This document shows, in pieces, positions 1-64,000 of a stretch of 64,000 nt of DNA; the stretch's first letter is position 1, and each line of letters starts with the position of its first letter. The notes under the pieces are model-generated. The model searched no databases. It saw nothing but the letters and a program-made list of their open reading frames with translations, and was not told where the DNA came from. Location of the stretch: assembly GCA_002842515.1 (NCBI GenBank), contig PHDC01000001.1, positions 1,240,001 through 1,304,000 of the forward strand, written 5' to 3'. The translations under genes were made by a program, and so were the position numbers. Source of the stretch: Bacteroidetes bacterium HGW-Bacteroidetes-5. GTDB taxonomy: Bacteria > Bacteroidota > Bacteroidia > Bacteroidales > UBA932.

Positions 1-2086
1 CACTTGGTATTTCCCGCTTTAATATGACCGGTATATATGGCACAGCAAAGTAGAAGGTACTGCCCCTGCCCTCTTCTGACTCGACCCACACCTCTCCTTT
101 CATCAGATGGGAGTAAGCCTTAACAATTGAGAGTCCGAGACCCGACCCCTCGTGTGGTCTCTTATAGTCGAGATCTGCCTGGACGAACCTCTCAAAAATG
201 GCCTCCTGTCTGGTTTTTGAGATACCTATTCCGGTATCCCTCACATAAAATATTATGGATTCATCTTTTAGATATGTCCCAACTTCAATCTCTCCCGAAT
301 CGGTGAATTTTATTGCATTTTTTATAAGGTTGGTAAGAATCCCATCTAAGATATGCTGATCACTTACTATCACATCTGCAATCTCTTCACTGTTTTTCAG
401 AAGTAGTGAAATCCCCTTTTCTTCGGTTTGATTTATAAAGAATTTGTAGTGAAAATTTAGAATCTCCTTTATGTTAACATTGTTGTAAATAACATTTAAT
501 TGCCCGGATTCAATCTTTGAAATCTCTATGATATCGTTGATTGTGCTTAAAAGTCTCTCTCCGCTTTTATTTATAATCTCAAAATAGTATTGTCTGTCGT
601 CACTTGTGAGGTCTACATCATTAAGTAGTTGTAGAAAACCCATTATTCCATTCATCGGGGTCCTTATCTCGTGACTCATATTTGCCAGAAATGCCGTTTT
701 TAATCTGTCGCTCTCCTCTGCTCTCTCTTTAGCGCGAATAAGATTTTCAATCATACTTATTCTCTGCATAACGATAGCAATCTCGTGAGCAATCATCTCC
801 ATCAGTCTCATACTTTTGGCATCATATGCATTTTTTTCTGAATAGCTTTGAACAACCATAACCCCAATGGCTTTATGTTCAATAAAGATGGGAACACCAA
901 GCCAGGATTCACAAAGTGTTCCGGTGAGATTGATTCCGTACTCCTTTGCGAACTTAATTATCTCCTCTTTGCTTGTCAATATTGACTTTTCTGTTTTTAT
1001 AACCAACCCGGACAATGTATCTTTCGCCTCCCACTCTTCAAAACTATCATTGTCGTCAAGGAAGATAATCTTCTTTAATTTATCTGTTTCTGGATTATAT
1101 GAGGCCACAAAAAAGTTATTTGCATCCAGCACTTTACACAACTCACTCCTAACCACCCGAAGAATATCCACCTGGAGGATTGCATTTGCAGATGCTCTTG
1201 AAATCTCGTACAGTACCTGCTGCATTTGTTCGTCTCTTTTATCTTTTGTTATATCCTCGACAATAACTGCAAACTCATTCTCTCTGTTCTTGTATGCAAT
1301 AACATTGAAATATCTACCAAGCTCCCGGGCATAACTTTCAAAAGAGACAGGCTCCCCGGTTAAAGCTACATTACCATATTTTTCAATCCAGATTTTTTCT
1401 ATGTTTGGCAGTACTTCAAGGACCCTTCTTCCTATCACTCTCTCTTTTTTCAGCCCTGTAATCCTCTCATAAGCAGGATTAACATCCAGAAACAGATAAT
1501 CAACCGCCTCACCCTTTTTATTAAGGATTATCTTGTGTACAGCAAGACCAAGCTGCATCTGGTTTACAAGCGCTCTGTGTTTTTCCTCACTGTTTCTAAC
1601 CTCTTCATCTGCCTTGATTCTATCGTTAAGCTCTCTTTCAAGTTCTTGTGTACGGCTCTTTACAAGAGCTTCCAGCCTTATTTTCTCATCTCTTTTAAAA
1701 ACATTTGCTGCCCGAATCTTTAACATAGCTTTAATTTGAGATATCATCTCGGTTTCATCTATAGGTTTTGTTAAAAAGGCCTCGGCTCCTGCTTCTAGCG
1801 CCTGGATTCTGTTTTGGCGGCTCTCTTTGAGGGCAGTAACAAATACAACCGGAATATCCTCCAGATTCGGGTCACTTTTAACTATTTTGCAAACCTCATA
1901 CCCATCCATACCGGGCATTAAAATATCCAGAAGTATGATATCCGGGATTACTCTCCTGGCAAGCTCCACCCCCTGCCTTCCGCTAAGGGCTGTATAAACC
2001 TCAATATCCGGAAATGCATCTGCAATAATAGCCTTAATACTTATAAGGTTATCCTGAATGTCGTCTATTGCTAAAATCCTGGCCAT
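1..2086 (-). CDS. Hybrid sensor kinase with N-terminal receiver (REC-PAS-GAF-HisKA-HATPase), 3' end cut
   Basis: A cytoplasmic two-component kinase. It opens with a receiver domain (about residues 1-120, acidic pair D8-D9, phospho-acceptor D54 in LLDILMPGMDG), a short coiled coil, a PAS domain (about 170-290), a GAF domain (about 295-440), then a dimerisation/phosphoacceptor helix with His472 in MSHEIRTPMNG and a HATPase domain with DTGIGIS and GSGLGLSI boxes. There is no transmembrane segment. The reading frame is open to base 1, so the C-terminus lies outside the window; about 695 codons are visible. The start ATG lies 15 bases after the preceding kinase gene, so it is probably co-transcribed with cheR and that kinase. 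The N-terminal receiver may take phosphate from the upstream kinase, which is an inference from gene order. The signal sensed is unknown. Confidence 0.9.
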   Translation of the reverse strand, partial: MARILAIDDIQDNLISIKAIIADAFPDIEVYTALSGRQGVELARRVIPDIILLDILMPGMDGYEVCKIVKSDPNLEDIPVVFVTALKESRQNRIQALEAGAEAFLTKPIDETEMISQIKAMLKIRAANVFKRDEKIRLEALVKSRTQELERELNDRIKADEEVRNSEEKHRALVNQMQLGLAVHKIILNKKGEAVDYLFLDVNPAYERITGLKKERVIGRRVLEVLPNIEKIWIEKYGNVALTGEPVSFESYARELGRYFNVIAYKNRENEFAVIVEDITKDKRDEQMQQVLYEISRASANAILQVDILRVVRSELCKVLDANNFFVASYNPETDKLKKIIFLDDNDSFEEWEAKDTLSGLVIKTEKSILTSKEEIIKFAKEYGINLTGTLCESWLGVPIFIEHKAIGVMVVQSYSEKNAYDAKSMRLMEMIAHEIAIVMQRISMIENLIRAKERAEESDRLKTAFLANMSHEIRTPMNGIMGFLQLLNDVDLTSDDRQYYFEIINKSGERLLSTINDIIEISKIESGQLNVIYNNVNIKEILNFHYKFFINQTEEKGISLLLKNSEEIADVIVSDQHILDGILTNLIKNAIKFTDSGEIEVGTYLKDESIIFYVRDTGIGISKTRQEAIFERFVQADLDYKRPHEGSGLGLSIVKAYSHLMKGEVWVESEEGRGSTFYFAVPYIPVILKREIPS

Positions 2087-2101
2087 ATATTCTTTTCTGT
2101 A

Positions 2102-4666
2102 TTATCTGCAACTGCTCTTTACAAGCTCCGCTACTGCTTTTATAACTTGTTCCCTGCTTACATTTCCCTTACGAATGAGCTGATGAACATTATTGTACTT
2201 TAGAAATGAGAGCTCCTCCCTACTTAGGTACTTTGCAGTAAGAATAAGCACCGGAAGCTTGGAGGTCTCCTCTTTCGCCCTAATACTCTTTAACACCTCA
2301 AATCCATCCATCTCCGGCATCATAAGATCCAGAATCATCACATCCGGAATCACTTGCGAGATTTGTTCAACTGCTTCTGCTCCGTTTGTAGCAACATCAA
2401 TAGTGTAGCCCTCCCCCTCAAGCATATCTCTAATTTGTATTATACTGGCCTCTGTATCCTCTACCAGTAAAATTCTTGCAGATTCACAGTTTTTCAATGC
2501 CTGAGAGTTTTCAGATGTTTGTATCCCGGGAGAGCTCTCTCTCTCCGTTAACTCCCGATGATTATTTAACTCTTGAAGATTTAGCGGAATAACAACCGTA
2601 AAGATTGAGCCCTCTCCCTTTTTGCTCTCTACCGTGATATCACCTCCAACAAGATTTGCATATTTTTTTGCAATGGCTAGACCCAACCCGGACCCTGAGT
2701 GTCTCTTTGTATTACTGCTGTCTGCCTGGCGAAACTCATCAAAAATAATTGGGATATGCTCTTTATCGATACCTATGCCTGTATCACGAACCGAAAGAAT
2801 TAAGTTCTCCTGGCTGGTTTGAACAGAGATCTCCACCTCTCCCTCATCTGTGAATTTAACCGCATTAGAGATGAGATTTTGAAGAATATGGCGGCATTTA
2901 TTGTAATCACTTTTCAACGAAAGGTTCTCCTGCCCGCTAACTGTTATTCTTATCTCTTTAGGGCCGGCCTGCGGAGTTATCATCTCTGTCACCTCTGCAA
3001 TTAATTCACTTAAGTTAAATTTCTGAACATTGATTTCGTCCCTTCCGGCCTCAATTTTTGCCAAATCGAGTATATCATTGATAAGATCTAAAAGTTGTTT
3101 ACCATTTCTTGTAATTATATCAAGGTAACCATACTCCTCTTTCTGAATTTTATCTTCTAACCTCCTGTTGAGAACACCGGAAAGAGCAATAATTGAGTTT
3201 AACGGGGTCCTGAGCTCGTGGCTCATATTGGAGAGAAAAGAAGTTTTAAGCTTGTTGGAGTTATCCAGTTGAATCTTTTGTATCTCAAGCTCTCTGTTTT
3301 GCTCGGTAAGCTCAGAGGTCATTGATTCCAACTCCCTCTTCTGAGCTTCAAGCTCTCTGTTTTGCTGCTCCAGCAACTGAGAGATTTTAATGTTTTTTCT
3401 GTATGCAAGAATACCGCTCATCCTTGCATTTAAAGTAGTGCTAACAGAATTAATCAAATCAATATCAAAGGGCGAAAAGTTATTTACAGTAGATAGCGAA
3501 ATCACGGCAACAGTCAAATTTTCCACAATTACCGGAATTGTCAATATCTCATTCGGCTTGAACTGCCCATACACAGTAGAGAAGGTGAACCTGCACTCCG
3601 GGGAGATTGATTTAATATGGTGAATCTTTTTCGTTGAGAGCGCCGGCCCGAATTCACCCTCAAAGTTTACTGCAGAGAACGGTTGGCACCCTGTCTCATC
3701 CATACCTAGACACTCGAAGCGTTCAAATTGGGATCTCTCCTCATTGAGTAGGTACAGTGCCCCCATTTGAGCACTGGTTAATTCGATAATATTACTCAGC
3801 AGTTTATGGCAAAATTTATGGGCATCTTCATATACAAGCATATCGCTTGCAAGTTTCGATGAACTCTTATTTAGAATTAACTCCTTCTCAATTGTGTCTG
3901 CTAGTTCATTATAAGATTTGGAGAGCTCTCCAAACTCGTTCTTTGAGCTATAGCTGCTGCGGGACCCTCTCTCCCCCTTTATAAATCGTTTTGATGAGCC
4001 GGTCAACTCTGTTAGTGGTCTTTTAATATTTCTTATTAGAAGGTATACAATGGCTATAGTCAAGCTAAAAATGATGAGGACAACTACAATCAACTGTCTG
4101 TTGAGCGAATCATTAAGTTTGTTTGCATTTAGGAATAACTCGTCCGCTTTATTAACGGAAAACCGGTCAATAATATCTATTTCTGACATTATTCTATCTA
4201 CCTTCACTCCTCCGGCACCAACTCTCTTCGTTCTCTCCGTGGCTGCTTTTAAATCTTCCTCTCTGTAAAGACGAATTGTCTCCTCTCTTATAGATTCCCA
4301 CTCTACAAGAGAGTTATATAGGGTCTCCACATCTTTTGAAGGGCCCAGGTAACGAGATTTTAAAACCTCAATTTTACTGAATGCATTTGCATCATACTTG
4401 TCTATCTCTGCTAAAATCTGTGCCGCTTCTAATTCATTCCCTGAAATAACCAGATCCTTCATACCTCTATGGATAGAGAGGACATCAGATTTTATCTCTC
4501 CAATTGCCCTACGAACCTGAAGGGGGTGGTTGTACATCTTGCTAACCTCCTGTGCAATCCTATCTGTATGCATCCAGGCGGTCACCGAAAGTAAAATCCC
4601 GAAAAACAGTATTATTCCAAATCCTATTTTCAGTTGGGTGCCTATTTTAAAGTCGTATGTTTTCAT
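2102..4666 (-). CDS. Membrane hybrid histidine kinase (4HB-HAMP-GAF-HisKA-HATPase-REC)
   Basis: An 854-residue inner-membrane hybrid kinase. Transmembrane helices lie at about 11-31 and 191-211 and enclose a helical periplasmic domain resembling the four-helix-bundle sensors of chemoreceptors (conserved MYNHP, IHRGMKD and NKA patches). Then come HAMP (212-265), GAF (about 275-415), a Q/E-rich coiled coil (425-475), HisKA with His483 in MSHELRTPLNS, HATPase (590-697, DTGIGID, GSGLGLAI) and a C-terminal receiver (about 730-848, phospho-acceptor D780). It starts 7 bases after the stop of cheR and is followed by another kinase gene. A chemoreceptor-like sensor next to a CheR methyltransferase raises the possibility that this kinase is itself methylated, but no consensus methylation helix was recognised. 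Confidence 0.92.
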   Translation of the reverse strand: MKTYDFKIGTQLKIGFGIILFFGILLSVTAWMHTDRIAQEVSKMYNHPLQVRRAIGEIKSDVLSIHRGMKDLVISGNELEAAQILAEIDKYDANAFSKIEVLKSRYLGPSKDVETLYNSLVEWESIREETIRLYREEDLKAATERTKRVGAGGVKVDRIMSEIDIIDRFSVNKADELFLNANKLNDSLNRQLIVVVLIIFSLTIAIVYLLIRNIKRPLTELTGSSKRFIKGERGSRSSYSSKNEFGELSKSYNELADTIEKELILNKSSSKLASDMLVYEDAHKFCHKLLSNIIELTSAQMGALYLLNEERSQFERFECLGMDETGCQPFSAVNFEGEFGPALSTKKIHHIKSISPECRFTFSTVYGQFKPNEILTIPVIVENLTVAVISLSTVNNFSPFDIDLINSVSTTLNARMSGILAYRKNIKISQLLEQQNRELEAQKRELESMTSELTEQNRELEIQKIQLDNSNKLKTSFLSNMSHELRTPLNSIIALSGVLNRRLEDKIQKEEYGYLDIITRNGKQLLDLINDILDLAKIEAGRDEINVQKFNLSELIAEVTEMITPQAGPKEIRITVSGQENLSLKSDYNKCRHILQNLISNAVKFTDEGEVEISVQTSQENLILSVRDTGIGIDKEHIPIIFDEFRQADSSNTKRHSGSGLGLAIAKKYANLVGGDITVESKKGEGSIFTVVIPLNLQELNNHRELTERESSPGIQTSENSQALKNCESARILLVEDTEASIIQIRDMLEGEGYTIDVATNGAEAVEQISQVIPDVMILDLMMPEMDGFEVLKSIRAKEETSKLPVLILTAKYLSREELSFLKYNNVHQLIRKGNVSREQVIKAVAELVKSSCR

Positions 4667-4673
4667 AACTCTT

Positions 4674-5510
4674 CTACTTATCTTTTTTAGTCATTTGAAA
4701 TATTGCCGAATTGGGAAAAACCTCAGTAAATCCAAGTTCGAACATAAACGCCCTCTCTGTCTCTCCGGTAACCAAATAGGCATCTGCAGATATACATTTT
4801 GATATTTTTCTTATTATTGAGTTCCGGTAGAGTGGTTTGAAATAAAAAAGCAGATTGCTGCAAAAGACAATATCAAAGTCTCCGAAAATACTACTGGGAG
4901 GGCAATAGGCATCTTTAGAGAGAAGATCAAACTGAGAAACAAAAACCCTGTTTTTTATCTTCTTTGAAACTAAATAGTTATCCCCCTGTTTAACGAAATA
5001 ATTATGGAGCCTTTTTAGATTTATATTACCTACCATATCGGTTGAATAGACCCCTTTTTCTGCTTTTTCTACCTGCTCAGGGTCTATATCTGTAGCAATA
5101 ATCCTATACGACAACACAGAGGTTGATGTAGCTATTAACTCTTCACACAGAATTGCCAGTGAGTATGCCTCTTGCCCTGAAGCACACGCTGCAGACCAAA
5201 TTCTTATCTCTTTTTGTTTGAGTCTGTTTTTAAAACTAAATAGTGCAGGGAGCACAAGCTTCTCAAGATATGCGAAGGTTAATGAGTTTCGAAAAAACTC
5301 ACTATAACAAACGGTAAGGGTTCCATTTAATGCAAGACACTCCTCTTTGCTGGAGATTAAAAGTGACAAATACTCTCTTTTTGAATGGACTCCTAATGTT
5401 ATTATTCTCTTTTCTATTGATTTTAACAGAAAAGAGTCATCATATTTTGATATATCTTCACCCGATTCCCTAAGCACATAAGATACTACTTCACTTAAAA
5501 GAGACTCCAT
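4674..5510 (-). CDS. cheR: CheR-type protein-glutamate O-methyltransferase
   Basis: A 278-residue protein with the usual length and layout of CheR: a small helical N-terminal domain (about 1-75), then a Rossmann methyltransferase domain. The S-adenosylmethionine site is visible as WSAACASGQEAYS (about residue 115), and the FFRN motif that precedes the methyltransferase core is present as EFFRNS. The family methylates glutamates on chemoreceptor signalling helices. No CheB, CheW, CheA or chemoreceptor is present in the window, so the substrate may be the adjacent kinase; that is an inference. It is the first gene of a minus-strand operon (spacings 7 and 15 bases) and is divergent from the sensor kinase at 5728, with 217 bases between them. 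Confidence 0.9.
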   Translation of the reverse strand: MESLLSEVVSYVLRESGEDISKYDDSFLLKSIEKRIITLGVHSKREYLSLLISSKEECLALNGTLTVCYSEFFRNSLTFAYLEKLVLPALFSFKNRLKQKEIRIWSAACASGQEAYSLAILCEELIATSTSVLSYRIIATDIDPEQVEKAEKGVYSTDMVGNINLKRLHNYFVKQGDNYLVSKKIKNRVFVSQFDLLSKDAYCPPSSIFGDFDIVFCSNLLFYFKPLYRNSIIRKISKCISADAYLVTGETERAFMFELGFTEVFPNSAIFQMTKKDK

Positions 5511-5727
5511 AAGATTATTAATTGCGCTTATAAGTCATAATATTTCCGGAACTAATATTTCTGTGAAATACAATTCAAGTAAATATAGGCAATAATATTA
5601 TATTCTAACACTCTATTTAAAACAACTTCCACAAAATTTTATAACTCTTTCTGTTGAGGAGCAACAGTTAGAAAGTGCAAATTATTGAAAAAATAGAGCT
5701 AATATTGTAGATAATTTCTTACTGAAT

Positions 5728-7236
5728 GTGTTTATAAAACCATTTTTCAACTATCGCATCTTTATTTGGGTGCTTCTGGCTCTTGCCATAATAATGGGCG
5801 GAGTATCACTGGTTGTTGCCTATACATACAATCTGCAAAAAGAGACTGAGAGGTATATTGAGCAATCCAGGAGCAGCGTTAATGTGGCGAAAGAGATGGA
5901 GGGTGAGCTTGCATCAATAAAAGAGCTAACCTCCAACTATCTGATGAATAAATCTAACCGATGGCTGGATTCACTGAAAACCCGTCAGTCAAAATTTCTT
6001 ACTCACCTGGAGCGGGCTAGATCCAGAGCAAATACACCCGAAGAGATTCTTCTTATTCAGCAGATATCTGCGCTATTTTCTAATTATGAGCAGAATATCT
6101 TGATTGCCGTTTCTAATCTTAGAATAGGTGAGAGCGGCAAAGCCAATGCCCTTCTATTACATTCTGTAGAAAACCTGTTAGTGACTATACAGCAAAAAAG
6201 CAATGAGTTTATAACCTTCAACCTTAAGGCAGAGGTGTTCCACGAATCTGTAATAAGCCGCACTAACGTTATAATTTTGAGGATACTCATATTTTTGGGT
6301 TTTGGCGGTATTGCTGCCGGCTTTCTGCTGGGCTGGCTTATTTGGAGAATGCTCTTTGCTCCTATTACTCAATTGATACTTAAAGTGAGAGGGGTTTCCG
6401 GAGAAGCTGTTTTTGAGCAGCTTAAACTACCGCGCGGGGGAGAGTTGGACGAACTTGGCGAAAGGATAAAGGACTTGATAGACAGGATTAACAGAGCAAA
6501 TGAAGATCTCTCCAGAAACAAAGAGCTGCTGCAATACTCCAACAAATTCGCAAATCTTGGCAAGATTGCTCCCACAATTGCTCACGAAATACGAAACCCT
6601 CTCGCAGCTATAAAGATGCTTGTATACTCTATAAGAGAGGAGGCCAATCTACCCGAAGCCATAAAGGAAGATTTTGACATTATCTCTCGTGAAATTGACC
6701 GAATCGATAATTTTACCAAAGATTTTCTCAGATTTGCCAAGCCTGCAGATCCTGTCCTGAGTGATATTAACCCTACAGAACCCCTTAACGAGGTAATTAA
6801 ACTCCTTACCCCACGGTTAGCTAAAAACAGTATTACTGTTGTTAACAACACATTAAAATCTAAATGGATTGTAATGGCAGATTCCGGTCATCTTAAGCAG
6901 GTCTATATGAACATTATCCTCAATGCTTTGGAAGTGATGCCACAAGGGGGAGAGCTTGTTATTGATGCAGAGGTGGTAACAGATAGCGATCTTCTAAATC
7001 CCGGGAAAAGACGAAAATATCTTAGACTGGAATTTGCAGATACGGGACCTGGTATCCCTGAAGCTATTATGAAAACTCTCTTTGAGCCGTTTATAAAAGG
7101 CAGCGATATGGGAGTCGGGATTGGACTCTCTATATCGCAAAGCATAGCAAACTCTCACAACGGGTGGATTCGGGCAGAGAACAAACCCAACGGAGCAGGA
7201 GCAATATTCCGCTTCTATTTGCCGATTATTAATTAA
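5728..7236 (+). CDS. Membrane sensor histidine kinase of an NtrC-type pair
   Basis: A 502-residue kinase with transmembrane helices at about 11-33 and 183-206, a periplasmic helical segment between them, a HAMP-like linker, HisKA with His286 in IAHEIRNPLAAI, and a HATPase domain with the boxes DTGPGIP and GVGIGLSI. The HEIRNPL signature is typical of NtrB/ZraS-like kinases that partner sigma-54 activators, and the next gene (41 bases downstream) is exactly such an activator. The start is GTG at 5728; the overlapping ATG two bases earlier runs into a stop after three codons, so GTG is preferred. Together with the following genes it appears to sense an envelope state, inferred from the targets and not from the sensor domain. 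Confidence 0.9.
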   Translation: MFIKPFFNYRIFIWVLLALAIIMGGVSLVVAYTYNLQKETERYIEQSRSSVNVAKEMEGELASIKELTSNYLMNKSNRWLDSLKTRQSKFLTHLERARSRANTPEEILLIQQISALFSNYEQNILIAVSNLRIGESGKANALLLHSVENLLVTIQQKSNEFITFNLKAEVFHESVISRTNVIILRILIFLGFGGIAAGFLLGWLIWRMLFAPITQLILKVRGVSGEAVFEQLKLPRGGELDELGERIKDLIDRINRANEDLSRNKELLQYSNKFANLGKIAPTIAHEIRNPLAAIKMLVYSIREEANLPEAIKEDFDIISREIDRIDNFTKDFLRFAKPADPVLSDINPTEPLNEVIKLLTPRLAKNSITVVNNTLKSKWIVMADSGHLKQVYMNIILNALEVMPQGGELVIDAEVVTDSDLLNPGKRRKYLRLEFADTGPGIPEAIMKTLFEPFIKGSDMGVGIGLSISQSIANSHNGWIRAENKPNGAGAIFRFYLPIIN

Positions 7237-7277
7237 CATCTTTGATTAAATATTTATAACCAACTAATTAACTCTTT

Positions 7278-8681
7278 ATGTATAAGTTGCTAATTGTAGA
7301 TGATGAGCAAAGCGTAAGATACTCTTTCAAAAAGCTTTTTAACTCCTCTAACTACACATTTAATGAAGCAAGTAATGCCGATGAGGCTATCGCCTCTTTC
7401 AAAAAAGAGAGGCCGAGCCTGGTTATCCTGGATATAGAGATGCCCGGAAGAGACGGAATTCAAGTTCTGAAAGAGCTCAAGGAGTTATCTCCTAAAACTC
7501 CGGTAATTATCATTACTGCATATGGATCCGGAGACAGAGTTATTAAGGCAATGAAATACGGCGCCTATGAATATATTGAGAAGCCGTTTGATATTCCCAG
7601 ACTTATGGTGGTTATTGAAGAGGCGCTTAAAAATTCTGTTTCAGAGGAGGAGTCAGCTGCAACCGAACCTTTTAAGAAAAAACTGCCTGCAATAAAGAGT
7701 GAGGAGGTGCTTGTTGGAGAGAGCACTGCAATTAAAGAGGTCTTCAAATTAATTGGAAGGGTAGCAACCAGCGATGCAAGTATTTTGATTGTAGGTGAGA
7801 GCGGTACCGGCAAAGAGTTAGTTGCCAAAGCAATCCATAATTACAGTGACAGGGCAGCCAAGCAATTCATTGCAATAAATTGCGCCGCTATCCCGGAAAA
7901 TTTATTGGAGAGCGAACTATTCGGTTATGAGAAAGGGGCATTTACCGGTGCCGATAAACAGAAGATTGGTAAGTTTGAAGAGGCAAACGGTGGGACACTT
8001 TTTCTTGACGAAATCGGAGATATGAGTCTATCTCTTCAGGCTAAACTATTGCGGATTCTTCAAGAGGGTACTCTGGAACGTCTTGGCGGTAATAAAACAC
8101 TAAAGGTAGATGCCAGAATAGTAGCTGCAACCAACAGAAATCTGGAGAACGATATAATAAGCAAGGCTTTTCGTGAAGATCTTTATTACAGACTCAAGGT
8201 AATTACAATCTCTCTCCCTCCGCTAAGAATGAGAAAGGAGGATATTCCGTTATTAACCCGTCACTTTCTTAGGAGACACTCCTCGGGAACAAAAGGAGAG
8301 ACAATATCTCTACACCCGGATTCAATGAAACAGCTACTTGATTACAACTGGCCCGGAAACATACGAGAGTTGGAGAATGTAATAAAGAGAGCAGTTATTC
8401 TTGCGAAAGGGAGCGTAATCAGCCCCGATCTCCTTTTTGAAGGGGTAGAGAGACAGGTACTGCAAAGTTCTCCTGAAAGATCCAGACTATCTGCCTATCT
8501 TAACGCAAATATTATCTCAAACGAAGGAGAGGTATATAAACTTGCAATTGAAGAGTTTGAGAAAGATCTTATTATGTGGGCACTCAAAAAAACCGGAGGG
8601 AATCAGGTACAGACAGCAAAATTACTCGGTATCTCAAGGGTAATGCTACACGAGCGTATCGATAAATTCAAATTAAAGTAG
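7278..8681 (+). CDS. Sigma-54-dependent NtrC-family response regulator
   Basis: A 467-residue activator with the full three-domain plan. The receiver domain spans about 1-120 (D8, D9, phospho-acceptor D52, [10 protein letters not shown]). The AAA+ domain has Walker A GESGTGKE (173-180), the sigma-54 contact loop GAFTGA (220-225), and Walker [10 protein letters not shown] Fis-type helix-turn-helix lies at about 425-465 ([15 protein letters not shown]). It drives open-complex formation by sigma-54 RNA polymerase when phosphorylated, presumably by the kinase just upstream. A -24/-12-like promoter lies 217 bases downstream of its stop in front of the lipoprotein gene, making that gene its most likely target. 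Nothing is truncated. Confidence 0.95.
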
Positions 8682-8897
8682 ATATAAAACAGGCGTTTGT
8701 GGAGATTATAAAATGGTAAGTGTATAAAAAACTTACACCCAGCAAATTTTTTTAGCACTCTATAATTAAAATCTCTCCCTCAATTACACGCTAATGCCTG
8801 ATTATGTGATAATTGATTTTTTGCTCTGCTTTACAACAATCTTACCACATTTAATTACAGCGCTGCAATGCGTTGTTTATCTGATGTTTACGCAGTT

Positions 8898-8913
8898 TGG
8901 CACGCTATTTGAC
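8898..8913 (+). promoter_or_regulatory. Probable sigma-54 (-24/-12) promoter
   Basis: The bases read TGGCAC-GCTAT-TTGAC. They match the sigma-54 consensus TGGCACG-N4-TTGCW with the GG and the downstream G exactly 12 bases apart; the only important mismatch is A for C in the -12 GC. The transcription start would fall near 8924, giving a leader of about 54 bases before the lipoprotein ATG at 8978. It lies in a 296-base gap immediately downstream of a sigma-54 activator gene, which strengthens the call. The rest of the gap (8682-8897) is AT-rich and would be expected to hold the activator binding sites, but no clear repeat was identified there. Confidence 0.65.
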
Positions 8914-8977
8914 AATCATTATGGAGTGAAAAAATGAGATACCGTTCTTAATTAATAATATTAAAAATTAAATTCAA

Positions 8978-9574
8978 ATGAAAAAAGTTACATTCCTTTC
9001 TGCACTTGTTCTTATGATTGTTCTTGCTACAGGTTGCGCAAAATTACCTCAGGCAGAACTTGACGCTGCTACAGCTGCTCTTGATTCAGCAAAAGTTGTT
9101 GAAGCTAACCGTTACCTTGCAGATGAGTTCAACGCTCTTCAGGATTCACTAAACTCTGCTAATGTAGAGATCGAAGCTCAGAAATCTAAGCTTTTTATTT
9201 CTCGTAACTACAAAGCAATCACTGAGAAACTTGTTAACATTACAACTTCTGTAGAAGGTCTTAAAGTTAGAGCAGAAGAGCGCAAAATTCAGGTTCGCAC
9301 AGAAGTTCAGGACACTTTGGTTGTTCTAAACGAACTTATCCTTGAAGACAAAGCTCTACTTGCTAAAGCTCCTAAAGGAAAAGAAGGTAAAGCTGCTCTT
9401 GAGGCAATTATGAATGACATCACTGTTCTTGAGGCTTCAGTTGCCGAGATCAACACACTTATCACTAATGGTGACTACCTAACTGCTCAAGACAAAACTA
9501 ACGCTTCTAAAGCTAAAGCTGAAGCAATTAAAGAAGAACTTACAGCTGCTATCGGCAAAACAAAAAGACGCTAA
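8978..9574 (+). CDS. Abundant coiled-coil envelope lipoprotein (DUF4398-like)
   Basis: A 198-residue lipoprotein. The signal peptide ends in the lipobox ATGC, so Cys20 would be lipidated. The mature part is almost wholly helical, rich in Ala, Glu, Lys and Leu, with heptad-like spacing and no recognisable enzyme motif; it resembles DUF4398-type helical domains. The tail is short and basic (KTKRR). Codon use differs from the neighbours: Leu is mostly CTT, Ala GCT, Val GTT, and Arg often CGT or CGC, which suggests very high expression, as for Braun-type lipoproteins. It sits behind a probable sigma-54 promoter, is followed by two hairpins, and precedes two L,D-transpeptidase genes. A structural role linking outer membrane and cell wall is an inference. 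Confidence 0.85.
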   Translation: MKKVTFLSALVLMIVLATGCAKLPQAELDAATAALDSAKVVEANRYLADEFNALQDSLNSANVEIEAQKSKLFISRNYKAITEKLVNITTSVEGLKVRAEERKIQVRTEVQDTLVVLNELILEDKALLAKAPKGKEGKAALEAIMNDITVLEASVAEINTLITNGDYLTAQDKTNASKAKAEAIKEELTAAIGKTKRR

Positions 9575-9577
9575 GCA

Positions 9578-9601
9578 CTGAAAATTCAATAAAATTTTCA
9601 G
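9578..9601 (+). terminator. Stem-loop after the lipoprotein gene
   Basis: A perfect 9-bp stem CTGAAAATT/AATTTTCAG with a six-base loop starts four bases after the lipoprotein stop and is followed by a T-rich stretch. The stem is AT-rich, so it may act as a weak terminator or an mRNA-protecting 3' hairpin. Confidence 0.45.
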
Positions 9602-9624
9602 ATAATTTTTATTTGTATACTTTT

Positions 9625-9654
9625 GTAAAGCCCTTAATTTTTTAAGGGCTTTAC
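9625..9654 (+). terminator. Strong intrinsic terminator-like hairpin between lipoprotein and transpeptidase genes
   Basis: A perfect 13-bp inverted repeat, GTAAAGCCCTTAA and its complement, with a TTTT loop; the right arm ends at 9654 and is followed by TTTAATAAT. It lies 16 bases before the transpeptidase ATG at 9670. It would cut most transcripts from the lipoprotein promoter, leaving only read-through for the enzymes, or it could form at the start of a separate transcript. The sequence TACTTTTG (9618-9625) overlapping its left edge also resembles a -7 element. Confidence 0.7.
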
Positions 9655-9669
9655 TTTAATAATAGAGAG

Positions 9670-10809
9670 ATGGGATTTAGCAGGTTGTTCAAAAAGGGGA
9701 GATATTTATTTTACATTGGGGTTCCGATATTTATGGCAGTTCTTATTCTGGGAGCTGTCACTCTGTTTTCGCAGAAACCCCCAACCGAAAAAATAGAGGC
9801 TGCCAGAAAAGCAATTGCAGATGCCATAAAGGACGAGGCTGACATCTACACACCGGATCAACTTGCAATAGCGCAAAAGAAGTGGCAAGAGGCTATGGAC
9901 GAATGGAAGCTCAATAATGAGAAGAGTGCTATTGTGAGAAATTACTCTAAAGCTATCGTTTTTGCAGACCTTGCTATTAAAACAGCAAAAAGTGCAGGCG
10001 AGGAGGCGAAAAAAGTAAAGGAGAAGCTGCTTAAAGAGCTTGGCGTGAACATCGCGGCACTAAAAGTAAGTGTCAGCTATATTGAACAGGCAACCTCCAA
10101 GCTTCCACTGAATCACAATATCCGCAAAAAACTCACTCCATATTTAATGAAGCTCAATGAGGTTGAATCTGCCTTTAACCGTAACGACTTACTATCTGCA
10201 AAAAAGGGGGTAGAGAAGATTAAAACAAACATTGAGGTTTTAAAAAAGCAAACCACAGAACTGCTCAAGGAGTACTTTAGCAGTTACTCAAAGTGGGTAA
10301 AACTGGACCAGGATATGAAACAGTGGTCAAAAAACAACAACTCAATAAGCCTGGTTGTAGATAAATTTTCAAAGCGCTGTATCGTTTATAAATCGGGCAA
10401 AAAACTTAGGGAGTTTGAGGTAGAGCTTGGGCTTAACTGGCTAGGAGATAAGCTTCAGCGAGGAGACAAAGCGACTCCGGAAGGGAGATATTCAATCACT
10501 GCCAAAAAAAGTGGAAGTAAAACAATCTATCATAAAGCTCTTTTGATTAACTTTCCTAACGAAGAGGATAAAATTCGTTTTAACAAAATGAAAGCCCGGG
10601 GAAGCATCTCCAGAAATGCTCACATTGGAGGGATGATAGAGATTCACGGCGGCGGAGGCAGAGGAATAGACTGGACTGAGGGGTGTGTTGCGCTGGAGAA
10701 CAGAGATATGGATAATCTTTATGCTTTATGCTCTGTAGGAACTCCGGTTGCCATTGTAGGTTCTCTCACACCTCTGGAGAAGATTTTTAACCTGGAAGAG
10801 GTAGAGTAA
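9670..10809 (+). CDS. Membrane-anchored L,D-transpeptidase with DUF4398-like helical domain
   Basis: A 379-residue protein: a transmembrane anchor (about 13-33), a helical periplasmic region (about 38-215) whose first part (AARKAIADA, YTPDQLAIA, YSKAIVFADLA) follows the DUF4398 pattern, and a YkuD catalytic domain (about 225-372). The catalytic site is seen as His326 (IEIHGGGG) and Cys339 (TEGCVAL). The TEG before the cysteine replaces the usual SHG/THG. YkuD enzymes form 3-3 peptidoglycan cross-links or attach proteins to the wall. It follows the coiled-coil lipoprotein gene and precedes a second YkuD gene by 16 bases, so a shared role at the peptidoglycan is likely. The helical domain it appears to share with the lipoprotein may bring the two together, which is inference. 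Confidence 0.9.
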   Translation: MGFSRLFKKGRYLFYIGVPIFMAVLILGAVTLFSQKPPTEKIEAARKAIADAIKDEADIYTPDQLAIAQKKWQEAMDEWKLNNEKSAIVRNYSKAIVFADLAIKTAKSAGEEAKKVKEKLLKELGVNIAALKVSVSYIEQATSKLPLNHNIRKKLTPYLMKLNEVESAFNRNDLLSAKKGVEKIKTNIEVLKKQTTELLKEYFSSYSKWVKLDQDMKQWSKNNNSISLVVDKFSKRCIVYKSGKKLREFEVELGLNWLGDKLQRGDKATPEGRYSITAKKSGSKTIYHKALLINFPNEEDKIRFNKMKARGSISRNAHIGGMIEIHGGGGRGIDWTEGCVALENRDMDNLYALCSVGTPVAIVGSLTPLEKIFNLEEVE

Positions 10810-10825
10810 ATAAATAGTGAAGATT

Positions 10826-11542
10826 ATGGAAAACAGAGATCAGCTCCCAACTCCTGAACCTAAAAGAGGTTCTGCAGGAAAAGTCATAATGGTGGCCGGG
10901 ATGTTTATTGTCTCGGTGTGGTTGGTTATATTCTTGTTTCTCAATTCGGCAACTCTTAAGGAGATTGCTTTCTCGTTTTATAGTTACAGAGACCCTCTCG
11001 GAGCTCTTGCAGAGAAGGACTCTGTTCAACTTGTAAAACAGATTAACAGTGTTAACAAAAAGATTGCTACTTTACAGAAGAGAATAGAGAACCTGATGCC
11101 TTACGGGCCATATATGGTAGTAAATACTACAAAAAATACCTTCGTTCTGAGAACCAGAAAAGAGATAATTGTAGAGGGAATCTGCTCAACCGGCAGCTAT
11201 GTTCTTCTGGACGGAGGCAAGGGCAAACAGTGGATGTTTAAGACACCAAAAGGTCAATTTAGAATCCTGAGCAAAATTGTAGATCCAGTTTGGATTAAAC
11301 CCGACTGGGCATTTGTTGAGGAGAGCCTTCCTGTACCTCCCAGGAATCACCCGGATCGTTACGAGTACGGAACACTTGGAGATTATGCACTCTCCCTTGG
11401 AGATGGCTACCTTATCCACGGGACCCTCTACCAACGATTCTTAGGGCTTCCGGTAACTCACGGATGTATCCGTCTTGGAGATGAAGACCTCAAAGCTGTA
11501 TACAAAAATCTTGACATAGGATCCCGAGTCTATATCTATTAA
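10826..11542 (+). CDS. Second membrane-anchored L,D-transpeptidase
   Basis: A 238-residue YkuD-family enzyme with one N-terminal transmembrane helix (about 20-40), a short coiled-coil linker, and a catalytic domain holding His198 (YLIHGT) and Cys214 in the classic THGCIRL motif. ATG at 10826 is taken as the start; a GTG nine bases upstream (10817) is also in frame. It follows the first transpeptidase gene by 16 bases and precedes the unknown membrane protein by 12 bases. Unlike its neighbour it lacks the DUF4398-like domain and has the canonical catalytic motif, so the two enzymes may divide labour, for instance cross-linking versus protein attachment. That division is speculative. Confidence 0.92.
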   Translation: MENRDQLPTPEPKRGSAGKVIMVAGMFIVSVWLVIFLFLNSATLKEIAFSFYSYRDPLGALAEKDSVQLVKQINSVNKKIATLQKRIENLMPYGPYMVVNTTKNTFVLRTRKEIIVEGICSTGSYVLLDGGKGKQWMFKTPKGQFRILSKIVDPVWIKPDWAFVEESLPVPPRNHPDRYEYGTLGDYALSLGDGYLIHGTLYQRFLGLPVTHGCIRLGDEDLKAVYKNLDIGSRVYIY

Positions 11543-11554
11543 CCACATACAGGA

Positions 11555-12364
11555 ATGAATAACAACAACAGATATAAGAGAATATTTCCACTAAAAGCAG
11601 TAGTTGTTTTTGTGGTAATGCTGATTCTGCTAAGCGCAATCTCGTTTATTTTATTTGGGCTTTATCCTGTTAGAAGAGAGGTGAAAAACATCTCCGGCTA
11701 TATTGAGAGTAAACCCCTCAATAATGATTCAAACCTCTCCCCTGAGCTGAGAAGTTTGATTGATGAGATCCGAACCAAAGAGCACTACGCTGCTTTTTTA
11801 AACACAACACTAAAACACTCTAAAGGTGACTCTATTGCCCTCTTTATTGACTTGCGGGACAGTCTGGCAATTCTCTCTTTTAAAGGTGTATCTCTATTTG
11901 AGTCAAAGATATCGGGCATAAAAATCAATTCGGGGTTAAAGAAACTTCCTCACTTTTTTCGTGACAGCCTTTACTCAGGACCTATGGAGGTGAGTGAAGA
12001 GATCTCGAGTATTGAGAAGTTCCCTATTGTGGTGAAAAAGGCACCTAAGGATACAATTGAGGCCAACCAAGCCTCTGCACCAGTTCTGCCGGTTCAGTAT
12101 GATGTATTTCTTGCCTTCTCTTTTGACAACAATATGGTTATTCAGATAGATCAGCAAGAGGAAGATCTTATCGGCACCAAACAAGATTTCAGAAAATACC
12201 GGCGTCAATACTCACGCTGGTTCCGTAATAAAAACCTGGATGCACTAAAAAGCAGCAGTGAAAGAGGCTATATCTACCACCTGGCCATAGAACTTCCCCG
12301 CGAAGATGCCAGGTCCATATACAGGGCCCTTCCGCTAAAGCCGGCAGTGGTTATACGCTATTAA
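11555..12364 (+). CDS. Unknown inner-membrane-anchored periplasmic protein
   Basis: A 269-residue protein that I do not recognise. It has a basic N-terminus, one transmembrane helix (about 13-35), and a remaining soluble region expected in the periplasm with mixed helix and strand, a Pro/Ala-rich linker near residues 165-185 and a C-terminus ending PAVVIRY. No catalytic motif is apparent. It lies 12 bases after the second L,D-transpeptidase gene and 10 bases before the DUF2007 gene, so it belongs to the same transcription unit. A scaffold or regulator of the transpeptidases is a reasonable guess from context only. Confidence 0.75.
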   Translation: MNNNNRYKRIFPLKAVVVFVVMLILLSAISFILFGLYPVRREVKNISGYIESKPLNNDSNLSPELRSLIDEIRTKEHYAAFLNTTLKHSKGDSIALFIDLRDSLAILSFKGVSLFESKISGIKINSGLKKLPHFFRDSLYSGPMEVSEEISSIEKFPIVVKKAPKDTIEANQASAPVLPVQYDVFLAFSFDNNMVIQIDQQEEDLIGTKQDFRKYRRQYSRWFRNKNLDALKSSSERGYIYHLAIELPREDARSIYRALPLKPAVVIRY

Positions 12365-12374
12365 ATACAAGGCA

Positions 12375-12602
12375 ATGGATTCAATAGTTGAGTTGTATGC
12401 TGGAGATCTCTGGGAGTGTGAAATACTAAAGACACTTTTAAATGACAGGGATATAGACTGCTTTCTGCGGAATGACATAAGAGCAGCCTACGGGCCGCTC
12501 GGCTCACTGGCTCAATCGGTAAGAATAATGGTAAGAGATACCGATCTTTCAACTGCACAAGAGGTTGTAACCGAATTTCTTGAAAACAGAAAAAAACCCT
12601 AG
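12375..12602 (+). CDS. DUF2007 family small protein
   Basis: A 75-residue cytoplasmic protein of the DUF2007 (putative signal-transducing) type. The family pattern is visible: an N-terminal strand and helix (ELYAGDLWECEILKTLL), the central pattern AYGPLGSLAQSVRIMV, and a final helix (AQEVVTEFL). The length is normal. The biochemical role of the family is not established; related modules occur beside membrane and stress genes and as GlnB-like folds. It is the last gene of the plus-strand module that starts with the sigma-54 two-component pair and is convergent with the GT39 gene at 12629. Confidence 0.8.
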   Translation: MDSIVELYAGDLWECEILKTLLNDRDIDCFLRNDIRAAYGPLGSLAQSVRIMVRDTDLSTAQEVVTEFLENRKKP

Positions 12603-12628
12603 TTGTCAAATTTAGTTTTGATTGTTCT

Positions 12629-14110
12629 CTATTTTTGCATATTCGCTTTATAATCTTGACAATCATAGAAATAAAACCTCCTCTGCTCCTCACCTTCGTG
12701 ATCTTTTAAAATTAGTGAGTCTAATATTGTCACCGATTGAAAATAGGGCTTGAGTATCTGCTCAACTGTGCCCTCTTTTATTCTTTTACGACGAAATCTG
12801 TCTGTAGTGACATAAATTGCATCCTTTCCATTTAGCCGGGAGAGGTCATCGTCATCCAGAGCAAACTGGAACGCGCTTTTACCGATAACATTCCCTGCAT
12901 AGATATGGTCTGCCATATAGAAATTGAGTACTGCAGATACTTTATATGAGTTGTCCGAAAAGATAAAATCCTGATTATTTCTCGCATTCAGGCTCTCCAC
13001 TTTTTGTGAAAGCCTCTCCCATCCCCACCAGGTATCATCTGAGTTGACCTTAACCGGCATCCAGATTAACTCGGCAATTAAAGCTATATGGAATATTACA
13101 GAGAATCCTGTTTGCCATCTTAACAGAGTATTACTCTTTAAATATAGCGCCACCATCACAGCCGCAGATAGATAGAGCGGCATAATCCAGTTTATCTTTA
13201 CCCAGTAGATAAAAGATATACCTGTAAAGACAAAGAGCATTGGGAGCGCAAAAGAGGCGGCAAAAAGCAGATACTCCTCTATTTTCTCGCCTTTGAAGAA
13301 TCTTTTAACCAAGAGATAACCGGATGCAAATATTGATAGAAAAAATAGCGGAAGTGCAAGTAAAAGTTGTGAAGCAAAATAGCCCGGGAAGTGTAAAGGG
13401 TTAAAGCTGAATGATGACATCTGAGTTGCCCTCTCTGCTGCCTGATATCTAAAGGAGATAAACTCATTATCTACATTCCAGATAACAACAGGCAGTATTG
13501 CAATTAAAAAAGCAAATACAAACAATAAAAATTTCAGAGAAAAGAGTTTGCTGCGGTGCTCACTTGATATTAACAGAAAAAGAGTAAGACCTGCCGGGAG
13601 AAAAATCCCGGTATATTTACTGTCAAATGCCAGTCCCGCCACTAAGCCGGCAGCAAGCCAGCAGTACCATCTCCCCCCATTAACAGCATTGAATGCGAGC
13701 AGAAGTGTCAATGACCAAAAAAAGAGCAGGGGCACATCAGGTGTACTGTTTATACTTAGTATTGTAATAAAAGGTGCTGTTATCAGGAGAGTGATTGCCC
13801 GCTTTACGGTATCGGTTGTAAGTATTGGTTTTATAAAAAGATATGTGAATAGTATTGTAAATGATGTCATTATAAAATCTGCAATATGAAGAGTCAGTAC
13901 AGATTTTCCAAGAATGAGAGTAAAGAACTTAATCATATACGCAACCATTGGGGGATGGTCAAAATATGATAGAGCCAGGTTGTCCGAGTAGTAAGTATAA
14001 TATGCATCCTGAGGCATCAGCCCCATAAAACTTACGGCAATTACTCTTAGAAGGGTAAAGAGAGTAATCACTATTAAAAACTCCCTATCTTTGAATGCAT
14101 CTTTCATCAT
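12629..14110 (-). CDS. GT39/ArnT-like polytopic glycosyltransferase
   Basis: A 493-residue protein with about ten hydrophobic helices and a soluble C-terminal part (about 370-493). The first periplasmic loop carries the family signature DAYYTYYSDNLALSYFDHPPMV, given here only as the motif core DAYY...YFDHPP, where the aspartates are expected to bind the lipid-linked donor. GT39 enzymes (protein mannosyltransferases, ArnT) move a sugar from a polyprenyl phosphate to protein or lipid A on the outer face of the inner membrane. The acceptor cannot be told from sequence. It stands alone, convergent with the DUF2007 gene and divergent from the small barrel gene. Confidence 0.85.
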   Translation of the reverse strand: MMKDAFKDREFLIVITLFTLLRVIAVSFMGLMPQDAYYTYYSDNLALSYFDHPPMVAYMIKFFTLILGKSVLTLHIADFIMTSFTILFTYLFIKPILTTDTVKRAITLLITAPFITILSINSTPDVPLLFFWSLTLLLAFNAVNGGRWYCWLAAGLVAGLAFDSKYTGIFLPAGLTLFLLISSEHRSKLFSLKFLLFVFAFLIAILPVVIWNVDNEFISFRYQAAERATQMSSFSFNPLHFPGYFASQLLLALPLFFLSIFASGYLLVKRFFKGEKIEEYLLFAASFALPMLFVFTGISFIYWVKINWIMPLYLSAAVMVALYLKSNTLLRWQTGFSVIFHIALIAELIWMPVKVNSDDTWWGWERLSQKVESLNARNNQDFIFSDNSYKVSAVLNFYMADHIYAGNVIGKSAFQFALDDDDLSRLNGKDAIYVTTDRFRRKRIKEGTVEQILKPYFQSVTILDSLILKDHEGEEQRRFYFYDCQDYKANMQK

Positions 14111-14205
14111 CTTGTAAAGTTATAAAAAAGAGAGAGAATAATATAAAGTTTATATTGGGAGATTTTAGTACCTTTACATAATATTTATACTAATTTATAT
14201 CAATT

Positions 14206-14679
14206 ATGAAAAAATCATTCCTAACAATTCTACTAGTTGTTTTTGCAACTATGATGTATTCACAAAGCCCTGTAGTAAAAACACAATTCAATGCCGGAGT
14301 CGGAATCTCCTCTTGGGGACTTCCTGTTTACGTAGGAGTTGATTTTGGTGTTCATCAGGATATTACTGTTGGAGCAGAACTCTCTTTCCGCACAAGGTCA
14401 AACTATGGATCTGTTATTGGAATTTCCGGAAACGCTAATTATCACTTTAATACAATATTGAATATCCCTTCACCTTGGGATTTTTATGCAGGTCTTAACA
14501 TTGGCTATTTGATCTGGAATTATGATAACCAGTATGTTGGAGCGCACGCTTCCGGCTTTGGTATCCAAGGACAAATAGGTGGACGCTATTTCTTTAGCGA
14601 CAAGTTTGGTATTAACTTAGAGTTTGGCGGCGGAAACGCATTTAGCGGCGGAAAACTTGGAGTAACTTTCAGGCTATAA
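14206..14679 (+). CDS. Small outer-membrane beta-barrel protein
   Basis: A 157-residue exported protein. A signal peptide is seen at 1-19 (MKKSFLTILL, ending near MYSQ|S). The mature part is made of alternating hydrophobic and polar stretches with many Gly and aromatic residues, ending in a phenylalanine-containing strand (LGVTFRL), as in eight-stranded OmpA/OmpX-like barrels. No enzyme motif is present. It is transcribed divergently from the GT39 gene and convergently with the pantothenate kinase gene, from which only 8 bases separate it. Function unknown. Confidence 0.75.
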   Translation: MKKSFLTILLVVFATMMYSQSPVVKTQFNAGVGISSWGLPVYVGVDFGVHQDITVGAELSFRTRSNYGSVIGISGNANYHFNTILNIPSPWDFYAGLNIGYLIWNYDNQYVGAHASGFGIQGQIGGRYFFSDKFGINLEFGGGNAFSGGKLGVTFRL

Positions 14680-14687
14680 GCTTATAA

Positions 14688-15497
14688 CTAAGCCTCAGAA
14701 AGAGCAGCACCTATTGCAGTTGCATACTCTGCATCCTGAGGAAATTCGAACCTGATAGTGTAGAGCCTGGAGATATCTTCCAAAATGGCTCTTCCTATCA
14801 GGTTTTTGCTTCCGTTACCTGTAACCATCACCGAAGAGGCTCCTCTGCTCTTGGCGGCAAATACAGAAATAACCCCAATTACCTGAAAAACCATATTAAT
14901 AATACCAAGAGCCATATCCTCTTTTTCTGCAGTATCTAACATCTTCCCAAAATTTGAGGCAGTAGACTTTCCGCTTAAAAAGCTGATACCGGAGTCAGAT
15001 ATATCCTCTATTAGAAGATCAACTTGTGAGATATCTCCTTTCCCTGCCATCTCCAGTATATGTTCAAAATCGGTAGCATTTAAAAGCTCTTTGGATAACC
15101 CGGTAATTGTACCACCTCCTATTCCTGTACCTCCAAGGTGAGTAATCTTCTCCCTGGTTGCTTCAATAATTGAGGTTCCTGTACCAATATTCGCAATAAC
15201 TACACTCTCCTTCTTTGATAGAAACATTCCCCCAATACCAATGGCATTAATCTCGTCAATTTTTTTTGTGGGAATTCCAAAGATCTCATTTTTAATGCTT
15301 ATAGCACCGGCTCCGGTAATTATTATCTTCTCAATACTAGACATTGTGAGGTTACTCTCAATTATTATTTTCCCAAGGGCTCCTGTTGCAGATGTTATTG
15401 CATCAAAAGCCTTTGTCTTGACTGTTTTTATAACAACTCCGTTCTCTACAGCCACCGCTTTTGTTGTGGTGCTGCCAATATCTATTCCAATAATCAT
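14688..15497 (-). CDS. coaW: Type II pantothenate kinase (BadF/ASKHA fold)
   Basis: A 269-residue kinase of the actin/Hsp70/sugar-kinase fold. The phosphate-binding motif IGIDIGSTTTKAV is at the N-terminus; later loops IANIGTGTSII and GGTGIGGGTI and the adenosine site TGNGSKN are as in type II pantothenate kinases, which make 4'-phosphopantothenate in the first step of coenzyme A synthesis. The start is set at 15497 (MIIGIDIG) because the family begins there; a longer in-frame extension to 15533 overlaps the upstream gene and matches nothing. It lies 4 bases after the cyclase gene. A BadF/HgdC-type activator ATPase is the alternative, but the CxxC cluster of those activators is missing. Confidence 0.8.
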   Translation of the reverse strand: MIIGIDIGSTTTKAVAVENGVVIKTVKTKAFDAITSATGALGKIIIESNLTMSSIEKIIITGAGAISIKNEIFGIPTKKIDEINAIGIGGMFLSKKESVVIANIGTGTSIIEATREKITHLGGTGIGGGTITGLSKELLNATDFEHILEMAGKGDISQVDLLIEDISDSGISFLSGKSTASNFGKMLDTAEKEDMALGIINMVFQVIGVISVFAAKSRGASSVMVTGNGSKNLIGRAILEDISRLYTIRFEFPQDAEYATAIGAALSEA

Positions 15498-15501
15498 TTT
15501 T

Positions 15502-16314
15502 TTATTTTTTAAGTTTCTCCGGAATCCAGGCAATTATTCTAAGAGGTGAACCGCTCCCTCCCTTTATCTTCATTGGTGCTGCCACAACATAGGCCCCTTT
15601 TGCAGGCAGCAGGTGTAGGTTTGCAATATTTTCATACGCCGTGATATCATTGCCGCAGAGGAACCTATGGGTGAGAAAATCTTTTGACTGACCAAAATCT
15701 ATGCTTGGGGTATCTATTCCGACAGCTTTTATCTCTCTCGTTTTAACCAGCCATTGAGCACCCTCTGGAGAGAGCCCGGGAAATTGAAGTTCCTCAACTC
15801 CAAGGGCTCCGGAGTTAACTGTTCCAGTATATTGCAGCGGGTCTCCCCAGTATTTCCCGAAACCGGTATTAAGCAGGACAATTGATCCTTTAGGTATAGT
15901 ACCGTTATCCTTTTCCCAGGATAAAAAATCATCCTCAGTAATAAGATAGTCTCTGTTATCTGCACACCTGTCTGCTACATCCACAACAATTGCCTCTCCC
16001 GTGAACTCCTCTACATTTATCTGCTCTACCGATCGTCCCCCTTGGGCAAAATGGAGGGGAGCATCAAAGTGTGTCCCTCCGTGCTCCTCTGCAGAGTATT
16101 TAAAAGATGAATAGAAGTAACCTTTATCATTAATTCCATAGAATACAGTATCGTGTTTAAAGGTCACATTGGTCGGCCAGTAAACAGTACTCTGTTCATA
16201 ATCCCAAGTGAGATCTACCCACTCGCCTGAGCTTAAAAATTCAGAAACACTTACCGCTTTATGGTTGCAAGAGAGTGTAACCACAACTGCAACTAAAATG
16301 AATAGCTTTTTCAT
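15502..16314 (-). CDS. Exported cyclase-family metal hydrolase (kynurenine formamidase-like lipoprotein)
   Basis: A 270-residue protein with a lipoprotein signal (lipobox TLSC at about 13-16). The cyclase/KynB metal site is clear as HGGTHFDAPLHF (about residue 78-89), with IDTPSIDFG and a later HRFLCGNDI as further conserved parts. Family members hydrolyse N-formylkynurenine, isatin or similar cyclic amides; lipoprotein forms occur in several bacteria and their substrates are not known. Here the protein should sit in the periplasm or outer membrane. The pantothenate kinase gene follows after 4 bases, probably through operon packing and not a shared pathway. Confidence 0.85.
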   Translation of the reverse strand: MKKLFILVAVVVTLSCNHKAVSVSEFLSSGEWVDLTWDYEQSTVYWPTNVTFKHDTVFYGINDKGYFYSSFKYSAEEHGGTHFDAPLHFAQGGRSVEQINVEEFTGEAIVVDVADRCADNRDYLITEDDFLSWEKDNGTIPKGSIVLLNTGFGKYWGDPLQYTGTVNSGALGVEELQFPGLSPEGAQWLVKTREIKAVGIDTPSIDFGQSKDFLTHRFLCGNDITAYENIANLHLLPAKGAYVVAAPMKIKGGSGSPLRIIAWIPEKLKK

Positions 16315-16417
16315 AGTGTAAATCTTAAATTCACTCCAAAGCTAATTAGATTTCCGGAATTTTATTCAGCAAATAACTCCATATTGGGAAACAGCGCTAT
16401 GGCTTTTTGTAATAAAT

Positions 16418-17224
16418 CTACTTTACAATCTGTGTCACTCTTTGAATTGTGTGTGCAGAGAAATAGCCGAGAGCATAATCTCCGGATATATTGCTTGTGG
16501 GATTAGATGGCGTTACTCCTCCCGGACGACCGGATGATAATTGGGTTAGAGCATAAAAATAGTTATAGACATTTTTATCTATGCAGTGCATCTCAACGGA
16601 AACTGTATCACCTTTCTCAATCCCGGGGTCTCTGCTAAAGAGTGGCCGGCCATTTACCAATCCATTATTTAAATTATCGTTAAAAACCGAATAGGTGTTC
16701 TCTTTCTCACCGTTAACAAAAAGATAGAAGCGGTAGTAGTTACCCAATTGTACAGGATCTGTATAGAGGGGAATAGTATAATAGAGATCTTTTGTGGGGT
16801 TAAAGATTAAAGGGCTAAAAGAGAGAGAGTCCAGGGTAATCTTCTTTGGCATTGAAGATATCGCATAAAAATTCTTACCCTCAACATTAACAGTTAAGTA
16901 ATAGCTATTTTCTGCAACTCCTGTAATCTCTTTGGTTTTATAAACTCCCGGACTCATCTCTGTGAGTGTATCTTTTAATCCAATGTCGTCGGAGATAATT
17001 ACCAGAGCGTTTGTGACTGCCGGAAAACTATTCTCACTGCTGAAATTTACTGTGCGGGAAATTTTAACAAAATATGGCCCGGGGGTATCTGTTATATTGC
17101 CCTCAATTACAATTAGTGGCTCAATCGAATTTAGATTGACGTATATCTCCTTTTCACAGGATAGTGTGGCAACTATTACTGTCAATTGTATAATTCTCTT
17201 TTTCAACTCACCCCAAATTTTCAT
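16418..17224 (-). CDS. DUF4249 lipoprotein, partner of the TonB receptor
   Basis: A 268-residue exported lipoprotein (lipobox TLSC near residue 23) with the DUF4249 layout: an early EKEIYVN...EPLIVIEGNITD strand, a repeated beta-sandwich and an aromatic-rich C-terminus. The start is placed at the ATG at 17224; an upstream TTG at 17233 would overlap the preceding gene. It begins 5 bases after the stop of the TonB-dependent receptor. DUF4249 proteins regularly accompany such receptors in Bacteroidota and are thought to act as surface lids or substrate-binding partners, similar to SusD in SusCD pairs. The ligand is unknown. Confidence 0.85.
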   Translation of the reverse strand: MKIWGELKKRIIQLTVIVATLSCEKEIYVNLNSIEPLIVIEGNITDTPGPYFVKISRTVNFSSENSFPAVTNALVIISDDIGLKDTLTEMSPGVYKTKEITGVAENSYYLTVNVEGKNFYAISSMPKKITLDSLSFSPLIFNPTKDLYYTIPLYTDPVQLGNYYRFYLFVNGEKENTYSVFNDNLNNGLVNGRPLFSRDPGIEKGDTVSVEMHCIDKNVYNYFYALTQLSSGRPGGVTPSNPTSNISGDYALGYFSAHTIQRVTQIVK

Positions 17225-17229
17225 AACTG

Positions 17230-19554
17230 TCAAAACTTAAAATTGTAAGTAAAACTGGGAATCCATCTAAATAGCGAGGTTTGAATGGCAACCGTTTTTG
17301 ACGGGTCATCCTTATCCTCTTCAAAAGATATTACATAGGCATTTTCCCGCCCGTATGCATTATAGAGGCTAAAGTTCCACGATGATTCGTATCTCCCTTT
17401 GTGTTGTTTGGTATATGTTGCACCAATATCCAACCTGTGATAAGAGGGCATTCTGTATCCATTTCTCTCTGTATAGTTGAAGATTACATTATTATCAATT
17501 GTATATTTTCCACTTGGAAATGTGACTGCATTCCCGGTATAATAGACAAATAACCCGGTTAAAGACCAGCTCTTTGTAAGCTGGTACATAGCTACCATTG
17601 TAAGATCGTGTGTGCGATCCTGTTTTGCCGCATACCATTTATCGTTGTTAATACCCTCTATCCTCCTCTCTGTTTTTGACAAAGTATAACCCAACCAGCC
17701 GGACAATCTCCCAGTTGTTTTTTTAATCAGGAACTCAACTCCGAAAGCCCGTCCCTCTCCAAATAGTAATTCGCTTTCAATGTCGGCGACTGTACCAATA
17801 TCTGCACCATTTTTATAATCTATCTGATTATTAAGTTCTTTATAATAGGATTCAATGCTCAGCTGATATTTATCCTCCCTAAAGTTTCTGAAATAGCCGA
17901 TGCTGTACTGGTCGCTGGTTTCGGGTTTAATGTTATAACTATTTCCAATCCACTGGTCTGTAGGAGAAGTGCTTATAGAGTTACTTAAAAGATGCAGATT
18001 CTGGGAGTTACGTGCATAACCACCCTTTATGCTGCTATTTCGGTTAAGCATAAGACTAAACTGAATTCGGGGTTCTAGATTTATATAGCTCTTTCCAAAC
18101 TTACCTGAAGGGAGTGATATGCTGCCTGTAAGCTCTCCACCATCGTAAATGTTATAAGTATCTCCGCCCAGAATTGTGTAGGAAGAGAGCCTGATTCCAT
18201 AGTCAAGTGTTATAAAATCAGAAATTTTCATATTATTATTTACAAAAAAGGCGCTCTCCAGAGAGAGTCTGCTCCTCTTCTCTCTTGTCGCTATCCCATC
18301 TCCTTCAAAACGACTCGGAGAGATTTTGTGATATATCGCACTTAATCCAAAACGGATAGAGTTTTTTGAATCCGGGAAGTATTGGAACTCCTCTTTAATA
18401 TTCCAGTCGATAATCTCTGAGTTGATATTAAACTTGCTGTCGCCCCCTCCAATAGAAATTTTATAGTTATAATCGCTATAAATCAATGAGGTGTTGGAAA
18501 AAAGCTTTGGCCCCATAATACTATTCCATCTCAGGGTGCCTGTCTTGTTACCCCAGTCTATACCAAAGTCATCTCCAAGTCCAAGAACATCTCTGCCAAA
18601 GTAGCCGGATGCAAAAACTCTGTTTTTGTCATCTATCTTAACATTTGCTTTTGCATTAAAATCGTAGAAATAGAGTTTGTTATCTTTAAATCTATCAGTC
18701 AGCTTTAAAAAGAGATCTGCATAAGTTCTTCTCCCGGAGAGAATAAAAGAGGATTTATCCTCAACAATAGGTCCCTCAATACTGAGCCGGCTGCTTATTA
18801 GCCCTACACCTCCTGTTGCTGAATACCTGTGGTTGTTGCCCTCCTTCATCTTAATATCAAGAACAGACGATAGCCGTCCGCCATATTGAGCCGGAGGGTT
18901 TCCCTTAATAATGGATGCATCCTTTAGTGCATCGCTATTAAAGGTGCTGAAAAATCCAAGCAGGTGTGAGGCATTGTAAACAGATGCCTCATCAAGCAAA
19001 ATAAGATTCTGATCTTCTGTACCCCCTCTCACATAAAAGCCACTGCTCCCCTCTCCTGCAGATTTAACCCCCGGTAGCAGCTGAATAGTTTTAAGGATAT
19101 CTCTCTCTCCGAATATGACCGGTAATTTTGCACTCTCCTTAATATCTACTCTCTCTACACCAATTTCAGTCCTTCTTATGTTATCGTTTCTCTTCTCTGC
19201 CCATACAACCAGCTCTCTCAACTCAATAATATTCTCACTCATCTCTCTCTCGATTTTCTTGTTTGAGTCTAGCTTCACATCCAGCGTGTCACTTTTATAT
19301 CCTATGAAACTGTAAATTATTCGATAATCTCCCTTGGGTAAGGTGAGAGAGTAGAAGCCGTACTCATTGCAGGTTGTTTGATTTATCAACCTTGAATCCA
19401 AAGCTTTAACCGAAACGCCTATCATAGTTTCTCCGGTTAATCTATCTCTTATTGTACCGCTTATTGTAAACTTTGGTTGAGCGCCAAGATTATTGACACA
19501 AAAAAAAGTAAGCAGGGCTATAAATAATTTCTTGTAGTTGTATGCCGATAACAT
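17230..19554 (-). CDS. TonB-dependent outer-membrane receptor with carboxypeptidase-like domain
   Basis: A 774-residue receptor. A signal peptide (1-25, cleavage near LGAQ|P) is followed by a carboxypeptidase-regulatory-like domain (about 27-110, FTISGTIRDRLTGETMIGVSV), a plug domain (about 130-235, with LLPGVKSAGEGSSGFYVRGG and the VLDIKMKEG end) and a beta-barrel ending in the C-terminal aromatic signature YNFKF. This is the FecA/CirA-like short form, not the 1000-residue SusC form, and is followed 5 bases later by its DUF4249 partner. Import of an unidentified ligand across the outer membrane powered by TonB is expected. It starts 54 bases after the GMP reductase gene. Confidence 0.92.
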   Translation of the reverse strand: MLSAYNYKKLFIALLTFFCVNNLGAQPKFTISGTIRDRLTGETMIGVSVKALDSRLINQTTCNEYGFYSLTLPKGDYRIIYSFIGYKSDTLDVKLDSNKKIEREMSENIIELRELVVWAEKRNDNIRRTEIGVERVDIKESAKLPVIFGERDILKTIQLLPGVKSAGEGSSGFYVRGGTEDQNLILLDEASVYNASHLLGFFSTFNSDALKDASIIKGNPPAQYGGRLSSVLDIKMKEGNNHRYSATGGVGLISSRLSIEGPIVEDKSSFILSGRRTYADLFLKLTDRFKDNKLYFYDFNAKANVKIDDKNRVFASGYFGRDVLGLGDDFGIDWGNKTGTLRWNSIMGPKLFSNTSLIYSDYNYKISIGGGDSKFNINSEIIDWNIKEEFQYFPDSKNSIRFGLSAIYHKISPSRFEGDGIATREKRSRLSLESAFFVNNNMKISDFITLDYGIRLSSYTILGGDTYNIYDGGELTGSISLPSGKFGKSYINLEPRIQFSLMLNRNSSIKGGYARNSQNLHLLSNSISTSPTDQWIGNSYNIKPETSDQYSIGYFRNFREDKYQLSIESYYKELNNQIDYKNGADIGTVADIESELLFGEGRAFGVEFLIKKTTGRLSGWLGYTLSKTERRIEGINNDKWYAAKQDRTHDLTMVAMYQLTKSWSLTGLFVYYTGNAVTFPSGKYTIDNNVIFNYTERNGYRMPSYHRLDIGATYTKQHKGRYESSWNFSLYNAYGRENAYVISFEEDKDDPSKTVAIQTSLFRWIPSFTYNFKF

Positions 19555-19608
19555 TATCTGTATTAAAAATCTATGCTGATATGTATCAACAAAAAACAGA
19601 AGAAAAAG

Positions 19609-20661
19609 TTAATCTAAAGTTTTACTGCTATAGACCTGATTCTCCTGCTCGGCAACTCTTATGAATGTGGTTCTTTTGGATAGCTCCTTTAGCTGTGAAG
19701 CACCTACATATGTGCAGGTACTGCGCACTCCCCCTAAAATATCCAGAACAGTGTCGTTAACATCGCCACGATATGGCACAACAACGGTTTTTCCTTCACT
19801 TGCCCTGTAATCTGCAACGTTTCCAGAGTGTTTTTTCATAGCAGTTGAGGAGCTCATCCCGTAGAACATCTTATATTTTTCGCCATTTTTCTCTACCATC
19901 TCGCCCCCGCTTTCATTGTGCCCGGCCAACATACCGCCCAGCATAACAAAATCTGCTCCTGCACCGAAGGCCTTGGCAACATCTCCGGGTGTAGAGCACC
20001 CTCCGTCGCTTATAATCTGGCCTCCCAGCCCGTGAGCAGCATCTGCACACTCAATAATTGCAGATAGTTGCGGGTAGCCCACCCCTGTTTTAATTCTGGT
20101 TGTACAAACAGATCCCGGCCCGATTCCCACTTTAATAACATCTGCACCTGCAAGCAGTAGCTCCTCTACCATCTCTCCGGTGACCACATTCCCGGCAATA
20201 ATAACTTTATCTGCAAATTTTTTGCGGGTCTGTTTCACAAATGCCACAAAGTGCTCTGAATATCCGTTTGCAACATCTATACAGATAAACCTCAACCGGG
20301 GGTTCATCTCAAATATTTTGGATAACTTGTCAAAATCTGCACCACTGGTGCCTGTGCTCACAGCGATATTATTCTGAATATCTTTTGGAGCGTTTCTCAG
20401 AAATTCGCTCCACTGCTCAACCGTATAATGTTTGTGAATTGCAGTAAACATCTTGTGTTTTTGCAATGCCAATGCCATCTCGAACGTACCTACGGTATCC
20501 ATATTGGCTGCCATCACAGGAATACCAGTCCACTCGCTTTTTGTGTGTAAAAGCTTGAATGTCCTTTCGAGTTTAACCTGTGACCTGCTTTTAAGAGTAG
20601 AACGCTTAGGGCGGAACATCACATCCTTGAAGCCCAGTTTAATGTCGTATTCTATTCTCAT
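19609..20661 (-). CDS. guaC: GMP reductase
   Basis: A 350-residue protein with a full-length IMPDH/GMPR barrel and no CBS domains, which separates it from IMP dehydrogenase. Diagnostic parts are the N-terminal [10 protein letters not shown], the early [11 protein letters not shown], the catalytic-loop cysteine in GPGSVCTTR, the [12 protein letters not shown] phosphate site and [12 protein letters not shown]. It reduces GMP to IMP with NADPH and returns guanine nucleotides to the adenine branch. The start at 20661 is the ATG of [10 protein letters not shown] 35-residue basic peptide gene lies 21 bases upstream on the same strand, and a TonB receptor gene follows. Confidence 0.95.
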
Positions 20662-20682
20662 TATCTGTTATAACCGTTGCGG

Positions 20683-20790
20683 CTATTTCTTGCTGTTTCG
20701 TTTTTCTGCCTTGGCAGCGCGTTTCTCCTTGAGGCTCTTCTGAGGCTCTTTTTTGGTAGATTTCTCTTTAATATCCTTCTCTTTTGACAT
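20683..20790 (-). CDS. 35-residue highly charged small protein
   Basis: A short reading frame starting ATG at 20790 and ending TAG at 20683. The product is almost all Lys, Glu, Ser and Ala (it begins MSKEKDIKEKS and ends EKRNSKK), with about 15 lysines or arginines in 35 residues, and is predicted helical or disordered and cytoplasmic. It lies 21 bases before guaC on the same strand and after a 55-base gap from the acyltransferase gene. Similar very basic mini-proteins are common in Bacteroidota and often unannotated. Function unknown; a nucleic-acid-binding or ribosome-associated role is only a guess. Confidence 0.5.
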   Translation of the reverse strand: MSKEKDIKEKSTKKEPQKSLKEKRAAKAEKRNSKK

Positions 20791-20845
20791 ATTTTTAAGT
20801 TTTAAATAATCTGCACTAATGTACGAATTTTTTTCTTTGGCACTG

Positions 20846-21646
20846 TTAATTTTTCTCTAAGCAGAAGCTATCTTCTATCCTGCCACTCAGGTCGCTTATA
20901 AAGCGCGCCATTGGTGCACCATCTACTACATCGTGGTCCATCAAAACTGTCATATTGAGAATTTCCCGAATCTCAATTTTGTCATTAATAACCACTGGCT
21001 TTTTTGTAACTTTCCCTATGCCAAAACTTATCGGATGTACAGAAACAGGTATAAACCAGCCATCTGCACTCCCCATCATCCCGACAGATGTTACCGACAC
21101 ATTTCCCATCCTGCTGTAAGCCATACGCGGATGAGCCAGCATAAATCTCCAGAAGTATCTTCTTATAAATCCCGGAAGAGAGTAGTAAAGCCTCTCCGGC
21201 CAATTAGCTCCTGCACTGCTTTGAAGAACTATATCCTTTTCGCCTAACTGATGGTTTCGGGCTTCGTTTATCTGCCTGTATAAAGACTCAACACTTCTAT
21301 CCTGGACCCTCTCTATGACCAATGGTATTGGAATTTTTTGTCCGTTTAAGCTCTTTTCAACTATCATTGAAATATTTACGTCTTTAAACACAATTAATTC
21401 CCGTTTCCCTTTCAAGTATGCAGCAACTTTTTCGTGATCTTTTATAGTGGATCCAATCACTTTAACGAGCCACGCTGTAAAGGAGATCCTTTTTCCATCT
21501 CTTTTAATCTCCCTTATTCTTTTACGGCTATCGGTAACATCAATCTCTAAAAGTGCAGGTATATGATGCTTTTCGCGCCCGATTGCGCAAATATCAAATG
21601 TGGCAACTCTTGTTTTTGGAAATCTTATTACTTTGTACTCTTTCAT
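20846..21646 (-). CDS. Stand-alone E2-type (2-oxoacid dehydrogenase) acyltransferase domain
   Basis: A 266-residue protein matching the catalytic domain of dihydrolipoamide acyltransferases and chloramphenicol acetyltransferase. The active-site signature is present as DHDVVDGAPMARF near the C-terminus, with GNVSVTSVGM in the core. It has no lipoyl domain and no E1/E3-binding domain, and no dehydrogenase genes are nearby, so it is not a normal pyruvate dehydrogenase subunit. Lone domains of this kind probably acylate small molecules or other carriers with coenzyme A. The downstream small-protein and guaC genes follow on the same strand. Confidence 0.8.
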   Translation of the reverse strand: MKEYKVIRFPKTRVATFDICAIGREKHHIPALLEIDVTDSRKRIREIKRDGKRISFTAWLVKVIGSTIKDHEKVAAYLKGKRELIVFKDVNISMIVEKSLNGQKIPIPLVIERVQDRSVESLYRQINEARNHQLGEKDIVLQSSAGANWPERLYYSLPGFIRRYFWRFMLAHPRMAYSRMGNVSVTSVGMMGSADGWFIPVSVHPISFGIGKVTKKPVVINDKIEIREILNMTVLMDHDVVDGAPMARFISDLSGRIEDSFCLEKN

Positions 21647-21656
21647 TTGGCAATAT

Positions 21657-22286
21657 TTAAAAAGAGAAGCCTACTCTTATTCCAGATTCAAGAAGCATCT
21701 GTTTGTGATTATCCATTCCAAAAGATATCAGGGAGTGAGTTTTAATGTATGGATTGATAAAAATTGACCCTCCAAAATGAAAATCATATTTCACGGCAAC
21801 GCCACCCATTGCTCCAATTCCGGTTTGGCTATTTACAGATGAAGAGCTGCTAGTTTCTAAATCGAATAGCAGAGCTCCATTTATAAAGAGGTATTTAAGG
21901 AAATTAAGCCGCACTCCAACAGGAACCGAAATCATTGATATAGATTTTTTTGATGGGGTCATATCAAATGGGGGGTATAGGGCGGGGGTTTGAATAATCC
22001 CATATCGGGTAAACTCAATTCCGGTTTCAAGTTCTAATTTTCCTTTAAGTGGCTTAAGATAGGTGAGCCCTACTACATAAAAGTAATCCCCTTCCCTGCC
22101 GCCGGCACCCTCTAATGGTTCCGGTTCGTAGACTACAATATCACCAAACGATGAGAAAGTGAGGCCAATCTTCCCCTTGCCTGCCTTAGCGCTTTCGTTT
22201 TGCGCAAACACTTGTCCAGAAATCAGAATAAAAACAATAGCGGTAATTATTTGGCATTTAATGATTTTACCATTTTTAAAGAACAT
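21657..22286 (-). CDS. Outer-membrane beta-barrel protein
   Basis: A 209-residue exported protein. The signal peptide covers about 1-28 (hydrophobic ITAIVFILISG, cleavage VFA|Q); the mature chain alternates polar and aromatic residues in barrel fashion (FGDIVVYEPEP, YFYVVGLTYL) and ends RVGFSF, a typical C-terminal barrel strand. The start ATG at 22286 lies inside the end of the upstream membrane-protein gene (40-base overlap), but no later start would keep the signal peptide. The acyltransferase gene follows 10 bases downstream. Function unknown. Confidence 0.72.
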   Translation of the reverse strand: MFFKNGKIIKCQIITAIVFILISGQVFAQNESAKAGKGKIGLTFSSFGDIVVYEPEPLEGAGGREGDYFYVVGLTYLKPLKGKLELETGIEFTRYGIIQTPALYPPFDMTPSKKSISMISVPVGVRLNFLKYLFINGALLFDLETSSSSSVNSQTGIGAMGGVAVKYDFHFGGSIFINPYIKTHSLISFGMDNHKQMLLESGIRVGFSF

Positions 22287-23131
22287 ATCACAGAAATTAA
22301 ATTTATAACAGGAATAATAAAAATTGCAGGTATAACATTAACACCGGCGTTTGCCATAGCGATTATTTTAGCAACTAATGCAGTCATCAAAATTGAGAGA
22401 AAAATTAATGTAACTGTTGCTATAAGATATCCGAATCTACTCCTATTTAGTAATAATAATCCCCCTAAAAAAGAGATTGGTAACAATATTGACAAATCAA
22501 AACCCTGTACAGTAAGAGTCGTAAAATGGTCTACAGAGTCAGGATAGATTGTATTGTCAATTAATGGCGGAACAATAATACTAAGCCACAAAAGAGCGAT
22601 AATTACAGCATTAACTATAAGGAAAATTCCGGAAATCTTTACAGGTGCTTTTTCACTGAATTGCTCGGGGAGTTTCTGAATATCAATGGAGAGCAGTGAA
22701 AGTATAAACGCAAAAAAAGTAGTTCCGGTTAGTAATATGTATATTAGAAAGAGTTGATTATACATTGCCATATTCATATAAAACAGGTAGGTAACAAAGA
22801 GGTAATTTAACACTCCTGCCAACATAAAGCGACCTTTAAGTGAGCCGTTCATCGCCCAAAAAAACGCAATCAACAGGAGTGGAACCCCAATAAACAGCGT
22901 GACATAATCCTGAGCTATTCCTTGTATGGCTACATCTGCAGACATATGCCGGTAAAGTCCGATACCGTATAGAGTTACCTTTTCACCTCTGATTGAGGTA
23001 TAATCAAAACTACCCGGGCCACCTTTTGAAAAAATTCCTGATATAGATGCCAGTGAAGCAAAAAATGCAACTAATATCACCAAAACAGTAATTGACTTTC
23101 TAAACTTCATTTCGCTTTTTATATTTTTCAT
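22247..23131 (-). CDS. Polytopic inner-membrane protein of unknown function
   Basis: A 294-residue hydrophobic protein with about eight membrane helices (around 12-32, 75-93, 103-122, 126-145, 168-188, 210-228, 233-258 and 265-288). A longer extracytoplasmic loop follows the first helix and contains SFDYTSIRGEKVTLYGIGLYRHMSAD, of which the core YGIGLYRHMS is the most distinctive. I do not recognise a transport or catalytic motif. Its 3' end overlaps the barrel gene start by 40 bases, implying coupled expression, and it lies 48 bases downstream of asnA. Confidence 0.75.
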   Translation of the reverse strand: MKNIKSEMKFRKSITVLVILVAFFASLASISGIFSKGGPGSFDYTSIRGEKVTLYGIGLYRHMSADVAIQGIAQDYVTLFIGVPLLLIAFFWAMNGSLKGRFMLAGVLNYLFVTYLFYMNMAMYNQLFLIYILLTGTTFFAFILSLLSIDIQKLPEQFSEKAPVKISGIFLIVNAVIIALLWLSIIVPPLIDNTIYPDSVDHFTTLTVQGFDLSILLPISFLGGLLLLNRSRFGYLIATVTLIFLSILMTALVAKIIAMANAGVNVIPAIFIIPVINLISVICSLKMVKSLNAK

Positions 23132-23179
23132 AGAATTAATGACACGAAATTAATCAAATGCTTAGTAATCACAAAAAAA

Positions 23180-24184
23180 TTAGAGAAGAGAGACTCCTGC
23201 CAGTTCTAACTCTTCTCTCATCTCATCGGACCATATTCCTACCTGTACCTCTCCAATATGCCTCTTTTTTAACATAAACATACAGACTCTGGACTGCCCT
23301 ATTCCGCCACCGATACTTTGAGGAAGGCGTCCATCTAATAGCATTTTATGGAAAGGGAGCAGAGCCCTCTCTGGACACTCTCTCACACTAAGCTGGCTTA
23401 AAAGAGTATCCCTGTCTACCCTAACCCCCATAGAAGATAGTTCAAGAGCACACTCCAGAGTGGGATGCCATACAATAATGTCTCCGTTAAGACCAAAGTA
23501 ACCCTCATCGTTTTTTGAGCTCCAATCGTCATAATCCGGTGCTCTCCCATCGTGAGGCTCTCCGTTAGAGAGTTTGTTGCCGATGCCTATTAGAAATATT
23601 GCTCCATACTCCTTGGCAGCTATGTATTCACGCTCCTTTACACTTAAAGCCGGGTATCGAACCAGCAGTTCTTGGGAGTGAATGAATGTTATCTCTGCCG
23701 GCAATACCGGCAGAATCTGGGGGTATCTCTCAAACACCTCCATCTCTACGCATCTGAGAGCTTCATAAACCCTCTTTACAGTGCTCTTAAGCCGTGCCAG
23801 AGTTCTCTCTCCTGCATCTATGTGTTGCTCCCAATCCCACTGATCTACATATACCGAGTGTAAGTTCGTATAATCTTCATCCGGCCTGAGCGCCCTCATA
23901 TCTGTGAGAATCCCTCTATCTGCCTCTATGCCAAGCTGCATCAGACGCAGTCGTTTCCATTTTGCCAGAGAGTGTACAACCTGTGCTTTTTGCTCCCCTA
24001 AAGCCTTTACGGGAAATGAGACCGGACGTTCTGTTCCGTTAAGGTCGTCATTGATACCCGTGCCGTCCAGAACAGCAAGTGGAGATGAGACCTTAATGAG
24101 GTTAAGTTGTTGTGCCAGGTGTTTAGTAAAGCGATACTTAACAAAGGTTATCGCTTTTTCTGTCTCTAAGATTTTTTGATCCAT
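23180..24184 (-). CDS. asnA: Aspartate--ammonia ligase (asparagine synthetase A)
   Basis: A 334-residue enzyme of normal length for AsnA, with a class-II tRNA-synthetase-like fold. Conserved parts seen are the early TEKAITFVKYRF, the substrate loop SPLAVLDGTGINDDLNG, FPVKALGEQKAQVVHSLAKWKR, the ILTDMRALRPDE stretch, the VDQWDWE motif and the C-terminal SIGGGIGQSR ATP site. It makes asparagine from aspartate, ammonia and ATP. The 5' region carries a promoter, two Asn-rich leader peptides, each with an intrinsic terminator, and nearby dyad operators, so expression is expected to rise when charged tRNA-Asn is short. The unknown membrane-protein gene follows 48 bases downstream. Confidence 0.97.
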   Translation of the reverse strand: MDQKILETEKAITFVKYRFTKHLAQQLNLIKVSSPLAVLDGTGINDDLNGTERPVSFPVKALGEQKAQVVHSLAKWKRLRLMQLGIEADRGILTDMRALRPDEDYTNLHSVYVDQWDWEQHIDAGERTLARLKSTVKRVYEALRCVEMEVFERYPQILPVLPAEITFIHSQELLVRYPALSVKEREYIAAKEYGAIFLIGIGNKLSNGEPHDGRAPDYDDWSSKNDEGYFGLNGDIIVWHPTLECALELSSMGVRVDRDTLLSQLSVRECPERALLPFHKMLLDGRLPQSIGGGIGQSRVCMFMLKKRHIGEVQVGIWSDEMREELELAGVSLL

Positions 24185-24253
24185 TTTATTTGATTTTAAA
24201 TTGATTGATTATTTCTATTTATCTATGCTAAGTACCGGGTTATCGTTGATATG

Positions 24254-24285
24254 AAAAAAAAAGACCCGCCAAAAATGGCGGGCCT
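24254..24285 (-). terminator. Attenuator terminator 2 of the asnA leader
   Basis: On the minus strand a 10-bp stem (AGGCCCGCCA with TGGCGGGTCT, one G-T pair) closes a TTTT loop and is followed by nine T. It begins 3 bases after the stop codon of the second leader peptide and ends about 70 bases before asnA. Its 5' arm contains CGCCATT (24274-24280), exactly complementary to AATGGCG inside the leader-peptide coding region (24306-24312), which provides an antiterminator. Confidence 0.92.
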
Positions 24286-24287
24286 CT

Positions 24288-24368
24288 TTACAATAGAGTT
24301 ACACTCGCCATTGGTGGTGGTCTGTTATTATTGTTATTATTATTGAAACTAAATGTAACCTCTCTCAT
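24288..24368 (-). CDS. asnA leader peptide 2 (seven consecutive Asn codons)
   Basis: A 26-residue reading frame with ATG at 24368 and TAA at 24288. It reads MREVTFSF, then seven Asn in a row (AAT AAT AAT AAC AAT AAT AAC), then RPPPMASVTLL. The stop codon is directly followed by an intrinsic terminator and then asnA. By analogy with the his, trp and thr leaders, a ribosome waiting for charged tRNA-Asn would halt on the Asn run. That leaves the downstream AATGGCG free to pair with the terminator's 5' arm so that transcription reaches asnA. The proline triplet just after the Asn run could add a further pause. The peptide itself probably has no other function. Confidence 0.9.
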   Translation of the reverse strand: MREVTFSFNNNNNNNRPPPMASVTLL

Positions 24369-24420
24369 TGTCTTGTTTTTGTTTAACCCTTTTTTACGAT
24401 CTATGTTGAATTTAAGAAAT

Positions 24421-24447
24421 AAAAAAAGCCCCCCGAATGCGGGAGGC
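24421..24447 (-). terminator. Attenuator terminator 1 of the asnA leader
   Basis: On the minus strand an 8-bp stem (GCCTCCCG with CGGGGGGC, one T-G pair) closes a CATT loop and is followed by seven T, then A and TTT. It lies 28 bases after the stop of the first leader peptide. CCTCCC in its 5' arm (24441-24446) is exactly complementary to GGGAGG within codons 20-21 of that peptide (24488-24493), giving the alternative antiterminator pairing. Confidence 0.88.
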
Positions 24448-24475
24448 CGTTTAGTGTTTATAATATTGTGAATAT

Positions 24476-24550
24476 TTATAACAATAACCTCCCTGCCCGA
24501 ATGTAATTATCATTCAGATTATTAAAGAGATTATTATTAATTTTTATCAT
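24476..24550 (-). CDS. asnA leader peptide 1 (Asn-rich)
   Basis: A 24-residue reading frame with ATG at 24550 and TAA at 24476. It reads MIKINNNLFNNLNDNY and then IRAGRLLL, so 7 of the first 15 residues are Asn (codons AAT). It starts roughly 15-20 bases after the predicted transcription start and is followed by terminator 1. The GGGAGG bases in the Gly-Arg codons near its end can pair with the terminator's 5' arm; a ribosome that reaches the stop would cover them and allow termination, whereas one halted at the Asn codons would not. This is a second, independent attenuator in front of the same gene. Confidence 0.87.
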   Translation of the reverse strand: MIKINNNLFNNLNDNYIRAGRLLL

Positions 24551-24571
24551 ATAGTTTCTGCTATTGTATTG

Positions 24572-24604
24572 CGAAGGTAAAAAAATTTAATTAAAAATGA
24601 CAAC
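24572..24604 (-). promoter_or_regulatory. Predicted promoter of the asnA leader transcript
   Basis: On the minus strand TTG (within GTTG, 24604-24601) is followed after 21 bases by TACCTTCG (24579-24572). This fits the Bacteroidota -33/-7 arrangement (TTTG, 19-21 bases, TAnnTTTG) with one mismatch in the -7 box. Transcription would start near 24565, just ahead of leader peptide 1. Confidence 0.6.
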
Positions 24605-24616
24605 AGTTTTGAAATT

Positions 24617-24635
24617 TTGCTCAATCAAAGAGCAA
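24617..24635. promoter_or_regulatory. Dyad operator 1 (TTGCTC-N7-GAGCAA)
   Basis: The bases form a perfect 6-bp inverted repeat TTGCTC/GAGCAA with a 7-base spacer (AATCAAA). The site lies 12 bases upstream of the -33 box of the asnA promoter and is a near copy of the dyad 32 bases away. The regulator is unknown. The centre falls about 61 bases before the predicted asnA start, an activator-like position. Confidence 0.6.
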
Positions 24636-24649
24636 TTATGCGATTTATT

Positions 24650-24666
24650 TGCTCATTGAGAGAGCA
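24650..24666. promoter_or_regulatory. Dyad operator 2 (TGCTC-N7-GAGCA)
   Basis: The second copy of the dyad, TGCTC-ATTGAGA-GAGCA, lies 32 bases (about three helical turns) from the first; the surrounding TTTGCTCA and AGAGCA bases are shared by both. It ends 9 bases before the -33 box of the Memo-AMMECR1 promoter. The two sites thus flank the back-to-back promoters of asnA and the plus-strand gene. Confidence 0.6.
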
Positions 24667-24675
24667 TTTTTTGGT

Positions 24676-24708
24676 TTTGGTATATTTAAGATAAGAGTGT
24701 TATCTTCG
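24676..24708 (+). promoter_or_regulatory. Predicted promoter of the Memo-AMMECR1 gene
   Basis: TTTG at 24676-24679 is followed after 21 bases by TATCTTCG at 24701-24708, matching the Bacteroidota -33/-7 pattern with one mismatch. Transcription would start near 24715, about 29 bases before the ATG at 24744. Confidence 0.6.
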
Positions 24709-24743
24709 TAGTAAGATTCAGTACATCAAAAAAAAATACATAT

Positions 24744-26174
24744 ATGGATCGTAAACCTGCTGTTGCCGGTAAATTCTATCCACAGAAGGCTGCCGAATTA
24801 CAAAATGAGATAGAGAGGTTATTCTCAACAGCTACACCGGGCAAGGGTAAAAAAGTGAGAGCTTTAATAGCTCCTCACGCCGGTTACATCTTCTCCGGAG
24901 AGGTAGCAGCATCTGCGTTTGCGCAGATAGATAGTGGAACAAAATACAAAAGAGTATTCGTTATAGGATCTTCACACACAGCCGGCTTTAAAGGGGCATC
25001 AATATATTGTGAGGGTGATTTTCTAATGCCATATGGGAAGGAGATTGTTGATACCAAATTGGGGAGAGAGCTTACAGAAGATTATCCCTCTCTCTTCACC
25101 TCAAATCCTTCACCTCACATTAATGAGCATAGCCTGGAGGTCCAGCTCCCATTTGTCAATTATCTCCTTAAAAGTGGCTATACGATAGTACCTATCATTA
25201 TCGGAACCGACGACCCGACTATCTGCAGAGAGATTGCAAAAGTACTTAAACCCTTTTTTATAGAGGAGAACCTTTTTGTGATAAGTACAGATTTTTCTCA
25301 CTACCCCGGCTACAAAGATGCCAATGAGACAGATAGTATCACAAAGAGTGCAATATTAACCAACAACCCCTCGATTCTGCTTAAAGCCCTTAAAGAGAAC
25401 TATCAAAAGAGGATCAAGGGGCTCTCAACATCCCTTTGCGGAGCGAGTGCCGTGCTAGTACTAATGAATATCACAGAGGGTAATCCTAAAATTAAATACG
25501 GTGCCATAGATTATAAAAACTCAGGCGATAACATCTACTACGGCGATAAAGAGAGAGTTGTCGGGTACTGGGCAATCACTGTTTGCAAAGAGCCTCTGCA
25601 GAGGTCCTCTCTTGAAGCGTCTGCAGCAGGATTTGAAATATCTGCAGATGAAAAAGAGAGCTTGCTCAGGATAGCAAAGGAGTCCATTGATGTAACTGTT
25701 TTAAAAAGAGGCAAAAACAGAATAAGAGTTAAAGATACCTCAGGAGTGCTATCGGCAACCTGCGGAGTTTTTGTAACACTGCACAAAAAAGGGCGATTAA
25801 GAGGGTGTATAGGTCGAATAGAGAGCAACATCCCCCTATATAAAGCTGTTGAGGAGGTTGCCGCACTAACTGCATATTACGACTCTCGCTTCCCTCCCGT
25901 TGGCCCGGATGAGCTCAAAGATCTCGAAATTGAGATTTCTGTACTCTCTCCCCCTGTAAAAATTAGAGATATCTCTCAAATAAAACCGGGAGTACACGGC
26001 ATTATCATAAGGCGAGATAACAGGTCGGGAGTATTTCTTCCGCAGGTTGCCTTAGAGACGGGATGGAGTCTCGAAGAGTACCTTGGACACTGCTCCAGGG
26101 ATAAGGCCGGAATTGGTTGGGATGGGTGGAAGAGTGCAGATATCTACATCTTTACCGCAACAGTTTTGCAGTAA
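24744..26174 (+). CDS. Memo-AMMECR1 fusion (AmmeMemoRadiSam proteins B and A)
   Basis: A 476-residue two-domain protein. Residues about 1-270 are a MEMO1-like domain (RKPAVAGKFYP, LIAPHAGYIFSGEVAA, GSSHTAGFKG, EHSLEVQLPF, STDFSHYPGY), whose histidines and acidic residues form a metal site related to extradiol dioxygenases. Residues about 290-476 are an AMMECR1 domain with the hallmark RLRGCIGR and AALTAYYDSRFPPV. In many bacteria and archaea these are separate genes near a radical-SAM gene; here they are fused and the radical-SAM gene is convergent, with one base between stop codons. The biochemical role of the trio is not established; it has been proposed to modify a small molecule or a nucleic acid. 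It shares a regulatory region with asnA. Confidence 0.93.
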   Translation: MDRKPAVAGKFYPQKAAELQNEIERLFSTATPGKGKKVRALIAPHAGYIFSGEVAASAFAQIDSGTKYKRVFVIGSSHTAGFKGASIYCEGDFLMPYGKEIVDTKLGRELTEDYPSLFTSNPSPHINEHSLEVQLPFVNYLLKSGYTIVPIIIGTDDPTICREIAKVLKPFFIEENLFVISTDFSHYPGYKDANETDSITKSAILTNNPSILLKALKENYQKRIKGLSTSLCGASAVLVLMNITEGNPKIKYGAIDYKNSGDNIYYGDKERVVGYWAITVCKEPLQRSSLEASAAGFEISADEKESLLRIAKESIDVTVLKRGKNRIRVKDTSGVLSATCGVFVTLHKKGRLRGCIGRIESNIPLYKAVEEVAALTAYYDSRFPPVGPDELKDLEIEISVLSPPVKIRDISQIKPGVHGIIIRRDNRSGVFLPQVALETGWSLEEYLGHCSRDKAGIGWDGWKSADIYIFTATVLQ

Positions 26175-26175
26175 A

Positions 26176-27234
26176 CTACTCCCAAACACCTGCAATCTTC
26201 TCTTTACAAGAGCTGCAGGAGCCATTCAAGATGTTGTTTTGGATTACTATATAGCCATTTCTCTCTATAACAACTCTACCGCAAGCAGGACATATTGTGC
26301 TCTCACCAGCAAGAGAGGGGGAGTTGCCAATATAGACAAATTTTACTCCTGCATTTTTCGCAATCTGTTGAGCCTCTTTTAAAGTTGATTCAGGCGTGGG
26401 AGGTAGATCTTTTAATATGAAGGTTGGGAAAAACCTGCTAAAATGGATAGGGTTATCACTGAATCCGTTATCAACCAGCCATCTGCACATCTTTTCTATC
26501 ATCTCAGGCGAATCTGTCATTCCCGGAATAAGTAGATTTGTAATCTCAAGCCAAACTCCACTCTCATGCAAAATCTTCAGCGAATTCAGAACAGGATCCA
26601 GAGATCCGCCGGTAAGAGTGCGGTAGATCTTATCATCAAAACATTTTAGGTCAATGTTTGCTGCATCAAGAGAGCGGGATAACTCCTTTAGAGGCTTCTC
26701 ATTGATATATCCGTTAGAGACCATTGCTGTTTTAACTCCTCTCTTTTTTGCAGATTGTGCTATCTGCAGCATATACTCATAAAAGACAGTAGGCTCTGTG
26801 TAGGTAAATGCTATTGCCGGCACACTCCTTTTCAAAGCCTCTTCAACTACTGCATCCGGCAGGAGAAAATAGTTATCTGTTTCCGATGGAGATATTTGAG
26901 AAATAGTCCAGTTCTGGCAATTGAGACATCTAAGATTGCACCCTGCAGTAGCCAGTGATAAAATTTCGGTGCCTGGAAAAAAATGAAACAACGGCTTCTT
27001 CTCTATTGGGTCTACCGATATGGAGCAAGGGTTTCCAAAGGCTGTTGTATAAAGCACTCCGTCAATATTTATCCTAGTCCTGCAGATTCCGCTCTTTCCA
27101 TCCCCTAAAATGCAATCGTGTGGGCATAGAGTGCAGCGAACAGATCTGATTTCAGACGAGTCTGAACTGCACCCGGTACTCTCTTGAAAAGCTGCCGGGT
27201 GAATATTAAATCCCTTATAATTAGAATTTTTCAC
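26176..27234 (-). CDS. AmmeMemoRadiSam system radical SAM enzyme
   Basis: A 352-residue radical-SAM protein with the PflA-like cluster motif CNLRCLNC (C-x3-C-x2-C) after FPGTEILSLATAG. An extra N-terminal cysteine set, CTLCPHDC...GICRTR, and a C-terminal set, CPACGRVV and CSSCKEK, mark this subfamily and probably bind further metal. The start is GTG at 27234; no internal Met precedes the conserved region. It converges on the Memo-AMMECR1 gene and is preceded 9 bases upstream by the PH-domain gene. Expected chemistry is 5'-deoxyadenosyl radical formation with S-adenosylmethionine; the substrate is unknown. Confidence 0.93.
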   Translation of the reverse strand: MKNSNYKGFNIHPAAFQESTGCSSDSSEIRSVRCTLCPHDCILGDGKSGICRTRINIDGVLYTTAFGNPCSISVDPIEKKPLFHFFPGTEILSLATAGCNLRCLNCQNWTISQISPSETDNYFLLPDAVVEEALKRSVPAIAFTYTEPTVFYEYMLQIAQSAKKRGVKTAMVSNGYINEKPLKELSRSLDAANIDLKCFDDKIYRTLTGGSLDPVLNSLKILHESGVWLEITNLLIPGMTDSPEMIEKMCRWLVDNGFSDNPIHFSRFFPTFILKDLPPTPESTLKEAQQIAKNAGVKFVYIGNSPSLAGESTICPACGRVVIERNGYIVIQNNILNGSCSSCKEKIAGVWE

Positions 27235-27243
27235 AAAATACTG

Positions 27244-27627
27244 TCAGCACTGCCTCAGCTCTTTCAAATCTTTAATAAATTGTTTACTCAGGCTTTTGTT
27301 AAGAAAAAATTTCAACGGAAGTCTATATGAGTCAAATCTGATTAGTCGATTGTTATAATCAATTTCAATTTCTTTTATATTGCTAATATCTAGTTTTTTA
27401 GCAGAGAAGGGGGCAAATCTAAGTTTAATTACACTATCACTTATTGTTACTGCAGGGGTGAGCAACATCCAAACAGCAGAGAAGAATAAATAAATTGCAA
27501 TCGGTAAAAAAATCCAGTCGAAAAAATTTTCGAAACTCTCTCCTCTCAAAATATTTAGTACATTAATGGCTGCCATAAAGAACCACATTAAAGGGAAAAA
27601 TAAATCTCTTGAGTAAGTTCTATACAT
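27244..27627 (-). CDS. Membrane protein with bacterial PH-like domain
   Basis: A 127-residue protein with two N-terminal transmembrane helices (about 10-28 and 36-58) followed by a small beta-rich domain (VTISDSVIKLRFAPF, IEIDYNNRLIRFDSYRLPL) and a final helix, the plan of bacterial PH-domain membrane proteins. No enzyme site is seen. It lies 9 bases upstream of the radical-SAM gene on the same strand, so the two are likely co-transcribed, although no functional link is known. Confidence 0.65.
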   Translation of the reverse strand: MYRTYSRDLFFPLMWFFMAAINVLNILRGESFENFFDWIFLPIAIYLFFSAVWMLLTPAVTISDSVIKLRFAPFSAKKLDISNIKEIEIDYNNRLIRFDSYRLPLKFFLNKSLSKQFIKDLKELRQC

Positions 27628-27680
27628 CTTGATAGTTGCTATGTGATTATTTTATGCTCAAAATTAGCTTATTACAAATA

Positions 27681-27712
27681 AATCTCCAAATTTTTGTTAA
27701 AATTTGGAGATT
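27681..27712 (-). terminator. Intrinsic terminator after the AraC-GyrI gene
   Basis: A perfect 14-bp stem (AATCTCCAAATTTT and its complement) around a four-base loop, followed on the minus strand by a T-rich run (TTTATTTG). It lies 36 bases beyond the stop of the AraC-family gene and before the PH-domain gene. Confidence 0.75.
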
Positions 27713-27747
27713 AAAGCACATTCATCACATCAGTTTTTCAACTGGTT

Positions 27748-28689
27748 TTATAACGGTTTTACCGGGACGCAGATGTCAACAACAAATTTTCCGTCTTTTG
27801 GCTCTTCGGGATACATTTCAAAGCAAGGTTTGTCGTCGGGTTGGTATCCGCTTGCAGGGAGCCACTCTCCATAAACCCAGTCCCAGGCCTGCTGAAAATC
27901 TTGTGCAGTAAGCTCAAATCGGGCAATCACATACTTTGCGGCTTCAATCTCCATTTTCCCAACCTCACCATCGACCCTGGTTCCGGGAGGGACGGTGATG
28001 CAGACGCTCATTCTAAGTTTGTCCTCAATGGTTACATTGGGGTCGTCGTGGTAAATAACCAGCGACATAAAATCTTTACCTCCTATGAGACCTCTCGGTC
28101 CTGCCCAGGAGAATAGTTTGTTCCAGATCCTTTCAAAAAGTTTATCATCCCCTTTATAAGGGCCAATATGCCTTATATAGGCAACCGTCATTTTTGGAAG
28201 CTCTTTAACTTCCACACTTTTGTTTAATTCCATATTTGTCCTCAATTTAAATGTTTTTAGTTCGGGACAAAAATAGTGCAAAGGCCTCCCGTCGACTTGA
28301 CTCCTGTTGCTATGCTGTTGACTTAAATTGCTATTGTCATTTTTTTTTGCTCTGTAAGCGGATGCCGAGATTTTAAAATAGTGTTTAAAGCTTCTTGAGA
28401 ATACAGAGATATCTGAGAAGCCGCACCTGTATGCTATTTCCGAAATGGTTGACTTATTGTCTGTCAAAACGAGTGTTGCGGCCTTTTCTATTCTTACTCT
28501 CTGTATAAACTGAAACGGGGTCTCTCCAACAATTGAGAGAAATATTCTGTTAAAATGAAATTTGGAAAAGTTGGCAACTTGTGCCAACTCTTCCAGTGTC
28601 ATTGGTTTTTCAAGGTTTGACTCTATATAATCGAATGTTTTATTGATTCGGGAGATATACTCCGTATTTATTGATTTAAAATCTGACAT
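27748..28689 (-). CDS. AraC-family regulator with GyrI-like effector domain
   Basis: A 313-residue regulator. Residues about 10-110 hold the two AraC helix-turn-helix motifs (TLEELAQVANFSKFHFNRIF and ISEIAYRCGFSDISVFSRSFKHYF, shown here as parts), and about 155-313 form a GyrI/SbmC effector-binding domain (VEVKELPKMTVAYIRHIGPY, DWVYGEWLPASGYQP, FVVDICVPV). This is the Rob-like plan, usually sensing small hydrophobic or cationic compounds. The gene is preceded by the YiiX-like hydrolase gene (29-base gap) and followed by an intrinsic terminator. Its targets are unknown. Confidence 0.92.
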   Translation of the reverse strand: MSDFKSINTEYISRINKTFDYIESNLEKPMTLEELAQVANFSKFHFNRIFLSIVGETPFQFIQRVRIEKAATLVLTDNKSTISEIAYRCGFSDISVFSRSFKHYFKISASAYRAKKNDNSNLSQQHSNRSQVDGRPLHYFCPELKTFKLRTNMELNKSVEVKELPKMTVAYIRHIGPYKGDDKLFERIWNKLFSWAGPRGLIGGKDFMSLVIYHDDPNVTIEDKLRMSVCITVPPGTRVDGEVGKMEIEAAKYVIARFELTAQDFQQAWDWVYGEWLPASGYQPDDKPCFEMYPEEPKDGKFVVDICVPVKPL

Positions 28690-28718
28690 CCCTGTTTTTA
28701 TTATTTAATGCAACATTT

Positions 28719-29546
28719 TTATTTCTGGCACTCTTTAAGCCTCCCATTCTCTTTGCAGATGTTTATCCGGAATACAAAATTCTCTCTTTTCCCGCTATTC
28801 TTAACCATATAATTGTACAAATCGTCGGGAGTAATTACCTCTCTGCTCAAAGTAGTAGTCCTCTTTTTAATCTCAATCCCCAATTTTTTAAGAGAGTGAT
28901 AGATGAGCTCAGAACAGTAAATTGCAGATTCATCTTCTGTAAGCCAGTCATAGTCATACTCTCTGCTCAGAAATTTCAAACTCTCCTCAATAAAAACTCT
29001 CTTCTGTTCAATAGTGCCAGTAAGGGTAAAAGCAGTAAAGTTTGTCAGATAAGAATCTTCCCTCAAATTGGACATATCCCTAAAAGGGTGAACGTGAACA
29101 CCGGCGGCTTCGCTGTCAAGAATATAAATCTCTGAATCACTCATTAAAGTATCCAGCATTTTAAAGAGATTACTCTGTGCGCCAAACTTCTCGGCCAGCC
29201 GGCTCTTGGTCCCTAGGAAAATTCCGGCGTGTTTCCACATTCCGGGAATAAACTCAGTAATTGCATAGCTTCTGGTCCTTGTGAGGAAAATAGAGCCGGG
29301 AGGAATAGACTCCAGATACTGTCTCAACTCTTCAAAATCAATATCTACACGAGCAATTGCCCTGGTACTATCCACTACCGGAAGATTATCCAGCCTTATG
29401 TTTCCAATCCATTGTATAACAGGTTTTTGAGCAAATAGTCTAACCTTATCTACGATTTTCACTCTCCCGGGGAATATAGATGAGAAAATAATGCTTAAAA
29501 AAAAAGCAATTATTATCCCAAATACTATTCTCTTGACTATTTTCAT
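28719..29546 (-). CDS. YiiX/YebB-like papain-fold (NlpC/P60-type) cysteine hydrolase
   Basis: A 275-residue protein with an N-terminal membrane anchor or signal (about 5-22). The permuted papain-like site is visible as His in WKHAGIFLG and Cys in AIYCSELIYHSL, preceded by GSIFLTRTRS, as in the YiiX family of permuted NlpC/P60 proteins. The likely substrates are amide bonds in lipids or peptides in the periplasm. The start is placed at ATG 29546 (MKIVKRIVFG); the open frame extends to a TTG at 29561, which is less likely. It lies 29 bases upstream of the AraC gene on the same strand. Confidence 0.8.
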   Translation of the reverse strand: MKIVKRIVFGIIIAFFLSIIFSSIFPGRVKIVDKVRLFAQKPVIQWIGNIRLDNLPVVDSTRAIARVDIDFEELRQYLESIPPGSIFLTRTRSYAITEFIPGMWKHAGIFLGTKSRLAEKFGAQSNLFKMLDTLMSDSEIYILDSEAAGVHVHPFRDMSNLREDSYLTNFTAFTLTGTIEQKRVFIEESLKFLSREYDYDWLTEDESAIYCSELIYHSLKKLGIEIKKRTTTLSREVITPDDLYNYMVKNSGKRENFVFRINICKENGRLKECQK

Positions 29547-29626
29547 ACACTGCAATCGCAATTATTAAACCCAGTAAAATTGTCGTTAAGATATATCATA
29601 CAGATTGCAAATTCACCCAGATCTTT

Positions 29627-31138
29627 TTATGTAGTCTTGATCACTTTATAAATATCGTGCCTCCTGTCCTTGAGGTTTCTTACACTACCAAAGTTATGAA
29701 GTTCTGTAAGCAGATCCAGATCTACGTCACAAATAAGAATCATCTCTGTGTTTGGTGTGGCTTCAGATTTTATGCCGTTTACCGGAAAAGGGAAGTCGCA
29801 AGGTGTAAATACCATAGATTGTGAATATTGTATGTCCATATTCTGAACCTTTGGAAGATTACCCACACTGCCCGTTATGGCAACATAACACTCATTCTCA
29901 ATAGCCCTTGATTGAGCACAATAGCGTACTCTGGCATAGGCGTTTTGAGTATCGGTGAGGAATGGTACAAATAAGATGTCAATATCTTCATCTGCTAAAA
30001 GCCTGCCCAATTCCGGGAACTCTACATCATAACAGATCAAAATACCAATTTTACCGCAATCTGTATCGAATGCCTTCACCTGGTCACCTCCCTTTAGCCC
30101 CCATACTCTGTCTTCGTCCGGAGTAACGTGTATCTTTTCGTAACGCTCAACCGAACCATCTCTCCGGCATAGATAACCGGTATTATGAAGGCTCCCGTTG
30201 ATAATCTCCGGCATACTCCCGGTGATTATGTTAATATTATATGATACAGAAAGTTTTAGAAACTCCTTTACTATTGTTTCGGTATATTTTGCCAGCTCTC
30301 GTATTGCATCAGGTTCGCTCAGATCATTATACTTTGCCATAAGAGGGGCATTAAAGAATTCAGGGAAAAGAGCAAAATCACTTTTGTAACCACTTAGCGC
30401 ATCTACAAAAAACTCAACCTGCTCCATCAAATCTTCAATGCTTTTGTATGGCCTCATCTGCCACTGCACAAGCCCAAGACGCACAACAGTCTTATTGACT
30501 TGCGTCTTCTTGGATTTCATCTCAAAATAGATATTCTCCCACTTTAGTAAAACAGCAAACTCTTTTGATAATTCATCACCCTCCAGATAATTTTTAAGAA
30601 TTCGAACAGGATAAAAATCGTTTGAAAGCTGAAAGTTCAATACAGGGTCATCTATCTCCTTTGCTCTTATCTTCTCTATGTACTTCTTTGGGGTTAATGT
30701 ATCTGCGTGTTTATGATAGTTTGGTATTCTTCCCCCAAAAACAATCCCTTTAAGGTTTAGTTTTTCGCAAAGCTCCTTTCTAAAATCGTACATCCTTCTT
30801 CCAAGACGCATTCCCCGGAACTCCGGTTTTATAAAGATATCAACTCCATAAAGTATATCTCCTTTTGGAGTGTGAGTATCAAAGGTGTAATTTCCGGTTA
30901 TCTCCCTGTAAGTGTGGGGATAATCTACTTTACGCTGCTCTGTGATTATAGACAAAGCACATCCTGCTATCTGCCCGTCGACCTTAACAACTATTTGTCC
31001 TTCCGGAAAAATACTGAGTAATTTACTAATATGATGCTCTTTCCAGTAAGAGGCAGGCATATGCTGATATGACAATATCATTGCCTCCTTTAGCTCCTGG
31101 TAGTCGTCAATTGTGAGGTATAAAATTTCTATGTTCAT
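29627..31138 (-). CDS. GNAT acetyltransferase fused to a nitrilase-family amidohydrolase
   Basis: A 503-residue fusion. Residues about 1-180 form a GNAT N-acetyltransferase domain (acetyl-CoA loop in RGMRLGRRMYD). Residues about 220-500 form a carbon-nitrogen hydrolase with the Glu-Lys-Cys triad: Glu in FALFPEFF, Lys in YEKIHVTPDE and Cys in ILICYDVEFPE. This fusion is seen in many bacteria; its substrate is not known, and the two domains may act on the same amine/amide pair. It is monocistronic, with a TATCTTTG box (31154-31161) 16 bases upstream of the ATG but no clear -33 partner. Confidence 0.92.
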   Translation of the reverse strand: MNIEILYLTIDDYQELKEAMILSYQHMPASYWKEHHISKLLSIFPEGQIVVKVDGQIAGCALSIITEQRKVDYPHTYREITGNYTFDTHTPKGDILYGVDIFIKPEFRGMRLGRRMYDFRKELCEKLNLKGIVFGGRIPNYHKHADTLTPKKYIEKIRAKEIDDPVLNFQLSNDFYPVRILKNYLEGDELSKEFAVLLKWENIYFEMKSKKTQVNKTVVRLGLVQWQMRPYKSIEDLMEQVEFFVDALSGYKSDFALFPEFFNAPLMAKYNDLSEPDAIRELAKYTETIVKEFLKLSVSYNINIITGSMPEIINGSLHNTGYLCRRDGSVERYEKIHVTPDEDRVWGLKGGDQVKAFDTDCGKIGILICYDVEFPELGRLLADEDIDILFVPFLTDTQNAYARVRYCAQSRAIENECYVAITGSVGNLPKVQNMDIQYSQSMVFTPCDFPFPVNGIKSEATPNTEMILICDVDLDLLTELHNFGSVRNLKDRRHDIYKVIKTT

Positions 31139-31234
31139 CCAATCTCATTTATTCAAAGATAGCTTATTGTTTTAACAGGTCGTTTTCGATAAACAGTTTT
31201 TTTGAAATTTTCCCCGTCAATTTTCTTTGGAGAG

Positions 31235-33115
31235 TCACTTAATAGAGTTTATATCTGGAATTATAATAATTTGTGAACTCTTTGTCGGAAGATCTGCTGT
31301 AGTCAATGAGATTATCTTTTCTGATAAACCGTCAAGGTCGTAGAAGACTCTTCCACTTCCATTTGCCATATATAATGTGGTATAACCGTTATTGTTTAGC
31401 ATAAAGTTCGCCCAGTGCAAAGCGCTAATATTAACACCGGCCATTGAACCGGAAACTATATAGACCAGCTCTGCTGACTCTCCTGTTGGTCTTGTGCTAA
31501 TAACTCTTACAAAAACAGTAAACAGGTTTCCGTTTCCCACAATAAAGGCAGAAGTCCCGCTGCTGGTTCCAGTTTGTGCACCAGTTGTATAGTTTATTGA
31601 GACATCTTCATATTTAATTGTAAGATTTGTGTTATTTTGATCATATAGCCTTATCCTCAAATCGCTAAATCTAGTTCCATTTGCCCAGTCGTTAGCAATA
31701 TTACTGTTTTTCAGAACAAATTGTGTAAGGCTATAAATTCCATTTACAACCGGAGGGGTAATTCCGGTGTTCACGGGCATACCTAATCTCTTCAGTTCAT
31801 CTATTATTGATTCAGGAACAAGATTGTTTATATCCTCGGTAAGACCGTTTGCCCTGAGTTCGTTTCCATATGCAGTCCCCGCACTGTTTGTTGCATAAGC
31901 ACGTACATAATATGTTACACCTGCTGTAAGGCCTGTTAATGAGCTGGTAAAGATACCTGAACCGGTACCGTTTGTAGTTTTACTCCCGGATACTGAAGGA
32001 TTTGGATTCGTTCCGTAGCAAACACCCCTGGCTGTAATTGCACCACCACCATCATTAGTAATGTTGCCTCCTGTACTGAAAGATGTTGCTGTTACATTCG
32101 TAAGTGTGGTTGTTGTTAACGTAGGCAAGACTGCCGGAGTCGTAAATGAGATCTGATCACCATATCCCGTGCCTGCACTATTAGTTGCGTATGCTCTTAC
32201 ATAGTAAGTTGTTCCCGGAGACAACCCGGTTAAAGAGCTGGAAAAACTTCCGGTTCCTGTACCATTTGTGGTTTTTGTATTGGTTATAGTAGGATTTTGA
32301 GCGGTGCTCCAGCACACACCCCTTGCTGTTACAGTTGCACCTCCATCTGCTGTAACATTCCCTCCACTTGAGGCAGAAGAAGAGGTAACAGATGTAGCAG
32401 TTGTAGTAGTTAATACCGGCACAACTACAATAGTGGTAAAGTTAATTTGATTACCGTAAGCTGTTCCTATACTGTTTGTTGCATATGCTCTTGCATAGTA
32501 GGTGGTTCCCGGCAAAAGGCCTGTAATTGAACTGGTAAAACTACCAGTACCCGGTCCATCAATACTTTTTGAATTTGCTATTGTAGGACTCTGTGAAGTA
32601 CTCCAACATACCCCCCTTGCTGTTACAGATGCTCCTCCGTCGGCAGAGATGTTACCTCCGCTCAATGCCGTAGTAGAGGTAATTGATGATGCGGCAGTTG
32701 TTGAAACTGTAGATAAAATCGCAGTCGTTGTAAATGTCTGTTGCACTCCATAGGCTGTTCCCTTGCTGTTTATAGCGTATGCTCGCACATAATAGGTAGT
32801 ACCAGGGCTTAAATCGCTTATAGAACTCGTAAATGTGCCAATACCATTGCCGTCATTGGTTGTTCCTGTGTTCGCTTTTGTTAATGAAACCGTTGGATTT
32901 TGAGTCGTGTTCCAGCAAATACCCTTTGCTGTGACAGCTGCACCTCCATCAGTTGTCACATTACCGCCACTTGATGCCGAAGAGGTTGTTATATTACTCA
33001 CAGAAGAGGTTGTAACTGAAGGAAGTTCAATAATTTTCTCTTTTTTACAGAAGGTAAGTAATAGCAATAGTAAGATTATCAGCAGATAACCTACTTTTTC
33101 AAAGTTTGTTTTCAT
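31235..33115 (-). CDS. Repeat-rich surface lipoprotein with four Ig/FN3-like modules
   Basis: A 626-residue lipoprotein. The signal peptide begins MKTNFEKVGY and its lipobox is LTFC. After it come four tandem modules of 93-102 residues (about residues 31-422), each with SGGN(V/I), DGGA, a conserved CW or CY pair in ARGVCWST, PGTTYY(V/A)RAYATNS and a closing TAYG. These are FN3/Ig-like beta sandwiches common in Bacteroidota surface proteins. The last 200 residues form a different, unrecognised domain. The start is set at 33115; a longer frame to 33184 lacks a signal at its N-terminus. A role in surface display or adhesion is likely; nothing more specific can be read. Confidence 0.82.
   Translation of the reverse strand: MKTNFEKVGYLLIILLLLLLTFCKKEKIIELPSVTTSSVSNITTSSASSGGNVTTDGGAAVTAKGICWNTTQNPTVSLTKANTGTTNDGNGIGTFTSSISDLSPGTTYYVRAYAINSKGTAYGVQQTFTTTAILSTVSTTAASSITSTTALSGGNISADGGASVTARGVCWSTSQSPTIANSKSIDGPGTGSFTSSITGLLPGTTYYARAYATNSIGTAYGNQINFTTIVVVPVLTTTTATSVTSSSASSGGNVTADGGATVTARGVCWSTAQNPTITNTKTTNGTGTGSFSSSLTGLSPGTTYYVRAYATNSAGTGYGDQISFTTPAVLPTLTTTTLTNVTATSFSTGGNITNDGGGAITARGVCYGTNPNPSVSGSKTTNGTGSGIFTSSLTGLTAGVTYYVRAYATNSAGTAYGNELRANGLTEDINNLVPESIIDELKRLGMPVNTGITPPVVNGIYSLTQFVLKNSNIANDWANGTRFSDLRIRLYDQNNTNLTIKYEDVSINYTTGAQTGTSSGTSAFIVGNGNLFTVFVRVISTRPTGESAELVYIVSGSMAGVNISALHWANFMLNNNGYTTLYMANGSGRVFYDLDGLSEKIISLTTADLPTKSSQIIIIPDINSIK
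31850..33025 (-). repeat. Four tandem about 290-bp coding repeats
   Basis: In-frame direct repeats inside the lipoprotein gene, approximate boundaries at 33025-32720, 32719-32423, 32422-32129 and 32128-31850. The second and third copies are most alike; the first and last have diverged. They encode the FN3-like modules and are a likely site for copy-number change by recombination. Confidence 0.75.
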
Positions 33116-33174
33116 AATTGAGAAGTTTTTCCGGAAGATTTTCTTAAGCAGAATTTGTTGCGAATAATAAAAAG

Positions 33175-33195
33175 CTACCGGCATATTCGCCGTAG
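33175..33195 (-). terminator. Intrinsic terminator upstream of the repeat lipoprotein
   Basis: On the minus strand CTACGGC and GCCGGTAG pair (7 bp with one bulged base) around a six-base loop, followed by C and TTTTT. It lies 114 bases after the stop of the alpha/beta hydrolase gene and probably ends the transcript of the seven-gene run above it. Confidence 0.55.
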
Positions 33196-33308
33196 AAAAA
33201 AGACTTTAAATGAATATTTGAGAATTCCCTATATAAAATTAACTCTTTTTTTTTATAGTAGAGCATTTATGCTATAATACTTCCGTTAATTTAAGCTATT
33301 GGGTGTAC

Positions 33309-34280
33309 CTACTTCACCTTCAAAATACTTTTTACCCTCTTTAAGATTCTCCCGGTAAAATTCAAAGATTTTATATCAATAAAAGAGGCAACTATTAACG
33401 AGAACTCTTTTGTTCTAAGATATCCGTAAGATTTGTGAGGGTTCTTTGTTCTGTTAATCTGATAATTATTATATACCAAATAATCCACCGGATAGACTCC
33501 GTTTGCGTTTTTGGCAAAATCGTCCGATAATTTATAATTTATAGCAATTGGATCTTTTATATCTGTAAGATTAAACCAACCATACTCAATTCCGGGTGGA
33601 GTAGAGATCTCATTTTTTACTTTGTTAAATCTTAACTGCTCTGCAGCAATCTTACTTATTATTACAGGCAATCCTAATGGAGATCCAATTGTAATTAATG
33701 TTTTAATTTTTATTTCGGGAATTACATAGCTCAAAACATCATATGCAATTATTGACCCCATTGAATGAGCGACAATGCAAATGTCATAACCTTTATATCT
33801 CCTGATTACCTGAGCTACCCTATCTCTTATTTTCTCTTTTATTGTAAATGAAGGAATCCCTCTTTCATAATTATCATCCTTATAGTAAAGCTCTAAATCT
33901 TTAAAATATCTATTTAACAGAATATCAGTTATAATACTATAATTCAGCGTTCTATCCTGATTTAGAAAAATTTTGTTTAACTGATCGGATACAAAGTCAT
34001 TAAACTTTTGTCTTAAAGGATGTGGGTCTTCATCTTCAAAATCCGAAGATTTTACATATGGTTCATCCATATAATATTGACTATTTACATCCCTTTCATA
34101 AACATCTAGGGGTTTGAGATACATTATATCTGCCCAGTAAATTAATTCAAACCTAGGTAATTTTTTATTTATTCCGTGTGCAGCAAACCCTTCCAGCATT
34201 GCATCACTCCACCATTTTTTCAGGAGATCTTCCGGAGGTTTGTTTCCTAAGCCGTGAATACCAATAATTACCTTTTTCAT
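33309..34280 (-). CDS. Alpha/beta-hydrolase (lipase-like)
   Basis: A 323-residue cytoplasmic protein of alpha/beta-hydrolase type. The oxyanion-side motif IIGIHGLGNKPPE is at the N-terminus and the nucleophile elbow is AHSMGS (G/A-x-S-x-G) at about residue 180, followed by TIGSPLGLP. A His near the C-terminus (NPHKSYG) is a candidate for the catalytic triad. There is no signal peptide. The start overlaps the stop of the DUF1801 gene in an ATGA, implying translational coupling, and the gene is last in a seven-gene minus-strand run. The substrate is unknown. Confidence 0.75.
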   Translation of the reverse strand: MKKVIIGIHGLGNKPPEDLLKKWWSDAMLEGFAAHGINKKLPRFELIYWADIMYLKPLDVYERDVNSQYYMDEPYVKSSDFEDEDPHPLRQKFNDFVSDQLNKIFLNQDRTLNYSIITDILLNRYFKDLELYYKDDNYERGIPSFTIKEKIRDRVAQVIRRYKGYDICIVAHSMGSIIAYDVLSYVIPEIKIKTLITIGSPLGLPVIISKIAAEQLRFNKVKNEISTPPGIEYGWFNLTDIKDPIAINYKLSDDFAKNANGVYPVDYLVYNNYQINRTKNPHKSYGYLRTKEFSLIVASFIDIKSLNFTGRILKRVKSILKVK

Positions 34281-34702
34281 ACTGAAATATATCTAGTCTG
34301 TAAAAACTTAATGGTCTCACCCATAATCGTTTTCAAAGCGTCAATATTAATATCAGATAATTTTTTTATATAGATGCAGGCTTTGCCCATCGTGAACTTA
34401 CCCAGATCTTTAAGCAGATATTCGTGCTCGGGATATCCGCTAAAGACATAAAGAGAAATAGCAGCCTTTCTTGGCGAGAACCCCACCAACGGCCAGTCAC
34501 CCTCCTGAGAGCTTCTCTCAGATTTGTAGTGGTAACTTCCGAAACCTATCATAGTTGCCCCCCACATCTTAGGTTCAAACCCAGTGAATTCGCTCATCAG
34601 TTTAAGCAATTCAAAACTGTCCCTGCGCTTTTGTTCGGTGTCGGCAAACGAATTTATGAAATCCGTAACACTTGCCGATGTCTGTTGCGTTTTAATAGCC
34701 AT
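34277..34702 (-). CDS. DUF1801 domain protein
   Basis: A 141-residue cytoplasmic protein of the DUF1801 (YdhG-like) family: SVTDFINSFADTEQKRRDSF, the MWGATMIGFGSYHYKS core and the final HEYLLKDLGKFTMGKACIYIKKL are all recognisable. The start ATG at 34702 (MAIKTQQTS) agrees with the usual beginning of the family; an ATG at 34735 is also in frame and forms a TAATG overlap with the stop of the serine hydrolase gene, so it cannot be excluded. The family has a fold related to frataxin-like small proteins and no agreed function. Confidence 0.82.
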   Translation of the reverse strand: MAIKTQQTSASVTDFINSFADTEQKRRDSFELLKLMSEFTGFEPKMWGATMIGFGSYHYKSERSSQEGDWPLVGFSPRKAAISLYVFSGYPEHEYLLKDLGKFTMGKACIYIKKLSDINIDALKTIMGETIKFLQTRYISV

Positions 34703-34734
34703 ATAGTTGAAATTTAGATTCTCAATAAAGCGCA

Positions 34735-36057
34735 TTAATTCTCTTTTGTAAACAGAAATTGTCCCCCTCCCTGTTTTAGCACCATCTTCTTTTCGTCCGG
34801 GCTGAACTCCATAACCAACCCTGCCTGTTCAAATTTAAAAACATCTTTCCCGGTCGGCTCCAGCGGGAATGCCGGCTGACCGGTTGCCTGAGCCATCAAA
34901 GAGAGATTTGTCTTTGAAACTGTTATCTTCAAAGGGATCTGGGCAGATGAATATATACCGGTGTATCTGTCAAGCTCTTCTGATGTTAAATTGATGTTTT
35001 TAAATTCTGGTATTTCATATGGTTTGTTAAATATGGCACTTAATACAGCTATTGAAACGAGGTTATTGTTAAAATTGGTACCATTTGAAGTGAGTGCATA
35101 TGAGATGTTGCCATCCGGGAAATATGAGAATACCGATGAGAATCCATCTATTCCTCCGGTATGCCCGTAGCCTGACATATTAAAGAAAGGCATTTTAACC
35201 AGCCCGATTCCAAAGTTCCCGATTACAGTTTTCATCTTCTCCAGACTCTCCGGTTTAAGTAGTTTTCCACCAAAAAGAGCATCACTGAATTTAACAAGAT
35301 CGGAAGGTGTAGATACTATTCCACCGGCTCCCAGAGGGATAGAGATGTCCGTTTCCGGCATCTTCTCCCACTTCCCTGTGAACCTGTAGGAGAGACATTC
35401 GTTATTTGAACTGTTTATTTTAGCTCCCAGATAGGTGTTTTTAAGATCTAATGGCTTGGTTATATATTTAGTGAGAATCTCTGAATAGGATTTTTTGAAT
35501 GCTTTTTCCAGAATGAATGTCAACAGAACAAAATTAGAATTGCTGTATTCTGCTTTAGTATCAGGTTCAAAATCACTTCCGGCATTCGTAATGATCTCAA
35601 CCATCTCCTTCTCTGTTTTGGCAATAGTATTCCAGGTGAGATACTCCTTGTCATTTGTGAAGTTGTGTATCCCGCTCCTGTGGTAAAGCAGATGGCCTAT
35701 TTTTATTTTGCTGCTGTTTTTTATCGTCGGAAAAAATTTGTCGATAGTCTGTTCCAAATCAATCCTCCTCTCCTCTACTCCCTTCATTACTAAAACAGAT
35801 GTAAAGGTCTTTGAGATAGATCCAATTCTGAATTTTGAATCCACTTTGGCTTTCATCTGGTTCTCAACATCGGCAAAACCGACAACCCTTGAGTATATAA
35901 TCTCTCCATTTTTTGAAAGGGCTACACTCCCCATAAATTTGTTGTTTGCCTGAAGCACATCAAAAAACTTCTCAAGTTTGGCCTTATCAAACTCCTGAGA
36001 AAAAGCTGTCTGGCCAAATAATCCAAAGATTAACGCCAGTAGAAATACTTTCTTCAT
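34735..36057 (-). CDS. Exported serine hydrolase of the class C beta-lactamase family
   Basis: A 440-residue protein with a signal peptide (1-20, cleavage AFS|Q). The serine-penicilloyl motifs are present: SxxK as SISK (about 78-81), YSN as YSNSN, and HTG in GHTGGIDGFSS. A C-terminal lipocalin-like part (about 345-440) follows, as in many PBP4*/esterase relatives. These proteins act as peptidases or esterases in the periplasm, rarely as true beta-lactamases. It is 28 bases downstream of the methyltransferase-like gene and overlaps or abuts the DUF1801 gene. Confidence 0.88.
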   Translation of the reverse strand: MKKVFLLALIFGLFGQTAFSQEFDKAKLEKFFDVLQANNKFMGSVALSKNGEIIYSRVVGFADVENQMKAKVDSKFRIGSISKTFTSVLVMKGVEERRIDLEQTIDKFFPTIKNSSKIKIGHLLYHRSGIHNFTNDKEYLTWNTIAKTEKEMVEIITNAGSDFEPDTKAEYSNSNFVLLTFILEKAFKKSYSEILTKYITKPLDLKNTYLGAKINSSNNECLSYRFTGKWEKMPETDISIPLGAGGIVSTPSDLVKFSDALFGGKLLKPESLEKMKTVIGNFGIGLVKMPFFNMSGYGHTGGIDGFSSVFSYFPDGNISYALTSNGTNFNNNLVSIAVLSAIFNKPYEIPEFKNINLTSEELDRYTGIYSSAQIPLKITVSKTNLSLMAQATGQPAFPLEPTGKDVFKFEQAGLVMEFSPDEKKMVLKQGGGQFLFTKEN

Positions 36058-36085
36058 ATAAAATGTTTAAAAAAAATAGGTTCTC

Positions 36086-36541
36086 TTAAATCCAGGGCAA
36101 AATTACCTTTTTAGTATATTTATCCCAATCATTTCCGAAGATTTTTGAAAGAATCTGCTCCTCATTCGGAGCATAAATCCTTGTTGCTACATAGACTACT
36201 AACCCTAAAATTATTCCCAGCCAGCTGTTCAAAAGAGATCCGACCCAGGGAATTACCAATATTGCAAAGCCAAGGTAAAGAGGGTGTTTTACAATTGCAT
36301 ACGGGCCTGTCGTGATTAATTCCTTACGTGGCACCTTAATTAAGATAAGGAGTACTGTCCACACCCAGTTTATCATACCTAAAAGTAAAAATGATATTGA
36401 TATCCAAAATAAAGGATTAGAGTAACCGTCTATCCAAAAAAATTGAGGATAGAGATAGTTGATTGCAATACCAATTACAAAAAAAGGCAGGGAGAAAACA
36501 CCAATTTTTCTCCCGCTGCCCATTAATACTTCTAAATTCAT
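36086..36541 (-). CDS. Isoprenylcysteine/phospholipid methyltransferase-like membrane protein
   Basis: A 151-residue membrane protein with four or so hydrophobic helices. The C-terminal half has the ICMT/PEMT signature: TGPYAIVKHPLYLGF followed by a helix, then PNEEQILSKIFGNDWDKYTKKV, where the paired acidic residues and His bind S-adenosylmethionine. It probably methylates a lipid or other membrane-embedded acceptor. It lies 5 bases after the 125-residue protein gene and before the serine hydrolase. Confidence 0.8.
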   Translation of the reverse strand: MNLEVLMGSGRKIGVFSLPFFVIGIAINYLYPQFFWIDGYSNPLFWISISFLLLGMINWVWTVLLILIKVPRKELITTGPYAIVKHPLYLGFAILVIPWVGSLLNSWLGIILGLVVYVATRIYAPNEEQILSKIFGNDWDKYTKKVILPWI

Positions 36542-36546
36542 AGCTG

Positions 36547-36924
36547 TTATTTATAAATGATTTCTACAAAAAGCTTTGTATTAACGGGATTGAGTTTAAC
36601 CTCCCATTTGGTATCATCTCTTTCCCCCCGCTTAACAAAGAGTGAATCCTCCGCTGTAAGTCCGTTTCTTTCAATATAATGACTAATATCAACCTTATTG
36701 GTATCCAGTGTAAACTCACATTTTTTGATTTTACCATCACTCTCACACTCACTCTCCTTAACGTCTGGAATATCAACTCCGGTTCTCAGCTCAATGTTAT
36801 CAATGTTAAACCTATCACAATCTGTCCGGTTATAGATATGTTTTATCAATAAGCGGGTTCCTCCCATAAAGAGCAACACAATAAGGGCAAGAGCGCCCAG
36901 CAGGAATAAGATTTTTTTAGTCAT
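36547..36924 (-). CDS. Unknown membrane-anchored small protein
   Basis: A 125-residue protein with one N-terminal transmembrane helix (about 5-25) and a soluble remainder expected in the periplasm, with four cysteines, two of them in ESECESDGKIKKCEF. I do not recognise a family. It lies between the rsgA gene (17 bases upstream) and the methyltransferase-like gene (5 bases downstream), so it is certainly translated in the same unit if real. The closely packed context and the good membrane segment support it. Confidence 0.65.
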   Translation of the reverse strand: MTKKILFLLGALALIVLLFMGGTRLLIKHIYNRTDCDRFNIDNIELRTGVDIPDVKESECESDGKIKKCEFTLDTNKVDISHYIERNGLTAEDSLFVKRGERDDTKWEVKLNPVNTKLFVEIIYK

Positions 36925-36941
36925 TTTTATTTAATGTTTAT

Positions 36942-38009
36942 TTAGCCTCTCCCTTTAATGTCCTTGTCTTTATAATCTTTCAAAATCTTCCCGAAAATCT
37001 TCTCCTTTCTCCGTTTTTCCGATTCTGAGGTTTCAAAAAAATCTCTCTCCCTCTGCATTTTGAGATAATTTTCGTAGGAGGCTCTGTCTACATCCCCATT
37101 TTCGACAGCCTCTGTTACAGCACAACCTTTCTCAGTGGTATGAGTACAATCTTTAAACCGGCATTTATTTGAAAGTTCTCCGATAAAATCGAAAGTGGCC
37201 TCCAGACCTCTCCCGGAATCTACAATCCCAACCTCCCTCATACCCGGATTATCGATGAGGATTCCCCCGTTTTCAAGTACAATCAGCTCCCTGTGGCTGG
37301 TAACGTGCCTACCCTTACTTGTGCTCTCACTTATAGAGCCGGTCTTCATTACCTCCCTGCCCGATATGTTATTCAGGAGAGTAGATTTCCCGACGCCGGA
37401 AGAGCCCAGTAGACAAAAACTCTTGCCAATTTCGAAGATCTTCTTCAAATTATCATAACCGGAGCGGGACTCATTGCTTATTGCATATACCGGAACATTT
37501 TTAATTCGGCTGTTTATCTGTTTTACAATCTCTTCTACAGAATCTTCCTGTAGCAGATCTGTTTTTGTTAAAACAATTATCGGGAGAACCTTTGATGAGT
37601 GGCAGATTGTAAGATACCTCTCAAGTCTGTTTATATTGAAATCCCGGTCACACGCCTGAACCAGAAGAGCATAATCAATATTTGCCGCTATTATCTGAAC
37701 ATCGCCAAATTGCCCCACTGCTTGCCTGGAAATGGCAGAGAACCTTGGAATAATTTTATGAATTATTGCAAGATCACTACCATAAACAGTCAAAGCGACC
37801 CAATCACCAACAGCCGGAAAATCTAAGCGACTCTCTGCCGTAAATCGTAAATTACCGGTAATCTCGGCCTCAAACTCCCCCCTCTCCGTTTTAACAATAT
37901 ACCTCTCTTTGTGTTCCGAAATAACCCGCCCAATCTCAAAATCTCTGAGATTGTTCTCAATCACAAGATCTTCTACTCTGCTATTGTATCCAAGTTGTTC
38001 AAGTTTCAT
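36942..38009 (-). CDS. rsgA: Ribosome small-subunit GTPase RsgA
   Basis: A 355-residue circularly permuted GTPase. An N-terminal OB fold is followed by the G4 motif LTKTDLL, then G1 GSSGVGKSTLLN, and G3 DNPGMRE, the permuted order that defines RsgA/YjeQ. The C-terminal zinc site CRFKDCTHTTEKGC is present. It helps the late maturation of the 30S subunit. It is the second gene of a minus-strand run, 56 bases after osmC and 17 bases before a small membrane protein. Confidence 0.97.
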   Translation of the reverse strand: MKLEQLGYNSRVEDLVIENNLRDFEIGRVISEHKERYIVKTERGEFEAEITGNLRFTAESRLDFPAVGDWVALTVYGSDLAIIHKIIPRFSAISRQAVGQFGDVQIIAANIDYALLVQACDRDFNINRLERYLTICHSSKVLPIIVLTKTDLLQEDSVEEIVKQINSRIKNVPVYAISNESRSGYDNLKKIFEIGKSFCLLGSSGVGKSTLLNNISGREVMKTGSISESTSKGRHVTSHRELIVLENGGILIDNPGMREVGIVDSGRGLEATFDFIGELSNKCRFKDCTHTTEKGCAVTEAVENGDVDRASYENYLKMQRERDFFETSESEKRRKEKIFGKILKDYKDKDIKGRG

Positions 38010-38065
38010 AACCTTTCAGTTATGCAAATATTAATAAAAATGAACTACATAACAAGCAGTTTGAG

Positions 38066-38506
38066 TTATTTTTTCTTTACCTCAATCTTTACCGGAGTGG
38101 GATTTTGAAGGTTATCACTAACCGGGCATCTGTTTTCGATTGCCTCAGCCCATTTAGCCAAAGTTTCAGGATTGGCGTCACAGTCCGGTTTGATGCGAAC
38201 TACAATCTGCTTGTAACCGGCACGCTCTTCATAGCTAAGCCCGAAAAGGCGTGCTGGATTAAGATCTCCGCTGATATCTATTTCAACACCCCTCAATTCG
38301 AAGTTCATCTCTTTAGCTATTACGTGAGCCATAACATTGATACAACCTGCGAAAGCTGCAAGTACATACTCTACCGGATTTGCGCCCGTATCTGTTCCGC
38401 CCAAATCTGCAGGCTCGTCAACAACTATTTCAAACTGTCTGGCTTTTACTATAGTCTTTGCCGGATTTTCGCTATGTGCTTTTACTCTGAATTTTAAATC
38501 TGCCAT
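38066..38506 (-). CDS. OsmC/Ohr-family protein
   Basis: A 146-residue protein of the OsmC family: the first part includes GTDTGANPVEYVLAAFAGCINV, where the Cys is one of the pair used for peroxide reduction, and the second Cys lies in the RCPVSDNL motif. OsmC-like proteins reduce organic hydroperoxides. Length is normal. It is divergent from the Crp/Fnr gene at 38639 (132-base gap). The minus-strand box TACTTTTG at 38554-38547, a perfect -7 match, probably marks its promoter. Confidence 0.9.
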   Translation of the reverse strand: MADLKFRVKAHSENPAKTIVKARQFEIVVDEPADLGGTDTGANPVEYVLAAFAGCINVMAHVIAKEMNFELRGVEIDISGDLNPARLFGLSYEERAGYKQIVVRIKPDCDANPETLAKWAEAIENRCPVSDNLQNPTPVKIEVKKK

Positions 38507-38546
38507 AATAAATAAAAATTAATAATTAAATAGTTTTAAATCTTAA

Positions 38547-38554
38547 CAAAAGTA
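38547..38554 (-). promoter_or_regulatory. Candidate -7 promoter element of osmC
   Basis: TACTTTTG on the minus strand fits the Bacteroidota -7 consensus TAnnTTTG exactly and lies about 40 bases before the OsmC start. No clear TTG is found 19-21 bases upstream, so the call is tentative. Confidence 0.35.
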
Positions 38555-38638
38555 TGGCAGATAATTTGATGAATAAGCAGAGATGGAGAGCAATTTTTAA
38601 CTTAAAAAGATGTAAAATTGCATTATTAAGGAGTTTTT

Positions 38639-39313
38639 ATGGGAAATAGCGCGTTTACGGGAAAAAGCAATTACAGTTGGATGGAGCATCTAACTGAAAA
38701 AGAAAGAGAAAGGGTGATGAGTGAGTCTACCCTGCTCACCTATGAAAAGGGGGAGGCAATCATTAAACAGGGAACGCTTGCATCTCAAATTCTATTTGTA
38801 GAAGATGGTATTGCTAAGCTAAATTTTGACTCTGGTGAGAGGGATGCAACTTTCAGTTTTGCCACAAACGGAGATTTTGTTGGACTTATGTGCTCATTTG
38901 TCAAGAAAAAACTGGAGTTCTCGGCATATGCCATAACCCGTACAACTGTAAGAATGATAGACCGTGAGGTTTTTGAATATCTAATCGGGAACAATGGCAA
39001 GTTTGCTGTTTATATTGTCAAGCATATGTCAGAACTTACCAACAGTGTTGTACATACTCTTATTACGCTCAGTCACAAAAATGTAAACGGAGCCGTAGCC
39101 ACACTTTTGCTTACCTTGTCAAGATTATACCAGTCTAATAATTTGCAGATTCCATTCTCCAGGGATGAGATGGCAGATGCTCTGGGATATTCCAAAGAGA
39201 GCATTATCAATACGCTATCTGCCTTTCACAAAGATAAAATCATCTCTCTCTCCGGTAGACAATTGGAGATAATTAATCTCTCTGCTTTAGATTTGATTGC
39301 GGAGAAGGGGTGA
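38639..39313 (+). CDS. Crp/Fnr-family transcription regulator
   Basis: A 224-residue protein: cyclic-nucleotide-binding fold (about 20-135, EKGEAIIKQGTLASQILFV), a dimer helix, and a winged helix-turn-helix (about 165-220, FSRDEMADALGYSKESIINTLSAF). It has no cysteine cluster of the Fnr type, so an iron-sulphur sensor is unlikely. It is divergent from the OsmC gene and convergent with the PAS-kinase gene (9 bases between ends). In Bacteroidota such regulators often respond to redox or nitrosative signals; the link with OsmC is positional only. Confidence 0.92.
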   Translation: MGNSAFTGKSNYSWMEHLTEKERERVMSESTLLTYEKGEAIIKQGTLASQILFVEDGIAKLNFDSGERDATFSFATNGDFVGLMCSFVKKKLEFSAYAITRTTVRMIDREVFEYLIGNNGKFAVYIVKHMSELTNSVVHTLITLSHKNVNGAVATLLLTLSRLYQSNNLQIPFSRDEMADALGYSKESIINTLSAFHKDKIISLSGRQLEIINLSALDLIAEKG

Positions 39314-39322
39314 TTGCTATGT

Positions 39323-40507
39323 TTACAATTCAATATTGTAGCTATTCTTTTTACTTAACGGCAGAGAGAAACTAAAGGTAGATCCTATTCCGACTTCACT
39401 TTTAGCCCAAATTTTTCCGCTGTTTTTATCAATAAACTCTTTGCATAGAATCAAACCCAATCCTGTCCCATACTCTTCTTGCGTTCCTTTAGTTGAGTGA
39501 CCTTCATCTGTTATAAATAATTTGTCTAATTTCGCTTTTGGAATTCCTACTCCCGAGTCTGATATAGAAATGATTATCTCACTATTGTTGAGAGTCGATA
39601 TGATGGTAATCTTTCCATTAGCTTGTGTAAATTTTATTGCATTAGAAATCAAATTCCTTAGTACTGTGCTAATCATTGCTTTGTCTGCGTTAACTTTAAT
39701 TCCAGACAAAAACATATTAGTTATGGTTATAAATTTTTGTTCTGCACTACTTTTCATTAAGAGTATTACCTCATTGACAATTGGGTCTATTTCGAAATAT
39801 TCCGGGTTGAATTTTATTCTGCCAGATTGAGATAGAGCCCACGTCATAAGGTTCATTATCAAATCCACTGCTCTGTTGGATGATTGCCAAATTATGTTAG
39901 TTAGTTCTCCAATTTGTTCATATTTTTTCTCATTGACCATTTCTCTGATTTGTTCGCTAAAGCCCAAAATGGAACAGAATGGGGTTTTTAAATCGTGGGC
40001 AATAATGGAGAAAAACTTATCTTTTGCCGCATTTAACTCAATAAGTTTAATTTCATTAGCTTTAATTTGAGTTATGTCGTAACACGAACCAATATATCCT
40101 AAAAATGTATTATCTAAATCGTAAAATGGTCGTCCGAAATCTCTTATCCAACAATAATCGCCAAATTTATTTTTCATCCGATACTCCATTAAAAACGGCT
40201 CTCTTTTATCGAATGCAGTTACATACGTCTTTAAACAAAAATCAAAATCATCCGGATGAACTCCTTCTGTCCATCCATTTCCAAACTCTTGTTCCATTGT
40301 TCTGCCCGTAAAATCAAGCCATGTTTTATTAAAATAGTCACACAATTTATCTAACCTCGAACGCCAAATCAAAGCCGGAAATTCTTCAAATATTTTTAAA
40401 TACAGCTCTTTGGCTTTTGTTATCTCAAGTTGTTGCTCTCTAAGAAAAGAGTTCTCTCTTTCAACCTCCTTTACTCTATTAGATAAGAAAATAGTTTCTG
40501 TTTCCAT
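39323..40507 (-). CDS. Soluble PAS-domain histidine kinase
   Basis: A 394-residue cytoplasmic kinase: N-terminal coiled coil (about 1-35), a PAS domain with PAC (about 35-150; ALIWRSRLDKLCDYFN, WTEGVHPDDF), HisKA with His171 in FSIIAHDLKTPFCS, and HATPase (about 280-385; DSGVGIPKAKL, GTGLGLILC). It has no receiver and no membrane helix. It follows, after 9 bases, the kinase with the long 14-residue repeat, and the two may act together. No response regulator is adjacent. Confidence 0.93.
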   Translation of the reverse strand: METETIFLSNRVKEVERENSFLREQQLEITKAKELYLKIFEEFPALIWRSRLDKLCDYFNKTWLDFTGRTMEQEFGNGWTEGVHPDDFDFCLKTYVTAFDKREPFLMEYRMKNKFGDYCWIRDFGRPFYDLDNTFLGYIGSCYDITQIKANEIKLIELNAAKDKFFSIIAHDLKTPFCSILGFSEQIREMVNEKKYEQIGELTNIIWQSSNRAVDLIMNLMTWALSQSGRIKFNPEYFEIDPIVNEVILLMKSSAEQKFITITNMFLSGIKVNADKAMISTVLRNLISNAIKFTQANGKITIISTLNNSEIIISISDSGVGIPKAKLDKLFITDEGHSTKGTQEEYGTGLGLILCKEFIDKNSGKIWAKSEVGIGSTFSFSLPLSKKNSYNIEL

Positions 40508-40516
40508 CTTTTGTGC

Positions 40517-42571
40517 TTATTCTGTAATGTTCTCATTTATTGACGATACTTCGTCTTCAATTATGTGTTTCAATTTAGAACCTATATTATATGGGATAGT
40601 AAAGTAGAAAATACTTCCTTTCCCTTTTTTGCTCTCTACCCAAATTCTACCTCCTAGGACAGCAACATAAGCTCTCGAAATTGCTAATCCCAACCCGGCA
40701 CCGTATCGTGCCATTTTATCTGTAATATCTACCTGAATAAAGCGCTCAAAAATAGCTTCCTGCATATCATTCGGAACTCCGATTCCAGTATCTTTTACGT
40801 AAAATTCAAGGTTAAAAAAGTTGCTTGTTTTATTATTGTTCTTTAAAATATACCCAAATTCAACTGAGCCTATATCGGTATATTTTATGGCATTTTTCAC
40901 AAGATTTGAGAGAATACTGATAAATTTTTCTTTATCTGTATTAACAATAGATTCATTATCCGGCAAACCATTTTTAAAAGTAATGGTTAACTTTTTCCTG
41001 GCAGCATCAAGTTTGAGAAGGTTATAAACATATTCCGTTTGTTCATTAATATTCGTTTCGGAAAAATTGGTCTCCATAATTCCGGATTCTATTTTTGATA
41101 CACACACAATGTCATCAATAATATTGAGCATCCGGGCTCCGCTCTTCTCAATAATGTGTATGTACTCTTGCTGCTCTTCTCCGGATAACTTTGGCTCCTT
41201 GAGCAGACTTGCAAAGCCCAGGATGCCATTCATAGGTGTGCGAATTTCGTGACTCATATTGGCAAGGAAAGCAGATTTTAGCCTAGCGCTCTCTACGGCT
41301 TTTTCTTTGGCAATTATTAATTCAACATTAGTCTCTCCTAGTGTTTTATTAATGGATTCAACTTCTTCAAATTTTTTTCTCAATTCAATCTCTGCAACTT
41401 TAATTTTTTGAATATCTGTGGTAAAAGACATAAACATATTGTTCTCCGGTAATTTAACCGCTTCCAAAATTACATAGATGGTAGATTTATCCTTCCGGAG
41501 TAATTTTGTCTCAACTTTAAGATAACCCAATTTACACAATTGATCAAATCCCTGCAACCCTTTTTCAATTTCATCTGCAGGCAGCAAATCAATAATACTC
41601 ATAGATAGAAGCTCTTCGCGAGTATAACCGACTATCTCATATGCAGCCGGGTTACAATCATAATATTTCCCTGTTTTGTCTACAACAAATACCCCAACAG
41701 GTGAGTGCTCAATGTATGAATGAAATTTCTCTTTGCTCTCCTTCAAGTTCTGATCTGACTCTTTACGCTTATCAATTTGATGAAGCAGTTCTTTATTTAG
41801 AGTGATTAGCTCTGATGCCAGCTTTGCTTTTACCTTTGCCAAGTTGAGCTCTTTATTTGCTATAACTAACTCTGCTGCTCGTTTTGCTTTTACTACATTA
41901 GCTATTACCAAATCTGCTGCTCGCTTTGCCCTGACAACACTGGCTACGATTAGCTCTGCTGCTCGTTTTGCTTTTTGAGCGTTTTGATAAACAGCTTCTT
42001 TGTCGGATATAACAAATTCAGCTGCTCCTTTCACCTTCTCTATGTTGGAAATTATTAGTTCCGAAGACCTTTTTGCATCCTTAATGCTGGCAATTAACAA
42101 CATCGCTTCACGCTTTGCTTGCTCTGCCTCTGCAATAAATAGCTCCGATGTCGGTTTTTTGTTCAAAATTATTAGCGCTGCAGCACGTTTTGCGTTCTCT
42201 ACATTGGCAATTAATAACTCTGCTACTTGTTTAGTAATCTTTACATTAGCGATGACTATCGCTGCTGCTTGTTCTTTGTTGGTTGAAATTGTTCCATTTG
42301 CCTTTTTTGCCTTCTCTGCATTAGAGATAATTAATCCTGCGTGACGTTTTACTCTCTCTGCATTGGCTATTACCGATTCTGCCTGAAACTTTGCTTTTTC
42401 GGCTTTAGCAATAATCAACATTGCTGCGTGCTCAGTTTTCTCTTCGTTCGCGATTATTAATTCATACTTGCGTTCTGCTTTCTCTGCCTTGGCAATAATT
42501 AAATCGTCAGCACGTTTTGCTCTCTCTTTCTTTACTATGATGGAAAACTCCGAATTTGCTCTTTTATTCAT
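40517..42571 (-). CDS. Histidine kinase with a long 14-residue-repeat coiled coil (PAS-HisKA-HATPase)
   Basis: A 684-residue cytoplasmic kinase. Residues about 14-259 are about 17 copies of a 14-residue unit of the type KRAAELIIANxEKA, predicted to form a very long coiled coil. Then come a PAS domain (about 279-397, GVFVVDKTGKYYDCNPAAYE), HisKA with His441 in MSHEIRTPMNG, and a HATPase with DTGIGVP and GAGLGLAI. No receiver is attached and there are no membrane helices. The start is ATG at 42571 (MNKRANSEF); an in-frame TTG extends to 42610. It lies 126 bases downstream of corA and 9 bases upstream of another PAS kinase gene. Confidence 0.9.
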   Translation of the reverse strand: MNKRANSEFSIIVKKERAKRADDLIIAKAEKAERKYELIIANEEKTEHAAMLIIAKAEKAKFQAESVIANAERVKRHAGLIISNAEKAKKANGTISTNKEQAAAIVIANVKITKQVAELLIANVENAKRAAALIILNKKPTSELFIAEAEQAKREAMLLIASIKDAKRSSELIISNIEKVKGAAEFVISDKEAVYQNAQKAKRAAELIVASVVRAKRAADLVIANVVKAKRAAELVIANKELNLAKVKAKLASELITLNKELLHQIDKRKESDQNLKESKEKFHSYIEHSPVGVFVVDKTGKYYDCNPAAYEIVGYTREELLSMSIIDLLPADEIEKGLQGFDQLCKLGYLKVETKLLRKDKSTIYVILEAVKLPENNMFMSFTTDIQKIKVAEIELRKKFEEVESINKTLGETNVELIIAKEKAVESARLKSAFLANMSHEIRTPMNGILGFASLLKEPKLSGEEQQEYIHIIEKSGARMLNIIDDIVCVSKIESGIMETNFSETNINEQTEYVYNLLKLDAARKKLTITFKNGLPDNESIVNTDKEKFISILSNLVKNAIKYTDIGSVEFGYILKNNNKTSNFFNLEFYVKDTGIGVPNDMQEAIFERFIQVDITDKMARYGAGLGLAISRAYVAVLGGRIWVESKKGKGSIFYFTIPYNIGSKLKHIIEDEVSSINENITE
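41795..42532 (-). repeat. About 17 tandem 42-bp coding repeats
   Basis: In-frame repeats encoding the 14-residue unit (consensus KRAAELIIANxEKA). Two copies are shortened to 11 residues, and one is extended by 7 residues. Copies near 41840-42000 are nearly identical at the amino-acid level; those at the N-terminal end have diverged. Every length found (11, 14, 21) keeps a coiled-coil register. Confidence 0.85.
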
Positions 42572-42697
42572 AACACACTTGCAAATAGCTATAAGACCTC
42601 TGCAGGACAAAACTATATTTAATAAACTTATGGTGTGTTATACAGTTACTGAATTATATTACATTATTTACGCATTTGGGCTTGTACAAAAAATAAG

Positions 42698-43771
42698 CTA
42701 AAACCATTTCATTTTCTTTAAATATAGAACCATCCCTGTAAAAATCAGAACTATCAGTAACCACAAAGCTGCATAGCCATATTTCCATTGTATCTCGGGC
42801 ATATTATGAAAATTCATACCATAAATTCCGGTAAGAAAAGTTAAGGGGATAAAGATGGTTGAAACTATTGTAAGGGTTTTCATTACCTGATTCATTCGAT
42901 GCCCTTGTACAGAAAAGAAAAGGTTAGTGCTGCTCTCTAAGGATGATTGTAAAATATCACAACTGTCTAGAAGGGTTAAGCATAGATCTTTGATCTCTAA
43001 AAAATACTTTAAATTCTTCTTTTCAATATACTTACTCTCTTGTCGTTCTACTATTTGCGAAAACTCTTTTAAAGGGAGGATAGATTTTTGAATAAAGTGA
43101 ACAAATTTTTTATGATTTTCTATCATCACCAGAGTGTTTGGCAACAACTCCTTTTTAGTATCGGTAAGATTCAAATTTTCAAGATCACTCTCTAATTGGT
43201 CTAATGTTCTAAAGTAGTTGTCAAGTATCGATTCAAGCATTCCATAGAGTAAATAGTCACAATTGCTCTCCCGGATAATGCCCTTGTCCTCTCTTAGCCT
43301 GAATCTCAGGTGTTCAAAAAAGTCTGCTTTTCTTTCCTGAAATGAAATTAAGAAGTTCTTGCCAAAAACAATACTAATCTGTTCCGTTACCAGTTCATTA
43401 TTTAAGGGAACAATAGATTTTAGCGTTAAAAACGAGTACCCTTCAAATTCTTGAAATTTAGGTCTTTGATTAACATCCAGAATGTCTTGAATTGCTAAGT
43501 TATGGATATCGAAACGACTACATATTGATGCAATGGTGTCGGAATCATTTAAGCCGTAAAGATTCAACCAATAGTTGAAATTATCATTTTGAAACGACTC
43601 AATGCTTGAGGGTGATATGTTTTTGGTCTCAATGCAATCACCCTTATTGTATTTAAATAGCTGAATATCTAATTCTTCTGCAGGCTTATTGCCCGTAAAA
43701 ATAAATTTACCGGGGTCTGTTTTTTTCCTGTTGAGAAGAGGTGGTTTCCTGAATGTTTTCCCTGTTTCCAT
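42698..43771 (-). CDS. corA: CorA-type magnesium/cobalt transporter
   Basis: A 357-residue protein with a large cytoplasmic N-terminal domain and two C-terminal transmembrane helices (about 295-315 and 330-350). The first helix ends in the hallmark YGMNFHNMPE, the GMN ion selectivity motif. CorA channels bring Mg2+ (and Co2+/Ni2+) in as homopentamers. It lies 48 bases downstream of the GH26-like gene and 126 bases upstream of the repeat kinase; no functional connection to either is evident. Confidence 0.95.
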   Translation of the reverse strand: METGKTFRKPPLLNRKKTDPGKFIFTGNKPAEELDIQLFKYNKGDCIETKNISPSSIESFQNDNFNYWLNLYGLNDSDTIASICSRFDIHNLAIQDILDVNQRPKFQEFEGYSFLTLKSIVPLNNELVTEQISIVFGKNFLISFQERKADFFEHLRFRLREDKGIIRESNCDYLLYGMLESILDNYFRTLDQLESDLENLNLTDTKKELLPNTLVMIENHKKFVHFIQKSILPLKEFSQIVERQESKYIEKKNLKYFLEIKDLCLTLLDSCDILQSSLESSTNLFFSVQGHRMNQVMKTLTIVSTIFIPLTFLTGIYGMNFHNMPEIQWKYGYAALWLLIVLIFTGMVLYLKKMKWF

Positions 43772-43819
43772 CTCATTGATTATTAAACTATTTGGACTAA
43801 TATATTGAACATATGACGT

Positions 43820-44995
43820 TTATTGTGCAATTTTTATATCGCTATAATTAGGCCAGGCAGATGTCGTCCTCTTGACTACTTTTAAAATTTCAGGATCATC
43901 TTTGAAATACCAATTCAATGTTTGATAGGTAGTTGTTGCATCGCTTGAACAATGGAAGAATACAAGGGACTTTACACCCGGATACCTTTTTGGAAAATCT
44001 ATAAGTGCCTCATTAAACCACTCTGCCCTATCACCGCCAACGGCAAGCGAACCAAACTCCGAAATAATGATGGGTTTATTGTATTTAGCCAGCAACTCGT
44101 AGTGTTTGGCAAAAATTTCATCAAATGTCCACCACTGGCTCCAGGGGGCAACTGTTCCGTAATTAAGTGTGCCCACTCCAATCCAGTCTACATAATCTTC
44201 ACCCGGGTAGTACTCATCGAACATTTTGTAGGCAGGATGGGGAGACCATATCCATATTACATTATCTGCTCCAACTGCCCTAAAGCGTTCTACAACGTGC
44301 TTCCAGGCTGCAATAAAATCTTCCGGCACATTGTTCTGAGGCCCCCACGGGTAACGATAGGGGTCGTTCATTTCGTGAGCGAAACGCAAAAAAATCAGTT
44401 TATTAAACAACTTTGCCTCAGTTGCCCATCTGTCTATATAAATATCGTACACGCCCCTGGCAATCGCTTTTAACCCATCCTTGTCTCTTACTTCCGGGTT
44501 AGGCAGGCCCGGCATAGCCTCCTTATCAAAATCTGTAAGCCACGGCTCCCAGGTAACAATAGGGATAGATCCAATATTATGGATAGAGTTTAACTCTGTG
44601 GCCGGAAATCGTTGGTTACGATTGCTCCCCCAGGCTGTATATATGTGTATCAGCGGGAAAACTGTTTTTAAAGAGTCCTCAAGTTCTGCAATGGGTTGAA
44701 AAGTCTCTGATGTTTTGTCGTCATAAGCTCCCAAAAGAATTTTATCCGGCAAGAGTAATTTACTCTTATCTGACCTATACTTATCAAACCATTTCAACTC
44801 TATTAATCTTGATTTTTCACGCTTACCCAAAATAAATTTGTTCTCTATTAATGAGATGCCCGAACTGATTTTGGAGAAGAGATCTTCGGCCGGGCCGGAT
44901 GACTCTTTTCCAATAAAAGTAAGTCCGGCTACCATAAGTACGCCTAATACCAGCGCAGCAACAATAATTACTATTCTATAAATGTACTTTTTCAT
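43820..44995 (-). CDS. Membrane-anchored GH26-like glycoside hydrolase
   Basis: A 391-residue protein with an N-terminal transmembrane anchor (about 7-29) and a TIM-barrel domain resembling GH26 beta-mannanases. The acid/base glutamate is expected in FLRFAHEMNDPYRYPWG and the nucleophile in PIIISEFGSLAVGG; WEPW and WIWSPHPAY are further sugar-site landmarks. The catalytic domain should face the periplasm. Its start overlaps the GT2 stop in an ATGA. By analogy with BcsZ in cellulose and PgaB or AlgL in other systems, it probably trims the exopolysaccharide made by the neighbouring synthase. The substrate is not known, but a beta-1,4-mannan-like or related glycan is a reasonable guess. Confidence 0.85.
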   Translation of the reverse strand: MKKYIYRIVIIVAALVLGVLMVAGLTFIGKESSGPAEDLFSKISSGISLIENKFILGKREKSRLIELKWFDKYRSDKSKLLLPDKILLGAYDDKTSETFQPIAELEDSLKTVFPLIHIYTAWGSNRNQRFPATELNSIHNIGSIPIVTWEPWLTDFDKEAMPGLPNPEVRDKDGLKAIARGVYDIYIDRWATEAKLFNKLIFLRFAHEMNDPYRYPWGPQNNVPEDFIAAWKHVVERFRAVGADNVIWIWSPHPAYKMFDEYYPGEDYVDWIGVGTLNYGTVAPWSQWWTFDEIFAKHYELLAKYNKPIIISEFGSLAVGGDRAEWFNEALIDFPKRYPGVKSLVFFHCSSDATTTYQTLNWYFKDDPEILKVVKRTTSAWPNYSDIKIAQ

Positions 44996-46563
44996 ATCTT
45001 TTCCCAGGGATTTTCGGATTTTAGTTTAATCGACTCTATTACTGCATAAATAGCTCCAAGTGCAAGCAAAAAAGGAATTGTTGCAAAGGCAATCATACCA
45101 TATGCCCTTTCGCTTGTAGATACTAGTTCTACATCTGAAAGCAAATAGCGTCTTTCGTAAATTGTATATGTTAAGGTAATTATAAAAATTACAATATGCA
45201 TTAAAACAGGTCTGGCAAATGGGGACATTTTGCTAATTACAGCCTGTTTGGCAGTAGGTATATAGGGGATCTCTTTGTTAACCAGAGATAATAGAGTCCC
45301 TTTCAAAAAGATAGGCCAACAGGCAAATTTTTGTATCATTCCCCTAAAATGAAGGCCTCTCTCTATAGCCGGATGGCACATCCACCGTTGTACAAAGAGG
45401 TAGATCCAAACCGAAAATATAAGCACCGGCATTCCTTGTAATATAAATTCAATAAAATACATTTTGGCGGGGACAACTCCAAACCATAAATAGAGGAATG
45501 GAATGATCAGATAAAAAAGTGTTGTCAGACCCTCCAGATAGTATGTACCAATTGTTATATAGGAAACTTTTTGCCAAAAACTCAATTTTTTAAAAAGACG
45601 GGGAACCTCTGCAAACAGCACTTCGTGAACTCCCCTCGCCCATTTTAGCTGTTGTTTGCAAAAAGAGCCGAAATCTTCCGGTACTAAGCCTCGGCTTACA
45701 ATTACTGGATGATAAACAGATCGCCATCCGGCTGCGTGAATACGAATAGCCGTAACAAGATCTTCGGCCAAACCAATGCCGTGACCTCCTATTGACTCCA
45801 GAGCTTTTCGTCTGAATGTGCAATTTGCTCCAATGGCCACGCTGGAATTATACCCGTGTAAACTCATTTGAGTCGGGCCATAAAATGTATAGGTCTGTTC
45901 TGCGGCAGCTCTGGCTGTAAATGACCTGTATTGATTATAGTAAGCTTGAGATACCTGGACATATCCAACTTGTTTATCATCAAAGAATCCCAGTACCTCA
46001 TCAAGAAAATTGGGAAAAGGAATGTGATCCGGGTCTAAAACCAAAATAAACTCCTCATCTGTCAATGTCAGCGCCTTATTTATTTTCCCGGCTTTGGCAC
46101 CGGGTAATCCTACCAGATTTAGCCATATCGCTCCATATTTTTCTGCTACCTCACGAAAGCCGGAATCTTGTGTATCATCAAGTAAATATGTCTTATGAGG
46201 ATAAGAAATATTGGCACAAGCTTCCAGTGTTTTTTCAAACATAGATAGTGGTTCTCCGGGTGAACTGGTTGTGAATATTGCAACCCGAACATCTTTAGGG
46301 GGTGCCGTCTTTTGAGGTTTTTTAATGCCAAGATAGTTAATCCAGATAAGTATAATGCGCAGCATACCATACCAGAAAATAACGGAGAGAATTATATACA
46401 AAATTAAGTTGCCAACGTGCTCCTCTCTGAACCACCAGTTAGCAAGACGAATAATTGATATAACCCCGGCTACGACAAGTGCACCAAGAAAATACAATTC
46501 AACTCTTGAAGGTTCTTTGGACTCTCGGAATGTCCATAAATCTTTGGTACTATCTTTTATCAT
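44992..46563 (-). CDS. Processive GT2 exopolysaccharide synthase (cellulose-synthase-like)
   Basis: A 523-residue membrane glycosyltransferase. Two N-terminal helices (about 25-75) precede the GT-A domain, with the donor motif DPDHIPFP (D-x-D), the base aspartate region GLAEDLVTAIRIH and the acceptor motif QQLKWARG (Q-x-x-R/K-W). Four or more C-terminal helices (about 330-515) follow. No PilZ domain is present, so it lacks the direct c-di-GMP switch of BcsA. It overlaps the upstream TPR/barrel gene by 14 bases and the downstream GH26 gene by 4 bases, so the three form one operon. Confidence 0.92.
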   Translation of the reverse strand: MIKDSTKDLWTFRESKEPSRVELYFLGALVVAGVISIIRLANWWFREEHVGNLILYIILSVIFWYGMLRIILIWINYLGIKKPQKTAPPKDVRVAIFTTSSPGEPLSMFEKTLEACANISYPHKTYLLDDTQDSGFREVAEKYGAIWLNLVGLPGAKAGKINKALTLTDEEFILVLDPDHIPFPNFLDEVLGFFDDKQVGYVQVSQAYYNQYRSFTARAAAEQTYTFYGPTQMSLHGYNSSVAIGANCTFRRKALESIGGHGIGLAEDLVTAIRIHAAGWRSVYHPVIVSRGLVPEDFGSFCKQQLKWARGVHEVLFAEVPRLFKKLSFWQKVSYITIGTYYLEGLTTLFYLIIPFLYLWFGVVPAKMYFIEFILQGMPVLIFSVWIYLFVQRWMCHPAIERGLHFRGMIQKFACWPIFLKGTLLSLVNKEIPYIPTAKQAVISKMSPFARPVLMHIVIFIITLTYTIYERRYLLSDVELVSTSERAYGMIAFATIPFLLALGAIYAVIESIKLKSENPWEKI

Positions 46564-48067
46564 TCCAGAAATTCATTTTCAAGCCGGCACCAAGTGTATG
46601 GCTATCATACCATATTGTTTTAAAATAGATATATTCTGCACTCAGCAATATTTTTTGTGACAATCTCCAGTTTATTGTACTCTTTAAATCAAGAGGAGTG
46701 TACTTAGTATTTGTAAATATTTTCTCTACTCCACCCTGCTGAGAATTACCCGTTTGATATTGAAAAAATTCCGGATAGTCGATTTTTGAGTATACTCCCA
46801 CATTTGCGTTAAATGAGATTGTTATGGAGGAACCTAATTTTAAATCACCTTTAGCCAGGAGTGAGTTTCCAATTTGATTCTCCGGTGTAAAGTAAGGGTC
46901 ATAAACTCCCGGATATCTGTTAATCTGGCTCGTTGGGGATGTGTTTGCAGCCTCCGGATTTTCCAGCACAAACCTGTTCTCTTTTGACCAGGCTGCCAAA
47001 AAAGCATATCCAATTTCAAATTTTAATGCGCTTGTACGCAAAATGGGAAATAAAGTCCAGATACTAAACCACTGCACATAATTTTTGTCTTCAAAAAGCT
47101 GATGCCTGAATGTTACTTTACCTTTAAACTTATCTCCTGTTTCCCGGCCCAGTGATGCAGTATAATTTGTTTGCATAACATTCCGAGTCAAACTTTTGAG
47201 CGTATACATATAGGGTGATAGGTCTATATTCCCGGTAATTTCAAAATCGTTTAAAATCTTTTGCCTGATTTCAACTCCTGCCGTATAAGGAGCCTTTGTT
47301 GCCCAGGAGTTTTGAAATACTCCTACTCTCATTAAAACTTCTGTTTTGCTTTTTATAAAAGCTGTTTTATTAGTAAACTCTAAAAGGCGGGCATTCAGAT
47401 TTCCATCAAACGATCTGTTTTGGAATTGAACTCCGGGCTGAAGCCAGGCCGACTGATAAAAACCGCTCTCTATGCTTGTTTGTATAGATTCAAGTGGTTG
47501 TGAATCACTATATTTTGACAACCCGATCTTAAGGTAAGGCGATCTATTTTGACGCACCTCCTTAATAAGATCTATTGCCTGCTGGTTAGTCGGATAATTT
47601 TTATGGACAACATTCAAATACTTCAAAGAGCTTTCCTGACTTTTACCCTGCCAATAGGCAATTTTTCCCAACATCAGGTTACACTCTGCATCTTCAGGTT
47701 CCTGCTTTAGGTACTTTAGCAAATAGAGCTTTGCATCATTGAGTTGATTCAATTCAAAAAGGATTCTACCATAGTCAAGGTTTAAAACTTGAAGATTCGG
47801 GTATCTCTCTATTGAAGCCTTAAAATAGCTGTGTGTTGCCTCAAAATCTTTCGACCAGTAAAGCGCCTGACCTCGAAGGCGAATTACGTGAACGTTCCCC
47901 GGGTAAGATTTTTCGCAAGACCTTAATATCATTATGGCCTCACTAATCTTCTTTTCATTCATCAGTTGCCTGGCTGTTCCCAGAGAGTCGTAGAGACCTT
48001 GCGATTGGGAGAAAGCCAATTGATTAATAAATAAAAATATTAGAAACAGAATAATCTCTCTTCTCAT
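46550..48067 (-). CDS. TPR plus YaiO-like outer-membrane beta-barrel protein
   Basis: A 505-residue exported protein. A signal peptide (1-20, cleavage AFS|Q) leads to about four tetratricopeptide repeats (about 25-175; AIMILRSCEKSYPGN, HSYFKASIERYPNL), then a beta-barrel (about 185-505) of the YaiO type ending AGLKMNFWN. This is the organisation of exopolysaccharide export proteins such as BcsC, PgaA and AlgK-AlgE: periplasmic TPRs feeding an outer-membrane pore. It is the first gene of the GT2-GH26 operon, preceded by a 132-base gap. Confidence 0.87.
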   Translation of the reverse strand: MRREIILFLIFLFINQLAFSQSQGLYDSLGTARQLMNEKKISEAIMILRSCEKSYPGNVHVIRLRGQALYWSKDFEATHSYFKASIERYPNLQVLNLDYGRILFELNQLNDAKLYLLKYLKQEPEDAECNLMLGKIAYWQGKSQESSLKYLNVVHKNYPTNQQAIDLIKEVRQNRSPYLKIGLSKYSDSQPLESIQTSIESGFYQSAWLQPGVQFQNRSFDGNLNARLLEFTNKTAFIKSKTEVLMRVGVFQNSWATKAPYTAGVEIRQKILNDFEITGNIDLSPYMYTLKSLTRNVMQTNYTASLGRETGDKFKGKVTFRHQLFEDKNYVQWFSIWTLFPILRTSALKFEIGYAFLAAWSKENRFVLENPEAANTSPTSQINRYPGVYDPYFTPENQIGNSLLAKGDLKLGSSITISFNANVGVYSKIDYPEFFQYQTGNSQQGGVEKIFTNTKYTPLDLKSTINWRLSQKILLSAEYIYFKTIWYDSHTLGAGLKMNFWNDKR

Positions 48068-48199
48068 ATTTAACCTTGATTTATTACATGCCTGTTACAA
48101 TACAACAAACATTTAAGTTTAAAGTTAAATATAAGTATTTTATTGCCGGTTGCTGCTATGATTTATTTCTGCAATTTTTATTTAAGCGTATTATTATTC

Positions 48200-49681
48200 T
48201 CATTTCTTAATCTCATTAGATTGGTTAATCCAATTTATAATATCATTAATAACCACCTCGGATATAGTCTCTTCAATATCTCCATACTCTTCAATCTCTC
48301 CTGTGATACAACTCTGGAGTAGATGGTTTCTGTTTTTGTAGAGTTTCGTACTAACTCTTGTGTTGCCTCCTGAAATTAGTGCTTGCTCAATGAGGCCAAG
48401 GTTGTATGGCAACACCTGAATATCTTTATCTCCAATCAAGGCAAAAACGGGACACTTTACATTTTTAAGAGTTTCTGACGGGTTGTGAAATAGATCGTAT
48501 CGCATAAAAGGTATTAATAACTTGGCGTAGTCAGATATTTTAAGCGGAGAGGAGAGACCTATCTTCTCCCTTTCGCTTTGGGTAAGAGCAGAGACTCTTG
48601 AATCGAAAGATGCCAGATTCCTTTTAATCTCTTCTTTCGCAATACTATCATTTACAGAGTTTTTAAATATCTCTATTGTGCTATCCAGTATATCCCTGTT
48701 AAGAGCAATCCCGTCTGTAGAGACCCCGGCTGACTTATAGATAGCATCACACTGCTCGAATATAACCTCTCTTAATGAAACTGCAGAGCCTGCCATCAAT
48801 ACAATAAAAGCAGTGCTGTTGTTAATAGTTGCGGTAATCGGAGCAATCTCTGCTCCCAGGCTGTGTCCTATAAGCCCTATTCTTGAAGAGTCAACATCTG
48901 ATCTGCTTTTAAGATAATCAATCGCACTGGAAGCATCAAAAGCGTGATCTCTCACCGTTGCATTTTTAAAACTACCTTTAGATAATCCGGCCCCCCTGTC
49001 GTCATAACGTAATACTGCAAAACCGGCACGAGTGAGATAGTCTGCAATTACCAGAAATACTTTATGACCAAAGATGGTCTGGTTTCTGTCAGATGGTCCG
49101 GAGCCCGAAATGAGGACAACCGCCGGTGCATTATCTGCCCCAAATGGCTTTGTAAATGTGCCACTAAGCGATATCTGCTCCTTTGTGTTTATAAAGCATA
49201 CATTTTCTGAATGATACGGATATGGTTTTTTTGGCTCCTGAGGCCTCTTGGCTATATGGAAAGGAAATTCATTGCATTTTGATAAATTCAGTGCCATACC
49301 CCGGGAACCCGGGTTTCCGAAAATTCCTTTGAGTATTGTTTTTTGTTTTGAAACAGTGTCTGTGATTAACCGGCCTTTAAATTTAATTGCCAACATATCT
49401 ATTTCAATTGATATTGAGTCTCCATCTGCTAAAATTCTATCTATGTTTATATTGTAGCTTTTCTGGTCTACACTGTGCATTACAGCATCATATTCACCAT
49501 TAGCCAATGATGAAATTTCAAATGCTATAGTGAGTTTTATTTTTGGATTAATGTTAAGGTCTCCACACCATTTTCCGACAAATGGATCTTTGGATTTTTC
49601 CCCCTCTATTACAGAGTTTTCTTTTGCAATCATACTGATTGAGAAAAGAGTAATAAATAATGTAACAAATAATTTTTTCAT
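48200..49681 (-). CDS. Exported alpha/beta-hydrolase (S33-like)
   Basis: A 493-residue protein with a signal peptide starting MKKLFVTLFI and ending near ISMIAKEN. An N-terminal beta domain (about 25-165) precedes an alpha/beta hydrolase (about 190-490) with the oxyanion motif LISGSGPSDRNQ, the nucleophile elbow GHSLGAE, VLRYDDRGAG and a Cys-Asp region GDKD typical of the catalytic acid. Such proteins act as peptidases or esterases. The start is placed at 49681; a longer frame to 49759 adds a stretch without similarity to a signal peptide. The gene is divergent from the lytS-like gene. Confidence 0.83.
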   Translation of the reverse strand: MKKLFVTLFITLFSISMIAKENSVIEGEKSKDPFVGKWCGDLNINPKIKLTIAFEISSLANGEYDAVMHSVDQKSYNINIDRILADGDSISIEIDMLAIKFKGRLITDTVSKQKTILKGIFGNPGSRGMALNLSKCNEFPFHIAKRPQEPKKPYPYHSENVCFINTKEQISLSGTFTKPFGADNAPAVVLISGSGPSDRNQTIFGHKVFLVIADYLTRAGFAVLRYDDRGAGLSKGSFKNATVRDHAFDASSAIDYLKSRSDVDSSRIGLIGHSLGAEIAPITATINNSTAFIVLMAGSAVSLREVIFEQCDAIYKSAGVSTDGIALNRDILDSTIEIFKNSVNDSIAKEEIKRNLASFDSRVSALTQSEREKIGLSSPLKISDYAKLLIPFMRYDLFHNPSETLKNVKCPVFALIGDKDIQVLPYNLGLIEQALISGGNTRVSTKLYKNRNHLLQSCITGEIEEYGDIEETISEVVINDIINWINQSNEIKK

Positions 49682-49711
49682 ATGATTTTGGTTTTTTAAT
49701 TTTAACTGCAG

Positions 49712-49742
49712 CGAAAGTAGAGGCATCTCAATCTTTGTGCAA
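49712..49742 (-). promoter_or_regulatory. Predicted promoter of the exported alpha/beta-hydrolase
   Basis: On the minus strand TTG (49742-49740) is followed after 20 bases by TACTTTCG (49719-49712), fitting the -33/-7 pattern with one mismatch. Transcription would start near 49706, about 25 bases before the ATG at 49681. This placement also supports that ATG over the longer frame. Confidence 0.55.
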
Positions 49743-49922
49743 CTTTTTGTGACCAACAACTTTACAACTGTTCAAACCATAATATTTCTAATACAAACCT
49801 CGTTTATCCATAAAATGTGGTACTTTAGATATAATTAATGTGATTTCGTCAATCTTCGATTTCTTAATAGATTAATAAATTTATATTTGAGTCGTAATTA
49901 CTAAACTAATGTTAATCAGATA

Positions 49923-50963
49923 ATGAATATTTTAAAACATAAGGAGTATATAGTACATTCTGTAATCTGGATAGCGGGCTTTATCATTGTTGCCGGATTT
50001 GTACAAACAATAGGAAATGTAAGGAGGGAAATGGGAGACTTCATCTACCCGGTAGCTGTGGGGACACTCTTCAGTATTACCCTTTTTTACACAATATCTT
50101 CCAGATTGATTGGCAGACACAGTTTAAAAAAATCAAATTCGCTCTTTTTCACACAAATAACTATCGCCCTTTTAGGTTTAACTGTTGTTGAGACAGTTGT
50201 AGATTACTCCCTCTTTCCGGCATACTACTCTACAGAGAGTGAATCACTTTATAGTCAGTTTGTGGTTACTCTCGTATTCAATCTATTTATCCTGGCAGTT
50301 GCTCTGGGTTATGGCTTCATTAAGATGTGGTTTAAATCTGAAAGGCAAAAACAGGAGCTGAAATCACAAAAACTATCTGCAGAGCTGGACTTTTTGAAAG
50401 CTCAGGTAAACCCTCATATGTTGTTTAATATGCTTAATATGGCATACTCCAGTGCAACAACTTATGGAGATGAGAGAACTGCCGATATTATTGAAAAAAT
50501 ATCTTCCCAGCTGCGTTATGTACTATATGACAGCAATATAAACAGTGTGTCTATAAGAAAAGAGATAGATCATATTGAGGGATTTGTTGCTCTTCAAAAG
50601 ATGCGGATATCTGCAGATATGCCAGTTAAGATTAAACTGGATATAAGCACAGACAACGAAAGTTATCAAATACCACCACTTCTATTAATCCCTTTTATTG
50701 AGAATGCATTTAAATACGGAATATCATTTCATAACCCAACCGAGATAATAATTAAAATAGAATGCAGAGACAACACCCTGAATCTAGTTGTTAAAAATCC
50801 TGTTATTAAGAGGGAGAGAACCAGTCAATCTGATGGTTTTTCCGGGATTGGTCTGGAGAATGTACGCAAACGACTCAATATACTCTACCCGTCAAATCAT
50901 ATTCTAAAGATATCGAATGAAGGAGAGATATTTATTGTTAACTTGACACTCAATCTCAAATAA
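49923..50963 (+). CDS. LytS-type sensor histidine kinase
   Basis: A 346-residue membrane kinase with four transmembrane helices in the first 145 residues (around 12-28, 38-60, 78-98, 115-140), a short coiled coil and the His_kinase domain with His in LKAQVNPHMLFNML (near residue 170), followed by a compact HATPase (IPPLLLIPFIENAFKYG, SGIGLENVRKRL). No extracytoplasmic sensor domain is present. It forms a pair with the LytTR regulator 6 bases downstream. The upstream sequence has a perfect -7 match TATATTTG at 49882-49889 without a clear -33 partner. Confidence 0.93.
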   Translation: MNILKHKEYIVHSVIWIAGFIIVAGFVQTIGNVRREMGDFIYPVAVGTLFSITLFYTISSRLIGRHSLKKSNSLFFTQITIALLGLTVVETVVDYSLFPAYYSTESESLYSQFVVTLVFNLFILAVALGYGFIKMWFKSERQKQELKSQKLSAELDFLKAQVNPHMLFNMLNMAYSSATTYGDERTADIIEKISSQLRYVLYDSNINSVSIRKEIDHIEGFVALQKMRISADMPVKIKLDISTDNESYQIPPLLLIPFIENAFKYGISFHNPTEIIIKIECRDNTLNLVVKNPVIKRERTSQSDGFSGIGLENVRKRLNILYPSNHILKISNEGEIFIVNLTLNLK

Positions 50964-50969
50964 CAAAAT

Positions 50970-51701
50970 ATGAAATGTATAATTGTGGACGATGAGCCAT
51001 TCGCCATAGAGCTATTGAGATCTTATGTAGAGAAAACTGAATCTCTGGAACTCGTAGGCACATTTTCCAATCCTGTAAAAGCTCACTCTTTTCTGATGAA
51101 AAATAGTGTAGATCTAGTTTTTCTTGACATAAATATGCCGGAGCTTACAGGAATACAGCTAATTAAGTCGCTCGCACACTCTCCGGTAATTATCTTTACA
51201 ACTGCTTATACAGAATATGGTGTAGAGAGTTATGACTACAATACTGCCGATTATCTGCTAAAGCCAATAAGATACGATCGCTTTCTAAGGGCAGTTAATA
51301 AAGCATCTGAAATATTAACTAAAGCAAGCGAAACAATCTCGGCTTCGAGCCCTATTAACAGAGATTACAAAAACCTGGTTGTAACACCAGGAGCAGATGA
51401 TAGAGTAATCAATCTTAAAAGTGGCAGCAAAATACATCGGGTTGGAGTCTCTTCGATTCTATATGTTGAGGCATGTGGAAACTATATGATTTTCCACACC
51501 GGTAAGGAGAAAATCTTATCTCTTTTAACTATGAAAGATGCGCTTGATCTATTGCCAAAAGAGCAATTTGTTCGCATTCACAAATCTTTTATCATCTCAA
51601 TTGCTGCTATTGAAGTAGTAGAGAGAGCACAGGTATCTGTTAAAGGGGTAAAAATACCTGTTGGCTCAATATACCGGGAGCAACTTCTTGCCCGTCTTTA
51701 G
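50970..51701 (+). CDS. LytTR-family response regulator
   Basis: A 243-residue regulator: receiver domain (about 1-115, acidic pair D7-D8, phospho-acceptor in VFLDINMPELTG) and a C-terminal LytTR DNA-binding domain (about 145-240; ILYVEACGNYMIFHTG, FVRIHKSFIIS). It acts with the LytS-like kinase encoded 6 bases upstream. LytTR proteins bind pairs of direct repeats near promoters; none was identified in the window with confidence. The gene is convergent with katG (8 bases apart). Targets may include the neighbouring exported hydrolase gene, which is divergent from the pair, but this is inference. Confidence 0.95.
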   Translation: MKCIIVDDEPFAIELLRSYVEKTESLELVGTFSNPVKAHSFLMKNSVDLVFLDINMPELTGIQLIKSLAHSPVIIFTTAYTEYGVESYDYNTADYLLKPIRYDRFLRAVNKASEILTKASETISASSPINRDYKNLVVTPGADDRVINLKSGSKIHRVGVSSILYVEACGNYMIFHTGKEKILSLLTMKDALDLLPKEQFVRIHKSFIISIAAIEVVERAQVSVKGVKIPVGSIYREQLLARL

Positions 51702-51709
51702 CATCAATA

Positions 51710-53908
<2,199 letters not shown>

Positions 53909-53965
53909 TTATTACTTTTCAAAGTACATCGAACAACTTAAACGCATAATGGCATCTTTATATGG

Positions 53966-55387
53966 CTATGATATTTTGGTCAATTTTTTGATCATTCCTT
54001 GGAAAATGAAGCCGTGAAGTGGTAATACAGAGTACCAATAGAGCCTTCCCATCAGCCCCAAAGGCCTGAAGGTTGCGGTTTGTATCAGCCTGTTTTTATC
54101 AATTCTAAACTCAAGCCAGGCCTCTCCGGGCAGCTTCATCTCTGCATATAGTAGTAGCCTGCCCTCTTTTTTATCTGCATACAGAACCCTCCAAAAGTCC
54201 AATGCATCTCCGGCATTGAGGGTGTTTTCCGAGGTACGCCCTCTTCTAAGCCCCACCCCTCCCACTAACTTATCCAGAAAACCTCTCACTCTCCATAGCC
54301 AGTTTCCGTAGTACCATCCGGTTTCACCTCCGATACTCCAAATCTTCTCAATACAACCTTCCCGAGTGGCAAAAACTCTCTCCCTCACATCCCTGAAACA
54401 GCCAAAAGTTGGAACCTGGATAAACTCAGATATATTAAAATTGAAGCTACTGCTTATAAAGGCATCCTTCCAGCTGGATATCACTTCGTTTCTTTCAATA
54501 TTGCTGAAAGCTGTCTCCAACGACTCCCTATAACTTATTGGTTCTACACCTAAAATCTTATTAATTTCATCATTCCGGCATATAACTTCAACTTTCATAC
54601 TATCAACCAATGCTATAGCAAGTTTATATGAGGTAGATGTTACAAAGTAGAGCCAATATGAAGAGAGTTTAGGCGTCATCACCGGAACTGTAAAAATGTA
54701 TCGCTTTAAATTTCTTATTCGACCAAACTCTAACAACATCTGCTTATAGGACAATATATCGGGACCGCCAATATCAAAATCTCTGTTGAAAGTCTTTGGG
54801 TTCAGAATTGTTTTTGAGAGAATATTTATAACATCCGATATCCCGATTGGTTGGCATCTGGTATTTAGCCATCTGGGGGTAATCATTATTGGAAGCTTCT
54901 CCACCAAATCTCTCATTATTTCAAAAGAGGCACTACCGGATCCAATAATAATTCCGGCTCTTAAGGTTGTTAAACTGTAGCTCCCTTTGCCCAGTTCTGT
55001 CTCAACATTTTTTCTTGAGGAGAGGTGTTTAGATAGTGCAGATTCGTTCACGATTCCACTCAAATAGACAACGTGTTTTGCATCGGTTTTATTGATTGCA
55101 CCTCTGAAGTTCACTGCAGATTCCTCTTCCAGCAGGTGATAGTTGGAAGATGCCGACATTGAGTGTACTAAATAGAACGCTCCGTCAATATCTTTAGGAA
55201 TATTATCTAAAGATGCCTTATCCAGCATATCTACCTCAACAACACTTATCTTTGACCCGAGAGACTCCGGCGGATTAAATCTGTTTACATCCCTCACACA
55301 GCAAACCACCTCATAACCACTCTCTACCAATTTTGGTAAAAGTCGTTTCCCGATATATCCGGACGAGCCGGTCAGTAGAATTTTCAT
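53966..55387 (-). CDS. SDR-type NAD(P)-binding protein with DUF2867 domain
   Basis: A 473-residue protein. The N-terminal half (about 1-290) is an extended short-chain dehydrogenase/epimerase-like fold with the NAD(P) motif [12 protein letters not shown]. The C-terminal part (about 315-473) is a DUF2867 domain ([48 protein letters not shown]). This fusion is widespread in Bacteroidota and has no assigned substrate. The start overlaps the DUF2200 gene in an ATGA. The active-site YxxxK of classical dehydrogenases is not obvious, so it may be a regulatory or binding protein. Confidence 0.88.
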
Positions 55388-55734
55388 CTCCTTAATATCT
55401 TTTCCAATGACTTTCCTTTTGCCAGCTCGTCTACCAATTTATCCAGATAGCGTATCTGTTGCATAAGTTTATCATCAATCTCCTCCACACGATATCCGCA
55501 AATCAGACCCTTGATTTTTTCGGCGTTAGGGTTGATAAGGGGAGCTTGAGCAAAAAAAGCCTCAAAATCACTTTTACTTTCTATTTGTTGATGGAGTAAA
55601 TGTTCATTATATCCTGTCAGCCAAAAAATAATGGCATCTACTTCTGATTTGGTGCGCCCTTTTCTCTCTGCCTTTTGTACATAAAACGGATAAACATCGG
55701 CAAATGCCATTTTAAAAATTCTTGTGTTATCCAT
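55384..55734 (-). CDS. DUF2200 protein
   Basis: A 116-residue cytoplasmic protein of the DUF2200 family, recognisable by [34 protein letters not shown] and [18 protein letters not shown]. Structure of the family is helical; its function is unknown. A -7 box TATCTTTG (minus strand, 55762-55755) with CTG 20 bases upstream lies 21 bases ahead of the ATG and is a possible promoter. The stop overlaps the start of the SDR-DUF2867 gene by four bases. Confidence 0.85.
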
Positions 55735-55869
55735 AGAGAATATTTTTAATATCTCAAAGATAATGTTTTGATCAATTAAAATCAGTTTTTACGGGTAGAA
55801 ACAAATCTCGCATTCCTAAACCACCATTTAATGCAAAAATAATATTCAAAGTTGTTAAAAATCCTACAA

Positions 55870-56781
55870 TTAATGTTTTTTTACAAAATCGCAAACCTCA
55901 AGAAATGCCTGCTTGGCTTCGGGGAAGAGTGGTGTCAATAAAGGAAATGCGTGAATCATCCCCTCCCATTTGCGAAGGGTTACATCAACTCCGTAATCCC
56001 GTGCTACTTTTGCAACGTTCACACAATCATCCAGATGAATTTCATTTGTGCCAACACAGATGTACAATGGCGGGATTCCCTCATAATTTCCGAAGAGCGG
56101 TGAAAGCAGAGGATTCTTTGTGTCGCTTCCGGCAATATAAAAGTTTGTCCATACGCTCCAGGAGCCCATTGGAGCAACATCGTTTTTAGCATTATACTCA
56201 AAAGATTTCGCGCTGCAACTCAGGTCGGTGATTGGAGAAATTGAGAAAGCAGCACTCGGAAGAACAACCTTTTCTGACTTCAAAGCCAGTAACAGAGCCA
56301 GAGTCAAGCTCGCTCCGGCAGATTCACCTCCGACAACAATATTGTCCGGATTAAATCCCTCTTTAAGCAACCATTTGTAAACCAATATACAATCATCCAG
56401 GGCTGCCGGAAAAGGGTTTTCCGGTGCCAATCTGTAGTCAAACACGAGCGATCTTATCCGGCACTCAACTGCAAATTTTGCAACGTGCATCCTGTGCGTT
56501 AGACACGAACCTGAGATAAATCCACCACCGTGAATATATAACAACACTTTGTCTTCCGCCGGATTTTCGGGAGTAATCCATTCCGCATCGACACCATCTG
56601 CCGAAACCTTCTCAACAGAAACGCTTTTCGGCAATTTTACTCTTGCAGATGCCTTATCTATCTCGTCACGAAACTTCTTAACCGAAAAGGACTCATCCAC
56701 AACCTCCGGCCTAAGTTTGAACTTAAACAGGTGCCTGTTTTTAATGAGCCATATAAAAAACTTACTACTGATACTTTGCAT
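55870..56781 (-). CDS. Alpha/beta-hydrolase of the hormone-sensitive-lipase (fold-3) family
   Basis: A 303-residue cytoplasmic esterase. The HSL-family oxyanion motif HGGGF is in LLYIHGGGFISGS, the nucleophile elbow is GGESAGASLTLAL, and the acid and His lie in DD-rich IHLDDCV and GMIHAFPLL. Typical substrates are short acyl esters. It lies 47 bases after the small Cys-motif gene and after OsmC on the same strand, so the three genes may form one unit. No signal peptide is present. Confidence 0.92.
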   Translation of the reverse strand: MQSISSKFFIWLIKNRHLFKFKLRPEVVDESFSVKKFRDEIDKASARVKLPKSVSVEKVSADGVDAEWITPENPAEDKVLLYIHGGGFISGSCLTHRMHVAKFAVECRIRSLVFDYRLAPENPFPAALDDCILVYKWLLKEGFNPDNIVVGGESAGASLTLALLLALKSEKVVLPSAAFSISPITDLSCSAKSFEYNAKNDVAPMGSWSVWTNFYIAGSDTKNPLLSPLFGNYEGIPPLYICVGTNEIHLDDCVNVAKVARDYGVDVTLRKWEGMIHAFPLLTPLFPEAKQAFLEVCDFVKKH

Positions 56782-56828
56782 AAGGAGTTAAATTTACCTT
56801 ATAAAGATAATGAGAATCGTTTGGAAAT

Positions 56829-56981
56829 TTATGTCCCGAATGTATTTAGCTTATCAAAATTATCGGATGCAAATGGTGAAGATGGAGAGTTCCCGCAACC
56901 CCTACAGGTCAAATCGTACCAACCATTCAAACAATTACATTTTGTAGCAGATGTCTGTTTATCTGGCACTATATCCTTCAT
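56829..56981 (-). CDS. 50-residue Cys-motif mini-protein after OsmC
   Basis: A short frame with ATG at 56981 and TAA at 56829. It reads MKDIVPDKQTSATK, then CNC, a ten-residue gap (LNGWYDLTCR begins it), CRGC and a polar tail ending NTFGT. The four cysteines form a CxC...CxxC arrangement suited to binding zinc or another metal. The start is one base after the OsmC stop (TGA-G-ATG), so translation is probably coupled. The role is unknown; a metal or redox helper for the OsmC protein is only a positional guess. An alternative longer start at 57011 lies inside the OsmC coding region. Confidence 0.5.
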   Translation of the reverse strand: MKDIVPDKQTSATKCNCLNGWYDLTCRGCGNSPSSPFASDNFDKLNTFGT

Positions 56982-56982
56982 C

Positions 56983-57414
56983 TCAAGCTTCAATTTTAGG
57001 GTGAAAAACAACCTTTGTACTCCCCTTAATCATATACCAAACCGGGCAGATATTCTCAATCATAGCAAGAGTCTTCTCAAGCTCCTGTGAAGTAAGGTTT
57101 GATGCTTTTATTTCTATATGAAGATGAATCTCCTCAAATGCAGTTGGATGAACCTGGCGCCGAATGCCTTCCGATTTTATTGAAAATTTCTCTATGATTT
57201 TACCCCCTCTCCTGAGAAGAACTAAAAGCGCAGTACCAACACAGGAAGACAAGCTTAACAACAACAATTCCAAAGATGTATAGCCAAGATTATCCCCAAA
57301 CGGCGGGATGTAATCAATTGCAACGGGATAATTCCCCTCAACACTACCTTCGAACAACAAGCGGTCATTCACAAGGCTTAAAGAAGCTGTCAGTTTTTTA
57401 CTTTTATCAACCAT
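56983..57414 (-). CDS. Second OsmC-family protein
   Basis: A 143-residue OsmC-like protein: GDNLGYTSLELLLLSLSSCVGTALLVLLRR carries the first Cys and ENICPVWYMI the second. The start is placed at ATG 57414 (MVDKSKK); the frame extends to a TTG at 57441. It has the two cysteines needed for peroxide reduction. It is divergent from the GlxA-like regulator gene with 131 bases between them, and the CxC/CxxC mini-protein gene follows after one base. It is distinct from the OsmC protein encoded at 38066. Confidence 0.88.
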   Translation of the reverse strand: MVDKSKKLTASLSLVNDRLLFEGSVEGNYPVAIDYIPPFGDNLGYTSLELLLLSLSSCVGTALLVLLRRGGKIIEKFSIKSEGIRRQVHPTAFEEIHLHIEIKASNLTSQELEKTLAMIENICPVWYMIKGSTKVVFHPKIEA

Positions 57415-57470
57415 TCTTTTAAGATTTAAATTACGCAGCAAAATTATGCCTATTTAACCAATCCAAGCAA

Positions 57471-57506
57471 TGGCACTATTGCCAATATTGTATGTTGATA
57501 TTGCCA
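57471..57506. promoter_or_regulatory. Probable operator of the GlxA-type regulator
   Basis: Two direct copies of TATTGCCA (57477-57484 and 57499-57506) are 22 bases apart, about two helical turns, and the first is also one arm of the dyad TGGCA-CTAT-TGCCA (57471-57484). Spaced direct half-sites are what AraC-family dimers bind. The second copy falls between the -33 and -7 boxes of the gene's own promoter, so autoregulation is plausible. Confidence 0.5.
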
Positions 57507-57525
57507 TTTTTAATATCTACTTTTG
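57495..57525 (+). promoter_or_regulatory. Predicted promoter of the GlxA-type regulator
   Basis: TTG at 57495-57497 and TACTTTTG at 57518-57525 are separated by exactly 20 bases, a full match to the Bacteroidota -33/-7 pattern. The start of transcription would lie near 57532, about 14 bases before the ATG at 57546. Confidence 0.65.
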
Positions 57526-57545
57526 TCATACTTTAAAATGACAAT

Positions 57546-58550
57546 ATGACAATAGCATTCTTAGCTTACCCAAAATGTTCATTGTGGAGCCTCATTGGCT
57601 CATACGAAATGTTTCAGAAAACCTGCAGGATCGCCCAGATTTACCCTGGCAGATTTAAGAGTAAACATATATGTAAGCTGATTATTGCATCATCTACCAA
57701 TGAAAAATTCTTGGAAGGCAGTTACGGAAACCACTATGAAGCAGAGACTACAATCTATGATATTGAACGGCCGGATATCCTTGTGATTCCTGGATTTGAC
57801 CGGGATGTTTCCTCTGTGCTCTCCAATTACGAAATGATCTCAAAAATCCGTGAGTTTTACGACCAGGGAACAGATATAGCCACAGTGTGCACCGGCTCAT
57901 TCATACTTGCAGCCACAGGCCTTCTTGACAACAAAACAGCAACCACCCACTGGATCTATGCCCGTGAATTTGCCGTCAGATTCCCAAAAACCGAACTGGT
58001 TATTGACCGGATGCTCATAGACCATAACCGAATATGTATGAGCGGCGGTGCCTCATCATTTCAAAACCTTATGTTATACCTGATTGAAAAACACTTAAGT
58101 AAAGAGCTGGCAATCTTTATGTCGAAAATACTGCTAATTGATAACGACCGCTTTTTACAGAGTCCATACACCATCTTTAACGGACAGAAAACACACGGCG
58201 ACGAGCCTGTACTTATTGCGCAACAAACTATAGAAAAGCGTGTAGATGAGTTCATTTCTATAGACGAACTGGCTCAGTCAACCAATATGAGCAAACGCAA
58301 TTTTCTAAGACGATTTAAGCATGCAACTGGAGACACCCCATTTGTATATATGCAGCGTACAAAAATAGAAGCAGCAAAAACAATGATGGAAGACGCACAT
58401 AACCAGCTTATTGACATAGCAATAAAGACAGGATACAACGACTTCTCTTCATTTCGGAAATCTTTCCGTAAATACACCGGCCTTTCACCACAGCAATACC
58501 GAAAGCGATATACCTATATTACATCTGCTAGAAAAAATGCAGTACTATGA
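57546..58550 (+). CDS. GlxA-family regulator (DJ-1/PfpI domain plus AraC HTH)
   Basis: A 334-residue regulator. Residues about 1-200 form a DJ-1/PfpI-like domain with the nucleophile-elbow cysteine in TVCTGSFILAATGLL and the following ATTHW. Residues about 220-330 form an AraC-type double helix-turn-helix (SIDELAQSTNMSKRNFLRRFKHA and IDIAIKTGYNDFSSFRKSFRKYTG, shown as parts). This is the plan of GlxA/CdhR/FtrA regulators that control amine, amide or amino-acid catabolism. It is divergent from the second OsmC gene. Confidence 0.95.
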   Translation: MTIAFLAYPKCSLWSLIGSYEMFQKTCRIAQIYPGRFKSKHICKLIIASSTNEKFLEGSYGNHYEAETTIYDIERPDILVIPGFDRDVSSVLSNYEMISKIREFYDQGTDIATVCTGSFILAATGLLDNKTATTHWIYAREFAVRFPKTELVIDRMLIDHNRICMSGGASSFQNLMLYLIEKHLSKELAIFMSKILLIDNDRFLQSPYTIFNGQKTHGDEPVLIAQQTIEKRVDEFISIDELAQSTNMSKRNFLRRFKHATGDTPFVYMQRTKIEAAKTMMEDAHNQLIDIAIKTGYNDFSSFRKSFRKYTGLSPQQYRKRYTYITSARKNAVL

Positions 58551-58673
58551 GAATCAAAAAAATGAAAAGTGGATTCTGAAGAAAAAAAACAGCTTGTACT
58601 ACCAGAATGAATATTCCTTATTCTGCTTCTAACATTTTCTTTAATTAATAGCGGAATTATTAAAAATGTTTAA

Positions 58674-59768
58674 TTACAAATTAAAAAAACATATCTTAAC
58701 AAAACACTGAATTCCGCTTTCAGAATCCTTTAAAACATTATCAAGAATTTCAGGATTTGAGCATTTTTTCCTTCCCGGATCAAACACCTCAATTAACTTA
58801 CCAATCGACAAAGAGTTAGCAAGTAAAATCCCATTTCCGTTCACAACATCTCTCAATACAAAAGGAGTTTTAAATGTTTTTGTAGATTCACTCTTAGGGT
58901 TGAATGCCAGACAGTATTGTTCATTCTTGAATCTATAAAAGAGCAGATTTAATCCAGGCAACTCAAAATAGCTTAGATATCTGTATGTCTCATCGACCTC
59001 CGGATTAAAGGTCCCGTCAGTTACTATTGTTGTCTTTTTATCATATTTAAAAGCATACGCCGGCCTTATTCGCTCACTATTAATGTGGTAAACAGTATCT
59101 CCAAAATATGAGAAGAAGTATGCACTTTTGCCGTTAACAAGAGTACGGTAAATTTGCCCCTCTACCCCGAAACCCGGACCAGTAAGAGGTTTTAATGGCA
59201 GACGAGCCGATTTCGTTTTAAAGTTATTGTTTGTCAGGCGGATATAATAATCCGATTCCAAATGATCGGACGGAACCACCTTTTCAACTATTTGGGAAGC
59301 CGGAGGTAAAAATGATATTCTGCTTGGAGTGAAGCCCAGTGAGACCTCATTAATGAATTCGTCTTTAAGACTGTAACATTTTATTTTATCCCTGTCAACC
59401 ACCGAAACAACTCTATCTGCAGAATTAAAGAAAAAGTCGTTAATAAAGTTGTACTCCTGCGGCCCTCTCCCTTTTCTTGATATTGAGTTTAAATACTTCC
59501 CTTTACTATTAAATATCACAATCTTATTGAGTGTACCATCCATAATCAAAATCAATGAATCGGAGAATATCTCTCTGCACGGATTCTTTACATATGCCTC
59601 AAGATTAGCATCCAACGGGAGAATCTCATAGGATTTAATTATTTCAGATATATCTCCCGCGCCAGGAGTGTATTTCACATTTATCCTCTTGACCGTCTCA
59701 CTATTCTGAGAAAAACCGGAAATCGGGATAAAAGCGAAAACTGCTAATAGAATTGCTATTTTGCTCAT
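58674..59768 (-). CDS. Exported 6-bladed beta-propeller protein
   Basis: A 364-residue exported protein with a signal peptide at 1-20 (MSKIAILLAV, cleavage GFS|Q). The mature part matches the Bacteroidota 6-bladed beta-propeller family: YEILPLDAN near the start, IVIFNSKGKYLNSISRKGRGPQEY and repeated blade motifs. These proteins usually sit in the periplasm or outer membrane and bind ligands or partner proteins. It is convergent with the GlxA regulator (124-base gap) and lies 111 bases downstream of an alpha/beta-hydrolase gene. Confidence 0.82.
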   Translation of the reverse strand: MSKIAILLAVFAFIPISGFSQNSETVKRINVKYTPGAGDISEIIKSYEILPLDANLEAYVKNPCREIFSDSLILIMDGTLNKIVIFNSKGKYLNSISRKGRGPQEYNFINDFFFNSADRVVSVVDRDKIKCYSLKDEFINEVSLGFTPSRISFLPPASQIVEKVVPSDHLESDYYIRLTNNNFKTKSARLPLKPLTGPGFGVEGQIYRTLVNGKSAYFFSYFGDTVYHINSERIRPAYAFKYDKKTTIVTDGTFNPEVDETYRYLSYFELPGLNLLFYRFKNEQYCLAFNPKSESTKTFKTPFVLRDVVNGNGILLANSLSIGKLIEVFDPGRKKCSNPEILDNVLKDSESGIQCFVKICFFNL

Positions 59769-59879
59769 ATTGATATTTTTGAATGAAATTACCTATAATT
59801 TATGATTTTTACATCTTCCATAAAGGATGGATTTTATCATTTAGAAACAAATTTAATAAATTCGTTATCCTATTGACAA

Positions 59880-60989
59880 TTATTTATCTGCAAGTGTGCT
59901 CCTTCCGGCCAAAACATCTGCAATCAGGATTTTATTTACTCTATCCGGCTCTTCAAATATTGGACTGTGAGCCGAATTTTCAAATGTATAAAACCCCTTC
60001 ACTGGTGCCTTTATCTTCTCAAAATACTCCTTTGCCAAATTGTATGAGACAGTGTAATCAAAGATTCCGTGAAAAAAATAGATCGGAATACCAATCTCAG
60101 GAACTTTATTGGAAAGATCTGTGGATAAGATAGTATCCCAAAGCGGGTGAACACCGGCCCGGGCTTTTCCTCGCCATATTTTAATCTTCTCACTAAATGT
60201 GTAATCTCTGCACGAAAGCGATGGTAAAAAGATCCCCGTTATTATTGACCTCATATCCCGTGTTGTGCCTATTCCAATGCTGTGCATAGCTTTATCCCGC
60301 AATTGTAGGTAGTCGTGGGGAATTTTGTCTGTAATTGGTGCGGCCTCCAGTTTTCGTACCACTCTCCTATTCCCGGCATCCCTGTATTTTTTGAGCATAT
60401 ATTGGTAAGCCATTTTTTCTGATTCAAAATGGTTAGACATCTGCCCAACCCCAATGTATGCGTGGTATAATTCCGGTGATTGTGCCGCCGCGATTATCCC
60501 AATAAAGGTTCCCCCGGAGCGACCCATAAGGTAAATCTTCTCCTGTCCAAAGCGCTTACGCAGATAGTTGGTAACCTCCTTTGTATCCGAAATCAAGTGC
60601 TCCAGCGTCATCGACTCGTTGGTTATACCTGCGTTGTATGATAGTCCCGAGCCTCTCTGTTCCCACCAAACCACAGTGAAATGCTCTTCGAGCCCGGTTG
60701 GGAATTTTTTTGAAAGAAAATAATCCGGAATTCCTCCGTGAACATAAAGCAATACCGGATTATTTAAATCTTTGCTTTGAATAAACATACCCTGCTCCAA
60801 ACCATTAATATTGACAAAGACTTTTTCTGATAGGCTCCCTTCCAGCAGCTTCCCGGTCTCATCAAGAAATGGAGTAGGTTTTCCCGGACTGTATATCCGT
60901 ATTACAATAACTATAATCAGAAGCAAAGTTGCCAGGAACGAGATCAAAATAAAACTCATACGAAAAACTGGTTTTACAAATAGGTCCAT
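59880..60989 (-). CDS. Membrane-anchored alpha/beta-hydrolase (proline-iminopeptidase-like)
   Basis: A 369-residue protein with an N-terminal transmembrane anchor (about 10-30) and an alpha/beta hydrolase domain. The oxyanion motif is LLYVHGGIPD, then WWEQRGSGLSYN, and the nucleophile elbow is MGRSGGTFIG; a His near the end (NSAHSPIFEEP) completes the expected triad. The WEQRGSG pattern is typical of proline-iminopeptidase-like (S33) enzymes. It should act in the periplasm. The next upstream gene is the multi-PAS kinase, 327 bases away. Confidence 0.85.
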   Translation of the reverse strand: MDLFVKPVFRMSFILISFLATLLLIIVIVIRIYSPGKPTPFLDETGKLLEGSLSEKVFVNINGLEQGMFIQSKDLNNPVLLYVHGGIPDYFLSKKFPTGLEEHFTVVWWEQRGSGLSYNAGITNESMTLEHLISDTKEVTNYLRKRFGQEKIYLMGRSGGTFIGIIAAAQSPELYHAYIGVGQMSNHFESEKMAYQYMLKKYRDAGNRRVVRKLEAAPITDKIPHDYLQLRDKAMHSIGIGTTRDMRSIITGIFLPSLSCRDYTFSEKIKIWRGKARAGVHPLWDTILSTDLSNKVPEIGIPIYFFHGIFDYTVSYNLAKEYFEKIKAPVKGFYTFENSAHSPIFEEPDRVNKILIADVLAGRSTLADK

Positions 60990-61316
60990 AACTTATTGGA
61001 TTAGCTAATTGTTTTTCTTTATTATTAAGCATCAAAAATAGAGACTACTTTATAACAAGAAAAGAAAAAGAGGATGAGGGAGCAATAGCGGGGAGCGAGG
61101 ATAGGTATTCAATGGTTGGAGGTGTATGCAAATCAGATCTATAATTGTCGATTTATTAAATAGTTTGCAAGTTTGGCTGCAGATTCTTGGTAGCTATGTT
61201 GTACTGCAATTGGAAATGTGTTCTTTTTGTAATAAGCTGTTAGGGTTTGAGGGGAAATAAACTCTATATTAACCTTGTCATATAGTCGTAAATTTCTAAA
61301 ATACTGAAACCTACAA
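60990..61316. other. 327-base gap with no convincing gene
   Basis: The region between the hydrolase and the multi-PAS kinase. A minus-strand frame of 62 codons (61139-61327, starting MQINCRFQYF) begins inside the last codons of the kinase and runs through most of the gap. Its sequence (ending KLANYLINRQL) matches no family I recognise, and codon use is not distinctive, so it is left uncalled. No hairpin with a T run, promoter or repeat stands out. Confidence 0.5.
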
Positions 61317-64000
61317 TTAATTTGCATTGTACGGTATGGTGAAATAAAAGGTTGATCCAACTCCCTCTTCACTCTCTACCCAGATTTTACCGCCCAGCAT
61401 TTTAATGTAAGATTTTGCAATGGCCAAGCCTAAACCGGCTCCCTGACGTACATTTGTAACATCAATATCTGCTTGAATGAAGCGCTCAAAGATTGCCTCC
61501 TCTCTCCCTTTGGGAATTCCTATTCCGGTGTCTTTTACATAAAACTCCAGATTATCCAGTTTCTTTGTATAACCAAATTCAATTGAACCTTCGTTTGTAT
61601 ACTTAATTGCATTTTTAACAAGGTTAGTGAATGTGGCATAAACCTTTTCCCTGTCTGTCTTAAGAATGGACTCTTTTGCCGGCAAAGAGTTTTTGAAAAA
61701 GAGATTCAACCCTTTTGCTTCTGCCTCGGGCTTGAAAAAATTGTAGATATATTCAATCTGCTCATTAACATTATAATAATGTAAATCAATCTTCATCAGG
61801 CCGGCTTCAATTTTTGATATATCAACAATATCGTTGATAATATTGAGCATATGAGCACCGCTCTTTTCTATAATCTTTATGTAATCCAGTTGTTCATCTC
61901 CACTTAGATTTGGATCTTTCAATAATTCGGCAAATCCTAAAATTCCATTCATAGGAGTACGAATCTCGTGGCTCATATTTGCAAGGAATGCAGATTTCAG
62001 TCTATCTGACTCTTCGGCCTTCTCTTTTGCGACTGTCAAATCTTTAATAAGTACAATTCTCTCTGAAATCTTCCAGACGCTATCCATAAGTAGTGTCAAT
62101 TGCCTTACATCTGAGTTATCGTAATCACTCTCTTTGTTGGCGACACCTGCAACTGCAACAATTTTATCGTCAGAAAACACAGGGATTGTCAGGAATTTTT
62201 GAAGTTTTACGTGCCCCTGTGGTATTCCCTTTTTCAACGAATTATCTGCCTGATAATCATTAATAATTATCGGCTTGCGTTGTCTTACAGCTTCACCCCA
62301 GCAGCCTGTTTTATCTAAATCATAAATGGTTTGAGCGTTCATTACCTGACACTCCGGCATTACATCTTTTGACCAGGTATTTAAAACAAATTTTTTATCT
62401 GTTTCATTGTAAAAGTAGATATAGCCTATTTTGCTTTTGGTTAATATAATTGCTTCGTTCAATGCTAAATCCAATAACTCCTGAATTGAATTAGTTTGAT
62501 ATTGTGAAATTTTTAACAAACTCTCTAATCGTTGGTTATGAAATTCAACCTCTTCTGTTTTTTTCAGAATTATAAGTTCCGATTGTTTGCTTTCGGTGAT
62601 GTCTCTAAATTCGACTGTTCTTACATTTTTCCCTTTATATGGAACATTTCTGGCCTCTAACCGCAAAGGATATAACTCTCCGTTTTTGCGTATTCCAATG
62701 GCTTCATATGGTTTTTCATATCCGGCTAATATGTTTTTTAAAACCATCTCTTTTGAATCCGGGGCTATGAGCAACAGGCCGTCAATTCCAATAAGTTCTT
62801 CATAGGAGTAGCCTGTAATTTGTGTAAGTCCCAGATTGCATTCTAAAATTCTACCTTTATCGTGAATAGCAATGCCGCCAAATGATGCATTGTGCAATGC
62901 CCTGTAACGCTCTTCGCTCTCCTTTAAAGCTATTTCCGATGCATATTTATCCGATATATCTGAAAAGACAAGAACTACACCGGTAATTTCGTTCTTCTTG
63001 TTTTTTATAGGTGCAGCACTGTCGGAAATCTGGTGTTCGGTTCCGTCCCTTGAGATCAAAACCGTATGGTTTGCAAGACCCACAATCTCCCCCTTTTCCA
63101 AAACTTTTATAACCGGTCCATCAACAGGTTCTCGTGTATCTGCATTAATAATTTTAAAAACCTCGCATAAAGGTTTACCTAATGCATCCGATAATCTCCA
63201 CCCACAAAGCTTTTCGGCTACCGGATTCATCTGAACAATAAACCCCTTTATATCTGTCGAAATCACAGCATCTCCTATTGAGTTGAGTGTAATGGCTAAA
63301 TTTTCTTCGCTTTTTCGCAAATCCTCAGCTGCCTGCATACGATCTGTGATATCTCGCACTACTCCTTCGGTCCCCGAGATCTTTCCATTAAAATACAGAT
63401 ATTGAGCATTCATTGATAACCAGAAAGTAGATCCATTTTTCTTTCTTCCTTCGGTTATGAAGTCTTTAATAATCGTTTTTTCAGACAACTCCTTTAACAT
63501 ATAGTCTCTTTGGGATTCATTGGCGTAGAGATTAAATGCCGACATCCCTAACATCTCTTCTGTTGAAGCGTATCCGAACATTAATGCGGCCGAAGGGCTT
63601 ATTAAGGTGAAATTACCTTTAAGGTCTGCCTGAAAAAATCCATCCTGAAGATTATTGAAAATGCTTCGAAATCTCTCATTGCTTCTTTCTAATTCTGCTT
63701 CCATCTCTTTCCGCTCTGTGATATCCTGTAAAATGCAATGTGTTTGAATAAACTCTCCTTTTAAATCGTGTCCTACTTTACCATCAAATGCTATAAATAA
63801 AACCGACCCGTTTTTATGCATCATTTCAAACTCACTGTGAATACTGCCCTGTTCTTTAAAAATCGGAAACCTTTTCCGAAAACCATCCTGATATGTTGGG
63901 GTAAGAAAATCGCCAAACCATCTGCCAATTACTTCACTTTTATTATAACCCAAAGTTTCCAGCCACTGCTGATTCACCTCAAGAAAGTTACCATCAAAAT
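61317..64000 (-). CDS. Multi-PAS, GAF histidine kinase, 5' end cut
   Basis: A cytoplasmic kinase whose frame is open to the right edge, so the N-terminus is missing; 894 codons are visible. It contains four PAS domains with PAC segments (the first continuous with the edge, DGNFLEVNQQWLETLGY), a GAF domain (about residues 490-640 counting from a GTG at 63977; SKIGYIYFYNETDKKFVLN, VMNAQTIYDLDKTGCWGEA), HisKA with His670 in MSHEIRTPMNG, and HATPase (DTGIGIPKG, GAGLGLAI). It has no receiver. It strongly resembles the kinases at 1-2086 and 40517-42571 in the HisKA-HATPase part. No partner regulator is adjacent in the window. Confidence 0.92.
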   Translation of the reverse strand, partial: FDGNFLEVNQQWLETLGYNKSEVIGRWFGDFLTPTYQDGFRKRFPIFKEQGSIHSEFEMMHKNGSVLFIAFDGKVGHDLKGEFIQTHCILQDITERKEMEAELERSNERFRSIFNNLQDGFFQADLKGNFTLISPSAALMFGYASTEEMLGMSAFNLYANESQRDYMLKELSEKTIIKDFITEGRKKNGSTFWLSMNAQYLYFNGKISGTEGVVRDITDRMQAAEDLRKSEENLAITLNSIGDAVISTDIKGFIVQMNPVAEKLCGWRLSDALGKPLCEVFKIINADTREPVDGPVIKVLEKGEIVGLANHTVLISRDGTEHQISDSAAPIKNKKNEITGVVLVFSDISDKYASEIALKESEERYRALHNASFGGIAIHDKGRILECNLGLTQITGYSYEELIGIDGLLLIAPDSKEMVLKNILAGYEKPYEAIGIRKNGELYPLRLEARNVPYKGKNVRTVEFRDITESKQSELIILKKTEEVEFHNQRLESLLKISQYQTNSIQELLDLALNEAIILTKSKIGYIYFYNETDKKFVLNTWSKDVMPECQVMNAQTIYDLDKTGCWGEAVRQRKPIIINDYQADNSLKKGIPQGHVKLQKFLTIPVFSDDKIVAVAGVANKESDYDNSDVRQLTLLMDSVWKISERIVLIKDLTVAKEKAEESDRLKSAFLANMSHEIRTPMNGILGFAELLKDPNLSGDEQLDYIKIIEKSGAHMLNIINDIVDISKIEAGLMKIDLHYYNVNEQIEYIYNFFKPEAEAKGLNLFFKNSLPAKESILKTDREKVYATFTNLVKNAIKYTNEGSIEFGYTKKLDNLEFYVKDTGIGIPKGREEAIFERFIQADIDVTNVRQGAGLGLAIAKSYIKMLGGKIWVESEEGVGSTFYFTIPYNAN

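Follow-up and report, generated by a model that had tools for sequence, protein, structure and literature searches.

Why would a single gene for asparagine synthesis stand behind two attenuators that both appear to respond to asparagine? Attenuation is usually pictured as one switch per operon, and the classical trp, his and thr attenuators are single, whereas the asnA leader in the window (the whole 64-kb stretch of DNA analysed in this study) appears to be a natural series of two switches for the same amino acid. The regulated gene, asnA (23180..24184, minus strand), encodes an aspartate-ammonia ligase and was assigned as a TIGR00669 equivalog (410.9 bits; cut-off 292.8). The amino acid that the Asn-rich leaders would sense matches the product pathway of this downstream gene. 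We consider it very probable that the asnA transcript starts upstream of the first leader, leader I, and crosses two serial ribosome-mediated attenuators that read charged tRNA-Asn. The sequence comparison gives good support for a serial attenuation of asnA by a single amino acid. The preliminary description had placed two complete units in series before asnA, and the sequence, the predicted folds and the comparison with relatives bear this out; the division of the units into two classes was not part of that description and is added here.

Read on the minus strand from position 24604 to asnA, the leader region contains ORF I, terminator I, ORF II and terminator II in this order. Each unit consists of an Asn-rich mini-ORF, a protector, an antiterminator and an intrinsic terminator whose predicted pairings are mutually exclusive, and all features described below lie on the minus strand. 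A promoter-like -7 box (TACCTTCG, 24572..24579) agrees in 5/6 positions with TAnnTTTG, which we take to be the Bacteroidota -7 promoter box, and the ATG of leader I follows 29 nt downstream. Leader peptide I (MIKINNNLFNNLNDNYIRAGRLLL, 24476..24550), a type I leader with seven Asn, was taken from the list of ORFs and is kept in relatives. The protector hairpin I (1:2 pairing, 24479..24539) was predicted by RNA folding and agrees with own versus swapped pairing over 36 type I units; its first Asn triplet and the Leu-Phe codons are paired with AGGGAGGTTATTGTTA in 16 bp plus an inner helix of 8 bp. In antiterminator I (2:3 pairing, 24441..24493), GGGAGG at 24493-24488 pairs with CCTCCC at 24446-24441, as also seen in pair counts from 33 relatives, and the duplex has a predicted energy of -15.6 kcal/mol. 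The intrinsic terminator I (3:4 pairing) with its U-tract occupies 24420..24448, the stem running from 24448 to 24427, and was identified by pattern scan, folding and pair counts.

The second unit follows the same plan. Leader peptide II (MREVTFSFNNNNNNNRPPPMASVTLL, 24288..24368) is a type II leader from the list of ORFs, likewise kept in relatives, with seven contiguous Asn followed by RPPP. Antiterminator II (24275..24311) joins ATGGCG at 24311-24306 and the following bases to GAGGCCCGCCAT at 24286-24275, with a duplex energy of -13.3 kcal/mol, and the intrinsic terminator II with its U-tract was found by pattern scan and folding at 24250..24289 (stem 24289-24258). Compared with dinucleotide shuffles, the fold of unit I has a z score of -5.79 and that of unit II a z score of -4.64, and 0/200 shuffles were as low in each case. 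No Rfam family reached its gathering score in the window, the best being Phe_leader with 30.8 against 55 bits, and no T-box or riboswitch family was found among the 45 Rfam matches to E 10. The divergent neighbour of asnA encodes a fused AmmeMemoRadiSam B/A protein (24744-26174, plus strand), which is adjoined on the opposite strand by its radical SAM partner (26176-27234).

The alternative pairings were assessed by duplex energies at the own locus in comparison with partners swapped between loci, applying 2000 permutations. The locus of G023 is near-identical to that of the window and was excluded from this count as well as from the gap, spacing, promoter, cross-pairing and class-likeness counts. 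For type I units (n=36), the 2:3 pairing averaged -15.3 with the own partner and -12.4 with swapped partners, and the 1:2 pairing -16.4 and -12.0; 0/2000 permutations were as low in either case. For type II units (n=19), the 2:3 pairing gave -12.3 and -9.8 (0/2000 as low) and the 1:2 pairing -7.9 and -6.4 (2/2000 as low). Type II antiterminators were better than the shuffled mean in 18/19 units, type II protectors in only 13/19; the protector holding the control codons is clear in type I and weaker in type II.

An alignment of 33 type I units was examined for covariation. The divergent units L122, L139 and L140 were left out of this alignment and were included in the duplex-swap and Asn-spacing counts. 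In terminator I, 91.2% of the cells were paired and 20 cells were changed on both sides, values that 0/500 shuffles reached in each case; five pairs were changed on both sides, a count reached by 20/500 shuffles, and a slide by one column still gave 18 changed cells, near the observed counts. In antiterminator I, 81.5% of the cells were paired (0/500 shuffles), with five pairs (3/500) and 10 cells (10/500) changed on both sides and 15 further pair types (52/500). A slide by two columns also gave 10 changed cells, yet only 44% pairing. The covariation of antiterminator I is modest.

The distance from the end of the last Asn codon to the first base of segment 2 that is paired has a median of 12 nt (range 6-16) in type I and of 14 nt (range 1-17) in type II. 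Because this spacing is close to the cover of a ribosome, given as 12-15 nt from the P site in one report (PMC3641672), a ribosome stalled at the Asn codons would leave segment 2 mostly free, and by the same spacing a ribosome at the leader end would cover segment 2 in most units. Cross-pairing between the units was considered as a candidate and rejected, since pairing within the own unit was stronger in 13/14 tandem loci for unit I (exception L139) and in 11/14 for unit II (exceptions L094, L178 and L239). Cross-pairing being mostly weaker, the two stages look insulated, with these exceptions.

The two units of the window belong to distinct classes. Type I leaders have Asn triplets interleaved with Leu, Phe or Ser, often followed by an IRAGRLLL-like stretch; their segment 2 is GGGAGG- or GGAAGG-like and the terminator arm is mostly CCTCCC or CCTTCC. 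In type II leaders, three to seven Asn are contiguous or nearly so and are followed, after zero to three residues, by Pro; segment 2 is GGCGGG-like and the terminator arm often GCCCGCC-like. The mean number of Asn per leader is 8.0 in type I (n=36) and 6.2 in type II (n=19). Covariance models of the two classes were applied to asnA of 21 genomes, where R1 scored 51-131 bits on unit I and R2 43-96 bits on unit II, with cross scores of at most 53 and 36 bits, respectively. Wherever a genome had both units, each scored higher with the model of its own class, narrowly so for R2 in G442 (43.0 versus 36.4); the matching scores are not independent, as most of these units had served to train the models. 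In 14/14 tandem loci, unit I resembled a unit I of another locus more than the unit II beside it, and the corresponding result held for unit II in 13/14. A recent local duplication is therefore unlikely and was rejected as an origin of the pair.

How widely the double arrangement occurs was assessed with a detector for asnA leaders that required, after a start codon, at least four Asn within eight codons and then a hairpin of at least six pairs, at least four of them G-C, with a U-tract, all within 500 nt; "none" in the following counts means none by this detector. AsnA was present in 23/25 genomes of the genus sample, 60/149 of the family sample, 159/393 of the order sample and 23/395 of the class sample. 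Named GTDB contigs contributed 60 asnA loci, several of which repeat genomes of other samples, and upstream stretches of 252 loci were scanned, duplicates counted in. The 23 positive genomes of the genus, including that of the window, comprised four with both units (G000, which is the window, G023, G007 and G012), 13 with type I only, four with none and two (G002 and G009) that were too short, having 38 and 109 nt of upstream sequence. Two of the 13 type I-only genomes were assigned by hand, as the strict hairpin rule missed the mismatched terminator of L021 and L022 (G018 and G001); this hand assignment to type I was used for both loci on the tree described below and for L022 in the leader counts. 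Those members of the genus that carry names are Bacteroidales assembled from metagenomes. The AsnA of G012 (L024) aligns in two parts, which are separated by about 28 additional codons that keep the frame and contain no stop.

In other genera of the family 48 genomes were positive; loci from 19 of these (L025-L043) were scanned, and 0/19 carried a leader unit. Of the 159 positive genomes in the order sample, 140 were inspected, one match being looked at in each of the several genomes with two AsnA matches; nine had both units, seven type I, five type II, 118 none, and one was too short. Among 11 genomes of the class sample from outside the order, two had both units, three type I and six none, and the 60 named loci gave four with both, 11 type I, two type II, 40 none and three short. 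In total the tandem was found in 15 distinct genomes from at least eight families and more than one order. Eleven of these lie outside the genus of the window (G198, G277, G455, G518, G259, G442, G249, G343, G852, G815 and the MAG CSSed165cm_559, L094), and type I precedes type II in 15/15. The comparison of Asn-rich leaders before asnA across Bacteroidales, which the preliminary description had suggested, thus shows the double arrangement recurring beside single units of either class and loci with none, and the absence from close relatives that would have spoken against it was not what was found, with 4/23 genomes of the genus, the window included, carrying the pair in addition to the 11 outside. 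Two units are nevertheless dispensable, since close relatives such as G024 have one and 118/140 genomes of the order sample have no leader.

The tandem state requires nine changes on a tree built from 85 AsnA rows, where it is spread over several deep clades. Family f32, which has type II only, forms a single clade, and G024 falls inside the tandem clade of the window. In G024 (L003), type I stands alone upstream of asnA, and its terminator is followed by about 100 nt of spacer; since the other members of the clade have two units, a loss of unit II is likely. We read the overall history as that of an old pair from which one unit or both were lost repeatedly. The tree alone gives no direction of change, and repeated assembly of the tandem may also fit it.

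The preliminary description had named a dedicated internal promoter as a finding that would make the upstream unit a separate RNA. The distal unit might be a separate non-coding RNA or a relic, with a second promoter between the units driving asnA through the proximal attenuator alone. The stem of terminator I is separated from the ATG of leader II by 58 nt in the window and by 89 nt in G007, gaps that could indeed hold an overlapping promoter, but the same gap is only 14-28 nt in 12/14 distinct tandem loci. A perfect TAnnTTTG precedes the ATG of the first leader by 12-50 nt in 20/41 loci (2.9% in shuffles), whereas before the second leader it was found in 0/14 tandem loci (2.2% in shuffles). 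With a looser 5-of-6 rule, applied to slightly different stretches, a box precedes the first leader in 38/41 loci and the second in 7/14, a weak contrast given that shuffles yield 49% and 38%, respectively. The short gaps together with the lack of a perfect box before leader II argue against an internal promoter, and no second promoter is recognisable in the sequence. The distal class also stands alone before asnA in many relatives and is therefore no relic class. We regard a separate distal RNA as quite improbable.

Only slightly less improbable is that one unit alone is regulatory and the other a decaying remnant. Single-unit states are common, as in G024 with its type I unit inside a tandem clade and in f32 with type II, and unit II of L107 pairs weakly, its antiterminator reaching only -3.3. 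However, leader ORF, spacing, antiterminator and terminator are intact in both units of nearly all tandem loci, including the window, and the likeness of each unit to its own class elsewhere indicates that neither is a recent copy. The most doubtful explanation by far, which we hold to be almost certainly wrong, is that the Asn-rich ORFs arose by chance in AT-rich leader DNA and that the hairpins serve as ordinary terminators for other transcripts. In DNA of this composition AAT is common, and it makes up 227/289 of the Asn codons in type I leaders. Against this, a generic detector of our own, which combines mini-ORF, terminator and antiterminator for 21 residue classes, returned the two asnA units as its sole matches on both strands of the 64-kb window and 0 matches in six shuffled copies of one strand (simple 2-mer shuffle). 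In 0.8 Mb of the same genome it gave only four matches, three of them before genes that look cognate, and the asnA leaders are kept across families.

From the architecture of two serial attenuators on one transcript, we infer leader translation, ribosome stalling, termination and a product rule as follows. A ribosome stalled at the Asn codons would cover segment 1 and leave segment 2 free; segment 2 would then pair with the terminator's 5' arm, and RNA polymerase would read on. A ribosome at the end of the leader ORF would cover segment 2, and the terminator would form. Without a ribosome, the 1:2 protector would form and the terminator would form too. Expression of asnA would require that RNA polymerase passes both terminators, and readthrough would therefore equal two Asn-dependent probabilities multiplied together, provided that the stages are independent. 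On this condition the small leaks of the two stages at high Asn would likewise be multiplied, and so would the fold-change. Doubling may multiply or sharpen the response, or it may set two thresholds.

The prolines of the type II leaders suggest a further property of the second stage. In 18/19 type II leaders, and in 0/36 type I leaders, Pro-stop comes after the Asn run, or PPP or PPG if the ORF continues; the type II leader lacking the pattern is L106 (CPPFKRR). In 5/19 type II units the ORF extends into the terminator or beyond its start, in three of them by 38-68 nt. According to one study, PPPPPP and PPG stall ribosomes and EF-P relieves the stall; in cells lacking EF-P, termination increased when a polyproline motif lay upstream of an intrinsic terminator (PMC5021804). 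Base pairing alone leaves the prolines mostly unexplained, since only 7/19 type II units reach a predicted pairing of 0.5 between their CC doublets and the bases downstream, although these units are related by descent. With ample Asn, a proline pause just before segment 2 would keep segment 2 covered by the ribosome and would favour termination. We tentatively propose, at somewhat less than even confidence, an old two-stage Asn switch in Bacteroidota, in which stage I is plain and trp-like and the proline pause of stage II makes termination robust.

The asnA leader shares with the trp, his and thr attenuators a leader ORF rich in the cognate codons, the 1:2, 2:3 and 3:4 pairings and a biosynthetic gene downstream, but differs from them by having two classes in series for one amino acid; the trp attenuator is described as single in one report (PMC3641672). 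The same report describes tandem attenuators in Salmonella mgtCBR, mgtM and mgtP, for the different signals ATP and proline (PMC3641672). Here, too, two leader ORFs and two serial attenuators share one leader, and one of the ORFs has proline codons. The mgtCBR hairpins, as described there, are unlike intrinsic terminators, whereas both asnA units have intrinsic terminators, and in contrast to the two-signal design of mgtCBR both asnA leaders are Asn-rich, as judged from codon content alone. In the mefA/msrD operon, two leader-peptide transcriptional attenuators respond to macrolides; according to the report, the second serves msrD alone, and drug-bound ribosomes rather than tRNA charging are the sensor (PMC10314930). 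The rimP-leader of some Gammaproteobacteria has tandem terminators and a potential antiterminator, and no amino-acid leader peptide appears in the available part of its description (PMC2965389). In Bacteroides thetaiotaomicron, mini-ORFs in 5' UTRs have been called reminiscent of leader peptides (PMC7366714). The asnA pair, too, points to attenuation by leader peptides as a mode by which Bacteroidota regularly control amino-acid genes.

Among the listed titles and abstract openings, with little coverage of the subscription literature, no described Asn attenuator or same-amino-acid tandem in Bacteroidota was found. A comparative study of attenuation by Lopatovskaya et al. from 2010 may cover Bacteroidota. 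The parts are known singly, and the pairing of two classes for one amino acid in series appears to be new within the literature searched. The fixed-order pair, scattered over deep branches, and its single-unit relatives provide ready comparisons for the benefit of a second attenuator, with lower leak, steeper response and wider range as possible gains.

Leaders for other amino acids were also noticed. In the 0.8 Mb of the genome of the window, the four matches of the generic detector were single Trp (L351 11954, plus strand), Leu (L356 4638, minus strand, before a leuA-like gene) and Phe/Tyr (L367 17730, plus strand) leaders and one doubtful match, with no second tandem in this 0.8 Mb. The genes following the Trp, Leu and Phe/Tyr leaders are presumably cognate, judged from protein starts. 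Weak covariance-model matches were listed in 21 genomes, and 16 places among those listed were looked at; ten or eleven of the 16 were leaders for other amino acids or mixed Asn/Lys. L321, L324, L325, L326 and L328 were rejected as leaders and resemble plain terminators or nothing, and of the secondary type II model matches L319, L320, L321, L325 and L328, 0/5 were a type II Asn unit.

In relatives, a Lys leader (L314) precedes an aspartokinase-like gene, an Asn/Lys leader (L315) an asd-like gene, a Cys leader (L316) a cysE-like gene and an Ile/Val leader (L319) an ilvE-like gene, and single His (L320), Trp (L323) and Leu (L327) leaders precede hisG-like, trpE-like and leuA-like genes, all gene names being read from protein starts. 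G852 has two further tandem leaders in addition to its tandem Asn units. On contig C329 (L317, 1549-1850), two Phe/Tyr leaders, MNTTTKYFFFNYFYFKQ and MMQNNYFLFYYFHFCHQRE, each with a terminator, are followed by a gene that is prephenate-dehydratase-like as named from its protein start. On contig C276 (L318, 1494-1830), two Cys/Met leaders, each with a terminator, precede a gene named in the same way as sulfite-reductase-like.
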